64,000 nucleotides of DNA, taken from assembly GCA_902802115.1 (NCBI GenBank), contig CADCKW010000005.1:62001-126000 (forward strand). Direction: 5' to 3'. The position numbers were made by a program, and so were the translations under genes. Below the pieces are notes generated by a model. That model did not search any database, had not been told where the DNA came from, and was given only the letters and a program-made list of their open reading frames with translations. Positions 1-64,000 of this stretch are shown here, in pieces (positions within the stretch are counted from its first letter, which is position 1; every line of letters starts with the position of its first letter). The DNA is from an uncultured Pseudomonadota bacterium (GTDB lineage: Bacteria > Pseudomonadota > Alphaproteobacteria > Rs-D84).

Positions 1-1050
1 ATCCAAAATAATTTCGCTGTTGCCAGTTCCTTTGAATTCTTCGAAAATAACTTCGTCCATTTTGGAACCTGTATCAATCAAAGCCGTTGCAATAATGGTC
101 AGCGACCCGCCACCTTCGATATTACGTGCGGCACCAAAGAATCTTTTTGGACGTTGCAAAGCGTATGCATCGACACCACCGGTTAAAACCTTGCCTGATG
201 ATGGCACACATGTATTATATGCACGACCCAAACGGGTAATAGAATCCAACAAAATGACAACATCTTGACCTGATTCCACCAAACGTTTTGCCTTTTCGAT
301 AACCATTTCTGCGACCTGGATATGACGTGCCGCCGGTTCATCGAAAGTGCTGGATATAACCTCGCCTTTGACACTGCGTTGCATATCAGTCACTTCTTCG
401 GGACGTTCATCAATCAGCAACACAATCAATTTTACATCAGGATAATTTGTCGCGATTGAGTGAGCAATATTTTGCAACATAATTGTTTTACCGGTTCGTG
501 GTGGTGCAACAATCAACGAACGTTGGCCTTTACCAGTCGGTGAAATTAAATCAATAACACGTGCGGTTAAATTACGTCCTTTGTCTGTATCGTCTGGGAC
601 CTCCATACGCAATAATTCATCAGGATACAATGGTGTCATATCGTCAAAAGAAATACGATGACGCAACTTTTCAGGGTTATCACCATTAACCTTTTCAATG
701 GTTTCCAACGCAAAATAACGTTCTGATTCATTTTGTGGCGCCTGGATACGACCCTCGACATAATCGCCAGTTTTCAATCCATACTTTTTAATTAAATTTG
801 GTGACACATATAAATCATCAGGCCCCGCCAAATAATTACTTTCTGGCGCGCGCAAGAACCCAAATCCATCAGGCAACCGTTCCAACACACCATCGCCGAT
901 AAGAACGACATCTGCGTCCAACGCATAGACACGCATAACGGCGAACCTCAACTGTTGAACATTTAATTGTGAAGGATTTTCAATCCCCATATCTTCCGCC
1001 ATTTTCAACAACTGTTGCGGCGTTTTAGCCTTTAATTCATTGATATTCAT
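1..1050 (-). CDS. rho: Transcription termination factor Rho (3' end outside window)
   Basis: Hexameric RNA-dependent ATPase helicase that ends transcription. I translated the minus strand from the ATG at 1050; 350 codons lie in the window and the C-terminus is cut by the window edge. The N-terminal helical domain begins MNINELK, followed by the cold-shock-like RNA-binding domain (DGFGFLRAP, about residues 61-69). The ATPase core has a Walker A APPRTGKT near 182-189, [10 protein letters not shown] downstream, and the R-loop area ([13 protein letters not shown]). The start is supported by AAGGGA upstream. It is the next gene after the DGR reverse transcriptase in the same direction. Confidence 0.97.
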
Positions 1051-1145
1051 AAAATTATCCCTTAAAAAATTTTGAAGATTATATCGATGCAGAGAACCCA
1101 CACCGCTTTTAGATACCACCATTATAATACAAACAGATTAAAATG

Positions 1146-2105
1146 TCAAGAATCATCGAACCAGAACTTATCTTTGATAAACCTGGACGCTTTTCCGCCG
1201 AATTCGCGACCGACGGTTGATTGGATTTTTCGTTTTAACCGCCAGCAATTTGCCCATTTCATCCACCCATGATACGCGGCCAATTGCCCCACAGATTTTG
1301 CAGAAAAATCATGATAACGGGCGATATTCAATACAGAATTTTTAATACGTTTTGCGGCAGATTTTCGCAACAAAATAAAACCGTTAAAATGTCGATAGCC
1401 GATAAAATCGAATCCGCGCGACACCGGATAAACGGAACTGCGTGAAAAATCCAGCATCAGTTCATTTTGGACAAAATGCAAAATTTTTTTACGCACGCGC
1501 CACAAATCGCGTTTATTATTACCGAACAAACAGAAATCGTCGCAATATCGAATATAATCGCGCCAGCACAATTTTTCTTTGACGAAATGGTCTAATTCGT
1601 TCAAGAACACATTTCCAAACCATTGTGAAGTCAGGTTTCCAATTGGGACATTTTTTTCACCCCCGCAAGAATCGATAATATTGTCCAGCAATCGCAGAAT
1701 ACGCCGGTCTGCAATTTTTCGTCGCAACACGCGTTTCATCACATCGTGTCGAATACTGGGGTAAAATTTACGAATATCGCATTGTAAAACATATTTATTT
1801 CGCCGCACGAAATCCATTGCGCGTTGTGATGCGGAATGCAGTCCGCGTCCAGGGATACACGCGAACGAATCGCGCACAAAAGTTTTTAACCAAATAGGCC
1901 CCAACACATTGACCAGCGCATGATGCAAAATATGATCAGGATACAGTGGCAACACATAAATATTGCGTTCTTTGGGTTCATATATAGTTTTAATAACATA
2001 TGCGGACGTTTTAAAATTACCACTGATGATATCAGCTTTTTTTGCAGCGATATTAAAATTTTCAGGACTGATAAAAACGTCCCACAGATTATTTACAGTT
2101 TTCAT
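1146..2105 (-). CDS. DGR-type reverse transcriptase
   Basis: Reverse transcriptase of 319 residues, the size of DGR enzymes. Visible motifs: NLWDVFISPENF at the N-terminus, typical of the family; the first catalytic Asp in CDIRKFYPSI (about 109-118); IGNLTSQ at 155-161, the DGR form of motif 4 (group II intron enzymes have QGxxxSP); the catalytic YCDD at 187-190; and GFDFIGYRHF at 231-240. There is no maturase or HNH domain. The start codon overlaps the stop of the upstream accessory ORF as ATGA, suggesting coupled translation. In a DGR this enzyme makes cDNA from the TR RNA with errors at adenines and the cDNA replaces VR. The adjacent TR/VR pair supports the call independently. Confidence 0.96.
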   Translation of the reverse strand: MKTVNNLWDVFISPENFNIAAKKADIISGNFKTSAYVIKTIYEPKERNIYVLPLYPDHILHHALVNVLGPIWLKTFVRDSFACIPGRGLHSASQRAMDFVRRNKYVLQCDIRKFYPSIRHDVMKRVLRRKIADRRILRLLDNIIDSCGGEKNVPIGNLTSQWFGNVFLNELDHFVKEKLCWRDYIRYCDDFCLFGNNKRDLWRVRKKILHFVQNELMLDFSRSSVYPVSRGFDFIGYRHFNGFILLRKSAAKRIKNSVLNIARYHDFSAKSVGQLAAYHGWMKWANCWRLKRKIQSTVGREFGGKASRFIKDKFWFDDS

Positions 2106-2456
2106 GAAAAAGAATAATATTTATCGATTTTTGTGACACATGTTCGAAAAGGTATATTGTCGTGAATTTCTTGGATTTGATTAGATAAAACGGAACTGCC
2201 GGTAAAAGCGACACATACGACATTATCGCACACGAATTGGATTTGCAGGCAATCGGAACCTTCGCGTTTTTTTGATTTAGTGATACGGAAATCGACGACC
2301 AGAATTTCTTTGTTTAAAATTTCGTCCAACCGTTTTTTCACCCCCGGCATCGTCCAACCGTTTTTTCACCCCCGGCAAAGGCAATTTATCTTTGGCGAAC
2401 ACAGCGAATTGCGGACAAGCCTCGGCGTGTAATCTGGCGATTTCGTCCAGTGTCAT
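2102..2456 (-). pseudogene. DGR accessory gene, split in two by a 28-bp tandem duplication
   Basis: Two overlapping ORFs read in different frames. The first starts at ATG 2456 behind a good GGAGAG site (MTLDEIARLH...) and ends at 2277 after a frame change. The second starts at ATG 2350 (MPGVKKRLDE...) and ends at 2102, overlapping the RT start. The frame shift is caused by the exact 28-bp repeat at 2322-2377. Removing one copy gives one 108-residue ORF. Its C-terminal half looks like a small beta-rich domain (EILVVDFRITKSKK, VAFTGSSVL, PFRTCVTKIDKYYSF), reminiscent of phage single-strand-DNA-binding-like proteins. It does not look like the all-helical Avd protein of known DGRs, though it sits in the same place. 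Function unknown; the ATG made at the junction could let the second half be made alone. Confidence 0.7.
2322..2377. repeat. Exact 28-bp tandem duplication
   Basis: Two perfect copies, 2322-2349 and 2350-2377, each beginning TCGTCCAACC and ending CCCCGGCA. Twenty-eight is not a multiple of three, so the duplication breaks the DGR accessory gene and creates an ATG at the junction. Confidence 0.95.
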
Positions 2457-2478
2457 ATCTCTCTCCATCAATTGCACT

Positions 2479-2604
2479 TTATAATTCAGGGTTCGGGCCT
2501 TCGCCACGATACAGAACTGACACTACCAGCCCAAATCCCTCCTGTGCATTTATTTCAATTACCAAAGTGCAAAGTTCAATCGACTCTGGCATATGTGGTC
2601 GCAT
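2479..2604 (-). CDS. Possible 41-residue ORF between TR and the DGR accessory gene
   Basis: ATG at 2604 preceded by AAAGGCGGAG at good spacing, then MRPHMPESIELCTLVIEINA and a short hydrophobic stretch ending in PNPEL. It lies in the 3' spacer between TR and the accessory gene, in the same direction. I do not recognise it. It could be a real small protein or a chance ORF inside the TR transcript. Confidence 0.25.
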   Translation of the reverse strand: MRPHMPESIELCTLVIEINAQEGFGLVVSVLYRGEGPNPEL

Positions 2605-2742
2605 TACTCCGCCTTTGATAAAATGGCGACAATTCGAAACAGGCAAACCTGGTTGCCTGAAAAGCACTTTGTTTATGCTTTGTCCCCACAGGTTGGCAAA
2701 ACTCTATCCGTCACAAATGGACAGAACCCATAATCCAAAGGA

Positions 2743-2877
2743 GCCGCAAACCCCAACACCGCCGAACGGAACGACGCGTTGTCGCGGACGTTGTTCGCGC
2801 AGTTGTTCGCACAGTTGTTCGCACAATTGGCAGCCGAACTGTTCGTGTTGTTGAAGACCCACGGGGCCCGGGACGAA
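2743..2877 (-). repeat. DGR template repeat (TR)
   Basis: 135-bp sequence, non-coding in practice, that aligns end to end without gaps to VR at 3978-4112. On the minus strand it carries AAC/AAT codons in clusters (FNNTNSS, NCANNC in the VR frame; 11 Asn codons). These are the codons whose mutation at adenine gives the widest residue choice without stops. The 3' 38 bp, ending in GGGGTTTGCGGC, are identical in both copies and would serve as the initiation-of-mutagenic-homology region. All 16 differences from VR are at TR adenines. Confidence 0.96.
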
Positions 2878-2937
2878 AACACGCCGACCACCCAATTGCA
2901 CCCAACGGGGAACACCTGGGGTTTTACCAGTAATGCG

Positions 2938-3080
2938 CCAATTCCAAGGGCTTTTTTTCACCCATGGAATTGAATTTTGTTTTGCCGAATCTGTTTTTGT
3001 GGTGCGGGGGCACCACATGTTCCATGGGGTCCTGTCATTTAAAAAAACGGGAGTTGGATTCGGGAATCCCATGGAACCGT
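2938..3080 (-). ncRNA. Structured segment just upstream of TR, probably 5' part of the TR RNA
   Basis: On the minus strand, in order: a long-range pairing of GGTTCCATGGG with CCCCATGGAAC (about 3080 to 3023); a perfect hairpin GTGGTGC-CCCC-GCACCAC (3016-2999); and CAATTCCATGGG-N10-CCCTTGGAATTG (2972-2938). No credible protein is encoded here. DGR template RNAs need structured flanks in studied systems, so this is probably part of the functional TR transcript. That role is inference. Confidence 0.4.
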
Positions 3081-3455
3081 TTTTACCTGTAGAAAGCCTT
3101 AAATACATTTTTTCCAATGATTTTAATTTTGAACCATGTGGGGAATTTTTGTCAGTGTTCAGTTTCCAGACTTCAATGTTCAGTTAATGTGTCGGCCACA
3201 GGCCGACGGCATCATCTGTACTCTGTACTCTGAACTCTGTACTCTGTTCACTGTCCCAAATGGTTATAAATCACAAGAATTTTTGTTTTATATCAAGACC
3301 CGGCAAAACAAAAACTTTAAAACCTTTATCCTTTTTTTATAAATGCACTGTTAAACTTTCCACCGGGCGAACCCGATGGGACCCTTGGTATTCTGTTGAA
3401 ACAATGCGACCTTTTTTTTTGCATTGCCCAACGGAAACTGTTATTCCGCCCTATC

Positions 3456-3580
3456 GCGACCCTTTAATTCCGCCCCATTGGGGAGGGGGACCACCCATAG
3501 CCTTGGCGACGGGTGGTGGCGGGGGTATCCAAGAACCCTCCCCGCCACTTCGTGGCCCTCCCCTCCACAGGAGGGGAATT
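3456..3580. repeat. Intergenic palindromic repeat, copy 1 (second copy at 37775-37898)
   Basis: Shares GCGACCCTTTAATTCCGCCCC, then GAGGGGGACCAC, GTGGTGGCGGGGGTATCC, AACCCTCCCCGCCACTTCG and CCCTCCCCTCC..GGAGGGGAATT with 37775-37898. The unit is made of nested GC-rich inverted repeats. No protein is encoded. It lies in the long gene-free stretch between TR and VR. Confidence 0.8.
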
Positions 3581-3857
3581 TTGGTGCATCTGTGTCCCCT
3601 TCTTTATGAAAGAAGGGGTGGCTGTGCAGCGTCAGCGGAACAGACGGGGTAATTGTGATTGTTTTTTATGGTGACTGCGCTTTCGCTTCGTCACCGGGCA
3701 CAATTACCTCCCCCTTTGTTCGCTTTCGCTCACTCGGGGACTCCTTCTTTCGCTGGGACTTCGTCCTGCGCGGCACTCATGACAAATCGTCTGCGCTGCG
3801 CTTGACTCTTTTACTCCTAGTCATAAAGAAGGAGACGAAATTTTGGCACCATTTGCG
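3571..3857. repeat. Direct repeat downstream of the DGR target gene (partner at 5191-5405)
   Basis: Nearly identical to 5191-5405, but with about 70 extra bp at 3752-3820. It contains several palindromes: CCCCTTCTTT-ATG-AAAGAAGGGG, GGTAATTGTG...CACAATTACC enclosing GGTGAC...GTCACC, and the half-sites TCCTTCTTTC / AAAGAAGGAG. No transposase ORF is present. The two copies flank the variable-protein gene in the same orientation. Confidence 0.85.
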
Positions 3858-3904
3858 CTCGCAATGACAAAAATGCGTTGCATTTTTGTTAATCTGGCGC
3901 CATT

Positions 3905-3967
3905 TGCCACCGGGGGTGACGCCCCCGAACCCCCCGTTTACGCCCCCGGCGCTAACGCTCTGGGGGG
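3905..3967 (-). other. GC-rich inverted repeats just after VR
   Basis: Immediately 3' of the target gene stop (minus strand) lie CCCCCCCAG-AGCGTTAGCGC-CGGGGGCG and GGGGG-CGT-CACCCCC. Known DGR targets often carry a GC-rich hairpin or cruciform just after the variable repeat that raises retrohoming; this is in the right place. It could also belong to the repeat family seen elsewhere in the window. Confidence 0.4.
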
Positions 3968-3970
3968 GTA

Positions 3971-5095
3971 TCAATTTGCCGCAAACCCCAACACCGCCGA
4001 ACGGAACGACGCGTCGCCGCGGACGAAGTACGCGCAGTAGTGCGCACAGTAGGACGCACAAAGGGCAGCCGAACTGTGCGTGCTGAGGAAGACCCACGGG
4101 GCCCGGGACGAATCCCGAACAGGTGTGAATTCCCCATCTAAACCGACCCCGGTCATCTGGCACCAGCATTGTTTATATGTGCTGCGTTCGAATCCCTCCT
4201 TGTCAGCCTGGCCAACCGGATTTGGCAACACAGACCAATTTTGTTGTTTGGTTGCGTCTAATTCTGACAATGGGTGTGCATATGTTCCGGCAACATTTGT
4301 GCATTTTGATGTGCCGTATATCACACCGACATTGTCGGGGTTGCTGGTATCGCGGAATAATCCTGCGGCTTCGTCGCCCTCATACACGACCGCCCATTCG
4401 CCGTCCGCCAATGTATGAAAATTGCCAAACGTATTGGTATCGCGACATGGTTCGGCATAAATTGTGTCGGTTGTATATGCGTGGCCAGATTTGGTTTTGC
4501 AACTGTTATAAAACCGGTTATATGTTGATGTGCTGCCGTCGACGTATGTTTTGCGCCATGCAGAATCCCCATGATAATACGCGTTATAATATATCCATTT
4601 GTCGCCATCTTGGCTGCCTTTGGCATTGGTTGCCCAATTTAATTTTTTCATTGGCATCAACAAATCGCGCATAGGGTCCTTTATCACATACCAATGCGGA
4701 GTATTATTATTATCTTCGACCAGCAAGCATTGCCGGAATTTCGGGCAATTTTCCGTATTTGTTTCATCGGTATAATCGTCCGCCGGGCGGGTTTGTTTGG
4801 TCGCCTGCAAATCCGCAATCGCTTTGGTTTGGTTGATAGTGTTTGTGACAACCGACCGAATTGCCGCAATCGTGTCGTTTAAATCATTTACAACCGGATT
4901 AAACCGCGCCGAATTATATGCGGTCGTCGCAATGCGGATTTGGGTGGATTCTTCGGTCTGTTCATTATTTTCGGGGTCAGTATTTTCTGTTTGTCCAGCT
5001 TCGACCCCAACCGTTGTGCCATCTTCGGCATATGCCATACCGGTTGTAATCAAAAAACATAAACCAACAAAAAATTTCAATAATAATTTATTCAT
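3971..5095 (-). CDS. DGR variable target protein, secreted, shares module with 44960-46393 and 63103-64000
   Basis: 374 residues with a signal peptide (MNKLLLKFFVGLCFLITTGM, cut after AYA). Residues 52-138 are a module (IRIATTAYNSARF, TNTINQTKAIADLQATK, CLLVEDNNNTPHWY) also found in the two LamG-like proteins of this window. The C-terminal half is unrecognised and has several Cys. Residues 328-373 are encoded by VR (SSRAPWVFLSTHSSAALC to SFRSAVLGFAA). Placement of VR at the extreme C-terminus and Asn-biased template codons match DGR ligand-binding proteins of C-type-lectin-like fold, but I cannot prove the fold. Start has AAGGGGA upstream. A long leader with two terminators and a repeat precedes it. 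Probably a surface-exposed hypervariable binding protein. Confidence 0.93.
   Translation of the reverse strand: MNKLLLKFFVGLCFLITTGMAYAEDGTTVGVEAGQTENTDPENNEQTEESTQIRIATTAYNSARFNPVVNDLNDTIAAIRSVVTNTINQTKAIADLQATKQTRPADDYTDETNTENCPKFRQCLLVEDNNNTPHWYVIKDPMRDLLMPMKKLNWATNAKGSQDGDKWIYYNAYYHGDSAWRKTYVDGSTSTYNRFYNSCKTKSGHAYTTDTIYAEPCRDTNTFGNFHTLADGEWAVVYEGDEAAGLFRDTSNPDNVGVIYGTSKCTNVAGTYAHPLSELDATKQQNWSVLPNPVGQADKEGFERSTYKQCWCQMTGVGLDGEFTPVRDSSRAPWVFLSTHSSAALCASYCAHYCAYFVRGDASFRSAVLGFAAN
3978..4112 (-). repeat. DGR variable repeat (VR)
   Basis: Gapless 135-bp partner of TR. In sense orientation the changes are AAC to CTC, AGC, CAC, TCC, TAC, CAC, TAC, TAC, TTC and GAC, AAT to CTT, and GAC to GGC: 16 substitutions, every one at a TR adenine, altering all 11 Asn plus one Asp. 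The flanking parts are identical. Homology stops two codons before the gene's stop. Confidence 0.97.
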
Positions 5096-5190
5096 GTTTG
5101 TTTCCCCTTTTCTTTCTCTCTACTTATTTTTCCCCCATCGGCATCAATTGCCACACCACCAGCGCAATCCTTTAATTCCGCCCCTTATGC

Positions 5191-5405
5191 GAGGGGAATT
5201 ATTGGCACATCTGCGTCCCCTTCTTTATGAAAGAAGGGGTGGCTGTGCAGCGTCAGCGGAACAGACGGGGTAATTGTGATTATTTTTTATGGTGACTGCG
5301 CTTTCGCTTCGTCACCGGGCACAATTACCTCCCCCTTTGTTCGCTTGCGCTCACTCGGGGACTCCTTCTTTCATAAAGAAGGAGACGGAATTTCGGCACC
5401 ATTTG
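5191..5405. repeat. Direct repeat upstream of the DGR target gene
   Basis: Second copy of the 3571-3857 repeat, without its 70-bp extra piece. It lies between the second leader terminator (5455) and the target gene start (5095), so the mRNA must run through its palindromes. Confidence 0.85.
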
Positions 5406-5454
5406 CACTTTGTTCATCGTGCGGAATTCTTTCCTGGGAATTTTTTATTGACAT

Positions 5455-5550
5455 CAAAAAAAACCGTCAATACAATATTGAGCGGTCGGGGTGTTCAAAA
5501 ATCATCAAAACCATGTGATCGTGCGCCTTGCGGCAAACACCACCCAGACC
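5455..5550 (-). promoter_or_regulatory. Leader block 2 with terminator 2, copy C (DGR target gene)
   Basis: Minus strand: P1 5' strand GGTCTGGGTG (5550-5541), a hairpin with a GCAA loop (GTGTTTGCC-GCAA-GGCGCAC), the conserved TTTTGATGATTTTTGAA, and P1 3' strand CACCCCGACC (5493-5484). The ACC of the last strand also begins the terminator stem ACCGCTCAATA-TTG-TATTGACGGT, followed by eight T (5487-5455). P1 and terminator cannot form together. Homologues lie at 44805-44912 and 62693-62795. Confidence 0.75.
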
Positions 5551-5591
5551 GTTCTGTCTGTGGTCGTGATTCAATCACAATTCAGGTTGGC

Positions 5592-5816
5592 AAAAAAATT
5601 GCGCCAACATTTTAAAAAATATGTCGGTGCAACACTTGAAACTGTTATTTAATACTTTTTTTGACGCATTACATCACGAATCAATCAAACGAATAAAAAT
5701 CTATCCGAATCGTTTTTTGGTTTCGATGCAATGCAAGATATTGGAATAACGATACAAATCTTGCACCGGGTTTTGAAGGGCTTTTGAAGACCCCGAACTC
5801 AATTCCCATTGAATTC
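5592..5816 (-). ncRNA. Leader block 1 with terminator 1, copy C
   Basis: Minus strand from 5816: a GGGA-capped hairpin (GAATTCAAT-GGGA-ATTGAGTTC), then GGGGTCTTCAAAAGCCC, GGTGCAAGATTTGTATCG and TTATTCC, and further down AAAACGATTCGG. Terminator 1 at 5632-5592 is TTGCACCGACAT-N10-ATGTTGGCGCAA plus seven T. Same order as at 44578-44744 and 62454-62630. It may be a riboswitch-like domain with its own terminator, or an independent small RNA. Confidence 0.7.
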
Positions 5817-5822
5817 AAATCC

Positions 5823-5852
5823 AGTATAGAAAATTCATTTCCATTTCCGCAA
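5823..5852 (-). promoter_or_regulatory. Promoter of leader C
   Basis: TTGCGG (5852-5847), 18-bp spacer, TATACT (5828-5823). The start would fall about at the block 1 hairpin. The same TTGC-N18-TAT arrangement precedes the other two block 1 copies. Confidence 0.65.
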
Positions 5853-5915
5853 GTATTTTTTATGGGATTTTTTCGCCCCCACACACAACCGGAGGGGAAT
5901 TAAAGGGTCACAACA

Positions 5916-5943
5916 AAAAAACCCGCAAATGCGGGTTTTTTTT
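5916..5943 (-). terminator. Intrinsic terminator of tig
   Basis: CCCGCAAATGCGGG (5922-5935) flanked by A-run and T-run, so active in both directions. Confidence 0.85.
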
Positions 5944-7240
5944 ATTTCACTTCGGCTTGTTTGAACAATTCGTCAGCATTGACCGTTTTTTCTTTCGTTT
6001 TTACAGACTTTAACATTTCGTCCAAAGCCTTGCGTTCAAACAACATTCCACGCAACATCGCAACCGCATTTGGATTTTTGTTATAAAATTCAAACACTTG
6101 TTTCGGTTCTGGGAAACGTGATGCCTCGGCCCAGATGGCGTTTTGCAAATCGTCACGTGTGACCTCGACCTTGTTTTTGTTGCCCCACTCTGCCAAAATC
6201 AATCCTAATTTTACGCGACGTTCTGCCTCTTTGCGTTCGGCTTTTTCGTCCCATTTATGATCATGGCCATGTTCGGCATTATGATGTTCGTGTTCATTTT
6301 TCGCCATTGACAATTCTTGTTCAACCAGATTTTCCGGCAAATCCAATTTAACTTTGTCAGCCAAAATATCCAACAATTCGTTGCGCATCGCACGTTGTGC
6401 CGCGTCCGCATATTGTTCGTTCAATATGTCGCGAATATGTTGTTTCAATTTTTCAACATCTTGGAATCCAACAGATTTTGCCAATTCATCATTTAATTCT
6501 GGCAAAATGTGTTTGCGAACCTCATGCACATAGGTTTCAAAACGCGCATCTTTGCCCGCCAAATTTTCCGCATGATAATCCGCAGGGAATTTGACATTTA
6601 CATCAAATTTATCGCCCGCACGATGCCCAATGATTTGGTCTTCGAATCCAGGAATAAATGCCCCAGAACCCAAAATCAAATGATGTTTTGATGCCTCGCC
6701 ACCTTGGAAAGCGGTGTCACCAACAAAGCCTTTGAAATCGATAACCGCGGTATCACCGTTTTGTGCCTTGTATTTTTCATCTTGTTTTTCGGCGGTGCTG
6801 CGACTGCGGCGGATATTTTCCAATGCAACATCGACCTCTTTTTCGTCCAATGTCGTGACAGGTTTTGTCACATTAAACTTTGTTAAATCGATTTCTGGCA
6901 ATTCTGGTAAAATATCAAATTCCAAAGAATATTCGACGTCCATGCCCGGTTCGAATTTTGCCAAATCAGCCTTTGGCGCACCAGCCAAACGAATTTTTTT
7001 ATCGTCCAGATACGCATTTAAATCGCGATTCATCAATTTATCAACAGATTCTTGCAATGCGTTCGCATTAAATTTTTGACGCAATACAGACATTGGAATA
7101 TGACCCGCACGAAATCCCGGCATCTTGGCGGTTTTACCGTATTCAGCCAAAATTTCGTCAGCCGCCGCCTGTAATTCATCGGCACCAATAACACCAGATA
7201 CAGAATAATGTAAATCTTTGATTTTTTCTTTTTTAAACAT
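5942..7240 (-). CDS. tig: Trigger factor
   Basis: Ribosome-bound chaperone and prolyl isomerase, 432 residues. The ribosome-docking signature appears as GFRAGHIPMSVLRQKF near 41-56. The FKBP-like domain runs about 150-245 (DTAVIDFKGFVGDTAFQGG, GSGAFIPGFEDQIIG, VKFPADYH), and the C-terminal helical chaperone arms follow. A His-rich stretch (HEHHNAEHGHDHKW, about 316-329) lies in the C-terminal domain and is unusual; it may bind metal. ATG at 7240 behind AAGGAT. The leader of the DGR target gene starts soon after its terminator. Confidence 0.96.
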   Translation of the reverse strand: MFKKEKIKDLHYSVSGVIGADELQAAADEILAEYGKTAKMPGFRAGHIPMSVLRQKFNANALQESVDKLMNRDLNAYLDDKKIRLAGAPKADLAKFEPGMDVEYSLEFDILPELPEIDLTKFNVTKPVTTLDEKEVDVALENIRRSRSTAEKQDEKYKAQNGDTAVIDFKGFVGDTAFQGGEASKHHLILGSGAFIPGFEDQIIGHRAGDKFDVNVKFPADYHAENLAGKDARFETYVHEVRKHILPELNDELAKSVGFQDVEKLKQHIRDILNEQYADAAQRAMRNELLDILADKVKLDLPENLVEQELSMAKNEHEHHNAEHGHDHKWDEKAERKEAERRVKLGLILAEWGNKNKVEVTRDDLQNAIWAEASRFPEPKQVFEFYNKNPNAVAMLRGMLFERKALDEMLKSVKTKEKTVNADELFKQAEVK

Positions 7241-7342
7241 ATGTTTATCCTTTTATACAAACCCGCCCCCACGACCAACAACGGACATGGGGGATATGGG
7301 TATCCCAATGTATGTTGCAACAACAAACACCGGGCAAATATA

Positions 7343-7870
7343 TTAACGTTTGCTGAACTGTGTCGAACGACGTGCCTTGCGGACACCATAGTGCTTACGT
7401 TCAACGACACGACTGTCGCGGGTCAAGAACCCAGCAGCCTTTAATGCCGCACGCAATTCAGGTTCGCGTTTTTCCAATGCCTTGGAAATACCATGTTTGA
7501 CGGCACCAGCCTGACCAGATAAACCACCGCCAGAAACAAATGCCACAATATCATATTCTGTTTCGCGTTTTGCAACACCAAATGGTTGTGCGATAATCAT
7601 TTGCAACACAGGACGACGGAAATATGTTGTCATCGCAACACCATTTACAGAAATATTGCCCTTGCCTGGCAACAAATATACACGTGCCACAGAATCTTTA
7701 CGTTTTCCGGTTGCATATGTCGCACCAGTCAATTTAACATCCACCGCCACAGCACGTGGTGCAGATTTTGTCGCCGCAACCGTTTTGACCGATTTTGTCG
7801 CGGTTGTTTTTGTCGCAGTTGTTTTTTTGGCGACTGTTTTCTTTGCAGTTGTCTTTTTTGCTTCTGTCAT
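7343..7870 (-). CDS. rpsI: 30S ribosomal protein S9
   Basis: 175 residues. The S9 core starts near residue 50 ([20 protein letters not shown]) and ends with the family's [12 protein letters not shown] tail that reaches the P site. The first 45 residues are an added Lys/Thr/Ala-rich segment (repeats of AKKT and ATKT), longer than in most S9 proteins. It directly follows rplM with 3 bp between stop and start, the usual L13-S9 pair. Confidence 0.97.
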
Positions 7871-7873
7871 ATC

Positions 7874-8344
7874 TTAGCCTCTTTTGTTCTTGGGATTCAG
7901 GCTTGCAAAATCAATCACAACTGGATTTTGCGCACTGTGTTTATGTTCCGCACCGGCATATACATGTAATTTTGTTAAACGTTTATCTGCCAATGCAACC
8001 GCTGTTCTGCGACCCATCATGCGTTTCACAGCATTTTTAACCAATAATTCTGGTTTTTGTTCGCGCATTTGACCCAATGTCCGTTCTTTCAAACTGCCCG
8101 TCCAAGCAGAGTGCCAATAAAATTTATCTTTGTCAGCCTTGTGACCAGACATCGCAACTTTGGATGCATTGATAATGATAACATGGTCACCACAATCCAA
8201 ATTCGGTGTCCATGTCGGTTTGTTTTTACCGCGCAGGATGTTTGCCGTATATGCCGCCAAACGACCCAATGTGCAGTCTGTTGCATCAATCAAATACCAT
8301 TTTGATTCTAATTCGCAACCTTTTAAAGATTTTGTTGCTGCCAT
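7874..8344 (-). CDS. rplM: 50S ribosomal protein L13
   Basis: 156 residues. It shows WYLIDATDCTLGRLAAYTA, GDHVIIINASKVAMSGHKAD and KNAVKRMMGR, the L13 signatures. First gene of the rplM-rpsI pair; ATG at 8344 with AAGGGT upstream. Confidence 0.97.
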   Translation of the reverse strand: MAATKSLKGCELESKWYLIDATDCTLGRLAAYTANILRGKNKPTWTPNLDCGDHVIIINASKVAMSGHKADKDKFYWHSAWTGSLKERTLGQMREQKPELLVKNAVKRMMGRRTAVALADKRLTKLHVYAGAEHKHSAQNPVVIDFASLNPKNKRG

Positions 8345-8428
8345 AATTTTACCCTTTGGTTATTTTCAAACGACGATATTATTACCCAACACCGCAAAAA
8401 AGTCAAGAAAAATCAATACGGTATTATA

Positions 8429-9289
8429 TTACCGTAATTTTTTATTTACATTATCAACAAATTTTTCAGCGGCGGCAATCGCATTTTCCATTGTATCAAA
8501 TGCCGCACCCATACCATAAACCTGGACACAACCCGGCAAATTTATAAAATCTGGACTTACACGGAATGGTTCAATTGCGGTCATATTAAATGTCCCCCTG
8601 TCACATAACTTTACAAAGCAACGAATATTCGTTCCCATAAATGCTTCACGTGGAATATAATCGGCATTTTCATCAAAAACGATAAAACCTTTTGAATTTT
8701 TTTCTGCAATTTCACATGCTTTGGCCTGGTGCAACACCATTTCATAGGTACTGCGTATCATTAATTTCAAGAAAGAACTTATATAATTTGCAGTTTTGTA
8801 AAAAACTTCATCACGTTCCTCTGGGGTCATGGTTCCATAATTTTTCGCCGCAATTAAATGCGCCAAAGTATTTGGATATTTAATACGCCCATAATTATCT
8901 GACAAATCCATAAGACGCACAAATTCGTCATCTAACTTTTGAACCGCATTTTGTGCATCAGTTTTTGCCGCAAAAAACTTGTTAATTATATATTCATAAC
9001 CAATATAATCCCATAACAATCCAAAACTGGCATACTTTGTTCCGTCCGCCCGACATTTTGCCCCAACCTGTTGATGATGGTCAAATTCGCCACAACCAAT
9101 ATCAAAAACCAACCCTTTAAAATCATTTGGCACACGCGCAACACGTTTAATTTCACGCACATCATCAACAATACCAACAATTTTCAACAACGCAGCCGCC
9201 AAAACATCATCAGAATGGAAATGACCATTATGGGTAATAACACCATTTTTCGCCATTTCTTTTAATCTGTTGATTTTTACAAATTCCAT
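8429..9289 (-). CDS. MYG1/UPF0160-family metal-dependent hydrolase
   Basis: 286 residues from the ATG at 9289, chosen because GAGG lies 8 bp upstream. The N-terminus has the metal-binding pattern THNGHFHSDDVLAAALL and later FDIGCGEFDHHQ, as in MYG1/GAMP proteins related to DHH phosphoesterases. Eukaryotic MYG1 is reported to be a 3'-5' RNA exonuclease; the bacterial role is not settled. The C-terminus has SPDFINLPGCVQVYGMGAAF, also typical. Stands alone between rplM and the tRNA-Ser region. Confidence 0.85.
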   Translation of the reverse strand: MEFVKINRLKEMAKNGVITHNGHFHSDDVLAAALLKIVGIVDDVREIKRVARVPNDFKGLVFDIGCGEFDHHQQVGAKCRADGTKYASFGLLWDYIGYEYIINKFFAAKTDAQNAVQKLDDEFVRLMDLSDNYGRIKYPNTLAHLIAAKNYGTMTPEERDEVFYKTANYISSFLKLMIRSTYEMVLHQAKACEIAEKNSKGFIVFDENADYIPREAFMGTNIRCFVKLCDRGTFNMTAIEPFRVSPDFINLPGCVQVYGMGAAFDTMENAIAAAEKFVDNVNKKLR

Positions 9290-9351
9290 GGTATGACCTC
9301 TTTGCCACGAAAAATAACACAAAACACGCAAAAATCAACAAAATTCCACAA

Positions 9352-9417
9352 GATTCAAACCAATCGACACATTCACTATAAAAATAAAACCACCTGTTTG
9401 GTGGTTTTATTTTTATT
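9352..9417. repeat. Duplicated 65-bp block with terminator hairpin, copy 1
   Basis: GATTCAAACCAATCGACACA through AAACCACC-TGTTT-GGTGGTTT, repeated at 9582-9645 with few changes. The hairpin reads as an intrinsic terminator on the minus strand (T-run at 9387-9380). Confidence 0.8.
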
Positions 9418-9454
9418 TGGGCCCCGCAAAATTGATAAATTTTGTGGGCAATTC

Positions 9455-9555
9455 TGGCGGAGCGTGTAGGATTTTCCTCGACACCGTTGGTGTCTGCGGG
9501 GAAACCGTAACGATTTGATTGCGTTTGCACTTATCAAATCTACTTGTTTTGAACC
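9455..9555 (-). other. Duplicated tRNA-Ser(GCT) 3' end split by a structured insert (copy A)
   Basis: 9455-9473 repeats exactly the last 19 bases of the neighbouring tRNA-Ser(GCT), including CCA. The T-loop is interrupted: where GGTTC should meet AAATCC there are 77 extra bp (9474-9550). On the minus strand the insert reads AAAACAAGTAGATTTG, a hairpin GATTTGAT...ATCAAATC, GTTACGGTTT, CCGCAG and a second hairpin GACACC-AAC-GGTGTC. A related insert interrupts a duplicated tRNA-Ser(CGA) end at 14672-14782. Confidence 0.75.
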
Positions 9556-9581
9556 TTGGGCGTGGATTAAAAATCCACAGG

Positions 9582-9645
9582 ATTCAAACCAATCGACACA
9601 TTCACTATAAAAATAAAACCACCTGTTTGGTGGTTTAATTTTTAT
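9582..9645. repeat. Duplicated 65-bp block with terminator hairpin, copy 2
   Basis: Second copy of 9352-9417. Its hairpin AAACCACC-TGTTT-GGTGGTTT (9616-9636) lies directly downstream of the tRNA-Ser(GCT) gene and acts as its terminator. Confidence 0.8.
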
Positions 9646-9734
9646 GGCGGAGCGTGTAGGATTTGAACCTACGGACCGCATTACTACGGTCACGGATTAG
9701 CAATCCGCTGCATTTACCCCTCTGCCAACGCTCC
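9645..9734 (-). tRNA. tRNA-Ser (anticodon GCT)
   Basis: Class II cloverleaf: acceptor GGAGCGT/ACGCTCC, anticodon loop in CGGATTGCTAATCCG, long variable arm, T-loop GGTTCAAATCC, encoded CCA at 9647-9645. It reads AGC/AGT codons. Confidence 0.96.
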
Positions 9735-9783
9735 TGGGTGATTGGTATTATACAGTTATTTTTATCAAACACAAGTCCAAATT

Positions 9784-11574
9784 TTACTCGTGCTTTTTGG
9801 TTGTTTTAAACTGCATATCATACAAAATCTTGTATGCACCACATTCGTTTTTCAACAATTCTTCATGCGTTCCAGATTCAACAACCTGACCTTCGTTTAT
9901 TACCAAAATTTTATCTGCATTGCGAATCGTCGATAACCTGTGTGCAATCACAAACACTGTTTTATCACGCATCAGGTTTTCAATCGCCTTTTGCACAACG
10001 GCCTCGGCCTTGTTATCCAGCGCTGACGTTGCCTCATCCAAGACCAAAATCGGCGCATTTTTCAAAAACGCACGTGCGATTGCCACACGTTGTTTTTGTC
10101 CCCCAGACAACAGCACACCACGTTCGCCAATTTGTGTATCCAAACCATCTTTTAATCCTGCAACCATTTCATCTAAATAAGCCATTTTCACAGCCGTATT
10201 TAATTCATCTGGGGTTGCGTTTTCATTACCCAACATAATATTTTCGCGAATTGTTCCACTGAACAAGAAATTATCTTGGAAAACAACAGCGATATTTCTA
10301 CGCAAAGATTCCTGGGTCATATCACGCACATCAACACCATCAATTAAAACCGCCCCAGATGTCACATCGTAAAAGCGTGGCAACAGACTTACCACCGTAG
10401 ATTTTCCGCCACCCGAATTACCAACAAAAGCGATTGTTTCACCCTTTTTAACCGAAAAACTAACATTTTTCAATACTGGCACACCCGGTACATATTCAAA
10501 CGACACATTTTTATATTCAATATTTTTCACATCAGGTTTCATTGTGACTGCATTTGGTTTATCTGTAATTGCCGGCACAGAATCCATCACATCAAACACG
10601 CGTTCAATTGCCAAAAACGACATCAGCACCGAATTATATGTATCACCAATCGATTTAGCCGGTGTATATAACATCACCAACGCAGTTAAAAACGAAACGA
10701 AATTTCCAGATGTTATTTTACCGTCCAAAATCAAATAAGACCCAAACCAAATTGCCAATCCAATACCCACAGACAAAATAACATGCATAACCGGGGTCAG
10801 CCAACGTGTGCGTTGCAACATTTTCATACGCAAACGAAACACACTATTTAAAACATCTGTAAATTTATTACGCTGGCGGTCACCCAAGTTATATGAAATA
10901 ATTGTTTTATTTCCGTTATATGTTTCATTATATGCCGTCAATAAAGCAGAATCCGCCTGAATAGTCTGTTGCATCACAGTATTAATTTTCTTGCGCACCT
11001 GGGTCATTGGCAACATAGCCAACAGCATAATTGCGACACAAACCACCGCTAATTGCCAAGAATTATAAAACAACACCGCCGTCAAAGATAATGCCGTAAA
11101 AAATTTTTGCACAAACGACATAAAATTATTCAATAATCCTGCACATGCCATATCTGCGTTGGTATTAAACATATATATAACTTCGCCAGAATTCTTTTTA
11201 TTAAAAAACTCTGTTTCGAATTGCAGCATTTTTTTATACAAATCAAACTTTAACAAATTTGTTGTTTTTGCGCCAACCCAAGTATTTAAATATTCTGCGA
11301 TATATTTTAAAACACCTTGGACAACGGTAAATCCAATAATCATCAAAGGAATAAACCAAGCCGTTTGCAGTGTTTTATCAATCATAACAACGTCCATATA
11401 TGGCTTTAACGACAAAGCAATTACCGCGTCCATTGAACCAACCGGAATCGCAATCAATATAGACAATAACGCGCGCCCCCACACAGGTTTAATATATGGC
11501 CACATACGTCTGTAATTTTTTACAAACATATTGCGTAAAACCCTATCGCGTATTTCTTTGCTTAATCTCGCCAT
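9784..11574 (-). CDS. MsbA-type ABC exporter (membrane and ATPase domains fused)
   Basis: 596 residues. The N-terminal transmembrane domain (about 30-330) has six hydrophobic spans. The ATPase domain has Walker A VGNSGGGKST (about 389-398), Q-loop VVFQDNFLFSGTIREN, signature LLSGGQKQRVAIARA, Walker B ILVLDEATSALD and the switch His in VIAHRLSTI. Length and order match homodimeric lipid flippases such as MsbA; the substrate cannot be read from sequence, lipid A or another lipid being likely. It lies directly downstream of accDA (11589) in the same direction, 14 bp apart, so the two are probably co-transcribed. Confidence 0.88.
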   Translation of the reverse strand: MARLSKEIRDRVLRNMFVKNYRRMWPYIKPVWGRALLSILIAIPVGSMDAVIALSLKPYMDVVMIDKTLQTAWFIPLMIIGFTVVQGVLKYIAEYLNTWVGAKTTNLLKFDLYKKMLQFETEFFNKKNSGEVIYMFNTNADMACAGLLNNFMSFVQKFFTALSLTAVLFYNSWQLAVVCVAIMLLAMLPMTQVRKKINTVMQQTIQADSALLTAYNETYNGNKTIISYNLGDRQRNKFTDVLNSVFRLRMKMLQRTRWLTPVMHVILSVGIGLAIWFGSYLILDGKITSGNFVSFLTALVMLYTPAKSIGDTYNSVLMSFLAIERVFDVMDSVPAITDKPNAVTMKPDVKNIEYKNVSFEYVPGVPVLKNVSFSVKKGETIAFVGNSGGGKSTVVSLLPRFYDVTSGAVLIDGVDVRDMTQESLRRNIAVVFQDNFLFSGTIRENIMLGNENATPDELNTAVKMAYLDEMVAGLKDGLDTQIGERGVLLSGGQKQRVAIARAFLKNAPILVLDEATSALDNKAEAVVQKAIENLMRDKTVFVIAHRLSTIRNADKILVINEGQVVESGTHEELLKNECGAYKILYDMQFKTTKKHE

Positions 11575-11588
11575 TACATGTCCTTTTT

Positions 11589-13328
11589 TTATTCCGTCAC
11601 AGGTTCAGGTTGATAAATTTCAACATCACGTGTCATAGCAATAAATTTTTCACCACGTTTCTTTGGTAATTCATCGACCGGAATTTCACGCAGTGACGCC
11701 AGCGCATCTGCCACCGCCGCCGCAACCAATTCCATAGTTGTTTGCCAATCATTATGCGCACCACCTGCGGGTTCTGCAATAATACCATCAATTACATTTA
11801 AATTCGCCATATCGCGCGCAGTCAATTTCATAGATGTTGCCGCAACAGCCTTGAATTTATTATCGCGCCACAAAATAGACGCACATGATTCAGGCGCAAT
11901 CACAGAATAAATTGCATTTTCCATCATTAAAATTTTATCGCCTGTGCCGATGGCAATCGCGCCCCCAGAACCACCCTGACCAACATTAACGGCAACATAC
12001 GGTGCTTTGACATCTAAACCTGTGGCGATTGAATTTGCGACCGCCTGGGATTGACCGCGTTCTTCACTTTCACGACCGGCATTTGCCCCCGCCGTATCAA
12101 ACAAAGAAATTATTGCCAAACCAAACCGTTCCGCCAATCGCATCATACGCACAGCCTTGCGATAGCCTTCGGGATTGGCCATACCAAAACGATGTTTTTG
12201 TCGTGTTTCAATTGTGCGACCAGATTCTTGGCCAATAATAACCGCCGGCACACCGCGCCAAAAACCAATCCCAGAACCCATCGCGGCATCTTCGCCAAAG
12301 CACCTGTCACCCGCCAAATATGTCCAATCATCAACAATCCCAGCAATATAATCCAAAAAGTGTGGTCTGTTTTCATGACGCGCCAACAATACTTTGTCAT
12401 AGGCCTCGGATTCGCCTAAGCCCCGAATTTTTTTATCTTTATCGATTTTTGGTGTTTGTACTTTGATAACCTTGGGTTCGACGACTTGATGTGTCAAAAC
12501 GCGCAAAATGCGTGCAACATTATCATGCAAATCACAACGTGACGATACAATATCAACCATACCATGTTCGTATAAATATTCAGCCGTCTGGAAATTAGAA
12601 GGCAACTTTTCACGAATATTTTGTTCAATCACGCGGCGTCCTGCAAAACCGATACGCGCGCCAGCCTCAGCAATATGGATATCGCCCAACATTGCAAACG
12701 AAGCCGTCACCCCGCCATATGTTGGATCAGTCAAAATCACAATATATGGAATTTTATTTTCATGCAGTTTATTAACAACAACGGTTGTTCGTGCCATTTG
12801 CATCAACGCCAAAATATTTTCTTGCATACGGGCACCACCACTGGACGTGACCATAATAAACGGACGTTTTTGTTGTACCGCATGTTCCATTGCGGCAATA
12901 ATGCCATCACCAACCGCACGTCCCATAGACCCCATCATAAAGAATCCATTTAACACACAAATTGTAGAATCAATTCCACCGATTTTACCGTCGGCCGCCG
13001 CCACAGCATCTTTTTCACCGGTTTCTGCACGCGCATCAGCCAATCTGTCGGCATAATCTTCGCGGTCTGCGAATTCCAATGGGTCATCTGTGCATTGTGG
13101 CAAATCCAAACGCACCCAATCAGGCGCATCGAACAACAGATTAAACCGCTGTTTTGGTGACATAATAAACACATGGCCACAACGCGGGCACACATAATGA
13201 TTATCTTTGTAATCGCGATAATATACTAATTTTCCGCAAGATTCGCACTTAATCCACATCAATTTAGGCACACGATCATAACGATTGCGGTCCTGGGTTT
13301 GAATACCCCGTTTTGATTTGAAAAGCAT
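11589..13328 (-). CDS. accDA: Fused acetyl-CoA carboxylase carboxyltransferase, beta then alpha (AccD-AccA)
   Basis: One ORF of 579 residues holds both subunits that are usually separate. Residues 1-275 are AccD: zinc ribbon CESC...CPRC (about 28-50), then SSGGARMQENILALMQMA and DPTYGGVTASFAMLGD. Residues about 300-579 are AccA: LGESEAYDKVLLARHENRPH, MANPEGYRKAVRMMRLAERF, DTAGANAGRESEERGQ and GQGGSGGAIAIGTGDKILMM. The joint (about 275-300) is a short charged linker. It transfers the carboxyl group from biotin to acetyl-CoA to make malonyl-CoA for fatty acids. ihfB ends 4 bp downstream of the start side, and the ABC exporter follows. Confidence 0.94.
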   Translation of the reverse strand: MLFKSKRGIQTQDRNRYDRVPKLMWIKCESCGKLVYYRDYKDNHYVCPRCGHVFIMSPKQRFNLLFDAPDWVRLDLPQCTDDPLEFADREDYADRLADARAETGEKDAVAAADGKIGGIDSTICVLNGFFMMGSMGRAVGDGIIAAMEHAVQQKRPFIMVTSSGGARMQENILALMQMARTTVVVNKLHENKIPYIVILTDPTYGGVTASFAMLGDIHIAEAGARIGFAGRRVIEQNIREKLPSNFQTAEYLYEHGMVDIVSSRCDLHDNVARILRVLTHQVVEPKVIKVQTPKIDKDKKIRGLGESEAYDKVLLARHENRPHFLDYIAGIVDDWTYLAGDRCFGEDAAMGSGIGFWRGVPAVIIGQESGRTIETRQKHRFGMANPEGYRKAVRMMRLAERFGLAIISLFDTAGANAGRESEERGQSQAVANSIATGLDVKAPYVAVNVGQGGSGGAIAIGTGDKILMMENAIYSVIAPESCASILWRDNKFKAVAATSMKLTARDMANLNVIDGIIAEPAGGAHNDWQTTMELVAAAVADALASLREIPVDELPKKRGEKFIAMTRDVEIYQPEPVTE

Positions 13329-13331
13329 AAA

Positions 13332-13610
13332 TTATCCGTTCATTTTTTTTGTTAATTCACGACTGGGCTTAAACAAAACAGTTGTATTTGCCGCAACAGC
13401 CTGGGGACGACCGGTTGATGGGTTATACCCCATTTTTGGTGCGCGCCGACGAGGCTGAAAAGTCCCAAAACCGCGAATTTCAATACGGTCACCCCCCGCC
13501 ACCGCGTCAATCATAGAATCCACCACCGTATCCAACATTGCGGCGGCATCAGCCATACGCATATGTTTGAATTGGACCTGGATAGTTCTAATAACGTCAG
13601 AACGTTTCAT
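13332..13610 (-). CDS. ihfB: Integration host factor beta-type DNA-bending protein
   Basis: 92 residues of the HU/IHF family from ATG 13610, chosen because AAGGA lies about 10 bp upstream. The body has DRIEIRGFGTFQPRRRAPKM and the DNA-intercalating arm NPSTGRPQAV. The N-terminus MKRSDVIRTI matches IHF-beta rather than HU. It ends 3 bp before accDA, so the genes form one unit. Confidence 0.85.
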   Translation of the reverse strand: MKRSDVIRTIQVQFKHMRMADAAAMLDTVVDSMIDAVAGGDRIEIRGFGTFQPRRRAPKMGYNPSTGRPQAVAANTTVLFKPSRELTKKMNG

Positions 13611-13774
13611 GATATAAAATCCTTTTGTTATCAAGAACAATTTAACAAATTTTCCCGTTTTAGCAAGCATTTTTTATTTTTATTTATGTTTAACGGTTGT
13701 TCCTGCCTGTCGCATCAACGATGGAATATTGGGTATGTATGATTTTGTTTCAATATTCTACACAGATATTCAAA

Positions 13775-14278
13775 TCAATATATGCCACGATTATACATAT
13801 TCCACTCGTTTCGTCTGCGGTTAATTAAACCGTTTGATATCTCTCCTTGCGAACGGTTCCATGCTTTCCATGCAGATTCTAAATTTGGATATACAGAATT
13901 ATGAAAATTTGGATTGTTTATATATTTAACAACTGTTGAATTTGCAAAATTCTTGGCACCTATGTTATAAGCCAAAGCCACCAACGCGTCATATTGATTT
14001 TGTTTTAACGGAACAAAGATATTATTTTTAACTGCACGTTCTGCGTTTGCAATATCGGCACGTAATAATTCGGTGGCTTTAGATTCTAAAATTCCGTTTC
14101 TAAAATCTTCGTTCGGTTTTATCAAATGACCATAACCAATAGTTGCACCTTTTGGTAATGGTTCATTTGTATTAACCGGCTTGCCAGTTTGGTCATCGTA
14201 AATAATATGTTTATCAGCATTTTTTACACACCCTTCTAAATTTTTTAGCATATTTATACCAACATCACTCATTTTCAT
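13775..14278 (-). CDS. Phage-type lysozyme (GH24 endolysin)
   Basis: 167 residues. It follows the T4/lambdoid lysozyme pattern: a catalytic Glu in MLKNLEGC, IGYGHLIKPNED with the second and third catalytic positions, QYDALVALAYNIGAKNF, and a C-terminal NRRRNEWNMY. There is no signal peptide, as in endolysins that use a holin. No holin or other phage gene is nearby, so it may be a prophage remnant or a domesticated wall enzyme. Close to the tRNA-Ser(CGA) att-like duplication. GAGG precedes the start. Confidence 0.88.
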   Translation of the reverse strand: MKMSDVGINMLKNLEGCVKNADKHIIYDDQTGKPVNTNEPLPKGATIGYGHLIKPNEDFRNGILESKATELLRADIANAERAVKNNIFVPLKQNQYDALVALAYNIGAKNFANSTVVKYINNPNFHNSVYPNLESAWKAWNRSQGEISNGLINRRRNEWNMYNRGIY

Positions 14279-14305
14279 AACATTTTACCTCTGTTTTTTA
14301 TAAAA

Positions 14306-14423
14306 AAAATCCTGCACCAAATGATGCAGGATAAAAAAACGGCAAATGCCGTCTGTTGAATTGAACGTATTATATCACAAAACACCAAAAAAATCAATCA
14401 AAACCGCCCAAACCTGGCGGTTT
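14306..14423. terminator. Two hairpins in the gap upstream of the lysozyme gene
   Basis: TCCTGCA-CCAAATGA-TGCAGGA (about 14311-14331) and AACCGCC-CAAACC-TGGCGGTT (about 14402-14422), each near A/T runs. They are likely intrinsic terminators, direction unclear. The gap 14279-14671 otherwise holds only repeat sequence. Confidence 0.5.
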
Positions 14424-14478
14424 AAGATTTTAATTTCATTTGCCATCGTTCCTCAATACACAATAATAAAAATCTAGA

Positions 14479-14560
14479 AAAACTCCCTCGTTATCACTGC
14501 GGGGCATTCGTGACGATTTTGTTACACTTCATTTACAAAATCTACTCATTGTCGTGGGGA
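14479..14560. repeat. Diverged copy B of the tRNA-associated insert
   Basis: On the minus strand it has GAGTAGATTTTGT...ACAAAATCGTCACG and CCCCGCAG, matching the internal hairpin and following box of the inserts at 9474-9550 and 14693-14776. Here no tRNA 3' end is attached. Confidence 0.6.
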
Positions 14561-14671
14561 CAAAAACTCCGTTTTTATGATTTTTCTAATTGTGTATTCT
14601 CGTATTCGCCATGCGCGCCTATTTTTCACGAAAATAAAATTTTCGTATGGCACTACGTGCCATTGGCGCTC

Positions 14672-14782
14672 TGGCGGAGATAGGGGGATTCGCTCGTCCG
14701 TCACACTTTGTGTGCCGCGACTGCGCGCAAACCGTAACGATTTGGCCACACTATGTTTGCCAAATCTACTTGTTTTCGAACC
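14672..14782 (-). other. Duplicated tRNA-Ser(CGA) 3' end split by a structured insert (copy C)
   Basis: 14672-14692 repeats the last 21 bases of tRNA-Ser(CGA), with CCA, then is interrupted in the T-loop by about 84 bp. GAACCC, the other side of the T-loop, resumes at 14777. The insert contains AAAACAAGTAGATTTGGC, a hairpin GATTTGGC...GGCCAAATC, GTTACGGTTTG, CGCAG and CACAC-AAA-GTGTG. The architecture is the same as copy A. Confidence 0.75.
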
Positions 14783-14837
14783 CAACCGGCAAACATCTGT
14801 TTGCCTAATGCTTCTGAACCGACCTGTCGACGCAGTA

Positions 14838-14876
14838 AAAATAAAAGGCACCAAATTTTTGGTGCCTTTTATTTTT
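14838..14876 (-). terminator. Terminator of tRNA-Ser(CGA)
   Basis: GGCACCAAATTTTTGGTGCC (14847-14866) flanked by A-run and T-run, directly downstream of the tRNA. Confidence 0.85.
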
Positions 14877-14877
14877 C

Positions 14878-14968
14878 TGGCGGAGATAGGGGGATTCGAA
14901 CCCTCGATACAGTTTCCTGTATACGCGATTTCGAGTCGCGCGCATTCAACCAGCTCTGCCATATCTCC
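14878..14968 (-). tRNA. tRNA-Ser (anticodon CGA)
   Basis: Class II cloverleaf: acceptor GGAGATA/TATCTCC, anticodon loop CTCGAAA, long variable arm GTATACAGGAAACTGTAT, T-loop GGTTCGAATCC, encoded CCA at 14880-14878. It reads TCG codons. Confidence 0.95.
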
Positions 14969-15017
14969 GGAACTGGAACTGGGGTCATTATATTATTTTC
15001 TTTTTTGTTTGCAACCC

Positions 15018-16160
15018 CTAAACATCAAAATCATAATTTTTTACAGATTTTACTATTGCGCGAACCAATTTATTTTGATGTGCATCTGATTTTAATAGTT
15101 TTTCTTCACTCGCATTTGATAAATGCCCCAACTCTATCAACGCACCTGGCACAGTTGAACGCAATACCGCAAATGGCGCATGCCGAATATTTGGCCCCGG
15201 CAATCGCGTAATTGATGCATTATCCATCGCACGTGCGCAATCTGCGGCATATTCTTGCGACAATTCTGCAACCGCGCGTTGTTGCAAAGACGACAAAGCG
15301 ACCCTGATTTCTTTGGAAAATTCCGCAAAACCCGAAACACCAATTCTATCAACCGCATTTTCGGTTTCTGCTAATTTTTGCGCCTCTTCGTCCGATGCCT
15401 TTTCAGATAATGTATAAACCGAATATCCGCGTGTTTGACGACTGGGATTCGCGTTCGCATGCAAAGATAAAAATAAATCAGCATGCCGTTTTTCCGCAAT
15501 TTCCGCCCGGTCCGCCAATTTCAAAAATGTATCATCACTGCGCGTCAAGTATGTTTTAAACCCAATCGCATCTAATTCTTTTTTTAATTTTTTCGCAACA
15601 GACAACACAACCGTTTTTTCTTTGGTTCCACCCTTGCCTATGCAACCTGGGTCTTTGCCACCATGCCCGGCATCAATTACAATTGTATATTTTTTCGTCA
15701 CCGTTTTCGCAGACTTTGCCGTTTCCCCAGATTGCGCCACGCCGGTCCCCGCCGCAAAATCCAAAACCAAACGATATTCGTTATCACCGTTTGGCGATAA
15801 AATCATAACATTTGACTTTTCAATAGGACTGATTGCGCCACGCAAATCCGCAACAACATTTAATTTATCACCGTTTTGAATCGATGTAATATTTTTTATC
15901 AATGTATCCCCAGACAATTTTGGTGTGACCGAACCCGTCGTATTTGATAAAGATACAACCATTTGATTTTGCGGATAGGAAATATCATAACTGGGGCGCG
16001 CAGATGTTTCAATAACCAAACGCGTTTTGCCATTTGGCTGTGCCCCGGTCCGCATAGACAACACAGAATTTCGGGCTGCAAAAGCCACGCGTGGCAACAT
16101 ACCCATTGCCACAACACCAAAACCCGACATCTTTAAACACGCACGTCTGGATACTTTCAT
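15018..16160 (-). CDS. amiC: N-acetylmuramoyl-L-alanine amidase, AmiC-like, with AMIN domain
   Basis: 380 residues. The N-terminus SRRACLKMSG and a hydrophobic stretch ending AFAA make a twin-arginine signal, as in E. coli AmiC. Residues about 30-140 are an AMIN domain for septal targeting. The Amidase_3 domain starts near 160 (IVIDAGHGGKDPG) and continues with KEKTVVLSVAKKLKKEL, TRSDDTFLKLADRAEIAE, DLFLSLHAN and the final catalytic Glu in PGALIELGHLSN. It cuts the peptide from glycan during cell separation. Such enzymes need an EnvC/NlpD activator; a degenerate LytM protein is at 23843. Confidence 0.93.
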   Translation of the reverse strand: MKVSRRACLKMSGFGVVAMGMLPRVAFAARNSVLSMRTGAQPNGKTRLVIETSARPSYDISYPQNQMVVSLSNTTGSVTPKLSGDTLIKNITSIQNGDKLNVVADLRGAISPIEKSNVMILSPNGDNEYRLVLDFAAGTGVAQSGETAKSAKTVTKKYTIVIDAGHGGKDPGCIGKGGTKEKTVVLSVAKKLKKELDAIGFKTYLTRSDDTFLKLADRAEIAEKRHADLFLSLHANANPSRQTRGYSVYTLSEKASDEEAQKLAETENAVDRIGVSGFAEFSKEIRVALSSLQQRAVAELSQEYAADCARAMDNASITRLPGPNIRHAPFAVLRSTVPGALIELGHLSNASEEKLLKSDAHQNKLVRAIVKSVKNYDFDV

Positions 16161-16200
16161 AACAACATTATTATATCAAATTTTAGGCATAAAAACAAAA

Positions 16201-16233
16201 TAAAAAAACACTGTGGCAAAAACCACAGTGCAA
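16201..16233 (-). terminator. Intrinsic terminator after 16250-17512
   Basis: CACTGTGG-CAAAAA-CCACAGTG (about 16209-16230), followed on the minus strand by a T-run. Confidence 0.85.
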
Positions 16234-16249
16234 AAATCCATTATATTTT

Positions 16250-17512
16250 TTAATTCCGGCAATTTGAAAACTGTGACGCAACCATCGTTGTTTCACTGTC
16301 GGTCAATGTTTGAACCGGCACGATATAGCAACGCGTTGTATCACGAATTATAAACACCTTGGTTCCTTTTTTATATCCTTCTTGCATTTGTGACATTTGA
16401 CTGCTTGTTAAAAATGGATTCGCAGTCAAAGGTGAATTTGTCAAACCCGCATTAACAACCTGTCTGGCGGTGCCAGAATCCAACAAATCACTGTTTGATG
16501 TAATATCCATCCAAAAAGCCGAATATGACGAAGGTTTGACCGCATTACCGGCAACTTTTCCGGCATCTGGGAATTTAGAATCCGTCACAGCCGCCGCCGC
16601 AAGTAATAACCCAGCGGTCCCAGTTGTTGATACCGTTGCGGCACTGGGGTTAATTTGCAAATTATCACCACATGCCAAATTCATACGATTTGTATAACCC
16701 GCCAAAACATTATCAACCGCAGATTGCCAATCAGCACCCTTGGCATTTATATCCAAGCCGACCACTTTTTCCGCCCAGCCCCAAACATTTGCGCCAACAT
16801 TACCCGCATTAACAAATCGCGCAACCATTTCTGCCGAACCACCCGGGATTCCAGACCCGCAATAATCTGTTAATTGCGATGTTAATTTGCTGGTTGTGTC
16901 ATTACCATATGCCAATGCCACAGAATGACATGACATTGCGGCTTCTAATTCTTGCCGTCTTTGCAAACACAAATCCGAATGAGATTTTGATAATTTATCC
17001 GCCATATTTGACATAGACAACCATGTCATTAAATTCTGTTGCACATACGGTGGGCATAACCGCGCAGCCGTATTCATCGCCCCAGGACTGTTTATAGTAT
17101 TAACACTGTATTGTGGCAACAACTGTGAATTATCTTTCTGCAAGCACAACAAAGCATAATTATATAATTCTGTTTCGGTGGCACGCGCACAACGACCCGA
17201 CACAACACCCGCAGACAATGATGTTCCATCACAATATTCACTCAAACAATTCATAATGCGTTCGCTGCATGCGGTTCCAACATCTAATTGAGTATTCATA
17301 TAATATGTTGCAATTTGATTTTGTTTATACGCATTTGCGATACCCTGCATACCACGATTTGCATTAATATTCGCATTATTATTCGTATTAGAAATCAAAC
17401 CGACACCGCGACTGGCGGCACCACCCGTCACAACACCTGCGGACACCGCAAATGCAGAATTCGCGCCAAAAACCAATCCCAACAATCCACAAAAAGCAAA
17501 TATTTTTTTCAT
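16250..17512 (-). CDS. Secreted protein of unknown function with CxxxxxxCxxxYC motif
   Basis: 420 residues with a signal peptide ending AFA, then Asn-rich low-complexity (NTNNNANINANRG). From about residue 80 the motif ACSERIMNCLSEYCDG precedes more Cys residues, some likely in disulfides. The same C-x6-C-x3-[YF]-C pattern occurs in the 985-residue protein at 34639 (KCRSVFFDCMDEFCAN), so the two may share a domain. I recognise no known family. AGAGAGG precedes the start. It is a single-gene unit with its own terminator. Confidence 0.85.
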   Translation of the reverse strand: MKKIFAFCGLLGLVFGANSAFAVSAGVVTGGAASRGVGLISNTNNNANINANRGMQGIANAYKQNQIATYYMNTQLDVGTACSERIMNCLSEYCDGTSLSAGVVSGRCARATETELYNYALLCLQKDNSQLLPQYSVNTINSPGAMNTAARLCPPYVQQNLMTWLSMSNMADKLSKSHSDLCLQRRQELEAAMSCHSVALAYGNDTTSKLTSQLTDYCGSGIPGGSAEMVARFVNAGNVGANVWGWAEKVVGLDINAKGADWQSAVDNVLAGYTNRMNLACGDNLQINPSAATVSTTGTAGLLLAAAAVTDSKFPDAGKVAGNAVKPSSYSAFWMDITSNSDLLDSGTARQVVNAGLTNSPLTANPFLTSSQMSQMQEGYKKGTKVFIIRDTTRCYIVPVQTLTDSETTMVASQFSNCRN

Positions 17513-17608
17513 ATACCAGGCCTCTCTCTTAGGTTAAATTTTATCATATAATTAATGTTATTGCAATTATTTATTGATTTGAAAAACTAAATTGATAACA
17601 TAAACATC

Positions 17609-18682
17609 ATGCTGGCACCAAATGAAATCTTGTCACAAATTGAAAATGACATAACCGCATTGCGCGGCGCGATAAACCATGAACAAATTCAGGCTGATTT
17701 AGACAATATAAACAAAAAACTTGCCGATGAAAATTTATGGAACGATGCGGACAGCGCGCGCAAATTATTGCAAAAAAAATCATCATTGGAAAAACAACTG
17801 ACCGATTTAAATTCTTTAACCACAGATTTTCAAAATTTAAACGAACTTTACCAAATGGCACCAACCGACCCAGATGTTATTTCCGCAATTGAATCTTTGG
17901 CGGAACGTGCAAATGCCGCAAAATTTATCACGTTATTTAATGGTCCAAACGATAAAAACGATGCTTTTTTATTTATCCAGGCCGGTGCCGGCGGAACCGA
18001 GGCTATGGATTGGGCGCAAATGTTGGCGCGCATGTATTCGCGTTGGGTCGAACGGCATGGTTTTTCGGCCACAGTTATTGATGAACACCCTGGCGATGTT
18101 GCGGGATTAAAAAGTATCACTTTAAAAATCGAAGGCGACAAAGCATACGGTTGGTTAAAAAGCGAAATCGGTGTGCATCGCTTGGTCCGTATTTCACCTT
18201 TTAACGCAAATGGAAAACGCCAAACCAGTTTTGCATCTGTTGATGTCTGGCCCGATATTGACGATTCTATTGAAATTGAAATCAATGAAAAAGATTTGCG
18301 TATTGATACATACCGATCATCTGGCGCAGGCGGCCAACATGTTAATAAAACAGACAGTGCCGTTCGTATTACACACATACCAACAAATACTGTGGTCACA
18401 TGCCAAAACGAACGCAGTCAATTTCAAAACAAAGATATGGCTATGAAAATTTTGCGTTCGCGCCTGTATGAGTTAGAATTAAAAAAGCGCGAAGCCGCCG
18501 AGGCTGAATCCAAGGCCGCACAAAAGAAAATCGAATGGGGCAGTCAAATTCGCAACTATGTTCTGTATCCATATCAACTGGTCAAAGATGTTCGCACAAA
18601 TATTGAAAAAACCGATTCAAATGCGGTATTGGACGGCGACTTGGACGATTTTATGTTGGGATATTTGCAACAATACACATAA
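17609..18682 (+). CDS. prfB: Peptide chain release factor 2
   Basis: 357 residues; recognises UGA and UAA. Key parts: the stop-codon reading tripeptide SPF (in RISPFNANGKRQ, about 192-194) and the catalytic GGQ in SSGAGGQHVNKTDSAVR (about 237-239). The ORF is continuous from ATG 17609, with no sign of the programmed +1 frameshift (an in-frame UGA near codon 26) that controls many RF2 genes. Regulation by that route is therefore absent. It converges with the helicase gene, 5 bp apart. Confidence 0.96.
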   Translation: MLAPNEILSQIENDITALRGAINHEQIQADLDNINKKLADENLWNDADSARKLLQKKSSLEKQLTDLNSLTTDFQNLNELYQMAPTDPDVISAIESLAERANAAKFITLFNGPNDKNDAFLFIQAGAGGTEAMDWAQMLARMYSRWVERHGFSATVIDEHPGDVAGLKSITLKIEGDKAYGWLKSEIGVHRLVRISPFNANGKRQTSFASVDVWPDIDDSIEIEINEKDLRIDTYRSSGAGGQHVNKTDSAVRITHIPTNTVVTCQNERSQFQNKDMAMKILRSRLYELELKKREAAEAESKAAQKKIEWGSQIRNYVLYPYQLVKDVRTNIEKTDSNAVLDGDLDDFMLGYLQQYT

Positions 18683-18687
18683 AAAAA

Positions 18688-19959
18688 TTATTCTGCGTTC
18701 ATAAATTCCAAAACACGTTTATCAAAAATCACATCACGCGCACGCAATGTTGATGCCACATGCATATCGGCGGCGGCACGTGTTCGCGATAACGCAACAT
18801 ATGTTTGCCCATGCGCAAATGCACCACGTGAAATATCAACAACCACTGCATCTAATGTTTTACCCTGGGCCTTGTGAATTGTCATTGCATACCCCAGATT
18901 CAACGGAAATTGTTTATACGCACCAATTTCATGTTCTTGCAATCTGTCATTTTCATCGCGCACATATTCAATTTTTTCCCATTTTTCAGGCTTCACATTA
19001 ACGACCGTCCGCGCCGCATTTAACAATTCAACCTTTATTCCGCGTGTGCTAATTTCCAACACGCGCCCCATAGACCCGTTATGCCATTTATCACTGTTTT
19101 TTACAAACACAACCAACGCACCAACTTTTAAAGTCAATCGCATAGGTGCCGGGACATCTTTTTCAACAAAATTCCCAGTCATTTCACCAACAAATGTAAT
19201 ATCTGGGGCCGCAATTGCACGCAGCCGCGACGCATTGATACTTTCAGCCATCGCCCGATATGGCGTAATCAAAACCGCATTTGCGCGTCGTTCAGGATCT
19301 TCAATTTTGCAATTATTAAAAAAATCCAATGCCGTCAAATCGCCACCACGCAACCTGATTAAATTTTCCAACAAAGCCCCATCATTTTGACGATAAACTT
19401 TATCAAAAGAAAACCTAATAAAATTCGCACGTTTATAAACATGGCTGTCAAAAAAATAAGAATTTTCGAATCCGTATTCTTGTTTGTAATAATCGACCGC
19501 ATCTGTCACAATCACAGGTGGCAATTGAAACAAATCACCAATTGCAACAATTTGAATTCCACCAAATGGTTCATTATTACGACGTGCATTACGTGCCAAC
19601 AAATCCATTGCATCTAGCAAATCAGGCGCCACCATAGAAATTTCATCTATGATTAAAACATCGGTTGCGACCAAAATATTGCGTGTTTTTGCCTTTAACT
19701 TTAAAAATTCAGGCATAATAAAATCACGTGGTTGGATTTGAAACAAACTATGAATTGTTTGCCCACCGATGTTCAACGCGCTGACCGCCGTAGGACATGC
19801 ACACACAATCCGTTTTGACGATGCACCTTTTAAATAATTCACGAACGTAGATTTGCCGGTTCCGGCCTGTCCCAAAATTAACACATTAGAATTCGTGCGT
19901 TCAATGGTATTAAACGCCTGTTTTTGAACATCACTTAAAATTTGGACTAATTCAGTCAT
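18688..19959 (-). CDS. Pif1-like SF1B DNA helicase
   Basis: 423 residues from ATG 19959 (an upstream TTG at 19965 is less likely). Motifs: Walker A GQAGTGKST, ACPTAVSALNIGGQTIHSLF (motif Ia area), LIIDEISMV (motif II), AIGDLFQLPPV (motif III), VYRQ, and late motifs NLGYAMTIHKAQGKTLD and YVALSRT. This is the order of Pif1/RecD-type 5'-3' helicases. Bacterial Pif1-like proteins unwind G-quadruplex and forked DNA; the role here is inferred. No nuclease domain is attached. Confidence 0.9.
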   Translation of the reverse strand: MTELVQILSDVQKQAFNTIERTNSNVLILGQAGTGKSTFVNYLKGASSKRIVCACPTAVSALNIGGQTIHSLFQIQPRDFIMPEFLKLKAKTRNILVATDVLIIDEISMVAPDLLDAMDLLARNARRNNEPFGGIQIVAIGDLFQLPPVIVTDAVDYYKQEYGFENSYFFDSHVYKRANFIRFSFDKVYRQNDGALLENLIRLRGGDLTALDFFNNCKIEDPERRANAVLITPYRAMAESINASRLRAIAAPDITFVGEMTGNFVEKDVPAPMRLTLKVGALVVFVKNSDKWHNGSMGRVLEISTRGIKVELLNAARTVVNVKPEKWEKIEYVRDENDRLQEHEIGAYKQFPLNLGYAMTIHKAQGKTLDAVVVDISRGAFAHGQTYVALSRTRAAADMHVASTLRARDVIFDKRVLEFMNAE

Positions 19960-20049
19960 AGGCAAATCTTGGCATAATTAGACATAAAAATAAAGCACTT
20001 TAATTTTTAACTTGCCAAAACAAAAAAAGAGTGTAATAATCTCACCCGT

Positions 20050-20126
20050 GGGTTATTAGCTCAGTTGGTTAGAGCGGAGCGCTCATAACGCTTTGGTCGT
20101 GGGTTCGAGTCCTACATAACCCACCA
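20050..20126 (+). tRNA. tRNA with CAT anticodon, probably tRNA-Ile2
   Basis: Cloverleaf: GGGTTAT/ATAACCC acceptor, D-arm AGCTCAGTTGGTTAGAGC, anticodon loop CTCATAA, T-loop GGTTCGAGTCC, encoded CCA. The variable and T-arm sequence (GGTCGTGGGTTCGAGTCC) resembles Ile2 tRNAs, whose C34 becomes lysidine. Elongator Met is the alternative. Confidence 0.93.
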
Positions 20127-20140
20127 TTTTTATCGGATAA

Positions 20141-20175
20141 ACCGCATTGCACCGATGCGGTTTTTTTAGTATAAT
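20141..20175 (+). promoter_or_regulatory. tRNA terminator overlapping a promoter for a leaderless mRNA
   Basis: ACCGCAT-N7-ATGCGGT plus seven T (20141-20167) ends the tRNA. The same bases hold TTGCAC (20147-20152), a 17-bp spacer and TATAAT (20170-20175). Transcription would begin about at the ATG 20183. Confidence 0.7.
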
Positions 20176-20182
20176 AATCATC

Positions 20183-21331
20183 ATGAAAACATACGACATT
20201 ATCATTATTGGCGCGGGGGCATCAGGCATATTTGCCGCTGGGCGCATAAAAAATAAATCTGTGTGCATACTGGACGCAGGTGCCACACCGCTTCGTCGTG
20301 TTGCAATATCTGGCGGTGGCAAATGCAATTTTACAAATATGTCGGCGGATTATAAACATTACTTTGGCGAAAATCCAAATTTTACACGTTCTGCATTGGC
20401 GGTCTGGACACCAGCCGACATGTTAAATTGGGCGCATAACCACAACATAAAAACATTTGAAAAATCGCCTGGTCAATACTTTGCCCACGATGCCACAGAC
20501 ATTATTAACGCACTATTAAAAGATGCAAATAAAACCGACATCATATTGAACACAAATGTTTTATCTGCAACAAAATCAGGCAATATATTTGAAATAAAAA
20601 CAAACACACAAACATTTTTTGCAAAACATCTATGTATTGCAACAGGTGGCATATCATACACAAACATCAGTTCTGGGGACATTGGATATAAAATTGCAAA
20701 AAGTTTTGGTCATAAAATTATACCACCCCGCCCTGCATTATGCGGGATAAAGACAAAAATTTTTGATTCAAATTTATCAGGAATATCAACACCAGTGGAA
20801 ATAACGATTAACCGCGAAAAAATTACAGACAATATGTTATTTACGCATTGGGGAATTGGGGGACCTGCAATTTATCGAACATCTGTGCGGGATATAAATA
20901 ACGGATTTACAATAAATTTATTACCAAATTGCGACATTGAAAATTTAATAAAAACAACGAAACAATCAAACGGTCGGCGACAAATAAAAACAATATTATC
21001 ACAACAAATGCCCGAACATTTGGCTGAATTTTTAATTGGCAAAAACACAAAAAATATTGCCGATTGGACAAACAACGAAATAAAAAAACTGGCCGAAAAA
21101 ATGATAATAAAAATGGCACCGACCGAATTTGAACTGCAAAAATTCGACAGTGCCGAAATCACACGTGGTGGCATAGACACAACAAACATTTCATCAAAAA
21201 CGATGGAATCCAAACTGTGTCAGGGTTTGTATTTTATTGGCGAATGTTTGGACATCGCCGGCGACCTGGGCGGATATAACCTGCACATGGCATGGGCCAC
21301 CGCCACCGCATTTGCAAAAAATTTTGAATAA
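20183..21331 (+). CDS. HI0933/BaiN-family NAD(P)/FAD-dependent oxidoreductase
   Basis: 382 residues from ATG 20183. The Rossmann FAD-binding start is YDIIIIGAGASGIFAAGRI, followed by the family's ISGGGKCNFTNMS near 50. The C-terminus GLYFIGECLDIAGDLGGYNL is the second flavin-contact signature. Family members are flavoproteins of mostly unknown substrate; some gut enzymes act in bile acid reduction, but that cannot be assumed here. An ATG 12 codons upstream lies inside the tRNA terminator and is less likely. No ribosome site is visible, in line with leaderless translation. Confidence 0.9.
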   Translation: MKTYDIIIIGAGASGIFAAGRIKNKSVCILDAGATPLRRVAISGGGKCNFTNMSADYKHYFGENPNFTRSALAVWTPADMLNWAHNHNIKTFEKSPGQYFAHDATDIINALLKDANKTDIILNTNVLSATKSGNIFEIKTNTQTFFAKHLCIATGGISYTNISSGDIGYKIAKSFGHKIIPPRPALCGIKTKIFDSNLSGISTPVEITINREKITDNMLFTHWGIGGPAIYRTSVRDINNGFTINLLPNCDIENLIKTTKQSNGRRQIKTILSQQMPEHLAEFLIGKNTKNIADWTNNEIKKLAEKMIIKMAPTEFELQKFDSAEITRGGIDTTNISSKTMESKLCQGLYFIGECLDIAGDLGGYNLHMAWATATAFAKNFE

Positions 21332-21392
21332 TCAGCCGCCACATAATAATAAAAAATAACACACGCCCCGCGTGTGTAGTGTTGTTTATAAC

Positions 21393-21469
21393 TGGCGCGC
21401 CCAGCAGGACTCGAACCTGCAACCCACAGATTAGAAATCTGTTGCTCTATCCAATTGAGCCATGGGCGC
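21393..21469 (-). tRNA. tRNA-Arg (anticodon TCT)
   Basis: Cloverleaf with acceptor GCGCCCA/TGGGCGC, anticodon arm CAGATTTCTAATCTG, T-loop GGTTCGAGTCC and encoded CCA at 21395-21393. Confidence 0.95.
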
Positions 21470-21526
21470 ACGTGCTTTGCATTTTATATTAAAAAGGATA
21501 CATTTGCAACTTTTTATTTTATAACA

Positions 21527-21553
21527 AAAAACCGACCGTTTGGTCGGTTTTAT
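21527..21553 (-). terminator. Intrinsic terminator of ctpA
   Basis: ACCGACC-GTTT-GGTCGGT (21531-21548) with flanking A and T runs. Confidence 0.85.
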
Positions 21554-23002
21554 TTATTTCTTGTTTTCCTTCTTTTTTGCCTCTGCCTTGGCTTTTTCTT
21601 TTTCAGCATTTTCTTTATCAACCTCGGCACGACGGTCATCAACAGTCATTTGCATTTTTGTCATTGCAATAACCATGCTGATTCCACGTTGCAACTGATA
21701 ATCGCGTGCATCTTTTTCTTCTTCGGTCAAATCTTTTTCATCAACATCTTCGTCATCATCATCTTGTTTAGATTTTGAATCTGTTGTCTTTGACTTTTTT
21801 GATTTTTTGGCATCTGCATTTTTCAGCGAATTTTTAAACGAAGCCTCGGAATATTCACTGTCGCGTTTTTCCAGCACCTTTATTTTAGACTGCAATACCT
21901 CTACATCAGGCGTGATACCTTCGTTCTGGATTGAACGACCACTGGGGGTGAAATAACGCGCGATTGTGATATGAATTGCGGTTCCATCACCAAGTGGCTT
22001 TTGTTGTTGCACACTGCCCTTGCCGAAACTTTGACTGCCAATAACCAACGCACGTCCGTTATCCTGCAAAGCCCCTGCGACAATTTCACTCGCCGATGCG
22101 GAACCATGGTTTATCAACACCACAATAGGTTTTCCATTTGTTAAATCGCCCGCCGTTGCAAAATTACGGTCGATATCTGTTTTATCTTTACCGCGTGTCG
22201 ATACAATTTCACCCGCGTCCAAAAATGCATCAGATACACCAATCGCCGCGGTCAAATATCCACCCGGATTATTACGCACATCAACGATATATCCAACGAC
22301 ATTTGCTTTTTCTAACTTTTTAATTGCATCATTTAATTCTTTGACCGTTGTTGCACCAAAATCGCTGATTCTAATATAACCAACCTTTGGTGAATCTTCA
22401 TCAGCATCAGCCAACTGCAATTCACGCGATTTCACCGATTTAACCTTGATAATATCACGTTTTAATGTCAATGTCCGCGTCTCATTATCATCGCCAATAA
22501 TCGTCAAAGTGACCTTGGTTCCTGGGCGACCTTTCATTTTTTTGACAGCCTGATTCAATGTCATATCAAAAACCTGTTCATCATCAATTTTCGTAATATA
22601 ATCACCAGCCTTAATCCCAGCCTTGTACGCAGGTGTATCATCAATCGGCGATATAACACGAATCGCCCCACGATCAGAGGTTATTTGAATACCCAATCCA
22701 CCAAATTCACCCTGACTTTTATCATTAAAATCTTTGAAATCATCAGCATTTAAATATGATGAATGCGGATCCAATTCCGCCAACATACCGTTCATGGCGG
22801 CCTCTAACATTTTTTTCTCGTCGGCTTCATCAACGAAACTGTCACGTGCGGTTTCAAACACCAACGCCAATTTTTGCAGTTCCGTATAAATTTCTTCATC
22901 GGTTAAATGCACAACCGGTTCATCAGGTTTTTGTTTTGGTTTTGCAAAAGATTCAAACGGCACAGTCGCCAACAGCGCACAAATCAAAAGTTTTTTTAAC
23001 AT
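21554..23002 (-). CDS. ctpA: Carboxyl-terminal processing protease (S41)
   Basis: 482 residues with a signal peptide (ends ESFA). The N-terminal part carries DPHSSYLNADDF, a PDZ domain at about 95-180 (GGLGIQITSDRG, AGIKAGDYITKIDDE), then the Ser/Lys dyad of the S41 family: NHGSASASEIVAGAL (Ser near 307) and SFGKGSVQ (Lys about 26 residues later). The last 90 residues are highly charged (KKSKKSK, DDDDEDVDEKD, KAEAKKKENKK), an unusual tail. It is a periplasmic protease trimming or degrading envelope proteins; in other alphaproteobacteria it acts on murein hydrolases. The nearby envC and amiC make that plausible here. Confidence 0.93.
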   Translation of the reverse strand: MLKKLLICALLATVPFESFAKPKQKPDEPVVHLTDEEIYTELQKLALVFETARDSFVDEADEKKMLEAAMNGMLAELDPHSSYLNADDFKDFNDKSQGEFGGLGIQITSDRGAIRVISPIDDTPAYKAGIKAGDYITKIDDEQVFDMTLNQAVKKMKGRPGTKVTLTIIGDDNETRTLTLKRDIIKVKSVKSRELQLADADEDSPKVGYIRISDFGATTVKELNDAIKKLEKANVVGYIVDVRNNPGGYLTAAIGVSDAFLDAGEIVSTRGKDKTDIDRNFATAGDLTNGKPIVVLINHGSASASEIVAGALQDNGRALVIGSQSFGKGSVQQQKPLGDGTAIHITIARYFTPSGRSIQNEGITPDVEVLQSKIKVLEKRDSEYSEASFKNSLKNADAKKSKKSKTTDSKSKQDDDDEDVDEKDLTEEEKDARDYQLQRGISMVIAMTKMQMTVDDRRAEVDKENAEKEKAKAEAKKKENKK

Positions 23003-23110
23003 GAAAATACCTTTCCCTTCCCAAATTTAATTACAGGTTTAGCATATTATAAAAATTTACTTTCTGCAACACGAAAATTTAACAATTTCGATACAAAACC
23101 CAATAAAAAA

Positions 23111-23138
23111 TTGACAAAACAAATAATTGTATTACAAT
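23111..23138 (+). promoter_or_regulatory. Promoter of the Fic-like gene
   Basis: TTGACA (23111-23116), 16-bp spacer, TACAAT (23133-23138). The start falls about 4 bp before the ATG at 23149 and no ribosome site is present, so the mRNA is probably leaderless. Confidence 0.6.
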
Positions 23139-23148
23139 ATAAAATATA

Positions 23149-23838
23149 ATGACAAAAATAACGAAACAACATTTAATGAGTATGAACAGCATGCTGATTG
23201 AACCAATGATTCAACAGGATGATTTTTTACGCATGAATGTTTTGAACTATGCACGCAGTGAATTTAGAACCGAAGCCCAAAAATTAAAACCAATCGGCAT
23301 CGGTCCAACAGATTTTACAAACATATACAATATGTCTGTGGCGTGGGATTATGTTTTAAAACATTTGCACACAACCATTGATATACACGAAATTGCTCAA
23401 ATAAACTCAATTATATCTGCAAATAATAACGAAGATGTCACTGGTGGAAGTTTCCGTTATTGTATGGCCTATTGTTTGGGACAACCCGCCCCAAATCCAT
23501 TAAAGATTCATGATTTATTAGATACCGCCATATACAAAATGAATTTTGACAAACATTTAATTTTAACCAGGGCATTTGATATTCATTATAATATCATCGC
23601 AATACAACCTTTTGCAGATTTTAACAAAAGAACCGCGCGTATAATTATGAATTGGTTTTTATTAAAAAATAAATATACGCCAATTTTATTTAATCACAAA
23701 ACAGACAACCAAGATTATACCGCTGCTCTGCGCGCCAGATTAAATGGTGACACAAAAACATACACAACATATATGTGTGACCGCATGTGCAAAACCCAAC
23801 ACGCGATATTAAAAATGCTGAATCAACGCGTAAAATAA
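23149..23838 (+). CDS. Fic-domain protein with Gln in place of the catalytic His
   Basis: 229 residues. The Fic core motif HPFx(D/E)GN(G/K)R appears as QPFADFNKRTAR at about 160-171; the codon is CAA, so the usual catalytic His is Gln. The phosphate-binding Asn/Lys/Arg part is kept (DFNKR). Upstream, VTGGSFR matches the region before the Fic core. AMPylation normally needs the His, so this protein may be inactive, use another chemistry or act as a regulator. I see no antitoxin gene beside it. Its A+T-rich codons and own promoter suggest an acquired single gene. Confidence 0.8.
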   Translation: MTKITKQHLMSMNSMLIEPMIQQDDFLRMNVLNYARSEFRTEAQKLKPIGIGPTDFTNIYNMSVAWDYVLKHLHTTIDIHEIAQINSIISANNNEDVTGGSFRYCMAYCLGQPAPNPLKIHDLLDTAIYKMNFDKHLILTRAFDIHYNIIAIQPFADFNKRTARIIMNWFLLKNKYTPILFNHKTDNQDYTAALRARLNGDTKTYTTYMCDRMCKTQHAILKMLNQRVK

Positions 23839-23842
23839 TATT

Positions 23843-24919
23843 TTAATTTTCTTCTTTGAATAATCTGGCTGGATCGACCGCTTTATTTCCGCGACGAACT
23901 TCCATATACATTTCATGTTTATCTGCGTTCATGCGTCCCACCGGTTCGCCTGCCAAAACCTCTTGTTCGGGAACAACATCTAACCGTCCCAGATTCGTCA
24001 TAACGGTATTATAACCGTTTTTATGCGACATAATTATAACACGACCAAAACCACGGAAATTATCAGCAAATTTTACAACCCCGTCCGCAGGCGCCGTCAC
24101 CAACGCATCGCCAGATGTCCGGATTCGCCAACCGTCCGATGTTAATCCTAATGCTGTTTTTTCACCAAACCGCACAACCAATTTGCCACGCACAGGCAAA
24201 TTTAATTTACGGCGCGAAAAACGCGCATCTGCGGACATTTCAGAACTGCCCACACCAGCCGACAATTCAGAAATATTTTTTGCACGTTCCGACAGAGCCT
24301 TTAATTTTTTCTGTAATGCGGCATGTTCATTTTTTAATTTTTCATTTTGCGCACTGCGTGTTTTTAACAATTTATCCAACGCGTTGCGTTCGATAGTATA
24401 TTTTTTTGCAGACCTGTCTAACTTTTCTTTTTCAATACTGCGTGCATCGCGAATTTTTTCCAATTCATCTAACTGTTGTGATGCATGTTGAATTTCCATA
24501 TCAAACCGCCCAGACATACCAGATAACACAGCCGATGCCAAAACATAATCGTGCATATTTTGAACATCAAAACTGGGACGCAATGACATATATAAAATAC
24601 CAGAAATTGCATCTGCCACTCTGCCCTGGTTTGCCGCCAATTCTTTGGATATTTTTTCGCGTTGTGCATCTAATTCTTTTATTTTTACCTGCATTTTTCC
24701 GCGTTGTTCTTCCAGGTTGCTAACCTGTTCAGCGGTTCGCACCAAATCTTTTTTTGTTTGTGCGACATTTTTTTCAGATTTTTTAACCTGTTCTTCTAAC
24801 TTTTTATTTTTCTGTTCGACCTGTTTTATTTCTGTTTGAATACGTGACAATTCACTGGCACAAAATGCCGGCGACGCAAATACCACACAACCGATTAAAA
24901 TAATCAGTATTTTCTTCAT
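23843..24919 (-). CDS. envC: EnvC-like murein hydrolase activator (coiled coil plus degenerate LytM)
   Basis: 358 residues: signal peptide, then a long coiled coil (about 25-110 and 155-215) rich in K/E heptads, then an M23/LytM-like domain from about 240 (KLNLPVRGKLVVRFGEKT). The Zn ligands of active M23 enzymes are not conserved: the HxxxD stretch reads GLTSDGWRIRTSGDALV and the last HxH is HEMYME. This is the pattern of EnvC, which activates amidases rather than cutting murein. The amiC-type amidase at 15018 is the likely partner. tyrS lies 4 bp upstream in the same direction. Confidence 0.88.
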   Translation of the reverse strand: MKKILIILIGCVVFASPAFCASELSRIQTEIKQVEQKNKKLEEQVKKSEKNVAQTKKDLVRTAEQVSNLEEQRGKMQVKIKELDAQREKISKELAANQGRVADAISGILYMSLRPSFDVQNMHDYVLASAVLSGMSGRFDMEIQHASQQLDELEKIRDARSIEKEKLDRSAKKYTIERNALDKLLKTRSAQNEKLKNEHAALQKKLKALSERAKNISELSAGVGSSEMSADARFSRRKLNLPVRGKLVVRFGEKTALGLTSDGWRIRTSGDALVTAPADGVVKFADNFRGFGRVIIMSHKNGYNTVMTNLGRLDVVPEQEVLAGEPVGRMNADKHEMYMEVRRGNKAVDPARLFKEEN

Positions 24920-24923
24920 TATG

Positions 24924-26135
24924 TTATTTTACAACAACACGCAAAAATGTTTTTTTGCCTTTTTGAACCATGTGTTCTGCTTTGGATACGACGAATTCTT
25001 TATCAGTAATTTTTTCATTATCGATTTGAATTCCACCCTGTTCGACATTTCGGCGTGCCTCGGATTTGGAATCGAATAAACCTGTGGCAACCAAATAATC
25101 AATGATTTTCATCTCGCCCGCCATATCGATTTCAACAGATGGCACATTTTCCGCATTTGCACCACCGGCAAACAATGCCGCCGCCGCAGATTCCGCATCA
25201 CGTGCGGCATCCGCCCCATGTGCAATTTCGGTCGCAGCGTAAGCCAAAATCTTTTTTGCCTCGTTCAATTCTGCGCCTTGCAATTTGGATAATCTTTCAA
25301 TTTCATCTAATGGTAATTCAGTAAATATTTTCAAGAATTTTTCAACCAAATCGTCCGGCGTATTGCGGAAATATTGATAGTATTCATAAGGCGTCGTTTT
25401 ATCTTCATTAACCCAAACCGCATTACCCGCAGATTTTCCAATTTTATTTCCGTTTGCATCGGTAATCAGTGATGTTGATAATACAAATGCTTCTTTACCC
25501 AATTTTTTACGAATTAATTCCACACCCATAATCGCATTACCCCATTGGTCTGCACCACAGAGTTGTAATACGCAATTATGTTCGCGATAAAGTGTCAAGA
25601 AATCAACAGCCTGAAAAGTCATATAATTAAATTCCAAGAAAGTCATACCATTTTCCAAACGTTTTTTCACACTTTCCATCGACAGCATACGTGGAATTGT
25701 AAAATCCAAACCATATTGTGCCAAGAAATCCAAATGCGAATACCCACGCATCCAGTCATAGTTATCAACAATCAACGCGTCCGCCGCGCCATCACCAAAG
25801 CGCAAAAATTTAGAATAAGATTTTTTCAATCCCGCGACATTTTTCGCCAAAACTTCTTCGGTCATCATGGGGCGACCGGTATCACGACCCGATGGGTCAC
25901 CAATACGACCCGTTGCGCCACCAACCAACATCAATGGTTTATGACCATATTTTTGCAACCAACGCATCATCATAACCGGAACAAGGTGCCCCACATGCAA
26001 AGAATCAGCCGTTGGGTCCGAACCCAAATAAACTGCGATTTGTCCGTTATCCAATAAATCCGCCACCGCGTCCATATTCGAGCATTGATTGATAAAACCG
26101 CGCTGGGTCAATTCATACATTAAATTGTTTTTCAT
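24924..26135 (-). CDS. tyrS: Tyrosyl-tRNA synthetase
   Basis: 403 residues from ATG 26135 with AAAAGG upstream. The class I HIGH motif is HVGH in DSLHVGHLVPVMMMRW; KMSKS appears as KIGKS in NGNKIGKSAGNAVW. Other marks are LRFGDGAADALIVDNYDW and QLCGADQWGNAIMG. The C-terminal S4-like RNA-binding domain (SEARRNVEQGGIQIDNEKI) is present. Probably co-transcribed with envC. Confidence 0.95.
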   Translation of the reverse strand: MKNNLMYELTQRGFINQCSNMDAVADLLDNGQIAVYLGSDPTADSLHVGHLVPVMMMRWLQKYGHKPLMLVGGATGRIGDPSGRDTGRPMMTEEVLAKNVAGLKKSYSKFLRFGDGAADALIVDNYDWMRGYSHLDFLAQYGLDFTIPRMLSMESVKKRLENGMTFLEFNYMTFQAVDFLTLYREHNCVLQLCGADQWGNAIMGVELIRKKLGKEAFVLSTSLITDANGNKIGKSAGNAVWVNEDKTTPYEYYQYFRNTPDDLVEKFLKIFTELPLDEIERLSKLQGAELNEAKKILAYAATEIAHGADAARDAESAAAALFAGGANAENVPSVEIDMAGEMKIIDYLVATGLFDSKSEARRNVEQGGIQIDNEKITDKEFVVSKAEHMVQKGKKTFLRVVVK

Positions 26136-26204
26136 CACAAAACCTTTTTCTATATCACAGAAAATGATACCACGAAAAATAATGCGTTGCAACACCAAGA
26201 TTCA

Positions 26205-26242
26205 AAGAAAAATCCGCCAATTTTAATTTGGCGGATTTTTTT
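26205..26242 (-). terminator. Terminator after the small gene 26241-26417
   Basis: AAAATCCGCCAA-N7-TTGGCGGATTTT (26209-26239), T-run on the minus strand. Confidence 0.85.
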
Positions 26243-26417
26243 ATCGAACATGAAAAATACGTTTCACGCGCAACCGCAATTTTTCCAACACATCCGCACG
26301 TGTGCCGGAAAATTCTTCATGTCCCGCGCATGAATCAAACGCGACATGATAATTTCCATTTTTATCACATAACACAACAGTATTTTGAATTGGATAATTT
26401 TCAGTTTTTTTATACAT
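26241..26417 (-). CDS. Small conserved-looking protein of unknown function
   Basis: 58 residues from ATG 26417 behind AAAGGGAT (an earlier in-frame start at 26450 has no such site). The sequence has a beta-hairpin look (NTVVLCDKNGNYHVAFDSC) followed by a basic helix (RADVLEKLRLRVKRIF). Not recognised. It lies between tsf and a terminator, after a hairpin at 26441-26467. Confidence 0.6.
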   Translation of the reverse strand: MYKKTENYPIQNTVVLCDKNGNYHVAFDSCAGHEEFSGTRADVLEKLRLRVKRIFHVR

Positions 26418-26440
26418 TTTTAATCCCTTTTCGATGGAAA

Positions 26441-26467
26441 AGTCGCACAAATAAAATCTGTGCGACT
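26441..26467 (-). terminator. Hairpin between tsf and the small gene
   Basis: AGTCGCACA-N9-TGTGCGACT followed on the minus strand by CTTTTCC. It is probably a weak terminator or attenuator after tsf; the ribosome site of the 58-residue gene lies just beyond. Confidence 0.55.
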
Positions 26468-26495
26468 CTCTCCATTATTTTTATTTACAGGTCCA

Positions 26496-27365
26496 TTATT
26501 GCAACATTTTTGCAACTTCGTCCGCCAAGTTATCTTCGCGTTTTTGGATACCTTCACCCAAAACATAGTATGCAAACCCAGCCAATTTACCGCCATGTTC
26601 TGCGATAACATCTTTCACTTTCTTTGATGGGTCCATAACAAATGGTTGTTCTTCTAATACTGATTCCGCATACCATTTTTGGATACGACCATCGACCATT
26701 TTTTCAACGATGTTTTCTGGTTTGCCTGCTGTTGCACCAGATTCAATGAACACCTTCTTTTCGCGTTCAACTGCCTCTGGATTAACATCGGCAATTGTCA
26801 TAAATTCAGGTTTATTTGCCGCAATGTGCATTGCAATCTTTGGTCCAATTTCATCGATTTTTGGGTCGTTTCCATTGATAGCAACCGCAACACCGATTTG
26901 TCCCATACCTGGAACCAATGCATTGTGAATATATGAATAAATATGGTCACCAGAAACCTTTGCAACACGACGCAAATTCATATTTTCACCGATTGTAGAA
27001 ATTGTTGCCGCGATATCATCTTTGACCGCCGCCAATGTGGCATCAAAATCGCCAGACAATTCCAACGCTTTGTTTGCGACATCAGCAACCAATTTTTGGA
27101 ATTTTTCGTTCTTGGCAACGAAATCTGTTTCAGCATTTAATTCAACAACACAGCCCAAATTATCACATTTAACCACAGTCACCAAACCAGATGCCGCCAC
27201 ACGACCAGCCTTGGATGCCGCCTTGACAATACCCTTTTTACGCAACCAATCAGCCGCAGCCTCGATATCACCATTATTTTCGATTAACGCTTTTTTGCAA
27301 TCCAACATACCCGCAGCAGTTTTTTCGCGCAGTTCTTGGATTAATTTTGCTGTCACTTCTGCCAT
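26496..27365 (-). CDS. tsf: Elongation factor Ts
   Basis: 289 residues. N-terminal UBA-like domain VTAKLIQELREKTAAGMLDCKKAL, then the EF-Tu contact TDFVAKNEKF and core subdomains. It exchanges GDP for GTP on EF-Tu. rpsB lies upstream in the usual rpsB-tsf order, separated by a perfect 22-bp palindrome. ATG 27365 with AAAGGAAAT upstream. Confidence 0.97.
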   Translation of the reverse strand: MAEVTAKLIQELREKTAAGMLDCKKALIENNGDIEAAADWLRKKGIVKAASKAGRVAASGLVTVVKCDNLGCVVELNAETDFVAKNEKFQKLVADVANKALELSGDFDATLAAVKDDIAATISTIGENMNLRRVAKVSGDHIYSYIHNALVPGMGQIGVAVAINGNDPKIDEIGPKIAMHIAANKPEFMTIADVNPEAVEREKKVFIESGATAGKPENIVEKMVDGRIQKWYAESVLEEQPFVMDPSKKVKDVIAEHGGKLAGFAYYVLGEGIQKREDNLADEVAKMLQ

Positions 27366-27405
27366 TGTAATTTCCTTTCTTGTATAAATAGATTAAAAAT
27401 TCTGC

Positions 27406-27427
27406 GTTCGGGGACATGTCCCCGAAC
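27406..27427. other. Perfect palindrome between rpsB and tsf
   Basis: GTTCGGGG-ACATGT-CCCCGAAC, self-complementary over 22 bp, with no T-run. It may be an RNA hairpin setting the rpsB/tsf ratio or a protein site. Confidence 0.6.
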
Positions 27428-27440
27428 AACATTTATATTT

Positions 27441-28277
27441 TTATTTGTCGGCTTTCTTGTCGCGACGTTCTGCGCGTGCCACCGATGCCTTGGATTTTTC
27501 TTTGGCCTCTTTGTCTTTCAAATCGGCTTCCATTTCATCGGCCGCGTCCATATCGCCGTCTGCTTTCTTGGCAGCCGCACCGCCCAAACGTTTTTCAATA
27601 CCAGACAAAATTGCATCAACGAACAAATCGCAATACAATTGTGTTGCGCGTGCCGCGTCATCATTACCCGGCACAGGATAATCAACAGCCTCTGGATTTG
27701 CGTTTGTATCACAAATAGCAATTGTTGGGATATCCAAAATTCTGGCTTCACGAACCGCGTTCATTTCACGTGGCACATCGATAACAATCATTGCCTGGGG
27801 TGTTCCATGCATTTCCAAAATACCACCGAACACAGAACGCAATTTTTCAATTTCTTTGGTCATAACACCGACTTCTTTTTTGGTTAATCCCAATTTGTCA
27901 GCATTTGCAACATCGTTTTCCATTTTTTTCAAACGACGAATAGATTGCGAAACCGTTGTCCAGTTTGTCAGCATACCGCCCAACCAACGATTATTTACAT
28001 AGTATTGACCGCAACGTTCCGCCGCGTCTTTGACAATATCCTTGGCTTGGTGCTTGGTTGCAACGAACAAGATTTTACCACCGGCGGCGGCGACAGCCTC
28101 CAACGCGACCAACGCACGATACAACAACGGTGCAGTTTTGTTCAAATTGATAATGTGAATTTTATCTTTGACGCCATAAACGTATGGGGTCATCAAAGGG
28201 TTCCAACGACGAGTATGGTGTCCAAAATGAACGCCGGCCTCCATCAATTGTTTCATAGTAAATGTAGGCAATGCCAT
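27441..28277 (-). CDS. rpsB: 30S ribosomal protein S2
   Basis: 278 residues from ATG 28277 with AAGGAT upstream. S2 marks: MKQLMEAGVHFGHHTRRWNP, LFVATKHQAKDIVKDAAERC, VNNRWLGGMLTNW, DVPREMNAVREA. The C-terminal 45 residues form a charged Ala/Lys/Asp/Glu tail (AAAKKADGDMDAADEMEADL...), an extension beyond the core. Confidence 0.97.
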   Translation of the reverse strand: MALPTFTMKQLMEAGVHFGHHTRRWNPLMTPYVYGVKDKIHIINLNKTAPLLYRALVALEAVAAAGGKILFVATKHQAKDIVKDAAERCGQYYVNNRWLGGMLTNWTTVSQSIRRLKKMENDVANADKLGLTKKEVGVMTKEIEKLRSVFGGILEMHGTPQAMIVIDVPREMNAVREARILDIPTIAICDTNANPEAVDYPVPGNDDAARATQLYCDLFVDAILSGIEKRLGGAAAKKADGDMDAADEMEADLKDKEAKEKSKASVARAERRDKKADK

Positions 28278-28419
28278 AATTTTATCCTTTTTTCTGTTAA
28301 TTCCTCGTTCCCATGGATTTAGCCAAAAACAGCGGTTTTTGGACAGAATCAACCACGAAAACTGTGTTCTTCGTCAAACGACGTGCCACAATTTTGCCAC
28401 AAAGATATTGAAATTGCAA

Positions 28420-28450
28420 GAAAAAACCGCCACAATCGGCGGATTTTTTT
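28420..28450 (-). terminator. Terminator after 28450-28851
   Basis: AAACCGCC-ACAAT-CGGCGGATTT hairpin (about 28425-28447), with an A-run on the plus strand giving T on one side. Confidence 0.75.
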
Positions 28451-28851
28451 TATCTTTGTTCTTGTTTCGCTGTCCTTAACAATTTCAAACGAAAATCCGC
28501 ATTATTGCGTGCCCAACGCAACGTATCACTCGCAACATGACGTGGCACGGCAAATGAATTAGAGCAAACAAAATCACCCTCTGGCACACCGTTTAATACA
28601 ACGCGACTCCATACATATTTCCCATTTTTACCAACCGGTTTTCCAACTTGGTTTTCTTTGCCTGCGGTTTCAGACAACAATACATGAATACCAGAAACAA
28701 ATGGGGATTCTTCTTGAATATCATTAAAGAAATTCTGGATATCTTTTGGGAACAATATTTCTTCACCACGATATGTTGTCGCGGGTTTTCCACCCACAAA
28801 AATCCCATTTTTATTTACTGTTATATAATCTTGATTTGAAATATTATACAT
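28450..28851 (-). CDS. Unknown protein, paralogue of 29234-29764
   Basis: 133 residues from ATG 28851 with AGGGGAT upstream. The first half, DYITVNKNGIFVGGKPATTY, LFPKDIQNFF and SGIHVLLSET, aligns with EYIKIISDGTMVGGKPAEHY, CPDDLRMHM and IEVHVMSSES of the protein at 29234. No signal peptide, no known motif. The two belong to a cluster of four small unknown genes between rpsB and the envelope genes. Confidence 0.75.
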   Translation of the reverse strand: MYNISNQDYITVNKNGIFVGGKPATTYRGEEILFPKDIQNFFNDIQEESPFVSGIHVLLSETAGKENQVGKPVGKNGKYVWSRVVLNGVPEGDFVCSNSFAVPRHVASDTLRWARNNADFRLKLLRTAKQEQR

Positions 28852-28907
28852 GACATATCCCCTTTTTTGTATCACCGACAAAATAGCAACAAATTAAACA
28901 ATGTCAA

Positions 28908-28939
28908 TAAAAAACCGCCAAAATGGACGGTTTTTTCTA
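28908..28939 (-). terminator. Terminator after 28960-29220
   Basis: AAACCG(C)C-AAAAT-GG(A)CGGTTT at about 28914-28933, with poly-T/A flanks. Confidence 0.7.
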
Positions 28940-28959
28940 TTTAGATCATATAAATTAAA

Positions 28960-29220
28960 TTACCGACCACGATTCCATGGACACGACAGACAAAAATTTC
29001 GTGGATACGGCAGATTTTTCTCTTTTGCAGAATAATTTCTCCAAAAATTTAAATGCACAATCGTGATACGTCCCATATGTTCCACTTGATAATCTGTATA
29101 ACCCTGATTTTCAAGGAATTTCAAATAAGGGCAACTATGACGAACATCGGTATTATCACAATCAACATTGAGAATACTGGTTGCCGCATTATGAAAATCC
29201 ACATAAGGATATACGGACAT
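28960..29220 (-). CDS. Small unknown protein with several Cys
   Basis: 86 residues from ATG 29220, preceded by AAAAAGG (an in-frame ATG 17 codons earlier overlaps the upstream gene). It has five Cys, including HSCPYLKFLENQGY and a C-terminal CLSCPW, which could bind metal. Fourteen bp downstream of 29234-29764. Not recognised. Confidence 0.65.
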   Translation of the reverse strand: MSVYPYVDFHNAATSILNVDCDNTDVRHSCPYLKFLENQGYTDYQVEHMGRITIVHLNFWRNYSAKEKNLPYPRNFCLSCPWNRGR

Positions 29221-29233
29221 TTTGTTTGCCTTT

Positions 29234-29764
29234 TTATCTTTTGTTTTGTTGTGTTTCGGCAATTTTTTCAATCATGATTCTGTATCCATTGATTTCCAAC
29301 GGTTTGCCAGCATAATCAAATAAATTTGCATTTTGTAATACGTTAACTAATGATGCAGTCACATCAGGTTTATATGAAAACAGATTATGTAAAAATCTAG
29401 TATCGTTATCTAAAAAATACATACTGTGGTATGCACACATTTTTGCACATCGTTCAGCTGTATCGTATGTTTTTACCTTAATCCACCTGGAAAGAAGACC
29501 ACTGTTATATCTTACACGACACCATGCATGCGGGCCGTGTTTATATGAAGGCAGCCCCACACCAATCCTTGGATACGGGCTTTCTGATGACATTACGTGC
29601 ACTTCGATAATATTCGGAAAATCACGTTGTATATGGTCCATATGCATACGCAAATCATCAGGACACCAGATTGCTTGATGGCGATAGTGTTCTGCGGGTT
29701 TTCCGCCGACCATTGTTCCGTCAGAAATAATTTTAATATATTCTGTATTTGGAATATCTGTCAT
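29234..29764 (-). CDS. Unknown protein, paralogue of 28450-28851 with extra C-terminal part
   Basis: 176 residues from ATG 29764. The N-terminal 60 residues match the 28450 protein (the VGGKPAEHYRH region, HMDHIQRDF, HVMSSE). The remainder (TRFLHNLFSYKPDVTASLVN, NGYRIMIEKIAETQQN) is unique. The next gene upstream ends at 29778, so the group 29778-29234-28960 is likely one operon. Confidence 0.75.
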   Translation of the reverse strand: MTDIPNTEYIKIISDGTMVGGKPAEHYRHQAIWCPDDLRMHMDHIQRDFPNIIEVHVMSSESPYPRIGVGLPSYKHGPHAWCRVRYNSGLLSRWIKVKTYDTAERCAKMCAYHSMYFLDNDTRFLHNLFSYKPDVTASLVNVLQNANLFDYAGKPLEINGYRIMIEKIAETQQNKR

Positions 29765-29777
29765 GATTGCGAACCTT

Positions 29778-30914
29778 TTATCTGTTATGCTCCAATTTGC
29801 AAGCCTTGTGCGCAGCATCCAGTTTAAGTTTAAGAGCATTCATATCAGTTTTGTTTGCCAGTTTTACATCTATACGATTTTGGAATAATGTATCACGTCC
29901 TGTCGCAGATATCGCGTGATTCCAATTTTCAACACTTGTTTTCATAACCAAAGGTTTTACTTCTTTATAGACCGGGCAATTTTCCAAACAAACATCGCAA
30001 TCACAGCATACATCAAAAGATGCTGGATCATCAAATCGCACAAATGTAAATTTTCTTTGTTGCGGTTGCGCTTTTTTTCTGAAAGCCAAACTATTTCTAA
30101 CATCGTTTAACATTCCGCCATCAACTTCGGTTGCAGAAACGTTTGTGCCACGTGTAAAAGCCTCGTAATGACGCTTTAAACTTTCAATACCGTATTTTTC
30201 AGCATATGCAACATAGCACGCTTTACGTAAACGGTCTGGGCAATCACTGTCCATTAAATAATGGATTGCTGGATTTTCTCCCCAACATTCTTTGTGGAGC
30301 CAATGTGTTGCGGTTGCCATAAAGACATCAATAAAATTTTGTTCGCTTAAACAATCATATTGCATCCATTTCAATGCACGATAATTTGTGCGTGCAGCCA
30401 ACCTGCAAATTTCTTTATATTTCCCTGATTCTAAAAATTTAGGATCAACCAATGCCATTTGTCGTGCATATACGTCGCCCCGTGTGTCATCAATGTTTGC
30501 CAAACAATATTCCGCACATACCGCTATCTTGGCCAATTCGAAATATGTTTGTTTGGTCAATTTATGTTCAACCGGTTTTACCAATACAAACAGCAATCCT
30601 TCACGTGATAACGGTGTTTTGAAAATACGGATATATTGTTCGTTATTGATGTGGTATTTTACAGGATCAACAAACATAATATTTTCATGTGCACGAATAT
30701 TTGCATCGGTACAATTTATAAAATCTTCACAAATTTCGGTATATTCTTCGGCATCTTTTGGACCACCAATCATATCCATCATTTCCATATAGGAACGCAA
30801 ATTATAGCCTTTGTGGAAACCTTTCTTGGCAAAATCTTCAACCATTTGTCTGTGTTCTTGGCGTGCTTTTTCACGCATCATTTTTTGCATAGGACTTTCA
30901 TGAAAATTTGACAT
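29778..30914 (-). CDS. Unknown protein with a Cys cluster resembling an iron-sulfur site
   Basis: 378 residues from ATG 30914 with AAGGAA upstream. Mostly helical and charged. Near residue 315 lies VCCDCDVCLENCPVYKE, close to the C-x2-C-x3-CP spacing of ferredoxin-type sites but with only one such cluster; it could hold a cluster or zinc. No transmembrane segment or signal peptide. First gene of the small-protein operon. Function unknown. Confidence 0.75.
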   Translation of the reverse strand: MSNFHESPMQKMMREKARQEHRQMVEDFAKKGFHKGYNLRSYMEMMDMIGGPKDAEEYTEICEDFINCTDANIRAHENIMFVDPVKYHINNEQYIRIFKTPLSREGLLFVLVKPVEHKLTKQTYFELAKIAVCAEYCLANIDDTRGDVYARQMALVDPKFLESGKYKEICRLAARTNYRALKWMQYDCLSEQNFIDVFMATATHWLHKECWGENPAIHYLMDSDCPDRLRKACYVAYAEKYGIESLKRHYEAFTRGTNVSATEVDGGMLNDVRNSLAFRKKAQPQQRKFTFVRFDDPASFDVCCDCDVCLENCPVYKEVKPLVMKTSVENWNHAISATGRDTLFQNRIDVKLANKTDMNALKLKLDAAHKACKLEHNR

Positions 30915-31037
30915 TTTGAATTTCCTTTTTGTATATCTCAACCTTAACCATACACGAAAACCACATATTGTCAATAAAAAAAACACCCAAAACCAACGGA
31001 GTTTATGCGGTTTTATCAACCAGATAAAATGTAATAA

Positions 31038-31062
31038 AAAACGGCGCAGATGCGCCGTTATA
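31038..31062 (-). terminator. Terminator after 31069-31935
   Basis: AACGGCGCA-GA-TGCGCCGTT (about 31040-31059) next to an A-run (T-run on the minus strand). Confidence 0.8.
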
Positions 31063-31068
31063 ACCAAT

Positions 31069-31935
31069 TTATTCCAACGATTCTGCGCGTTTCAAATTGA
31101 ACTTATTGATATAGTTAAATGACAAACCAAATGTCATATTCGAACCATAATTTTCCGCCGAACGCGCTTTGGCCAAACGATAATTAACATATGGACCAAA
31201 TGTAAAATCACCCCACAGGTTTGTATCCAAACGCGCATTTACCAACAAATCACGTTCAAAATCAGTCGGCACATATTGTGAATAATTCAAATATTCACGA
31301 TAGTATCCATCACTGTTGAAACGAACACCTTCGCGAATTTCATATTCTGCACGCCATCCGGCCTCTAATGCGAATTTGCTAACTGGGTCGTCCATATATG
31401 TAAAATCATTTTCATAAACCGCGGTGGTATATAGAGTTTTAAATATCGCATGGTCAAACAATGCGATACCGGCACTGGGGCGCAACACACGACGACGTTT
31501 TGGACTGCCCACGAATTCTGTTTCATACTCTGTTCGCATGATTGGACCCAATTTCACATTTTCCCAATCCCAAACCGCATAAGACAAATCAGATGTGAAT
31601 AAGATTTTATCAGCCTTTTCGTCGGTTGTCGATGGTGCATTATATGGTTTCAATGTTGTTTTTCCATAATCCATATACAGTGAATTATCCCAACGGAGCC
31701 TATCAAAACCATATTCCAATGCTGTATCAAAAACACCAACAAAAGAATCCTGACCCGATGCAGTAAATGCCGCAACTGGCGAATTAGAATATTCTTCGGC
31801 ATGACCAATTTGTGTCTTGGTCCAATCGACACCAATGCGACGAATATTTAAATCAAATTTAGATTCATGTGGTGTTTCCAATGCAAACGATGCAAATGGC
31901 ATAAAACATAAAACAGCAGTTAAAATTTTTTTCAT
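31069..31935 (-). CDS. Outer-membrane beta-barrel-like protein
   Basis: 288 residues with signal peptide (MKKILTAVLCFMPFASFA). Repeated amphipathic strands rich in Tyr/Phe/Trp (GVFDTALEYGFDRLRWDNSLYMDYG, and similar) suggest a barrel of about ten or more strands. The last strand NMTFGLSFNYINKFNL is followed by a short tail rather than ending in Phe. No family recognised. It is followed at once by a terminator. Confidence 0.7.
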   Translation of the reverse strand: MKKILTAVLCFMPFASFALETPHESKFDLNIRRIGVDWTKTQIGHAEEYSNSPVAAFTASGQDSFVGVFDTALEYGFDRLRWDNSLYMDYGKTTLKPYNAPSTTDEKADKILFTSDLSYAVWDWENVKLGPIMRTEYETEFVGSPKRRRVLRPSAGIALFDHAIFKTLYTTAVYENDFTYMDDPVSKFALEAGWRAEYEIREGVRFNSDGYYREYLNYSQYVPTDFERDLLVNARLDTNLWGDFTFGPYVNYRLAKARSAENYGSNMTFGLSFNYINKFNLKRAESLE

Positions 31936-32016
31936 ATCCTATCCTTTATTGAAAATATTCACAAATCAAAAGACAGGACAAAGTTAAAAAAAATAAAAAA
32001 TTATTTCAACAAAAAC

Positions 32017-32643
32017 TTAACGCCAAATTCTGTATCCACCGGTCACAGATTGCACACCCCAACCATTTTCGCGCAATGCACGTATCAGTTTTGATGCATC
32101 TTTATCAACAACAACAAACGAAACGTTATTCCCAGTAATCTTGGTCGTTGCCAAATCCAAACCGGCATTACGCACCGCCGCATTTAAATCCGCCCAATCC
32201 GTCATTGGTCGCAACAAAGTAATATTAAACACGACATGATTTTCCACCTGTACAACCGCATTTGACGACGGCAACCAATTTTGAACAGAATATTTTTCCA
32301 TAAAAGACCGCGCTGCATCGCCATCAATTACAAAAGAAATATTTGCCGTATATGTTGTATCAGACACGCGTTCGCCCGCCACAGACGATGAAGAAATCAT
32401 ATTCATCAATTCTTCGTTTGAACTTTTTTGCACCGCCGCAGACAACTGTTCTGGATTGGCATAATTTTTTAATTCACGAACAATCACATCGCGACGCGCC
32501 GAATTAAAAGCCTTGCTCTTTGCCGCCGCCGCCGTATCCGCCGTCACATTAACAGACGTCGTCCCGGTAATTTCAACCGCATTGACCGAAAATATGGTCA
32601 TTACACACAAAGCAAACGCATAAATCCATTTATTCAAACGCAT
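32017..32643 (-). CDS. Periplasmic protein of unknown function
   Basis: 208 residues from ATG 32643; in-frame GTG 32649 is possible. Signal peptide MRLNKWIYAFALCVMTIFSV ending VNA. It begins with EITGTTSVNVTADTAAAAKS, AFNSARRDVIVREL, as in DUF2066-like or BON-like periplasmic proteins, and ends GWGVQSVTGGYRIW. It lies 12 bp downstream of the barrel gene 32656-34269 and is likely co-expressed with it, so an envelope assembly role is possible. Confidence 0.7.
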   Translation of the reverse strand: MRLNKWIYAFALCVMTIFSVNAVEITGTTSVNVTADTAAAAKSKAFNSARRDVIVRELKNYANPEQLSAAVQKSSNEELMNMISSSSVAGERVSDTTYTANISFVIDGDAARSFMEKYSVQNWLPSSNAVVQVENHVVFNITLLRPMTDWADLNAAVRNAGLDLATTKITGNNVSFVVVDKDASKLIRALRENGWGVQSVTGGYRIWR

Positions 32644-32655
32644 ATTCACCAAACC

Positions 32656-34269
32656 TTAAAACTTTGCCAAAATACCGACACGCAATCCCAATGATTTATA
32701 CACCGATTCGATTTCATCTGCAACTGTTTGTGACCAACCGCCCGCAGCCAAAGCATTTATATCGGCAATCACACCCAAATTACTTTCATATACCGCCTTG
32801 TCTTCGGTCAAATCACGACCAGAGACCGCGGTCCAATTCAAATAATTTGAACCACCATAAACCCCCTCCAGATACGTATTTGTCGTTGTGGCCGGTGTTA
32901 AATAATTAGATGTATAATATCCTTGATTCAAGAACGATGTCGCATCAGCCTTGCCAATATGATAATAATCAAATGTCACACCAACACTCAACATCACAGA
33001 ATTTGTTATTGAATGCATCCAATTTGTCAAGAACCCAAAATGATACGCATCACCGAAACCACCCTTGTCTTCCAAACTTTTTGGGTGTTGCCAGTCTGGA
33101 CGATATGGTTGATCGGCGGTTGCGGTATATGTCGGCAAACCAAATTCCAAACGCGCGTTAATCGCATCATCTGCCGAAAAATCGTATTCCATATCCAATG
33201 CCAAATAAGGTCCCGTCCATTCAACCTCATAAGAATGACTCACACCGTCTTGGTAATAATAATATGTATTTTCTGTTTCGACATATAAATTACCACTGGT
33301 GACAGATGGCACCTTGATATAACTGTATGTATCAATAATACCATCACCGTTCAAATCCGTTCCATCAATTGTTCCCAACAAAGGCGAATTATTATCATCA
33401 ACAAAAACCAAGAAAGGCAAACACTGGGTTTCACCACCCGCAGATTGACAATAATTTGTTGCACCATTTGCTGTATCCAAAGATATTCCATAATTACGTT
33501 TGGTATCCAATTTATATTTAAACATACGATAACCAACAGATGGTGTCATGCGAAAGCCGCCAATTTTCCACATATCGACCAAACCAATTCCGGCATACAT
33601 TCCCATCAAATTGCCGTCATTTGATGTTCCAACCGACAAAGCATGTCCTTGCTGGGACCACACCTGATCAGCCACACCATCATCATCAAGATCAACGTTC
33701 CAATCTTGCAAGAAAAATCCGCCACCGGTAATATCGTCATCGACCATAGACGAATCGCCAAACTGCATACCGTATTGACCACCCAAGGTCAATCGAACCA
33801 AACTGTTGCCCAAATAAAAATTATAATTTGCAGATGCATCAAACACATTCCAATTTATATTATCATAATGCAATTTTGACCCAGCGGTACTCATATCAAA
33901 ACGCCATGATGCCAACTGGTGTGAAATACCGGCATTTAAACTCAAACCCGTATCGGCATAATTACCCGAATAAGGCTGTGTTTGACGAACGACTGTCCGG
34001 GTTGTTGTCCGCTGTTGCGTATTATTTGCACGCACATTGGCATTTGCATTAACATTTGAATTACAACCACCATTTGCCGCACCACATGTGCCGTTCGGTG
34101 TCACATACGCATTTATTCCGCCGCCATTATACAGTGAATCTGCATATGGCCCGCCATAGTTGCGTTGAATCGTTCCATTATAATTATAGTATGTTCCCGC
34201 CGCATTCGCTATAAACGGCAACAACGCAAACACAGAACAATTCAAAAAAACACCGATTTTCCCAGCCAT
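32656..34269 (-). CDS. Large outer-membrane beta-barrel protein
   Basis: 537 residues with a signal peptide ending IANA. Residues about 65-100 are a low-complexity Asn/Thr linker (NSNVNANANVRANNTQ). The rest alternates aromatic amphipathic strands and ends in ILAKF, the terminal Phe recognised by the BAM complex. Two acidic loops look like calcium sites: DLDDDGVADQ and DLNGDGIIDT. Function unknown; possibly a porin or an adhesin-like barrel. Confidence 0.75.
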   Translation of the reverse strand: MAGKIGVFLNCSVFALLPFIANAAGTYYNYNGTIQRNYGGPYADSLYNGGGINAYVTPNGTCGAANGGCNSNVNANANVRANNTQQRTTTRTVVRQTQPYSGNYADTGLSLNAGISHQLASWRFDMSTAGSKLHYDNINWNVFDASANYNFYLGNSLVRLTLGGQYGMQFGDSSMVDDDITGGGFFLQDWNVDLDDDGVADQVWSQQGHALSVGTSNDGNLMGMYAGIGLVDMWKIGGFRMTPSVGYRMFKYKLDTKRNYGISLDTANGATNYCQSAGGETQCLPFLVFVDDNNSPLLGTIDGTDLNGDGIIDTYSYIKVPSVTSGNLYVETENTYYYYQDGVSHSYEVEWTGPYLALDMEYDFSADDAINARLEFGLPTYTATADQPYRPDWQHPKSLEDKGGFGDAYHFGFLTNWMHSITNSVMLSVGVTFDYYHIGKADATSFLNQGYYTSNYLTPATTTNTYLEGVYGGSNYLNWTAVSGRDLTEDKAVYESNLGVIADINALAAGGWSQTVADEIESVYKSLGLRVGILAKF

Positions 34270-34360
34270 TTTTCCTTACCTTTACTATTATCGCCCCTAT
34301 TATATCATAAAAAACTTGAAAAGAAAATAGGTTATTGCAACAATACACCAAGAATTTTTT

Positions 34361-34445
34361 GCAGCCATGGCGGAATTGGTATACGCGCAGCACTAAGGAT
34401 GCTGTGGAGAAATCCTTGGGGGTTCAAGTCCCCCTGGCTGCACCA
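34361..34445 (+). tRNA. tRNA-Leu (anticodon AAG)
   Basis: Class II cloverleaf: acceptor GCAGCCA/TGGCTGC, anticodon arm CAGCA-CTAAGGA-TGCTG, variable arm, T-loop GGTTCAAGTCC, encoded CCA. The anticodon is AAG, whereas most bacteria use GAG for CTY leucine codons; A34 would need editing to inosine. Confidence 0.94.
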
Positions 34446-34638
34446 TCCGCTTTCGCTTACACTACAGCGAGATTGCATAAGCAAGCGAGATGTAGAGTTA
34501 GAGAAACGGATGTCTCGCTGTAATGAACATAGTAAATGAAAGCGGACAAACTCTCATCCCTTATTTTTATATTAATGATACAAAAATATTCTTGCCCCAC
34601 ATAAAACATATTTGCTAGTATCACTAAATGATAAGGAA

Positions 34639-37596
34639 ATGAAAGGTCTAAATCTAATTTTAGCCGCGTGTTTGACTGTCCAAATGATGGACTGTGCGGT
34701 GGCTGACACATCAAAAATCGGCACACGCACAAATACAAATCGCACACAAACAATAACGACCCAAAACCGCACACAGTCTGCGCCAAAACGGCAAAATGCA
34801 ACCCAGACACGCACCGCAAACCAAAAAAACATTATCCAGCGCACAACATCTGCAATTAAAAACATCACAGAACAAAATCGCGGCACAAACGCGACCCGCG
34901 ACATTGTGTCCCGCACCGCAAAAAAACAAAATATTCTGGGGCGAACCGCAACAACCCCAACAACAGCGGCGCGCACCGCGACACCCCAATCGCGCACAAT
35001 ATCACGTGTGGCGGAAACACCAACCAAAACGCGTGAATCAATAATGCAACGTGATTTTGGCAAATGCAGGTCTGTATTTTTTGATTGCATGGACGAATTT
35101 TGTGCAAACAAAGACACACAGTTAAAACGTTGTGCATGTTCAACACGTGCAAACGAATTTCGCACAACACAAAAATCACTGGATAATGTCGAAGATAAAT
35201 TATTAGATTTCAGCCAAAGATTATTACAGGTCAATATGGACCCTGCGGATGCGGCGGTCATAAACATTGAAACCGAAGGCGAACGCGCATACAACGAAAC
35301 GATTGATAAAACCACATCTAAAAAAACACTGGACGAAATTGCCAAGAAATTGAATTCAACTTTTGATTCTGCAACGGCAAATAATATGTCTGCATTAACC
35401 TGGTCATTAAATGCAGATTCTGCATTTGATTCTGTGGATTCTTTATCTGGCACCGCAACAACGGCAAAATCTGGGACGGCATTGCGTAATGCGGCATTAC
35501 CAATTTGTCGCGACATGGCGGCCGAGGTTTGCGACGAAACCGATATTTCATTGGTTGAAAACAGTTATAATATGGCGATTGAACAAGATTGCAACACCGT
35601 CAAACGCGCATATGAAACACAAACCCAGGCGGCAAAAAACAAAATTTTGGAAAGTGCCGCATTATTGGATATGACCCGTTTAAATAATTACCAAGATAAA
35701 AATGCAGACGATATTTTAACATGCAAATCAAAAATGTTGGACACACTGACCGACACAAATGTTTGTGGTGAAAATTTAACAAAATGCCTGGATATTTCGG
35801 GACGTTATATTAACCCCACCACTGGCGAGGCTTTTTTATCGCCAGATTTGGTAAATTTGGCTGATTTATTGGTTCGTCCAACAAATGGTGACACATGGTC
35901 AAAAACGCCAAAAAATTCGACATTTGTTTCGTATTTAAATACCAAGAAAAAATACATTGAACCGGCGACAAAAAATTGCCAAGAAATTGCCGACACCGTA
36001 TGGAACAGTTTTATCGACGACGCATTATCCCAGATAAAAATTGCACAAAATGCCAAATTAGAAGAGGTTCGCCAAAGTTGTACAAAATTATTAACCGACT
36101 GTCTGGACAACGCGAAAACAGACCTGGCAAATTTTGATTCACGCGCCCTATCGACATTTGGTGTCCAAACTGACAAAACCGCGAACGCATTATGCGAAAA
36201 TGTAAAAACATCATGTGCGGCAATAATGGATTACACCCCAGACGGCGGTGTTTTTGCGACAACCGCCGCGGTTATAACTGGCACCGACGAAAACAACAAT
36301 GACATCACAATCAAGGACAGAAACAATTGGACCGACGGTGTCACAGACATTGCGGCACGCGAAACATATAACACAATTATAAACACCTGTCGCGAGGTTG
36401 GGCGCGATTGCATCATAAATTCATGCAAATCAATTACCGGTAATTTTGGATTGTGCGAGAGTATAAACGGTTCGGTCAATCGTCACTCTATTTTGACACG
36501 TGCGGCCTGCTGGGCCGAGGTGTATAATTGCGTCGCCGCGGCCAGTGACGAAACCATAAACAATATACATTCAATATTACCAATACATAATAATATCCCC
36601 CAGGATTTATACGAACAAATTTACAGCGATGCGATAGACAAATACATTGCCACAACAACCGCCACCAACCCGAACAGAGAGGTCTATGATATTTGCCGTA
36701 TTAATGGTTTTTGCGCATCTGCGTCCGATAACAATGACAGGCCCGACACAAATTGTTATCGTTGTCGTATTGCCGAACAAATTTGGGGTCATTGCAAATA
36801 TGAACCAAACAATCGTCAGGAAAACCCAATTTTGATTCCTAATAACGATTCGAATACAACAACATTGTTGTCGTGGTTTGCAAAAAATACACACACCCAA
36901 AATGCCGCAAATTCATGTGCAACATCAATTTGTCCGGCGGGCGAGTTGGATATGTTGGTTAATAATCAAACGGTATGTAAAAAACCGTCGGTGGTTTTAC
37001 AATGTCCATCTGGGGATACATTTTTATGTGAATCCAGAATCAATACTGTCCAAAATAACTATAACTGTTGTCCAACAAATATGCTTGATAGCGCAAAAAA
37101 TTGTTGTATGGACGGCATGATATTGCAATACGAAAACCTTTTATCTGAACACACAGAGTCCGTCACATACTGTACCACATCTGGCACATCAAATGTGACC
37201 CAGGTTGCCCAATATACAAGCGGTCAAATAACAACACATATATTCTGCACAGGTGGTGTGACCGGTAAGGTTGGCAACGATGCCGAAATAGATTGCAACG
37301 GCGAATACATAATTGCCGAATGCCAAGGATTTAACGGCAACAATAACACCCACACTGTATGCAAATATCAAAAGCCATCACTGAACGGCAACGATATCAA
37401 CTATGATTATTCTATGAATTACTTTATAAATGCCAATGTTGGTAGCACAAACAATAACCTTATAGAAGATACCAACACGATTAACAGTTATTGTCCGGGA
37501 ACCGGCCAAAATCCCACACCATACAAATGCGAATTTAATGGCACCAATTGGACAGATGGTTGTGGCACCCCAAGTAAATGGTTGGTTGATTTTTAA
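34639..37596 (+). CDS. Large secreted Cys-rich protein of unknown function
   Basis: 985 residues from ATG 34639. Signal peptide MKGLNLILAACLTVQMMDCA. Residues about 25-140 are a Thr/Asn/Arg/Gln-rich, basic, probably unfolded region. Then KCRSVFFDCMDEFCAN shares the C-x6-C-x3-[YF]-C motif with the 16250 protein. The middle has helical segments with paired Cys. The last 250 residues are dense in Cys (CATSICPAGELDM, NCCPTNMLDSAKNCCMDG), like eukaryotic-style disulfide modules. Likely surface or extracellular. AAGGA sits very close to the start, so a TTG at 34612 cannot be excluded. The gene has its own terminator. Confidence 0.8.
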   Translation: MKGLNLILAACLTVQMMDCAVADTSKIGTRTNTNRTQTITTQNRTQSAPKRQNATQTRTANQKNIIQRTTSAIKNITEQNRGTNATRDIVSRTAKKQNILGRTATTPTTAARTATPQSRTISRVAETPTKTRESIMQRDFGKCRSVFFDCMDEFCANKDTQLKRCACSTRANEFRTTQKSLDNVEDKLLDFSQRLLQVNMDPADAAVINIETEGERAYNETIDKTTSKKTLDEIAKKLNSTFDSATANNMSALTWSLNADSAFDSVDSLSGTATTAKSGTALRNAALPICRDMAAEVCDETDISLVENSYNMAIEQDCNTVKRAYETQTQAAKNKILESAALLDMTRLNNYQDKNADDILTCKSKMLDTLTDTNVCGENLTKCLDISGRYINPTTGEAFLSPDLVNLADLLVRPTNGDTWSKTPKNSTFVSYLNTKKKYIEPATKNCQEIADTVWNSFIDDALSQIKIAQNAKLEEVRQSCTKLLTDCLDNAKTDLANFDSRALSTFGVQTDKTANALCENVKTSCAAIMDYTPDGGVFATTAAVITGTDENNNDITIKDRNNWTDGVTDIAARETYNTIINTCREVGRDCIINSCKSITGNFGLCESINGSVNRHSILTRAACWAEVYNCVAAASDETINNIHSILPIHNNIPQDLYEQIYSDAIDKYIATTTATNPNREVYDICRINGFCASASDNNDRPDTNCYRCRIAEQIWGHCKYEPNNRQENPILIPNNDSNTTTLLSWFAKNTHTQNAANSCATSICPAGELDMLVNNQTVCKKPSVVLQCPSGDTFLCESRINTVQNNYNCCPTNMLDSAKNCCMDGMILQYENLLSEHTESVTYCTTSGTSNVTQVAQYTSGQITTHIFCTGGVTGKVGNDAEIDCNGEYIIAECQGFNGNNNTHTVCKYQKPSLNGNDINYDYSMNYFINANVGSTNNNLIEDTNTINSYCPGTGQNPTPYKCEFNGTNWTDGCGTPSKWLVDF

Positions 37597-37689
37597 CAAC
37601 AGCGATTTTCATAAATTCCGCCCCATCGCCAAACCGGACATGCACAGCATGTCATCCCGAGGGAGTCAAATCGCAACGAACGCCCGGGC

Positions 37690-37718
37690 CCCAAAAATTT
37701 TTTGAAAAAATTTTTGGG
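37690..37718 (+). terminator. Terminator of the 985-residue protein gene
   Basis: CCCAAAAATTTTTT-G-AAAAAATTTTTGGG, a perfect 14-bp stem. Confidence 0.75.
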
Positions 37719-37774
37719 TGGAAACAGTGTTGTGATTTGACGACACGTTGTGTCCCCTTTAATTCCCCACCAGC

Positions 37775-37898
37775 GCGACCCTTTAATTCCGCCCCTTATG
37801 CGAGGGGGACCACGGAGCCGTCTTGGCGAGTGGTGGCGGGGGTATCCAGGAACCCTCCCCGCCACTTCGTGGCCCTCCCCTCCGCCGGAGGGGAATTA
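37775..37898. repeat. Intergenic palindromic repeat, copy 2 (see 3456-3580)
   Basis: Same unit as 3456-3580. The 490-bp gap 37597-38089 holds the terminator at 37690, this repeat, a palindrome CTTGTCGAACAT...TTCGACAAG (37961-37984) and the promoter at 38026. Confidence 0.8.
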
Positions 37899-38025
37899 TT
37901 GATGCTTTGTCGCACCCCCTTAATTCCCCACCAGCGCGCCAGCGCGATTAGGCGGGGTGTCTTGTCGAACATTTGTTCGACAAGACGGGGCGGGTTTTTA
38001 TGCTTTTTTTCCCAACAACTTTATC

Positions 38026-38054
38026 TTGACAAAAAGTGTTTTTTATATCAATAT
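38026..38054 (+). promoter_or_regulatory. Promoter of the small lipoprotein gene
   Basis: TTGACA (38026-38031), 17-bp spacer, CAATAT (38049-38054), then AAAGGAG about 8 bp before the ATG at 38090. Confidence 0.6.
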
Positions 38055-38089
38055 ATCTATATATAAAACACAACCAAAGGAGTTGTAAT

Positions 38090-38590
38090 ATGAAAACTAT
38101 GAAAACAACAGTCCCATATAATTTTAGAAAGGTCTTGGCGGGCATTATGCTGGTCGCGGTTCCTGTATTTGTCGCATGTGAAAAAGACCCAGTGAAACCA
38201 AACGAAAATGGCGGAAACGGCGGCAATACCCCAACACAACAAAGAACCGAAGAGTTTGTTTATAATGCCAATTTAAAATTCTATAGACAAGGCAGTTCCG
38301 AGAAAATTCCACATACCGCATTTGTCGACACAGTTGCAAAATATGCCACAGACGCGAATGTAAAACAAATTCATATAATTCCAGAAATAGAAAGTATGTT
38401 CGCAAATCACGGCGAAGATCAAATGAATCAACGGGCTGAATATTTCAACAACACATATAGCGTATCAAATAATAAACTTTCCGGCGAAAACACAACATTG
38501 GTATTATCACCGGAGGCAATTCAAAGCCAGATTGTTCAAGAAGCATTGCATAACAAATTAAAAATTGCATTGGTGCAAAGATCAAAATAA
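38090..38590 (+). CDS. Small lipoprotein-like protein of unknown function
   Basis: 166 residues. N-terminal hydrophobic segment VLAGIMLVAVPVFVAC with a possible lipobox FVAC, then a Gly/Asn linker (NENGGNGGNTP) typical of lipoproteins. The body (IPHTAFVDTVAKYATDANVK, IIPEIESMFANHGEDQM) is not recognised. An intrinsic terminator follows (38595-38617). Confidence 0.7.
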   Translation: MKTMKTTVPYNFRKVLAGIMLVAVPVFVACEKDPVKPNENGGNGGNTPTQQRTEEFVYNANLKFYRQGSSEKIPHTAFVDTVAKYATDANVKQIHIIPEIESMFANHGEDQMNQRAEYFNNTYSVSNNKLSGENTTLVLSPEAIQSQIVQEALHNKLKIALVQRSK

Positions 38591-38591
38591 A

Positions 38592-38618
38592 AAGGCATTA
38601 AAATGCCTTTTTTTATTG
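38592..38618 (+). terminator. Terminator of the lipoprotein gene
   Basis: AAAGGCATT-AAAA-TGCCTTTTTTT. Confidence 0.8.
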
Positions 38619-38666
38619 CGTTAAATTTTATATTTTTTTACCATTACCAACATGGGTAGGGAAAGT

Positions 38667-39779
38667 ATGAAAAAAATTTTCGCCATTTATTTATCAATAT
38701 TATGCACATTTCCTATATTTGTAAATGGCGATGTTCCATGCAGCACACATAATAATAATCGTGCAAATTGTCTTGCCAAAGGTGGTTGCGGCTTCGACTC
38801 GTTTGTGTCCCCCACTGTATGTAACGCATGTCCTAATGACCAATATAATCCGCAACAATCCAATTGTAACGACGAAGACTCAGATGGTTGTACAGAAACC
38901 TGTCAACCCGTTCCCGCTAACAATTTTAAGAACAGTGATGGCACGTGGTATCTGCCCTGTCCAATAAATAACAAATACAACTATACCAATACAGAAGCAA
39001 CCTACATCGGAAATTGCACATGTCCCGCAGACACAATATTAATAAACACTACAGAAAACTCTACTAACTCATATTACTGTGGGCAATGTGGTGACGGCGG
39101 TATGCAATCACAATCTGGGGACATATACACATGCTCTTGCCAAGCAAATGTCGGTGTTAATAATGTTCATGGTGCCACTGATAATTCTGGGACACGTGTT
39201 GAATGTGCATGCCCAACGGGCGCAATATGGCAAAGTGGCTCATGCAAATGCGCTACCAACACATACCTTAAAAAAAACAGCAATAACGAATATGTTTGTG
39301 CAACATGTCCTGAACATTCTACCAGTACATTTGGTTCAACCAATCTGAACGATTGCAAATGCTACGTTAATTATTATATGGGCGGCACAAACAACACATG
39401 TCAATTATGCCCAGAAAACAGTTCATGCCAACATTACAGTGGTCAAACATATGAAACCGCCACTTGCAACAGCGGTTATCAAAAAGTCCCAAACACAACC
39501 AATCATACTTTCACATGCGAATCTTGTTCTGATTCCAATGCCACACTTTATGGTAATGTATGTAAATGTAATGCAGGATATTACGGACCACAAAATGATT
39601 TGAACACAGAATGCACACAATGCCCCATTGGCACAACAACAACCACCATTGGTGCCACACAACGCAATGAGTGCAAAATGAACCACAATACTAAATTCTG
39701 CTATGGTTCTGGTGATAACAAAAAATGTATGAACCTAATACCCGCCGGCACAGTTATTTCCGTATCAAATAACACATAA
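38667..39779 (+). CDS. Secreted Cys-rich protein with ephrin-receptor/GCC2-GCC3-like repeats
   Basis: 370 residues from ATG 38667 with AGGGAAAG upstream. Signal peptide MKKIFAIYLSILCTFPIFVN. Over 35 Cys in repeats such as CKCNAGYYGPQNDLNTECTQ, CPEHSTSTFGSTNLNDC and CPIGTTTTTIGATQRNEC, the spacing of GCC2/GCC3 (ephrin-receptor-like) EGF-type modules seen mainly in eukaryotes. Probably surface-exposed and disulfide-bonded. It converges with pth debris. Asn/Thr bias is shared with the 985-residue neighbour, suggesting a common secreted-protein repertoire. Confidence 0.78.
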   Translation: MKKIFAIYLSILCTFPIFVNGDVPCSTHNNNRANCLAKGGCGFDSFVSPTVCNACPNDQYNPQQSNCNDEDSDGCTETCQPVPANNFKNSDGTWYLPCPINNKYNYTNTEATYIGNCTCPADTILINTTENSTNSYYCGQCGDGGMQSQSGDIYTCSCQANVGVNNVHGATDNSGTRVECACPTGAIWQSGSCKCATNTYLKKNSNNEYVCATCPEHSTSTFGSTNLNDCKCYVNYYMGGTNNTCQLCPENSSCQHYSGQTYETATCNSGYQKVPNTTNHTFTCESCSDSNATLYGNVCKCNAGYYGPQNDLNTECTQCPIGTTTTTIGATQRNECKMNHNTKFCYGSGDNKKCMNLIPAGTVISVSNNT

Positions 39780-39790
39780 TCCCACTAACC

Positions 39791-39857
39791 GCTTTTTTAA
39801 TTTCAACTAATTGCGTGTCGGTAAATTTTCCCAGCACCCAATCCGCCGGGTCCGTTG
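39791..39857 (-). pseudogene. Duplicated 3' fragment of pth
   Basis: 67 bp matching the pth 3' end at 40004-40070 with two differences (DPADWVLGKFTDTQLVEIKK). Between the copies lies a palindrome-rich element (39862-39990). Confidence 0.85.
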
Positions 39858-39861
39858 CGTT

Positions 39862-39990
39862 TTCGTCATCCCGCGGTCGCGCGGGATCCAGTTGGCATAT
39901 ATGCCAACTTGTGTCATCTTTCAAATTTGAATAATCACACAAGTTTTGCATCCTGCAAAACTGGATACCGGCCTACGCCGGTATGACGTT
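39862..39990. repeat. Palindromic repeat element inside the pth 3' end
   Basis: Contains CCCGCGGTCGCGCGGG, GTTGGCATATATGCCAAC, TTTTGCATCCTGCAAAA and TACCGGCCTACGCCGGTA, bounded by GGATCCAG and CTGGATAC. The last residues of Pth (NTINVIPA) are encoded in its edge. It resembles the element near 62875-62945 (GTCATCCTGAG...GGATCCAG). Confidence 0.7.
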
Positions 39991-40500
39991 TATCGTATTA
40001 ATTGCTTTTTTAATTTCAACTAATTGCGCGTCGGTAAATTTTCCCAGCACCCAATCCGCCGGGTCCATTGGGCTTTCAAAATCACGCGGGTGCGAAATAC
40101 CAATCCTGATGCGCCGATATTCGCGTCCCACCGCCGCATCAATTGATTTTATACCGTTGTGGCCGGCACTGCCCCCACCCACTTTTTCACGCACTTTGCC
40201 ATTTGGCAAATCCATATCGTCATGAATCACAATCAAATTTTCCAATGGAATTTTATAAAATGTCATTAATGCCAACACCGCAACACCACTGGAATTCATA
40301 TATGTTTGCGGTTTTGCAAAAATAACTTTGTGTCCATCTATGTCGCCACGCGCCGTCAGTGCGTTTTTTTCCGCCCGCCAAGACGCATTTTCGCCCGCCA
40401 ACATATCAATCGCAATAAATCCAACATTGTGTCGCGTGACCGCATATTCTGGGCCTGGATTACCCAATCCAACAATTAATATAGGTTTATTTTCTTGCAT
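39973..40500 (-). CDS. pth: Peptidyl-tRNA hydrolase
   Basis: 175 residues. Family marks: LIVGLGNPGPEYAVTRHNVGF with the catalytic His, KPQTYMNSSGVAV, VIHDDMDLP with the catalytic Asp, and GGGSAGHNGIKSI. It releases peptide from stalled peptidyl-tRNA. The final eight residues come from an inserted palindromic element, which replaces the original end; activity should not be affected because the core is complete. Confidence 0.96.
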   Translation of the reverse strand: MQENKPILIVGLGNPGPEYAVTRHNVGFIAIDMLAGENASWRAEKNALTARGDIDGHKVIFAKPQTYMNSSGVAVLALMTFYKIPLENLIVIHDDMDLPNGKVREKVGGGSAGHNGIKSIDAAVGREYRRIRIGISHPRDFESPMDPADWVLGKFTDAQLVEIKKAINTINVIPA

Positions 40501-40546
40501 AGTACCAACCCTTTTTTTAATATGATAACATATAAAGGAGACAAAA

Positions 40547-41092
40547 ATGAAATTAAATTCAAAAATTTTTTTATCAACTGTTTTGATGGCTGGTGTGGTG
40601 GCATCTGCGAACGCAAATCCTGTTATTGATGTATATGCCGGCGGTATGTTTGGCGCGGGTGGCGCGACAATTTATAACGACACACACAGCAATGTATCCG
40701 CACAATCTTTTGGTGGTGTTTTGGGTATTGATATTCCACTCTTGCGGGTCGAGGCCGAATATAACCATTTAACAAACGACAAATTTTCAACAAATGATGC
40801 AATGTTAAACGCATATTTCAAGATGTTATCTACAATGGTTCATCCATATGTTGGTGTCGGTGTGGGTTCTGTATTCGGTGGCAGTTATAATCCAGCCAAC
40901 ACCAAATACGATGTAAAATCAACTGTCGCATACCAAGGCATGTTGGGTTTAACATTTGACATTTTGGCATTACCAATCAAATTTGATGTCGAAGGTCGCG
41001 CCCTGTATGCACCAAATTTTGTTGAAATCGGCACAGAAAAGCCTGATTTATTCCAATATGACGTGCGTTTGAAATTGCGTTATATATTCTAA
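40547..41092 (+). CDS. OmpA-like eight-stranded outer-membrane protein
   Basis: 181 residues with signal peptide ending ANA. Alternating strands (DVYAGGMFGAGGATIY, VEAEYNHLTND, VHPYVGVGVGSVFGG, YQGMLGLTFDI) and a C-terminal LRYIF fit the beta-barrel domain of alphaproteobacterial Omp25/31-type surface antigens. AAAGGAG precedes the start. polA follows 20 bp downstream. Confidence 0.85.
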   Translation: MKLNSKIFLSTVLMAGVVASANANPVIDVYAGGMFGAGGATIYNDTHSNVSAQSFGGVLGIDIPLLRVEAEYNHLTNDKFSTNDAMLNAYFKMLSTMVHPYVGVGVGSVFGGSYNPANTKYDVKSTVAYQGMLGLTFDILALPIKFDVEGRALYAPNFVEIGTEKPDLFQYDVRLKLRYIF

Positions 41093-41112
41093 AAAAACAA
41101 AATGGTATATAA

Positions 41113-43890
41113 ATGCTAACACTGATTGACGGGAACTCTTTATTATTTCGTGCATATTATGGTGTGCATTCACGCCTGACCCGCGCTGACGGCACACCAA
41201 CCGGCGCGGTATATGGGTTTGTAAATATGATATTACCCGTATTGGCGGCGGCAACCCCGAACGATTCTTTTGTTTGTGTGTTTGACGCATCACGCATCAG
41301 TTTTCGTCAATCAATCTATCCAGAATACAAGGCCAATCGTGATGAAACACCGGCGGATTTAATAACGCAATCTTTTATGGTTCGCGAATGTATGTCTGCA
41401 ATCGGTATGCCTGTGTTATGTATTCCCGGGGTCGAGGCTGACGATGTTATCGCAACTTTGTCGCGTCAGTTTTGTGATATGCATGATAAAACCCGAATTA
41501 TCACCAGTGATAAAGATTTAATGCAACTGGTATCGCACTGCGTATTTTTATACGACGGTATGAAACAAACAGAAATTCACGACCAGCAAGTTTTTGAAAA
41601 ATTCGGTGTTAAACCGTCCCAGGTTATTGACGCCCAAAGTTTAATCGGCGACACCGCCGATAATGTCCCTGGTGTTCATGGTATTGGTCCCAAAAAAGCG
41701 GCTGAATTATTAACACAATTTGGGACATTGGACGGCATTTACGAACATATTGATGAAATAAAAAACGAACGCATACGCAATATGTTGATTGACGGACGCG
41801 ACAACGCATACCTGTCTAAAAAATTGGTCACATTAAAAGACGATGTTGATTTGGCAGGTTTAAAAATCACACCGTTTGTGTTTAACACACCTGGGGCATT
41901 GGAATATGTAAAAACCAAACTGGAAAGTTCGTCTTTGGCGGACAAAATTCAAAAATTATTTTCTATTGAAAAATATGATGCATCAAACGCGGTTCCGTTT
42001 GAATATGCAGGTTCCATCTGTCCAACACCAGAAACCCCAGATTTCACCACAACACAAAAATCCAAATTACCAGAACAAAATTATCAATCAATTACGAACA
42101 TCGCACAACTCGATGAATTTTTATCACACATAAAAACCCATGTCGCAATCGATACCGAAACCACAGGAATCGACACAATGACGGCGAAAATTGTGGGGCT
42201 GTCTGTTGCGTATGATTCATGCCATGGTGCATATATTCCATTACACCATATTGGCGCATCGACAGATTTATTCGGTGGCGCGACAAATATCCCAGACCAG
42301 TTAGATGAAAAAATCGTATTTAAAAAACTGATGCCAATATTGCAAGACCCAAACATAGTTAAAATTGGGCATAACATGAAATACGATTTGCATATTTTGG
42401 CAAATTCTGGTCTGGACATTTCACAAATTAAAAACATAGACGACACAATGTTGTTGTCATATATTTTGCATGGCACATTACATGGACATGGTCTGGACGA
42501 ATTGGCTGAAAAATATCTGGGTCATGAAAACATACATTTTGCATCATTATTTTCGCCCGAAACACCTGATGTAAATCGCAACTTTGCGACACTGGAAATT
42601 GCGCACGCGACACCGTATGCCGCCGAAGACGCAACGGTTTGTTTTGCATTGTATGATTTAATGCGTCCTGAACTGGATAAAAATAAAAAACTATGCGATT
42701 TATATGAAAAATGCGACCGTCCATTGTTGCCTGTGTTGGTAACGATGGAAAGAAACGGTGTATTGGTAAATCGCGATGGATTAAAAAACTTATCATCGGT
42801 GTTTCATACACAACTGGAAAATTTGCAGAACGAAATTTGGACACTCGCCGGTCATGAATTTAATATCGCCAGTCCAAAACAATTGGGTGTGGTATTATTT
42901 GACGAACTGAAATTAACACCAAACAAAAAACGTTCCACAGATGCCGAAACACTGAACGAATTAATCGACGAACACCCAATAATTGACAATATTTTATCAT
43001 GGCGTTCAATCGCAAAATTGGCTGGGACATACGCAGATGCCCTGCCGAAACAAATTGGCAGCGACGGTCGAATTCACACGACATATTTGCAAACATCAAC
43101 GAATACTGGACGGCTTTCCAGTCGTGACCCCAATTTGCAAAATATTCCTGCCAAAACTGATTTAGGCGCCGAAATTCGCCGTTGCTTTGTTGCACCATCT
43201 GGGCGGGTATTGATATCTGTGGATTATTCACAAATTCAATTACGTTTATTGGCGGACGTTGCAGGTGTTGCCACATTCCGCGAAACATTTAATGCGGGTG
43301 CCGACATTCACGAACAAACTGCGCGCAAGATATTTAATATCGCACCCGATGCACCCGTCACAAAATCTCAACGGCGTGCGGCCAAGACTGTGAATTTTTC
43401 GATTATTTATGGCATATCGTCATTTGGACTGGCGGCACAGTTGGGTGTTTCACGTGACGCGGCAAAACAAATCATCGATGCGTATATGTCTGGCCTGCCA
43501 GAGGTTAAAAAATACATCGATGAAACAAAACAATTTGCAATGAAAAACGCGTGTGTTTATACCCCATGGGGACGCAGAATCGAATTACCAGAAATCAAAA
43601 ATTCCAGATTAAAACAATATGCCCTGCGTGCCGCAGTCAATGCCCCAATCCAAGGATTCGAAGCCGACCTGATGCGATTGGCGATGGTGGAAATTGCGCG
43701 CGATATTGTTGCGCCAAACCCAGACAAAATAAAAATGATATTACAGGTTCATGACGAAATAATATTTGAATGTGATGAAAATATGGCAAACGAATTTGCA
43801 AAACAAATCCGCGAAAAAATGGAAAACATATGTAAAATATCTGTTCCATTGGTTGCCGAATCCAGTATTGGAACAAAATGGGACAAATAA
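41113..43890 (+). CDS. polA: DNA polymerase I
   Basis: 925 residues with all three activities. The 5' nuclease is at about 1-290 (LTLIDGNSLLFRAYYGV, PGVEADDVIATLSR, TSDKDLMQLVS, GDTADNVPGVHGIGPKKA). The 3'-5' exonuclease is at about 335-540 (HVAIDTETTG with the Asp/Glu pair, IGHNMKYDLHIL, YAAEDATVCF). The polymerase is at about 560-925: SVDYSQIQLRLLADV (motif A), RRAAKTVNFSIIYGISSFG (motif B), QVHDEIIFE (motif C). Proofreading looks intact. Confidence 0.97.
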   Translation: MLTLIDGNSLLFRAYYGVHSRLTRADGTPTGAVYGFVNMILPVLAAATPNDSFVCVFDASRISFRQSIYPEYKANRDETPADLITQSFMVRECMSAIGMPVLCIPGVEADDVIATLSRQFCDMHDKTRIITSDKDLMQLVSHCVFLYDGMKQTEIHDQQVFEKFGVKPSQVIDAQSLIGDTADNVPGVHGIGPKKAAELLTQFGTLDGIYEHIDEIKNERIRNMLIDGRDNAYLSKKLVTLKDDVDLAGLKITPFVFNTPGALEYVKTKLESSSLADKIQKLFSIEKYDASNAVPFEYAGSICPTPETPDFTTTQKSKLPEQNYQSITNIAQLDEFLSHIKTHVAIDTETTGIDTMTAKIVGLSVAYDSCHGAYIPLHHIGASTDLFGGATNIPDQLDEKIVFKKLMPILQDPNIVKIGHNMKYDLHILANSGLDISQIKNIDDTMLLSYILHGTLHGHGLDELAEKYLGHENIHFASLFSPETPDVNRNFATLEIAHATPYAAEDATVCFALYDLMRPELDKNKKLCDLYEKCDRPLLPVLVTMERNGVLVNRDGLKNLSSVFHTQLENLQNEIWTLAGHEFNIASPKQLGVVLFDELKLTPNKKRSTDAETLNELIDEHPIIDNILSWRSIAKLAGTYADALPKQIGSDGRIHTTYLQTSTNTGRLSSRDPNLQNIPAKTDLGAEIRRCFVAPSGRVLISVDYSQIQLRLLADVAGVATFRETFNAGADIHEQTARKIFNIAPDAPVTKSQRRAAKTVNFSIIYGISSFGLAAQLGVSRDAAKQIIDAYMSGLPEVKKYIDETKQFAMKNACVYTPWGRRIELPEIKNSRLKQYALRAAVNAPIQGFEADLMRLAMVEIARDIVAPNPDKIKMILQVHDEIIFECDENMANEFAKQIREKMENICKISVPLVAESSIGTKWDK

Positions 43891-43893
43891 ACA

Positions 43894-43970
43894 TGGCGCA
43901 CCCGGCGCGATTCGAACGCGCAATCCCCACCTTCGGAGGGTGGTGCTTTATCCAGTTGAGCCACGGGTGC
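43894..43970 (-). tRNA. tRNA-Arg (anticodon CCG)
   Basis: Cloverleaf: GCACCCG/CGGGTGC acceptor, anticodon arm CCACC-CTCCGAA-GGTGG, T-loop GTTCGAATC, encoded CCA at 43896-43894. Confidence 0.95.
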
Positions 43971-44079
43971 TGAATACATTGCATTATAATTTGCACAACG
44001 CAAAAATCAACGAATTTTTAGATTGCGATTCCAAAATGATGTTTTATAGTGATTAAATAAAAAAAAGGAAAAATTACCT

Positions 44080-44520
44080 ATGTTGCGCATAATTGCAATT
44101 TTATCATTGATTGGACTGACGGCATGCAACAGTGTCTATGTCAAACCAAACTCTTTGGACCCAGACCAAAAAATATTTGTTCCGCGTGGCGGTTTTTCAA
44201 TGCAACGTTCTATAAAATTAGCAATGCAAACAAGAAATTATGATATTTACAACGGTCGATTAACTCGCATTTCAAAAAGCAGTGAATCTTATGAATTACC
44301 ATCTTCTGTAAAATACTCTGTGCGTGTTGATGAACGCAGTGAAATATTCCGTCCAATTTGGTGCATGTTTAATGGCTTTTGGTGGTGGAATTTTAATGTA
44401 TCCATTGTGGAACAAAAATCAGGCACAGAAATTTTATCATGGCGCGGACGCGGTTGCCAAAACAGTTCGCTGCGTAAATTGGACGCATTATTGGACACAA
44501 TGGAAATAAAATCAAAATAA
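44080..44520 (+). CDS. Small lipoprotein of unknown function
   Basis: 146 residues, lipoprotein signal MLRIIAILSLIGLTAC with a clear LTAC lipobox. The body contains FSMQRSIKLAMQTRNYDIY and a Trp-rich stretch (PIWCMFNGFWWWNFN). Unknown function, probably attached to the inner leaflet of the outer membrane. The leader of the 477-residue protein starts 20 bp after its stop. Confidence 0.82.
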   Translation: MLRIIAILSLIGLTACNSVYVKPNSLDPDQKIFVPRGGFSMQRSIKLAMQTRNYDIYNGRLTRISKSSESYELPSSVKYSVRVDERSEIFRPIWCMFNGFWWWNFNVSIVEQKSGTEILSWRGRGCQNSSLRKLDALLDTMEIKSK

Positions 44521-44538
44521 CGTGCGACAAAAAATTCA

Positions 44539-44568
44539 TTGCAAATTTAAATTCGATTGTTTTATTAT
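44539..44568 (+). promoter_or_regulatory. Promoter of leader A
   Basis: TTGCAA (44539-44544), 18-bp spacer, TATTAT (44563-44568); the start falls at the block 1 hairpin. Confidence 0.65.
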
Positions 44569-44577
44569 ATAAATGCG

Positions 44578-44744
44578 AAAACAACGGGAGTTGTTTTCGG
44601 GGCCTTCGAAAAGCCTATAAATACAACCGATGCAAGATTTGCATTGTTATCCAACCGCAAAAACGATTCGGTAATCGTTAATGCATTGATATAACTGATT
44701 CAGATTTTGCATCGATAATTGTTCGATTTATCGATGCTTTTTTT
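44578..44744 (+). ncRNA. Leader block 1 with terminator 1, copy A
   Basis: AAAACAAC-GGGA-GTTGTTTT hairpin (44578-44597), then CGGGGCCTTCGAAAAGCCTA, ACCGATGCAAGATTTGCATT, GTTATCC, AACGATTCGGTAATCGTT, and terminator 1 GCATCGATAA...TTATCGATGC plus seven T (44709-44744). The primary hairpin keeps its GGGA loop while the stem bases differ from copies B and C. Confidence 0.72.
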
Positions 44745-44804
44745 ATGCACGATGTAAGTATTGAACAATAACTCCCAATGATTTTAACCCCAAACCAAAT
44801 TTTT

Positions 44805-44912
44805 GGTCAGGGTGCCACATTCACGAAAGGTATGTGGGATCATTGTTGTATTTTGATTTTTCGAACACCCCGACCGCTTCTCTCGTTAGCGGTGTTTTTA
44901 TTTTTTGCGTTG
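44805..44912 (+). promoter_or_regulatory. Leader block 2 with terminator 2, copy A
   Basis: P1 5' strand GGTCAGGGTG (44805-44814), hairpin CCACAT...ATGTGG with ACGAAAG loop, TTTTGATTTTTCGAA, P1 3' strand CACCCCGACC (44866-44875). ACC of this strand begins the terminator stem ACCGCT...AGCGGT (44873-44893), followed by a T-rich run and a further TTTTTTGC-GTT-GCAAAAAA hairpin. Confidence 0.75.
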
Positions 44913-44959
44913 CAAAAAATAAAAATCACGCCACATACCAAAACCAAAAGGGGAGAAAG

Positions 44960-46393
44960 ATGAAGAAAATATTATGCGCGTTGTTGGGAATGTTGCTTGC
45001 CGGGACATCGTGGTCGGCCACCCTGCCCGCCGGTTATACGGAATTAGAATATATCGAAAGTACCGGCACACAATATATTGATACGGGGTATAAACCAAGC
45101 AATAACACAAAGATTGATATGACTGTAAGTTTTGCGAGTGTTGCTAATGGTCATATTTTCGGTTCGCGTATGACAAATACTGGTGGTGGTGGTTTTGCTG
45201 TTGCTACTATAACTAATATCTTTGCGTTTGATTATAACGGAGACCGTGTATATGGCATTTCACCTACTGTTGGTACTGTTTATAGAATTGTAAAAAATGG
45301 CGCTGAAAATCAAATATCTTATGGAACAACTGTGAATACATATTCGAACAGTGCGTCTACATTTTCAGTCGATGCAACGATGGCGCTGTTTGGTATAAAT
45401 ACTGCCGGTACAATAACTTCTTCGGCTGCCAGTATCAAAATATATTCTGCTCAGATAGAAGAAAGTGGTGTTCTTGTTCGTGACTTTGTTCCTGCTCGTC
45501 GTGACAATGACGGTGTAATTGGTATGTATGATATGGTTAATAATGAGTTTTATACAAACCAAGGCACCGGGACATTTACCGCCGGTCCAGAGGTTTCAAT
45601 CCGCATTGCGACGACGGCGTATAATTCGGCGCGGTTTAGCCCGGTGGTGACAGAATTAAACGACACGATTGCGACAATTCGGTCGGTTGTCACGAACACA
45701 ATTAACCAAACCAAAGCCATCGCGGATTTACAGGCAACCAAACAAACCCGCCCGAACGAGAACTGCCCCGCCGGCAAAAAGTGCCTGCTGGTTGAAGACA
45801 ACGACGGTATGCCGCATTGGTACGAGATTATCGAAAACGCATACGGCCTGCCAAGTGGATATACGGGGTTGGAGTATATCCAAAGTACAGGAACACAGTA
45901 TATTGATACTGGTATTTCTATAACAAGTGGCAACTTTCAAATAGATGCCGATATGCAATTTACATCTATTGCTAGCCCACAATATTTTGGCATCTTTGGT
46001 GGTGGTTATTTTGGTATAACAGACAACTATTTTGCAGCCGGGGGTAGAACAATTAGCAAGTCTGCAGATACTCAACGGCACAAATTTATTTTTTCATCAA
46101 TAATTGGTACAAATGTTTTGCTGAATCTTTCTATTGATGGAACAAATTACAATATTTCACGTGATGTTTCTGCAGGTAGAATTAATTTATTAGTGGTAGA
46201 TAACAGAGGTGCTCTTATGGGGGAAACGAAAGCAAAACTATATTCAGCACAAATATATAGTAATGGCACATTGGTTCGCGATATGATTCCTGCAAAAAAT
46301 GCAAGTGGTGTAATTGGTATGTATGATACGGTCAGCGGACAATTCTTTACAAACGCGGGTTCTGGAACATTTACCGCCGGACCAGAGATTTAA
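44960..46393 (+). CDS. Secreted protein with two LamG-like domains around the shared module
   Basis: 477 residues from ATG 44960 (AGGGGAG upstream). Signal peptide ends SWSA. Residues 23-210 and 297-477 are two related concanavalin/LamG-like domains, each starting YTELEYIESTGTQYIDTG or close and ending IGMYD...F.TN.G.GTFTAGPE. Between them, 213-291 is the module shared with the DGR target (SIRIATTAYNSARF, TNTINQTKAIADLQATK, CLLVEDNDGMPHWYE). No variable repeat is present. Probably a surface protein binding sugars or host ligands; that is inferred from the fold class. Confidence 0.85.
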   Translation: MKKILCALLGMLLAGTSWSATLPAGYTELEYIESTGTQYIDTGYKPSNNTKIDMTVSFASVANGHIFGSRMTNTGGGGFAVATITNIFAFDYNGDRVYGISPTVGTVYRIVKNGAENQISYGTTVNTYSNSASTFSVDATMALFGINTAGTITSSAASIKIYSAQIEESGVLVRDFVPARRDNDGVIGMYDMVNNEFYTNQGTGTFTAGPEVSIRIATTAYNSARFSPVVTELNDTIATIRSVVTNTINQTKAIADLQATKQTRPNENCPAGKKCLLVEDNDGMPHWYEIIENAYGLPSGYTGLEYIQSTGTQYIDTGISITSGNFQIDADMQFTSIASPQYFGIFGGGYFGITDNYFAAGGRTISKSADTQRHKFIFSSIIGTNVLLNLSIDGTNYNISRDVSAGRINLLVVDNRGALMGETKAKLYSAQIYSNGTLVRDMIPAKNASGVIGMYDTVSGQFFTNAGSGTFTAGPEI

Positions 46394-46463
46394 CGGTTTT
46401 ATTTGGAATTGGCCCCGAACACAACTCCCATTAAACTTAAAAAGGCTTGGTTCCAAATAAATG

Positions 46464-46492
46464 ACACCCAGAATTTTCTGGGTGTTTTTTTA
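46464..46492 (+). terminator. Terminator of 44960-46393
   Basis: ACACCCA-GAATTTTC-TGGGTGT followed by T7. Confidence 0.85.
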
Positions 46493-46517
46493 TGTAAAAA
46501 TAAATTTCCATTTATAA

Positions 46518-46545
46518 AAAAATCCCCGGCGGGTGCCTGGGGATT
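46518..46545 (-). terminator. Terminator of plsX
   Basis: ATCCCC-GGCGGGTGCCT-GGGGAT with T-run on the minus strand. Confidence 0.75.
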
Positions 46546-46558
46546 TATCGATTCTTGT

Positions 46559-47605
46559 TTATGCCAATTCGTCACGAATTTTTGCAACCGATGCAACACG
46601 TTCGCGGATTACATCATTAAAATCTGCATTTGATAAATCAACCGCATAATGTATTGCGTTTGCAAATGCCAGCGCATCACTGTTTCCATGGGTTTTGACC
46701 GAAAATCCGTTTAATCCCAAAAATATTGCGCCCGCATATGAACGTGGATCAATTTTATGTTTCAATCTTTTAAATACATGCACCAAGAAAAACGCACCAA
46801 TTATCGCCAGCACAGATTTCTTGAAATTTTCCATTATAACGCGTTTTATCAGTTTCGCGGTTCCTTCGACAGTTTTTAAAACTATATTACCGGTAAAACC
46901 ATCTGTCACAACAACCTGGACACGCCCTGCACTGATATCGGTTGCCTCGACAAAGCCGACATATTCGTATGGCAATTCCGCCTTGTGTTCTGTTAAAACA
47001 CGATTTAATTCTTGCAATGTTTCATTGCCTTTGGTTTCCTCGGTGCCGATATTCAAAATACCAACACGCGGACGCGGCATTTTTCCAATAATATCAGCAT
47101 ACACAGAACCCAACATCGCAAAATCAAATAAATTTTGGGCATCACATTGAACATTTGCACCCAAATCCAAAACAACAACACGTGAATCACCACCACCCGA
47201 TGGCAACATTGTCGTAATCGCCGGGCGCGATATTCCATCAACTGTTTTTAATGCCAATTTGGACAAAGACATTAAAACCCCGGTATTACCCGCACTGACC
47301 ACCGCCGAAGAATTACCCGCGCGAACATCTTTGATTGCCATAAACATTGATGTTCCGTCGGCATGTCGAATTACATCACGAATTTTATCGGTTCCCAAAA
47401 TTACATCAGGCGCATCAATAATTGTGCAATTACGCGCAACACGTGGAAATTTTTTCAACAATTTATTCAATACTGACTTTTTTCCAAAAATACGAAAATG
47501 CACCTTGCCTTCGCCATATTGGTATAAAAATTGATTGATACCACCCAATACAACTTTCGGTCCTTTGTCGCCACCAAACGCATCAATGGAAATAACTTTT
47601 GTCAT
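46559..47605 (-). CDS. plsX: Phosphate acyltransferase PlsX
   Basis: 348 residues from ATG 47605 with AAGGGATTC upstream. Typical: VISIDAFGGDKGPKVVL, SAVVSAGNTGVLMSLSK, VVVLDLGANVQCDAQNL, TDGFTGNIVLKTVEGTAK and GLNGFSVKTHGNSDALAF. It makes acyl-phosphate from acyl-ACP for phospholipid synthesis. rpmF lies upstream in the common rpmF-plsX order. Confidence 0.95.
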   Translation of the reverse strand: MTKVISIDAFGGDKGPKVVLGGINQFLYQYGEGKVHFRIFGKKSVLNKLLKKFPRVARNCTIIDAPDVILGTDKIRDVIRHADGTSMFMAIKDVRAGNSSAVVSAGNTGVLMSLSKLALKTVDGISRPAITTMLPSGGGDSRVVVLDLGANVQCDAQNLFDFAMLGSVYADIIGKMPRPRVGILNIGTEETKGNETLQELNRVLTEHKAELPYEYVGFVEATDISAGRVQVVVTDGFTGNIVLKTVEGTAKLIKRVIMENFKKSVLAIIGAFFLVHVFKRLKHKIDPRSYAGAIFLGLNGFSVKTHGNSDALAFANAIHYAVDLSNADFNDVIRERVASVAKIRDELA

Positions 47606-47702
47606 GAATGAATCCCTTGGTATAAACAAAAAAGCAGATTAGAAAACCGGTTTTTGTATCCCAGCCCCGGTGCCTAAATCTGCCATATTTATATAGTTTA
47701 TA

Positions 47703-47852
47703 TTATTTTGCACCACATGCAGGACACACATGATGTGGGCGTTTCTTTTCGCCACAAGCCTTGCATACACCAACCGGCATAATATTCAAAGCATCATGTG
47801 ATTGACGTTGTGCGCTGCGTGCTTTACTTGTTTTACTTCTTGGAACTGCCAT
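47703..47852 (-). CDS. rpmF: 50S ribosomal protein L32
   Basis: 49 residues, translated by eye: starts MAVPRSKTSKARSAQR and ends in a zinc ribbon CKACGEKKRPHHVCPACG. ATG 47852 with AAGGAT upstream. Too short for usual ORF cut-offs. First gene of the rpmF-plsX unit. Confidence 0.93.
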   Translation of the reverse strand: MAVPRSKTSKARSAQRQSHDALNIMPVGVCKACGEKKRPHHVCPACGAK

Positions 47853-47920
47853 TTTATAATCCTTTTTATTTTACTTTGCTAATTCTATTCATTTATTCCG
47901 CATTTGCAAGAAAAAGTTTA

Positions 47921-47950
47921 TTTTGGGTTGGGATTTTTCCCAACCCAAAA
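47921..47950. terminator. Terminator of the rpoBC operon
   Basis: TTTTGGGTTGGG-ATTTTT-CCCAACCCAAAA, strong and bidirectional. Confidence 0.85.
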
Positions 47951-47970
47951 CATCATCGATATTTATTGGA

Positions 47971-50900
47971 TTATATATCCAATAATTGTTGATGTTCGCC
48001 ACCTTCGCGTGCAATTTTTTCAGCCCGTTCTTCTTCTTTGGCGATTTCACGAACGCGACGGACATATGCACCGGTTCCAATTGGAATCAAACGACCAACA
48101 ATCAAGTTTTCATTGATACCGACCAATTTATCGGTTGAACCGTTAATTGCGGCATCTACCAAAACCTTGGTTGTTTGTTGGAACGATGCGTTTGAAATAA
48201 ATGAACGTGATGTCAATGACGCGCGTGTCAAACCGACCAAAACCTGTGATGCTTCGGCTGGTCTGCCACCATCATGCACAACACGTGCATTTTCTTCTTC
48301 GAAATCGACACGATCAACGACCTGGCCCATCAAGAAACCTGTATCCCCAGGATTTGCGATTTCGACACGACGTGTCATTTCACGAATTAAAATTTCGATA
48401 TGTTTGTCGTTGATTGACACACCCTGCAAACGATAAACCTGTTGAACCTGTTCAACCATAAATGTTGCCAGTTCTTTTTGTCCCAAGATACGCAAAATAT
48501 CTTGTGGGACAGGCTCACCATCAACCAGTTTTTCAGCCTTTTTAACGACATCACCACTGCGAACTAATAAATTAGTTCCCTTTGCAACCGCATATTCCAC
48601 AGGCGCAGTTCCATCGGTTGGTTCAATACGGATAATGATTTTAGATTTCGCATCTTCCAATTCAACCGTTCCGTCAATTTCAGCCAACAATGCAGGATTT
48701 GCAGGTTTGCGAACCTCTAACAATTCTTCCACACGTGGCAAACCACCGGTAATATCGCCTGTCTTTTTCGCCTGGACAGGAATACGTGCCAAAATATCAC
48801 CCGCAGATACTTTATCGCCATTTTTAACCGTCAATACGGAATACACAGGCAACATGTATTGCGCAACCTTTTTACCACCCAGGGATATAACCTCACCCTT
48901 GTCATTGACCAAGGATATAGATGGATTCAAAGGTTTTTTCGTATTGGTTTTCCAATTGATAACCTTGCGCGATGTAATACCGGTTGTGCCGTCTGTTTCT
49001 TCTTGGAACGATACGTTTTCAATCAAGTCGTTAAAGCATACAGTTCCATCTTTTTCCGCAATGATATCATTTGAGTATGGATCCCATTCTGCGACCTTGG
49101 CACCCTTTTCAACCATGTCACCTTCGGACACAATCATCTTGGACGCGTATGGCAAAGCACAACTGAACAATTCATTGTCTTTGTCATCAACAACCGCGAT
49201 TTTACCATTACGCGACAAAACCACCACACGACCAGCCGCATTTGTGACGGTATTTACACCAATCAATTTAATACGACCCGCACGTGGCATTTCGATAAAG
49301 TGACTTTCGGCACTACTTTCAGCAATACCACCAATGTGGAAGGTACGCAAAGTTAATTGAGTTCCAGGTTCGCCAATTGACTGACCCGCGATAACACCCA
49401 CAGGTTCGCCAACATGAACCAACGCATTGCGTGACAAATCCATACCATAACATTTTGCACACAAACCGTCACTCTTGCATGTCAAAACACTACGCACATC
49501 TGCAGATGGCAATCCACATTCGTTAATAACCTTGGACGCAGATTTTGTAATCAATTCGCCCGCCGGCACGATAACTTCTTTGGTCATTGGATTGACGATA
49601 TCGTGTGCCGCCGTACGACCCAAAATCACATCACCCAATGGCACAACCAATGTAGAACCTTGATACACAGGTTTTGCTGTAATGCACTCGGTTGTTCCAC
49701 AATCGTGTTCGGTAATAACTGTGTTTTGTGCCAATTCAACCAAACGACGTGTCAAATACCCAGCAGACGCGGTTTTCAAAGCCGTATCCGACATACCTTT
49801 ACGCGCACCGTGGGTGGATGTAAAGTATTCGGACATAGTCAAACCTTCTTTAAAGTTTGAAATAATTGGAACTTCGATAATAGAACCGTCAGGCTTCTGC
49901 ATCATACCACGCATACCAGCCAACTGCTGAATCTGACCTTTGGAACCACGCGCCCCAGACAAAGCCATCATATACACAGAATTCCAATTGTCGCCAGATG
50001 TTTTACCCAATGTGGCATATGCCAAATCACCCAATTTATCGGTTGTTTTTTGCCACAAATCAATCAATTTGTTGTGACGTTCGCCACCAGACAACAAACC
50101 GTTTTGATATTGTTCTTCGATTTCTTCGGCGGCCTTGGTTGCCTCGGTAATCATAGATTCTTTTTCTTCTGGAATCACGATATCGTTGAAACCAATAGAA
50201 ATACCACTGCGTGCAGCCTGTTCAAAGCCAGTATCTTTCAACGCGTCAGCCAACAAAATCATCGCCTTGTCGCCACAATTTTCATATGCGGTTGCCAACA
50301 ATTTTTCGATGGCCTTTTTCGGCATAACTTTATTCACCAAATCAAATGGCATCTTGTCAGATTTTGGCAATAATTGACCCAAAATCATACGACCAGCCGT
50401 TGTTGCATATGTTTTACCATTAACACGTGCATAAATTGGTGTATGCAAAGTAATAACCTTGTTTTCCAATGCCAATTCGACTTCGTCCATACCAGAAAAT
50501 CTTGGTGATTTCTTTTCGTCATGTTCGCCGTTAATCAACGAGATATAATAAATACCCAAAACCATGTCTTGTGATGGCACAGTCATAGGATCACCATTTG
50601 CAGGCGACAACACATTGTTTGTTGATAACATCAATGTACGCGCTTCCAATTGGGCCTCTAACGAAATAGGAACATGCACAGACATCTGGTCACCGTCAAA
50701 GTCAGCATTAAATCCTTTACAGACCAATGGGTGCAAACGAATTGCCTTGCCTTCGATTAACACAGGTTCAAACGCAATCAATGACAATCTGTGCAAAGAT
50801 GGTGCGCGGTTCAACAATACAGGGTGTTGATAAATAACCTTTTCCAACATTTCCCATACAATTTCTTCGCGGTTATCAACCATTTTACGCGCAGTTTTCA

Positions 50901-52083
50901 ATGTATTTGCATATCCACCTGCCAATAAACGTGCGAACACAAAAGGTTTAAACAATTCCAAAGCCATTGTTTTTGGCAAACCAACCTGGTGCATACGCAA
51001 TGTTGGTCCAGGTGTAATAACGGAACGACCCGAATAATCCACACGCTTACCCAACATGTTCATACGGAAACGACCAGATTTACCACGCAATGAATCCGAC
51101 AAAGATTTCAAAGGACGACGGTTCTGTGAAACCATTGGACGCGCTTTGTGTCCATTATCGAACAAAGAATCCACCGCTTCTTGCAACATACGTTTTTCAT
51201 TACGGATAATAATGTCAGGCGCATGCATTTCCATAAATCTTTTCAAACGATTATTACGAATAATCACGCGACGATACAAATCGTTCAAATCAGATGCCGC
51301 AACATGTCCCGCATCTAATGTGACCAATGGACGCATATCTGGTGGGATAACCGGAATAACATCTGGCAACATCCATGCAGGTTCAGTCTTGGATTCCAAG
51401 AATGATTCAACCAATTTTAATTGTTTAATTAACAATTTACGTTTTTGTTCAGATTTGCAATCTGCCAATTCTGCACGCAAACGTGTGCGTTCGTCACCCA
51501 TATCCAAATTAGCAATAATTGAACGAACACCTTCGGCACCAATACCAACGCGGAAAGCATCTGCACCAAATTCTTCAATCTTAGCCTGGTATTCATCATT
51601 GCTGATAACATCATATTGTTTTAAACTGGTAAGTCCTGGTTCGATAACAATGTATGCATCGTATGAAATAACCTGTTCCAATTTCTTTTGTGGCAAGTTA
51701 TTTAACAACACTGCAATTTTACCTTCGCGTAAAAACCAAGTATGCGCCACAGGCATTGCCAATTTAATGTGTCCCATACGCTCACGACGAACAGATGATG
51801 GACCGACTTCTACATGGCATTTTTCACAAATAACACCACGATTTTTAATGCGTTTATATTTACCACACGCACATTCATAATCCTTGACCGGACCAAAAAT
51901 TTCTTGGCAGAACAATCCTTCTGGTTCTGGTTTCAAAGAATGATAGTTAATTGTTTCGGGCTTTTTGATTTCGCCATGTGACCAAGACAGAATTTCTTCT
52001 GGGCTCGCAATTGTGATACGCAATGCATCAAATTGTTCCTTGGTTTCGATTTGTCCAAATATCTTTTGCAACATATTTGTCAT
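47971..52083 (-). CDS. rpoC: RNA polymerase beta' subunit
   Basis: 1370 residues. N-terminal zinc site CACGKYKRIKNRGVICEKC, rudder and clamp region SDSLRGKSGRFRMNMLGKRV, the catalytic NADFDGDQM near residue 460, second Cys cluster CKSDGLCAKCYG and trigger-loop region EPGTQLTLRTFHIGG. Length is close to other alphaproteobacteria. Downstream of rpoB in the same operon. Confidence 0.98.
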   Translation of the reverse strand: MTNMLQKIFGQIETKEQFDALRITIASPEEILSWSHGEIKKPETINYHSLKPEPEGLFCQEIFGPVKDYECACGKYKRIKNRGVICEKCHVEVGPSSVRRERMGHIKLAMPVAHTWFLREGKIAVLLNNLPQKKLEQVISYDAYIVIEPGLTSLKQYDVISNDEYQAKIEEFGADAFRVGIGAEGVRSIIANLDMGDERTRLRAELADCKSEQKRKLLIKQLKLVESFLESKTEPAWMLPDVIPVIPPDMRPLVTLDAGHVAASDLNDLYRRVIIRNNRLKRFMEMHAPDIIIRNEKRMLQEAVDSLFDNGHKARPMVSQNRRPLKSLSDSLRGKSGRFRMNMLGKRVDYSGRSVITPGPTLRMHQVGLPKTMALELFKPFVFARLLAGGYANTLKTARKMVDNREEIVWEMLEKVIYQHPVLLNRAPSLHRLSLIAFEPVLIEGKAIRLHPLVCKGFNADFDGDQMSVHVPISLEAQLEARTLMLSTNNVLSPANGDPMTVPSQDMVLGIYYISLINGEHDEKKSPRFSGMDEVELALENKVITLHTPIYARVNGKTYATTAGRMILGQLLPKSDKMPFDLVNKVMPKKAIEKLLATAYENCGDKAMILLADALKDTGFEQAARSGISIGFNDIVIPEEKESMITEATKAAEEIEEQYQNGLLSGGERHNKLIDLWQKTTDKLGDLAYATLGKTSGDNWNSVYMMALSGARGSKGQIQQLAGMRGMMQKPDGSIIEVPIISNFKEGLTMSEYFTSTHGARKGMSDTALKTASAGYLTRRLVELAQNTVITEHDCGTTECITAKPVYQGSTLVVPLGDVILGRTAAHDIVNPMTKEVIVPAGELITKSASKVINECGLPSADVRSVLTCKSDGLCAKCYGMDLSRNALVHVGEPVGVIAGQSIGEPGTQLTLRTFHIGGIAESSAESHFIEMPRAGRIKLIGVNTVTNAAGRVVVLSRNGKIAVVDDKDNELFSCALPYASKMIVSEGDMVEKGAKVAEWDPYSNDIIAEKDGTVCFNDLIENVSFQEETDGTTGITSRKVINWKTNTKKPLNPSISLVNDKGEVISLGGKKVAQYMLPVYSVLTVKNGDKVSAGDILARIPVQAKKTGDITGGLPRVEELLEVRKPANPALLAEIDGTVELEDAKSKIIIRIEPTDGTAPVEYAVAKGTNLLVRSGDVVKKAEKLVDGEPVPQDILRILGQKELATFMVEQVQQVYRLQGVSINDKHIEILIREMTRRVEIANPGDTGFLMGQVVDRVDFEEENARVVHDGGRPAEASQVLVGLTRASLTSRSFISNASFQQTTKVLVDAAINGSTDKLVGINENLIVGRLIPIGTGAYVRRVREIAKEEERAEKIAREGGEHQQLLDI

Positions 52084-52167
52084 TTATTTTGCTCCTTTAA
52101 GTCGCTTTAAAGTGCTAATTTGAGTGACGAATTTAACGAAGCGATACATTAAATCCGCCACCCAATA

Positions 52168-55100
52168 TTAATCTAGTTTTTTTGGTGTCATTGCCAAACC
52201 CAATCCACGCAATTCGCGAACGAACACGTTAAATGCTTCTGGCGTTCCTGTTTGAATATCGTTATTGCCGGAAATGATGGCTTCGTACATTTTGTTACGA
52301 CCGGTAATATCGTCAGATTTTACCGTCAGCATTTCACGCAACAAATGTGCGGCACCATGGGCCTCTAATGCCCATACTTCCATTTCACCCAAACGCTGAC
52401 CACCCATATGGGCCTTACCAGACAACGGCTGTTGTGTGACCAATGAATAACTGCCCACAGAACGCGCGTGAATCTTTTCATCAACGAAGTGATGCAATTT
52501 CATCATGTACATAACACCAACAGTCACAGGACGTGCAAACTTTTCACCAGTCATACCATCATACAATGTGAATTGACCTGTTTCTGGTAATTTGGCCAAT
52601 TTCAACATTGATTTAATGTCTTCTGGGCTGGCACCGTCGAATGTTGGTGTTGCCATTGGCACACCATCGCGCAACAACGCAGCTTCGGCACGAACATCGG
52701 TGTCTGTCATTTTTTCTAATTTTTCAGCCACGTCTTTGCCGTAAATTTTGCCCATAATATTACGCAAATCATCGGTCACAGCACGTTTTTGTTTAACTTC
52801 GTCCAAAACATCACCGATTTGCTTACCCAAAGTGCGTGCAGCCATACCAAGGTGAGTTTCCAAAATCTGGCCAATGTTCATACGTGATGGCACACCCAAA
52901 GGATTCAAAACGATATCAACCGGTGTTCCATCTTCCATATATGGCATATCTTCGATTGGAACGACCTTGGACACGATACCTTTGTTTCCATGACGACCCG
53001 CCATTTTATCCCCAGGTTGCAATTTCATTTTGTGTGCAATATATACTTTCACTTCTTTCAATACACCTGCACTCAAAGAATTGCTTTCTGTGACCTTGGA
53101 AATTTCAGCATCAGCCTTTTCGTTCAACATATCCAATTTTGCATTATGTTGTTCGCATAATTCTGCAACTTTGGCTTGGATATCTTTGTTTTTAATGACC
53201 ATCTTTTTGATATCGGCTGGACGAATTGCTTCGAACACTTCACTGGTTAATTTTTTACCAACGAACGGTTTAACACTGCCAGTTCCACTTTCGATTGTTT
53301 CGTTTTCTGTCATTTGGAAAATCTGGTCAGCAAAACCACGTTCGATAATTGCGATTTCTTCATTTCTATCTTTGTTGATTTTGTTGATTTTTTCCAATTC
53401 AATCATCTGGGTACGTTCGTCTTTCTTAACACCATGACGTGTTAATACATTAACGCCGATAACGGTTCCTTCTTCATTTGGACCAACGCGCAAAGATGTA
53501 TCTTTGACATTATTAGCCTTATCACCAAAGATATTACGCAACAATGCTTCTTCGGGGGTCAATAATGTTTCAGATTTTGGTGATACACGACCAACCAAAA
53601 TATCGCCTTGCTTTACGCGGGCACCAACATAAATGATACCGGATTCGTCCAAGTTTTTCACAGATTCTTCACTGACATTTGGAATATCGCGTGTGAAACT
53701 TTCTGGACCCAACTGGGTATCACGAACCTTGAATTCTTTTTCAACGATTTTAACAGATGTAAATGCGTCATCACGTGAAATGCGTTCTGAAATAACGATA
53801 GCGTCTTCATAGTTATATCCACGCCATGGCACAAACGCGACCAAAACATTGCGTCCCAATGCCAATTCACCATAATTCATAGATGACCCGTCGGCAATGA
53901 TGTCGCCCGCAGATATACGGTCACCAACCTTGACCAATGGTTTTTGGTGAATCAAAGTTTCACTGTTAGAACGTTCGAATTTTTCCAGGTTGTAAATATC
54001 CACACCCGTCACGACATTACGTGAATTCAAACATTTAACCACAATACGATTTGCATCTACTGATTCAACAACACCACTGTGTTTTGCAACCTTACCTGTG
54101 CGTGAATCACGTGCCACTTCGCGTTCAATACCAGTTCCAACCAATGGTGCTTGGACACGCAATAATGGAACACCTTGACGTTGCATGTTTGAACCCATCA
54201 AAGCACGGTTAGCGTCGTCATTTTCCACAAATGGAATCAATCCAGTTGCAATAGACACCACCTGACGTGGTTCAACGTCGATTAAATCGATTTCACTTTT
54301 TGGAACCATTGTAAATTCGCCATCAACACGTGCGGTCACAGTATCTTCTGCCAATTTACCGTCTTTGGTTGTTGGGGTATTACCCTGGGCAATTTTATGT
54401 CCAATTTCTTCATCAGCCGTCAAATACACAATTTTATCTGTGACCTTGCCATCTTTGACCTCGTAATATGGTGTTGTGATAAAACCGTATTTATTCACAC
54501 GTGCATAAGATGCCAAATGGTTAATCAAACCAATATTCGCACCTTCGGGTGTATGAATTGGGCACAAACGACCATAGTGTGTTGGATGCACGTCGCGGAC
54601 ATCGATACCGGCCCTTTCACGATTCAATCCCCCAGGACCCAATGCAGAAATACGACGTTTATGTTCCAATTCAGACAATGGATTATATGCGTCCATAAAC
54701 TGTGATAATTGTGATGTTCCCAAAAATTCAGCAACCAAAGACATCAAAGGTTTAACATTGATAACATCTTGGGGTTGCATATTTGTAATATTTGGTGAAG
54801 ACAAACTTTCACGAACCAAACGTTCGATACGCAACATACCCGTACGGAATGTTTGTTCCAACAATTCGCCAACCGCACGCACACGACGATTAGACAAATT
54901 ATCGATATCATCAATTGTATCTTTGTGGTCAATGATATTTGTTAATGTTTGCAACACAGCCAAAATATCAGCCTTGGTCAATAAACGTTCGTCTTCTGGA
55001 CGTTTGCCAGAATCAATTTTCAAACGTTTATTCATTTTGAAACGACCAACCGCAGACAAATCATAATATGCCGCATCAAAACCCTGGCGCAAGAACAATC

Positions 55101-56301
55101 CCAATGCAACTTCGACAGTTGGACGTTCGCCTGGTCTAATAACATTATAAATTTCAATCAACGCATCATCACGATTTGTAATTTTATCCGCAGCCAAAGT
55201 ATTGCGCATATGTGCGGTCACAGTCATATTATCAATAGCAATTATTGAAATATTTTTCACACCCATTTTGTCCAAATCGGCCAAAATTTCTTCGGTGATT
55301 TCTGTGCCAGCCGGATAAACAACCTCGCCTGCATTTGTCACTGGTTCAAATAAATATTCACCAACCAAAGAATCTGTGGTCAAACCAAATTGTTTTGTTG
55401 TTGCCAATTTAGCATATTTTTTGGCACTCAAACGATCACCTTTGTTCGCCAAAACCTTGCCATCTTTGACAGAAACCAAATCATGATTTAAACGGAATTT
55501 ATCCAAACCTTCGAAACTGGCGGTTTGACCAACCCAAACTTTGCCATCAAATGACAATGGAATTGATTTATAAAATGCCGACAATATTTCTGTATCAGAC
55601 ATACCGCGAATTCCAGGTTTGCGATGATCTGCGTCCCATTTCTTTTCGTCTTCGGCACATGGCAAGCAACGCAATAACACAGTTGCAGGCACTTTACGAC
55701 GACGATCGATACGAACATAAATAATGCCCTTGGATTCTTCAAAATCAATCCACGAGCCATGTTCAGGGATAATACGTGCAGTATATGTGATTGGGTTGCC
55801 AGCAATTTTGGCTTCTTTGGTTGTTGCAAAAACAACACCTTGGGCGCGGTGCATTTGTGAAACGATAACACGTTCAACACCCGCCGCAATAAAACTGCCA
55901 CGTTCAGTCATCAAAGGCACTTCGCCCATAAATATTTCTTGGTCTTTGATATCACGTAATGTTTTTTTACCATCGTCCGCAACGTCCCACAAAATCAATC
56001 TCAATTTGACTTTCAATCTGCGAGAATATGTCATATTGCGCAACATACATTCTTTTACATTATATACAGGTTTTTCCAGTGTATATTCGACAAATTCCAA
56101 ATCCGCAATTCCCGCATAATCATGAATTGGGAACATAGATGTAAAAACAGCCTGCAATCCTTTGTTTTCACGATTTTGTGGGGCAACATCGGCCTGCAAA
56201 AATTCGTTATAAGAATTGTACTGAATTTCAACTAAATCAGGAAGTGGAGTTTGCAAAAAACTTTTGCCAAAAGATTTTCTAAATTTCTGGATGACTGCCA
56301 T
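52168..56301 (-). CDS. rpoB: RNA polymerase beta subunit
   Basis: 1377 residues. Rifampicin-pocket region GTSQLSQFMDAYNPLSELEH and KRRISALGPGGL, with the family's core GANIGLINHLASYARVNK, KMAGRHGNKGIVSKV and C-terminal LLREMLTVKSDDITGR. Nothing unusual noted. Between rplL and rpoC as usual. Confidence 0.98.
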   Translation of the reverse strand: MAVIQKFRKSFGKSFLQTPLPDLVEIQYNSYNEFLQADVAPQNRENKGLQAVFTSMFPIHDYAGIADLEFVEYTLEKPVYNVKECMLRNMTYSRRLKVKLRLILWDVADDGKKTLRDIKDQEIFMGEVPLMTERGSFIAAGVERVIVSQMHRAQGVVFATTKEAKIAGNPITYTARIIPEHGSWIDFEESKGIIYVRIDRRRKVPATVLLRCLPCAEDEKKWDADHRKPGIRGMSDTEILSAFYKSIPLSFDGKVWVGQTASFEGLDKFRLNHDLVSVKDGKVLANKGDRLSAKKYAKLATTKQFGLTTDSLVGEYLFEPVTNAGEVVYPAGTEITEEILADLDKMGVKNISIIAIDNMTVTAHMRNTLAADKITNRDDALIEIYNVIRPGERPTVEVALGLFLRQGFDAAYYDLSAVGRFKMNKRLKIDSGKRPEDERLLTKADILAVLQTLTNIIDHKDTIDDIDNLSNRRVRAVGELLEQTFRTGMLRIERLVRESLSSPNITNMQPQDVINVKPLMSLVAEFLGTSQLSQFMDAYNPLSELEHKRRISALGPGGLNRERAGIDVRDVHPTHYGRLCPIHTPEGANIGLINHLASYARVNKYGFITTPYYEVKDGKVTDKIVYLTADEEIGHKIAQGNTPTTKDGKLAEDTVTARVDGEFTMVPKSEIDLIDVEPRQVVSIATGLIPFVENDDANRALMGSNMQRQGVPLLRVQAPLVGTGIEREVARDSRTGKVAKHSGVVESVDANRIVVKCLNSRNVVTGVDIYNLEKFERSNSETLIHQKPLVKVGDRISAGDIIADGSSMNYGELALGRNVLVAFVPWRGYNYEDAIVISERISRDDAFTSVKIVEKEFKVRDTQLGPESFTRDIPNVSEESVKNLDESGIIYVGARVKQGDILVGRVSPKSETLLTPEEALLRNIFGDKANNVKDTSLRVGPNEEGTVIGVNVLTRHGVKKDERTQMIELEKINKINKDRNEEIAIIERGFADQIFQMTENETIESGTGSVKPFVGKKLTSEVFEAIRPADIKKMVIKNKDIQAKVAELCEQHNAKLDMLNEKADAEISKVTESNSLSAGVLKEVKVYIAHKMKLQPGDKMAGRHGNKGIVSKVVPIEDMPYMEDGTPVDIVLNPLGVPSRMNIGQILETHLGMAARTLGKQIGDVLDEVKQKRAVTDDLRNIMGKIYGKDVAEKLEKMTDTDVRAEAALLRDGVPMATPTFDGASPEDIKSMLKLAKLPETGQFTLYDGMTGEKFARPVTVGVMYMMKLHHFVDEKIHARSVGSYSLVTQQPLSGKAHMGGQRLGEMEVWALEAHGAAHLLREMLTVKSDDITGRNKMYEAIISGNNDIQTGTPEAFNVFVRELRGLGLAMTPKKLD

Positions 56302-56455
56302 GGGTTTAAATCCTTTTTTTCTGTGCGTTTTGCAAACAAAAATGTTTGTGTATCTCTATATTTCGCCCTGAACCCACCGAAATAAATTCGGTGGGCACAT
56401 GGGACTTTTTTAACCATCATTAACTGGACGATTAACAGTTTTTTAATAGTAAAAA

Positions 56456-56821
56456 TTATTTCATTTCTACTTTTGCGCCAGCGGCTTCTAATGTAGCTTT
56501 GATTTTTTCAGCTTCATCTTTGGCAACCGCTTCTTTAACGGCTTTTGGTGCAGATTCGACCAAAGCTTTTGCTTCGCCCAAACCTAAACCTGTAATATCT
56601 TTTACAGCCTTGATAACAGCCAATTTGTTTGCACCGGCTTCTGCCAACACAACATCAAATTCTGTTTTTTCTTCGGCCGCAGCGCTTGCTGGACCAGCAG
56701 CAACTGCAACAGCAGCAGCGGCACTGACGCCCCAAGTTTCTTCTAATGCTTTGGACAGTTCAACTGCTTCCAAAACAGTCAATTTTGACAATTCTTCAAC
56801 TAATTTTTGAATGTCTGCCAT
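56456..56821 (-). CDS. rplL: 50S ribosomal protein L7/L12
   Basis: 121 residues: N-terminal dimerisation domain, Ala-rich hinge ([19 protein letters not shown]), C-terminal domain [20 protein letters not shown] with the [12 protein letters not shown] helix that binds translation factors. Confidence 0.97.
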
Positions 56822-56848
56822 TTTTTTACTCCTATGAGTTTTCTAAGT

Positions 56849-57328
56849 TTAATTTTCTTTTTTTCCATACTCTGCTGAAACACGTGCCAAGCGCGATGCA
56901 GGTTCGACCAAAATACGCGCAATAGTAGAACGCACTTCCAACAGGGAAGGAAGCTTGGATAATTGCACAATGTCATCTACACCTAAAACATCTGCATCCA
57001 TTTTACCACCAACGATTGTCAAATTGCTGTGTTCATCTGCAAATTTGGCCAAAACCTTGGTGACCGCCAACGCGTCTGTTGCAATTGCAACCGCCGTTGG
57101 ACGTTTCATCAAGTCAGATACAGGTGCAAAATCCGTATCAGCCAAAGCCAATTTCATCAAACGGTTTTTAACGACTTTGAACAATGACACCAATGGACGC
57201 AATTCATTACGCAATTCTTCCATTTCGCGCACTGTCAAACCATGGTTTTCGATAACGAAAACACCGTTTGCGGATTTCAAAGATGACTGCAACGCTGAAA
57301 TCAAGTCTGATTTTTCTTCGCGTCTCAT
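56849..57328 (-). CDS. rplJ: 50S ribosomal protein L10
   Basis: 159 residues. Typical: GVFVIENHGLTVREMEELRN and KVVKNRLMKLAL; the short C-terminal helix for L7/L12 dimers is present. Twenty-seven bp before rplL. A 200-bp upstream gap may carry its autoregulatory leader. Confidence 0.96.
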   Translation of the reverse strand: MRREEKSDLISALQSSLKSANGVFVIENHGLTVREMEELRNELRPLVSLFKVVKNRLMKLALADTDFAPVSDLMKRPTAVAIATDALAVTKVLAKFADEHSNLTIVGGKMDADVLGVDDIVQLSKLPSLLEVRSTIARILVEPASRLARVSAEYGKKEN

Positions 57329-57529
57329 CTATATACCCTTACTTCTTCTTTTGTTAATGTATCCATCCATGTTGCCATGGGTGGGGCTTTACTTCCTGCC
57401 CCAAAGAAATTGTTCTTTGTCTATGATGGAAATTAAGTGTTGCCACACCATCAGTCTTGGACAGAAATCTTTGTCAAAGTCCAAAGTGCAAAGTCCAAAT
57501 AAAACTTTGCACATATAAACTTTGAAATC
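57329..57529 (-). promoter_or_regulatory. rplJ upstream region, possible L10 leader
   Basis: The gap holds on the minus strand ACTTTGCACTTTGGACTTTG near-repeats, GATGGTGTGGCAAC...CATC and GGGGCAGGAAGTAAAGCCCC hairpins, and CCATGGCAACATGG. L10-L12 binds such leaders in many bacteria; the match here is by position and foldability only. Confidence 0.35.
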
Positions 57530-58204
57530 TTATTTTGCTTCAACCTTCAAGCCTGGACCCTGGGTTGTTGCAACACTGCAACCCAAGATATATTGACCCT
57601 TGGATGATGCAGGTTTAACTTTTTTCAATTGATCAATCAAAGCGTTCGCGTTTTCGACCAATTTGTCCGTCGCAAAAGACATTTTACCAATACCGGCATG
57701 GACGATACCGCCCTTGTCTGCACGATATTCAATTTGTCCCGCCTTGGCGATTTTAACGGCTTCGGCCACATTTGTTGTGACAGTGCCCAATTTTGGGTTT
57801 GGCATCAAGCCTTTTGGACCCAAAACACGCGCCACGCGTGACATTTTTGGCATCATATCTGGGGTTGCGATAACACGATCAAATTCAACAAAACCGTCCG
57901 CAACGCGCGCAATCAAATCTTCCCCACCGATAACATCGGCACCTGCCTTTTTGGCATCTTCTTGATTGTTTTCGGTAAATACCGCAACGCGCACTGTTTT
58001 ACCTGTGCCATTTGGCAAAGACAACATACCGCGGATATTTTGATCGTTTTTGGTCACATCAATGCCCAAACGGACAGAAATTTCCAATGTTTCATCGAAT
58101 TTCTTAGAGCAATATGGGCGCAAAGCCTCGATTGCATCTGCAACAGAATAAACTTTATCTTTATTCAATTCGACCAATGTTTTTTGTTTTTTTGTCTGTT
58201 TCAT
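57530..58204 (-). CDS. rplA: 50S ribosomal protein L1
   Basis: 224 residues from ATG 58204. Typical: VRLGIDVTKNDQNIRGMLSL, GTGKTVRVAVFTEN, LGPKGLMPNPKLGTVT. Its start follows rplK by 2 bp, with GGAGG inside the rplK end. Confidence 0.97.
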   Translation of the reverse strand: MKQTKKQKTLVELNKDKVYSVADAIEALRPYCSKKFDETLEISVRLGIDVTKNDQNIRGMLSLPNGTGKTVRVAVFTENNQEDAKKAGADVIGGEDLIARVADGFVEFDRVIATPDMMPKMSRVARVLGPKGLMPNPKLGTVTTNVAEAVKIAKAGQIEYRADKGGIVHAGIGKMSFATDKLVENANALIDQLKKVKPASSKGQYILGCSVATTQGPGLKVEAK

Positions 58205-58206
58205 GA

Positions 58207-58638
58207 TTAATCCTCCACCTTGACGCCCATAGAACGGCACTGACCCGCAACGATATTCATTGCAGATTCAATGGTAGAGCAATTCAAATCAGGCATTTTA
58301 AATTCAGCAATTTCCTTGATTTGTGATTTATTCAAAGTTCCAACAAATTCACGACCAGGTTTATGCGAACCAATTTTTGCTTTTAACGCTTCTTTAATTA
58401 AATATGACACAGGTGGCAATTTCATGATAAATTCGAAACTGCGGTCTGTATAAACAGTAATTATACATGGAATTGGCATTCCAGGTTTTTTATCAGCTGT
58501 TTTGTCATTAAATTGTTTGCAGAATTCGGCAATATTAACACCTGCCGCACCCAATGCCGGTCCAATTGGTGGCGCTGGGTTTGCCTGTTTTGCTGGCACA
58601 ACCAGTTTTACAAGCCCTTTAACTTCTTTTTTTGCCAT
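58207..58638 (-). CDS. rplK: 50S ribosomal protein L11
   Basis: 143 residues. Starts with [20 protein letters not shown], the Pro-rich thiostrepton-site region, and ends in the rRNA-binding domain. nusG-rplK-rplA order as in most bacteria. Confidence 0.97.
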
Positions 58639-58740
58639 TTTTTCTTACCCTTTTTTGTTTTTTCAAGTAATTTCTGTGGTCCGATATGGCTATCTGCCAC
58701 AGGTTTAACACTTTCGTGTTTTCAGTTTGGAATACCCAAA

Positions 58741-59274
58741 CTAAACTCTTTCGACCTGGCTAAAATCCAGTTCCATTCCTGTTTCACGACCGAATACCAA
58801 GACCGTCACCTGCATTTTTTGTTTCAGGTTATCAACCTCGGAAATAATGCCATTAAATCCAGCAAATGGTCCATCGATGACATGCACTTCGGTTCCTGCC
58901 TCGTATGTAATATCTTCTGGCACAGTTGCACCTTCTTCGACCTGTTTTAACAAGCGACGCGCTTCTTCTTCGCTGACAGGAATTGGTTTATTTTTTGCCC
59001 CCAAGAACATAACGACCAATGGCATCAATTTAATCAACGAAAAAGTTTCGTTATTCAACACCATTTGAACAACAATATATCCTGGGAAAAACTTTTTGGA
59101 AGAAACGACACGTTTGCCGCCTTTGACCTCCATCACTTCGCGCGTTGGAACCAAAATTTCGCCAAAATAGGCATTTAACCGACGTTTATCAATTTGTTCA
59201 CGCAACTGGCGTGCGACCTTATCTTCGGCCCCAGTATGAACATTTACAACAAACCACTGCATTTTATCTTCCAT
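58741..59274 (-). CDS. nusG: Transcription antitermination factor NusG
   Basis: 177 residues: NGN domain (MQWFVVNVHTGAEDKVARQL; PGYIVVQMVL) and C-terminal KOW domain (IDGPFAGFNGIISEVD). ATG 59274 has AAGGAT at good spacing; ATG 59262 is possible. It binds RNA polymerase and, with Rho or S10, links it to termination or translation. Confidence 0.96.
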   Translation of the reverse strand: MEDKMQWFVVNVHTGAEDKVARQLREQIDKRRLNAYFGEILVPTREVMEVKGGKRVVSSKKFFPGYIVVQMVLNNETFSLIKLMPLVVMFLGAKNKPIPVSEEEARRLLKQVEEGATVPEDITYEAGTEVHVIDGPFAGFNGIISEVDNLKQKMQVTVLVFGRETGMELDFSQVERV

Positions 59275-59299
59275 TTTACATATCCTTTATGGTTTTTAT

Positions 59300-59479
59300 T
59301 TAGAAAATCCAGTTCATCAGCGCGTTTAAAATACTATCAACAACAAAGAAAAACAATGCCGCCAATCCAGAAAAAACCAATATCATAACGGTTGAACGAA
59401 TAACAGTATCACGTGATGGCCAAACGATTTTAAACCATTCGGCACGAACAGATCTAATATAATCAAAAAACTTTTTCAT
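59300..59479 (-). CDS. secE: Preprotein translocase subunit SecE
   Basis: 59 residues, translated by eye: MKKFFDYIRSVRAEWFKIVW, PSRDTVIRSTV, one membrane span (MILVFSGLAALFFFVVDSIL), end MNWIF. The short single-span form is usual in alphaproteobacteria. Between tRNA-Trp and nusG. Confidence 0.94.
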   Translation of the reverse strand: MKKFFDYIRSVRAEWFKIVWPSRDTVIRSTVMILVFSGLAALFFFVVDSILNALMNWIF

Positions 59480-59533
59480 AAATCGACCACTTATCTTTCT
59501 GTTGTACTATCCTATTGTATTCACGCAATTTTG

Positions 59534-59607
59534 TGGCAGGGGCTAAAGGAATCGAACCCTTATCCGCGGTTTTGGAGACCGATATTCTACCGTTGAACTA
59601 AGCCCCT
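59534..59607 (-). tRNA. tRNA-Trp (anticodon CCA)
   Basis: Cloverleaf: AGGGGCT/AGCCCCT acceptor, anticodon loop in GGTCTCCAAAACC, T-loop GTTCGATTC, encoded CCA. Upstream of secE as in many bacteria. Confidence 0.96.
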
Positions 59608-59764
59608 AAAAATAAACCGTTTTTTACGTGATACAACCGATATTCTTGCCTAGGCTAGCACAGTTTCAGCAAAAATCAAGTGAAAATATTATAATTTTTT
59701 TATCGTTTTTTATCAAGTAAAATCGTATTTGCATACATATAAAAATAAATACACATTGAACGAT

Positions 59765-59998
59765 TTATTCCATTTCAATAACTTTATCATGTGATGTTTG
59801 CCCGCGAACAATACGAATTCGCGAACGTGGCACATCTAAAAAATCGGCCAGCGCACGTATCACCGCATCATTGGCCTTGCCATCAGTTGGCGCAGTGGTC
59901 GTATGCACTTTGATTTTTCCATTTTCATCACGTGTCACCGAATTCACACGCGCCCGCGGTATGACCCTGACATTAAAAATCTGTTTTGAATTTTTCAT
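59765..59998 (-). CDS. DUF167/YggU-family protein
   Basis: 77 residues from ATG 59998. Family marks: VRVIPRARVNSVTRDENGKI, APTDGKANDAVIRALADFL and the R-I-V-x-G end. Function unknown across the family. The start overlaps the 3' end of the HIT gene by 26 bp, so the two are translated together. Confidence 0.88.
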   Translation of the reverse strand: MKNSKQIFNVRVIPRARVNSVTRDENGKIKVHTTTAPTDGKANDAVIRALADFLDVPRSRIRIVRGQTSHDKVIEME

Positions 59999-60320
59999 CA
60001 CTCATCAAATGCACATGAAAATGAAACACAGATTGCCCTGCGCCCGCGCCAGTATTTGCAACAATGCGGAAATTACCATTTATACCCAACGCATCTGCGG
60101 TATCGCGCACCGCGCGCCAAAATCCAATTTGGGTTTCTGCATTGGCACGTGTTGTAAAATCATACACATCGGTATATTCGCCACGCGGAATAACCAACAC
60201 ATGTGTTTTGGCACGTGGGTCTATATTTTGAAACGCAATGGCATACTCGTTTTCAAAAACGCGTTTGCTAGGCAATTCATCGCGTAATATTTTTGCAAAG
60301 ACATTATTTGTATCGTACAT
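59973..60320 (-). CDS. HIT-family nucleotide-binding hydrolase
   Basis: 115 residues from ATG 60320. N-terminus NVFAKILRDELPSKRVFEN, then HVLVIPRGEY and the catalytic histidine triad HFHVHL (about 104-109). HINT-type nucleoside phosphoramidase is likely. Overlaps the DUF167 gene. Confidence 0.92.
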   Translation of the reverse strand: MYDTNNVFAKILRDELPSKRVFENEYAIAFQNIDPRAKTHVLVIPRGEYTDVYDFTTRANAETQIGFWRAVRDTADALGINGNFRIVANTGAGAGQSVFHFHVHLMSDEKFKTDF

Positions 60321-60490
60321 TATCAATCCTTTTAGTTCCCCTCCTGTGGAGGGGGTGGTCTTTTTCAACGCAAATTATTACAAATATTTTCGATGAATAC
60401 AACCTTGAAATGATAATTGTTTGCACTATATTGTATGCACAGAGCCGACAAAGGCACTTTTGATTTATATTATATGAATAGGAGTTTTTT

Positions 60491-60778
60491 ATGTTTAAAC
60501 CATTAAATAATTATGTTTTACTGGAAAGATTACCCGAAGAAAATAAAACCGCTGGCGGAATTATTATCCCAGATACCGCCAAAGAAAAACCTGTTCGGGG
60601 TCGCGTGATTGCGGTTGGCGACGGCGAAATTCAAAATGGCAATCGTATTGCTATGAGTGTTGCCGTTGGCGATATTGTTATGTTTGCAAAATGGGCTTCC
60701 AGTTTGAACGAGGTTAAAATCGATGGAAACGATTTCATTTTAATCAAAGAAACTGACATTTTGGGAATTTTAAAATAA
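60491..60778 (+). CDS. groES: Co-chaperonin GroES
   Basis: 95 residues: FKPLNNYVLLERLPEENKTA, mobile loop GGIIIPDTAKEKPVRG, end DILGIL. ATG 60491 with AGGAG upstream. No CIRCE inverted repeat was seen in the 170-bp upstream gap. Confidence 0.97.
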   Translation: MFKPLNNYVLLERLPEENKTAGGIIIPDTAKEKPVRGRVIAVGDGEIQNGNRIAMSVAVGDIVMFAKWASSLNEVKIDGNDFILIKETDILGILK

Positions 60779-60796
60779 TAAAAAAAAGGAATTATC

Positions 60797-62494
60797 ATGG
60801 CAAAAAATATTGTTTTTGATACAGATAAATTGGCGGCTGGTGTTGATAAATTGGCAAATGCTGTAAAAATCACTATGGGCCCAAAGGGTCGCACAGTTGT
60901 TATTGATAAATCATACGGCGCACCTGTGGCAACCAAAGACGGTGTGACTGTGGCCAAGGCGGTATCGTTGCCTGACCCTGATGAAAACATCGGCGCCCGC
61001 ATGGTTCAAGAGGTCGCAAAAAAAGCCGGTGATGATGCCGGCGATGGAACAACAACCGCAACCGTATTGGCGCAAAAAATTATTCACGAGGGTCGTCGCG
61101 TAATTGCCGCCGGCATGAATCCAATGGATATCAAACGCGGAATTGATTTGGCGGTATCCGCAGTCGTTGCGGATATTGAAAAACACGCGCGTCCCGTCAA
61201 AGACAGCAGTGAAATTGCCCAAGTCGCAACAATTTCTGCAAATGGCGATGCCGACATTGGCGCAAAAATCGCTGATGCGATTTCACGCGTTGGCCGCGAA
61301 GGTGTTATCACCGTCGAAGAAGCCAAAGGTTTGGACACAGAAATTGATGTTGTCGAAGGCATGCAATTCGACCAAGGTTTTATGTCACCCTATTTCGTGA
61401 CCAACAGCGAAAAAATGCTGGCTGAATTGGACAACGCACAAATTTTGGTTTCCGAAAAGAAAATCACAGGATTACAGGCATTATTACCTGTTTTGGAACC
61501 AATCGCACAAAGTGGTCGCCCATTATTGATTATCGCCGAAGATGTCGAATCCGAAGCATTGGCAACATTGGTATTAAACCGTCTGCGTGGCGGATTAAAG
61601 GTTTGTGCGGTCAAGGCCCCCGGCTTTGGTGACCGCCGCAAAGAAATGTTAAAAGATATTGCGACCGTCACTGGTGCAACCGTAATCAGTGATGATATGG
61701 GTATGACATTTGAAAACATTTCTATGGATATGTTGGGAACCGCTAAAAAAGTCGTGGTCAGCAAAGATTCTTGCTTGTTGGCACATGGTGGCGGCGACAA
61801 AAATAAAATTAATGCACGTGCCGATGAAATTCGTCAAACATTATCCACCACAACCAGTGAATATGAACGTGAAAAATTATCTGAACGGTTGGCAAAATTG
61901 GTCGGCGGTGTCGCCGTTATCAAAGTTGGCGGCATGACCGAGGTCGAAGTCAAAGAGAAAAAAGACCGCGTTGATGACGCATTGGCGGCAACACGTGCGG
62001 CGGTGGCTGATGGAATTGTGGCTGGCGGTGGTGTTGCACTGGTTCGCGCATCTGGCGCATTAAAATCAATCCATGGCGACAATCGCGACCAAGATGTCGG
62101 TATCGACATTGTTGCGCGCGCGATATTGGCACCATGTGCCCAAATTGCCGAAAACGCGGGTGTATCTGGGGAAATCGTTGTTGGCAAAGTGTCTGAAAGC
62201 ACCGATTATAACTTTGGATACAATGCACAAACCGGCGAATATGTTGATATGATGTCGGCGGGCATCATTGACCCAGCCAAAGTGGTAAAAACCGCAATTA
62301 TGGCGGCGTCATCTACAGCGGGTGTAATGCTGACCACTGGCGCAGTAATGAGTGAAATTCCCGAAGACAAAAATGAAAACAAAATGGTTTTTTTATCCGC
62401 ATTTAAATTTTTATATTGCAAAACACATAATAATTTTTTTATTCTAAAAACCAGAATACAGTGGGAATTGTATTCGGGGCTGTCACAAGCCTAA
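60797..62494 (+). CDS. groEL: Chaperonin GroEL with replaced C-terminal tail
   Basis: 565 residues. Core is normal: [19 protein letters not shown], the nucleotide site [12 protein letters not shown], apical domain and [12 protein letters not shown]. After [11 protein letters not shown] (about residue 531) the usual Gly-Gly-Met repeat tail is missing. Instead about 32 unrelated residues ([20 protein letters not shown]...) are encoded by the promoter and block 1 of the adjoining leader B. The GGM tail is not essential in E. coli but alters folding in the cavity. The tail change marks the insertion point of the downstream cassette. Confidence 0.95.
62416..62445 (+). promoter_or_regulatory. Promoter of leader B, inside the groEL 3' end
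   Basis: TTGCAA (62416-62421), 18-bp spacer, TATTCT (62440-62445); the start falls at the block 1 hairpin. Confidence 0.65.
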
Positions 62495-62630
62495 AAGCCA
62501 ACCAGTGCAAGATTTGCATTGTTATCCCGTCAAATGCCGATTCGATTTATCGATGTGGTTTTTTGCGAATATTTTGATAACTTGTAAAATTTTGCACTGA
62601 CTGTATAAAAATTACGTCGGTGCTTTTTTT
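62454..62630 (+). ncRNA. Leader block 1 with terminator 1, copy B
   Basis: GAATACA-GTGGGAAT-TGTATTC hairpin, then GGGGCTGTCACAAGCCTA, ACCAGTGCAAGATTTGCATT, GTTATCC, and terminator 1 GCACTGAC...GTCGGTGC plus seven T (62594-62630). The first 41 bases overlap the end of groEL. Confidence 0.72.
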
Positions 62631-62692
62631 ACGCGATGTATTTTTGTGCAGATAAATATGATTAAAACCCCATACCAACCAAAACAACTTTT

Positions 62693-62795
62693 GGTCGGGG
62701 TGCCATATATACGAAAGATATATGGAGTCATTCGTTGTGCTTTGATTTGTGAACACCCTGACCATTCTCTCTGTAGATGGTATTTTTTTATTTTT
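62693..62795 (+). promoter_or_regulatory. Leader block 2 with terminator 2, copy B
   Basis: P1 5' strand GGTCGGGGTG (62693-62702), hairpin CCATATAT-ACGAAAG-ATATATGG, CTTTGATTTGTGAA, P1 3' strand CACCCTGACC (62754-62763), whose ACC starts the terminator ACCAT...ATGGT plus T-run (62761-62788). Confidence 0.75.
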
Positions 62796-62821
62796 TGCGT
62801 TGCAAAAAATAAAAATCGCGT

Positions 62822-63070
62822 AAAGGGCAGAGCCCGAATACGCGCATCATTGGCGAATGCCAAGGATGATGTCATCCTGAGCAAGTGAGTCCAACTTGCG
62901 CGAACGCGCAAAGCCGGACGAACGTAGCGTGAGGATCCAGTAATTAAAGATGCCGTCGGCAAAGCCGACACTCTGTTATTCACCTGGATTGCCACGTCTT
63001 CGTTTTGCAAACCCTAGGCTTTGCCTAAATTTGCAAAACTGCGCTTAGCCTGACAAAACGCAGAACGCGT
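62822..63070. repeat. Palindromic insertion between leader B and its gene
   Basis: About 250 bp absent from leader A. Includes CATCATTGGC-GAAT-GCCAAGGATGATG, GTCATCCTGAGCAAG...GAGGATCCAG and GCCGTCGGC-AAA-GCCGAC. The last hairpin also occurs reversed at 3191-3210. No ORF of note. Confidence 0.65.
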
Positions 63071-63102
63071 TTTGTTAAACAAAAACACAAAGGGGAGAAA
63101 AC

Positions 63103-64000
63103 ATGAAGAAAATATTATTTGTGTTAATCGGGTTGTTGTTTGCTGTGCCGGCTGTCGCAGCCACCCTGCCCGCCGGATATACGGAATTGCAATATATTGA
63201 ATCAACAGGAACACAGTATATTGATACGGGGGTTGTTGCTAAGAATAACATCTTAACCAATTGTAAATTTAATTTTATAAGCAGTGGTTCTGATGCCGAG
63301 GTTTTGTTTGGTATCTCTGCTGGTACTGGCAGTAGATATTGGTTTGGAGAGCAAAATGGTATATCGTTCATAGGTTTTAATGATGCTGCGAGTGGGCCCA
63401 CGAATATTGGGACTTCTGTTCATACGGTTTCTTTAAAGGCTGTGGAAAATTTAGAAAATGCACTGTTTATAGATGGAACAAGAACAAATTCTTTTGATAA
63501 TTTAACTAATCAAAGTGATAAATCAATTTATTTGTTTGCGTTGCGTTCTGGAAACGCGCCTGTATATGTAAGTAGTGCCAGGGTGTATTCCTGTTCTATA
63601 ACCAAAAACAACACCCTTGTTCGCAACTTCGTTCCAGCGAAAAATGCAAGTGGTGTAATTGGTATGTACGACACTGTTTCAGGGCAATTCTTTACGAACC
63701 AAGGCACAGGTGAATTTGTCGCAGGTCCAGAGGCTCCAATCCGCATTGCAACCACCGCATACAATACGGCGCGGTTTAGCCCAGTGGTGACGGAATTGAA
63801 CACCACTATCGCGACGATACGGTCGGTTGTCACAAACACTATCAATCAAACCAAAGCGATTGCGGATTTGCAGGCGACAAAACAAACCCGCCCAGATGAA
63901 ACCTGCCCCGCCGGCAAAAAGTGCTTACTCGTTGAAGACGACGCCGGCCAACCCCATTGGTACGAGATTATTGAATCTGCCAGTCGCCTGCCTGCCGGTT
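63103..64000 (+). CDS. Secreted LamG-like/shared-module protein (3' end outside window)
   Basis: 299 codons in the window from ATG 63103 (AGGGGAG upstream). Signal peptide MKKILFVLIGLLFAVPAVAA. Residues 22-206 are a LamG-like domain (YTELQYIESTGTQYIDTG; GVIGMYDTVSGQFFTN), 213-291 the shared module (IRIATTAYNTARF, TNTINQTKAIADLQATK, CLLVEDDAGQPHWYE), and a second domain starts at the window end (SRLPAG). Closest to 44960-46393; whether it also lacks a variable repeat cannot be seen. Confidence 0.85.
   Translation, partial: MKKILFVLIGLLFAVPAVAATLPAGYTELQYIESTGTQYIDTGVVAKNNILTNCKFNFISSGSDAEVLFGISAGTGSRYWFGEQNGISFIGFNDAASGPTNIGTSVHTVSLKAVENLENALFIDGTRTNSFDNLTNQSDKSIYLFALRSGNAPVYVSSARVYSCSITKNNTLVRNFVPAKNASGVIGMYDTVSGQFFTNQGTGEFVAGPEAPIRIATTAYNTARFSPVVTELNTTIATIRSVVTNTINQTKAIADLQATKQTRPDETCPAGKKCLLVEDDAGQPHWYEIIESASRLPAG

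Follow-up and report, generated by a model that had tools for sequence, protein, structure and literature searches.

The stretch of DNA analysed here, 64,000 nucleotides in length and called the window throughout, contains a cassette that is a genuine diversity-generating retroelement (DGR). The reading that we favour, with good though incomplete confidence, is a chromosomal DGR with local and trans homing and an OB-like accessory protein, the machinery of which was damaged after the last homing event and which is now probably silent. According to this reading the DGR reverse transcriptase (RT) would have copied the RNA of the template repeat (TR) into cDNA, making errors at adenines, and this cDNA would have replaced the variable repeat (VR) at the end of a gene for a secreted protein as well as, in trans, those of two further genes, a small OB-like protein assisting the RT in Avd's place. 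The RT, by a 26-aa internal deletion, and the accessory gene, by a frameshifting 28-bp duplication, would have been damaged after the last homing, leaving a cassette that is probably silent and VRs that would be frozen snapshots. Three things can be read from the DNA itself, namely the adenine-specific transfer from TR to VR, the fact that this transfer took place again after the nearest sequenced relative had branched off, and the additional targets; the machinery in the source genome is probably just broken. The mechanism is known and well supported, and what sets this cassette apart is its accessory protein, target domain and host.

On the minus strand the order is target gene, TR, accessory ORF, RT and rho, with tig, rpsI and rplM beyond the opposite end, these four flanking genes being presumed from sequence and family knowledge to be what their names say. 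The RT adjoins the gene of the transcription termination factor Rho (1-1122, minus strand) and the target gene adjoins that of trigger factor (tig, 5942-7240, minus strand), which bears out the setting between core genes given in the preliminary description. TR (2743-2877) and VR (3978-4112), both on the minus strand, lie exactly where that description had placed them and align over 135 bp without gaps and with 119 identical positions. It had also claimed that mismatches are confined to TR adenines in sense orientation, and indeed all 16 differences fall on the 25 template adenines (each reads T on the plus strand, that is A on the sense or template strand) while the non-adenine bases are identical, a distribution that would arise by chance among 135 positions with a probability of about 9e-15. 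In sense orientation eight of the template adenines are changed to T, five to C and three to G. The VR forms the C-terminal end of a 374-aa ORF (its last ~45 codons), in the frame of which none of the 11 template Asn codons is left unchanged and one Asp codon is altered too, again as claimed. The last 36 nt at the 3' end of the TR (2743-2778) contain no template adenine and occupy an IMH*-like position; the DNA hairpin downstream of the VR reaches only z=-1.5, and an Rfam search of the first 10 kb of the window returned a tRNA and no other match. In related loci TR/VR pairs have 294 mismatches at adenines and 10 elsewhere, adenines making up 553 of the 2943 template positions in these relatives.

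The RT (1146-2105, minus strand, 319 aa) lies ~640 bp from the TR, retains the IGNLTSQ and YCDD motifs and matches PHROG 1423 with E=7.6e-91; with the intact RT of a relative as query the best match among solved structures is the BPP-1 bRT (8ub7, E=1.5e-40). Together with the adenine-specific repeat pair this upholds the identification as a DGR made earlier. Retron, Drt/UG defence and group II intron RTs were considered as well and gave weaker scores, none of them near curated cut-offs, the TR/VR pair being decisive. It is the only RT-domain gene in the source genome, which comprises 949,878 bp in 7 contigs. The relatives of the RT come from gut and rumen metagenome-assembled genomes (MAGs), one of them named Candidatus Enterousia onthequi, from a genus of Alphaproteobacteria, and the host is a Candidatus Enterousia-type gut or rumen alphaproteobacterium with a 0.95-Mb genome. 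Among the papers covered by a literature search none links DGRs with Enterousia. Strong RT matches (E below 1e-50) occur in 17 of 59 genomes of the genus, the source genome included. A different DGR was observed in the same genus (genome G010, locus L021), with its VR (TR-like WSASSNENSN) in a predicted ATPase-type protein; the profile of the accessory family described below gave no match there. In a quick tree the Enterousia RTs cluster with viral RTs, the majority of which carry the OB-like accessory, and the RTs of BPP-1, phiWae15 and crAss phages fall outside this group, three long rows on its deepest branch (ANMV-1, phiWae15 and BPP-1) being of unsure placement.

How recently was the cassette at work? 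Since VR and TR agree at every non-adenine position, homing was recent. Moreover, the TRs of the window and of L031, the nearest sequenced relative, differ at two non-adenine bases within the repeat (GTCCC/GTCTC and GCTGCC/GCTGTC), and each VR has the base of its own TR at both sites while the adenine positions differ freely. The VRs of L032 and L033 likewise follow their own TRs at non-adenine sites and vary freely at adenines. Because each VR tracks its own TR in this way, homing has been ongoing since the lineages of the window, L031, L032 and L033 split, and the past activity stated in the preliminary description is thereby supported. That description had interpreted the cassette as a complete DGR that has been active; its nature as a DGR and recent homing stand, completeness is doubtful. 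Its minus-strand placement, the internal deletion in the RT, the accessory gene with its frameshift, the two remote VRs and the paralogous protein families had all gone unmentioned.

Compared to L031 and all other relatives the window RT lacks 78 bp in frame (junction at 2034-2035, minus strand), corresponding to 26 amino acids after residue 24, which are residues IKSKKSKKAVAKFLANRDKLLDKLRH of L031 and are kept in 111 of 111 RTs spanning this segment. The accessory gene (2105-2456, minus strand) is disrupted by a 28-bp tandem duplication, TGCCGGGGGTGAAAAAACGGTTGGACGA in two copies at 2322-2377 on the same strand, which shifts the reading frame in the alignment to L031, so that the N-terminal part (2292-2456) and the C-terminal part (2105-2374) lie in different frames. 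L031 has neither lesion and both genes intact, at ~94.6% DNA identity to the window over the 2-kb RT-to-rho segment and ~99% in the aligned stretches of RT and accessory DNA. With 26 conserved residues gone from the RT and a frameshift in the accessory gene, present activity is doubtful, and the function of the accessory protein would be lost in the source genome.

Both lesions are known from one assembly, and 28 bp lie within the assembly k-mer range, so that they could be assembly errors. It is therefore conceivable, though we give it a clearly smaller chance than real damage, that the living strain has a fully functional cassette and that the 78-bp deletion and the 28-bp duplication arose in assembly or are minor variants within a MAG. 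The source is indeed a 7-contig assembly related to metagenome-assembled genomes, homing was recent as judged from the agreement at all non-adenine positions, and the cassette is intact in L031. Against this, two independent lesions hit two genes of the machinery, with no sign of abnormality in TR, VR or the neighbouring genes, and both copies of the duplication contain two window-specific bases that are not seen in L031. In addition, decay is found in other genomes of the genus, with a split RT in G023, a mere RT remnant in G020 and an accessory gene kept without RT in G027; cassette decay therefore recurs within the genus. Real damage to the RT and the accessory gene seems likeliest. A cassette that is damaged and still works, because the RT can do without the missing residues and the accessory is dispensable or made by frameshifting across the duplication, appears improbable to us. 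Some RT activity could persist, given that the loss of 78 bp preserves the frame and leaves the catalytic motifs untouched, and roughly one DGR in four has no recognised accessory gene (PMC7290462), but the deleted segment is kept in every comparable RT and the accessory is retained in almost every relative. The idea that TR and VR stem from a simple gene duplication, together with diversifying selection or gene conversion and without retrohoming, deserves practically no credence, since dozens of independent TR/VR pairs next to DGR RTs have their mismatches limited to template adenines, even though a large paralogous domain family varies at these positions also in genomes without this RT.

The cassette has more than one target. 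Searching the genome with the TR revealed two further VRs on other contigs, C2:91257-91372 and C4:11118-11238, in proteins of ~176-179 aa that have no visible signal peptide. Over a 108-bp core the C2 VR differs from the TR at 12 adenines versus 3 other positions and the C4 VR at 16 versus 5. In both, a TTC near the 3' end has become TTT and similarity ends soon beyond, which would fit homing that does not reach past the initiation site. To judge from these alignments, one TR serves the local target and two remote genes. C2 also has a tandem paralogue, which is more diverged, and homologues on C1 and in the window (29237-29839, minus strand, 201 aa, without signal peptide) have no TR similarity, the latter apparently not being diversified. 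The signal-less target family also occurs in three genomes without RT match (G009, G019, G033).

The local target (3971-5095, minus strand, 374 aa) consists of a signal-peptide-like start, a module at residues ~50-140 and the Cys-rich C-terminal variable domain. It is bracketed by two long direct repeats (3595-3775 and 5216-5372, plus strand) that in the repeat comparison were 99% identical over 157 bp, in the same orientation and 1.6 kb apart, and no further full copy was found in the genome; a recombination event between the two copies would remove the target gene or double it. The Cys-rich domain, with the pattern CWC...WVF...C...C...C...FR, is common to all targets in these bacteria. Pfam gives no match for it, and hhalign detects no profile similarity to CLec-like targets of viral DGRs (Prob 0.2). 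In a model of 225 residues the variable stretch lies in a helix, the pLDDT of 51 being too poor for naming a fold, and Foldseek found no structural match with this model. The domain is present in 36 of 75 relatives. A maximum of 27 copies is found in G001 (L205-L215), a genome without RT match, where the paralogues by eye seem to differ mainly at DGR-type positions, and this seems to be a frozen repertoire or one made by duplication. The DGR may have been recruited onto a pre-existing domain family or may have seeded it. Some relatives have two VRs within one protein (L032) or VRs in two genes (L043), the cassettes of both these loci being intact, and in L050 the variable protein is a minimal one, with an ORF of 157 codons. 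In L038 an open frame of 3224 codons (reverse strand, ORF 2-9673), on the strand opposite to the RT, was observed to end in a DGR-diversified C-terminal domain. The ~90-residue module of the local target (IRIATTAYN.ARFSPVVTELN.TIATIRSVVTNTINQTKAIADLQATKQTRP...PHWYEIIE) is common to ~27 proteins of the 0.95-Mb genome, at 44765-46390 and 63079-64000 on the plus strand of the window and at ~25 further places. Most carriers have a signal-peptide-like start, the module often stands alongside LamG-like 'GYTELEYIESTGTQYIDTG' repeats, and it looks like a common module for surface anchoring or trimerisation.

Avd is common in DGRs and not universal. Known DGR accessories are listed as Avd, HRDC and MSL (PMC10053308), and lineage-3 DGRs such as that of crAssphage LMMB are without Avd (PMC7290462). 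In nearly all Enterousia-type loci an ORF of 108 aa stands between TR and RT, and its distribution covers almost the same genomes as that of the RT. Avd itself was rejected as its identity, as there was no Avd-type Pfam hit and the profile does not match BPP-1 Avd; bbp4 of BPP-1 and the ORFs following the RTs of crAssphage LMMB and phiWae15 were ruled out as homologues at the profile level. The accessory is a non-Avd family, which may already be included in the classes of Wu et al. 2018 (NAR). Its AlphaFold model (pLDDT 88.7) arranges strands and helix in the OB-fold order b-b-b-a-b-b, and OB folds make up most of the top VIA matches (RuvBL2 domain II, Z 7.2; SSB, 6.4; Rim1, 6.1; PriB, 5.7) over 65-69 residues with rmsd 2.3-2.9; as all Z values are at most 7.2 and thus below 8, an OB-like fold is likely rather than proved. 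Among 398 Pseudomonadota genomes drawn across the phylum the family was not found beyond the Enterousia type. An IMG/VR search with the accessory family alone yielded 116 relatives, and 78 of the 80 viral accessory loci fetched from these contain a DGR-type RT, in 76 of them followed by the accessory, which mostly overlaps the RT. In three viral loci found via the RT the accessory is fused to the RT C-terminus (L182, 4794-6293; L183, 2913-4586; L184, 4989-6641). Adenine-specific TR/VR pairs are present in 85 of 97 viral loci with RT, with 1536 mismatches at adenines and 52 elsewhere. The family also follows the RT in the archaeal viruses ANMV-1 and vir525, and weak matches (E ~1e-4) after the RTs of several phages of the lineage-3 kind suggest that its reach may extend to further phage DGRs. 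From gene position and co-occurrence we infer that this small OB-like protein supports the RT in the place that Avd holds in other DGRs.

It is tempting to go further, and we regard the odds as evenly balanced, to a branch of DGRs that would have been overlooked so far, present in viruses of archaea and bacteria and domesticated in Enterousia-type gut bacteria. In this branch the obligate partner of the RT, replacing Avd, would be a protein with an OB fold that binds single-stranded nucleic acids and is in some cases fused to the RT, and in the bacteria the system would have been retargeted from lectin-like to Cys-rich domains of the host's expanded families, including signal-less proteins. 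Many DGRs have no recognised accessory gene and how an RT works without Avd is a standing question, which becomes testable since this branch has a small, conserved and sometimes RT-fused partner family. On the host side, the DGR draws on an extensive multigene family in a gut symbiont with a reduced genome, and as cassettes decay repeatedly within one genus, close relatives allow a comparison of what hypermutation costs and what it brings.

How does the cassette compare to known systems? With the BPP-1 DGR (mtd-avd-TR-brt) it shares the placement of a target with C-terminal VR, a TR and an RT on a single strand, the family of the RT and the adenine-specific mismatches, but BPP-1 has Avd and a C-type-lectin target, whereas here another accessory family and a Cys-rich domain are found, on a cellular chromosome and with lesions in the RT and accessory genes. 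ANMV-1, vir525 and IMG/VR DGRs likewise have the accessory family beside the RT, and the lineage of the window clusters with many of these RTs. However, in viruses the accessory mostly comes after the RT (76 of 78) and in the window before it, and the viral targets are C-type-lectin-like, without kinship to the Cys-rich target of the window in the profile comparison. For ANMV-1 an ORF between target and RT is named Avd, and the accessory-family gene is not discussed in the available part of its description (PMC4372165). DGRs of Treponema denticola also use a single TR for local and remote surface-protein targets have a non-Avd accessory between TR and RT and are patchily present (PMC4891356). 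The accessory is however HRDC there and OB-like here, and of the targets here two have no signal peptide. Similarly, the DGRs of Thiohalocapsa PB-PSB1 act on targets in trans and include degenerate loci whose machinery is missing or pseudogenised (PMC10907252), the difference being several RTs and transposon damage there as opposed to a single RT-domain gene and small lesions here.
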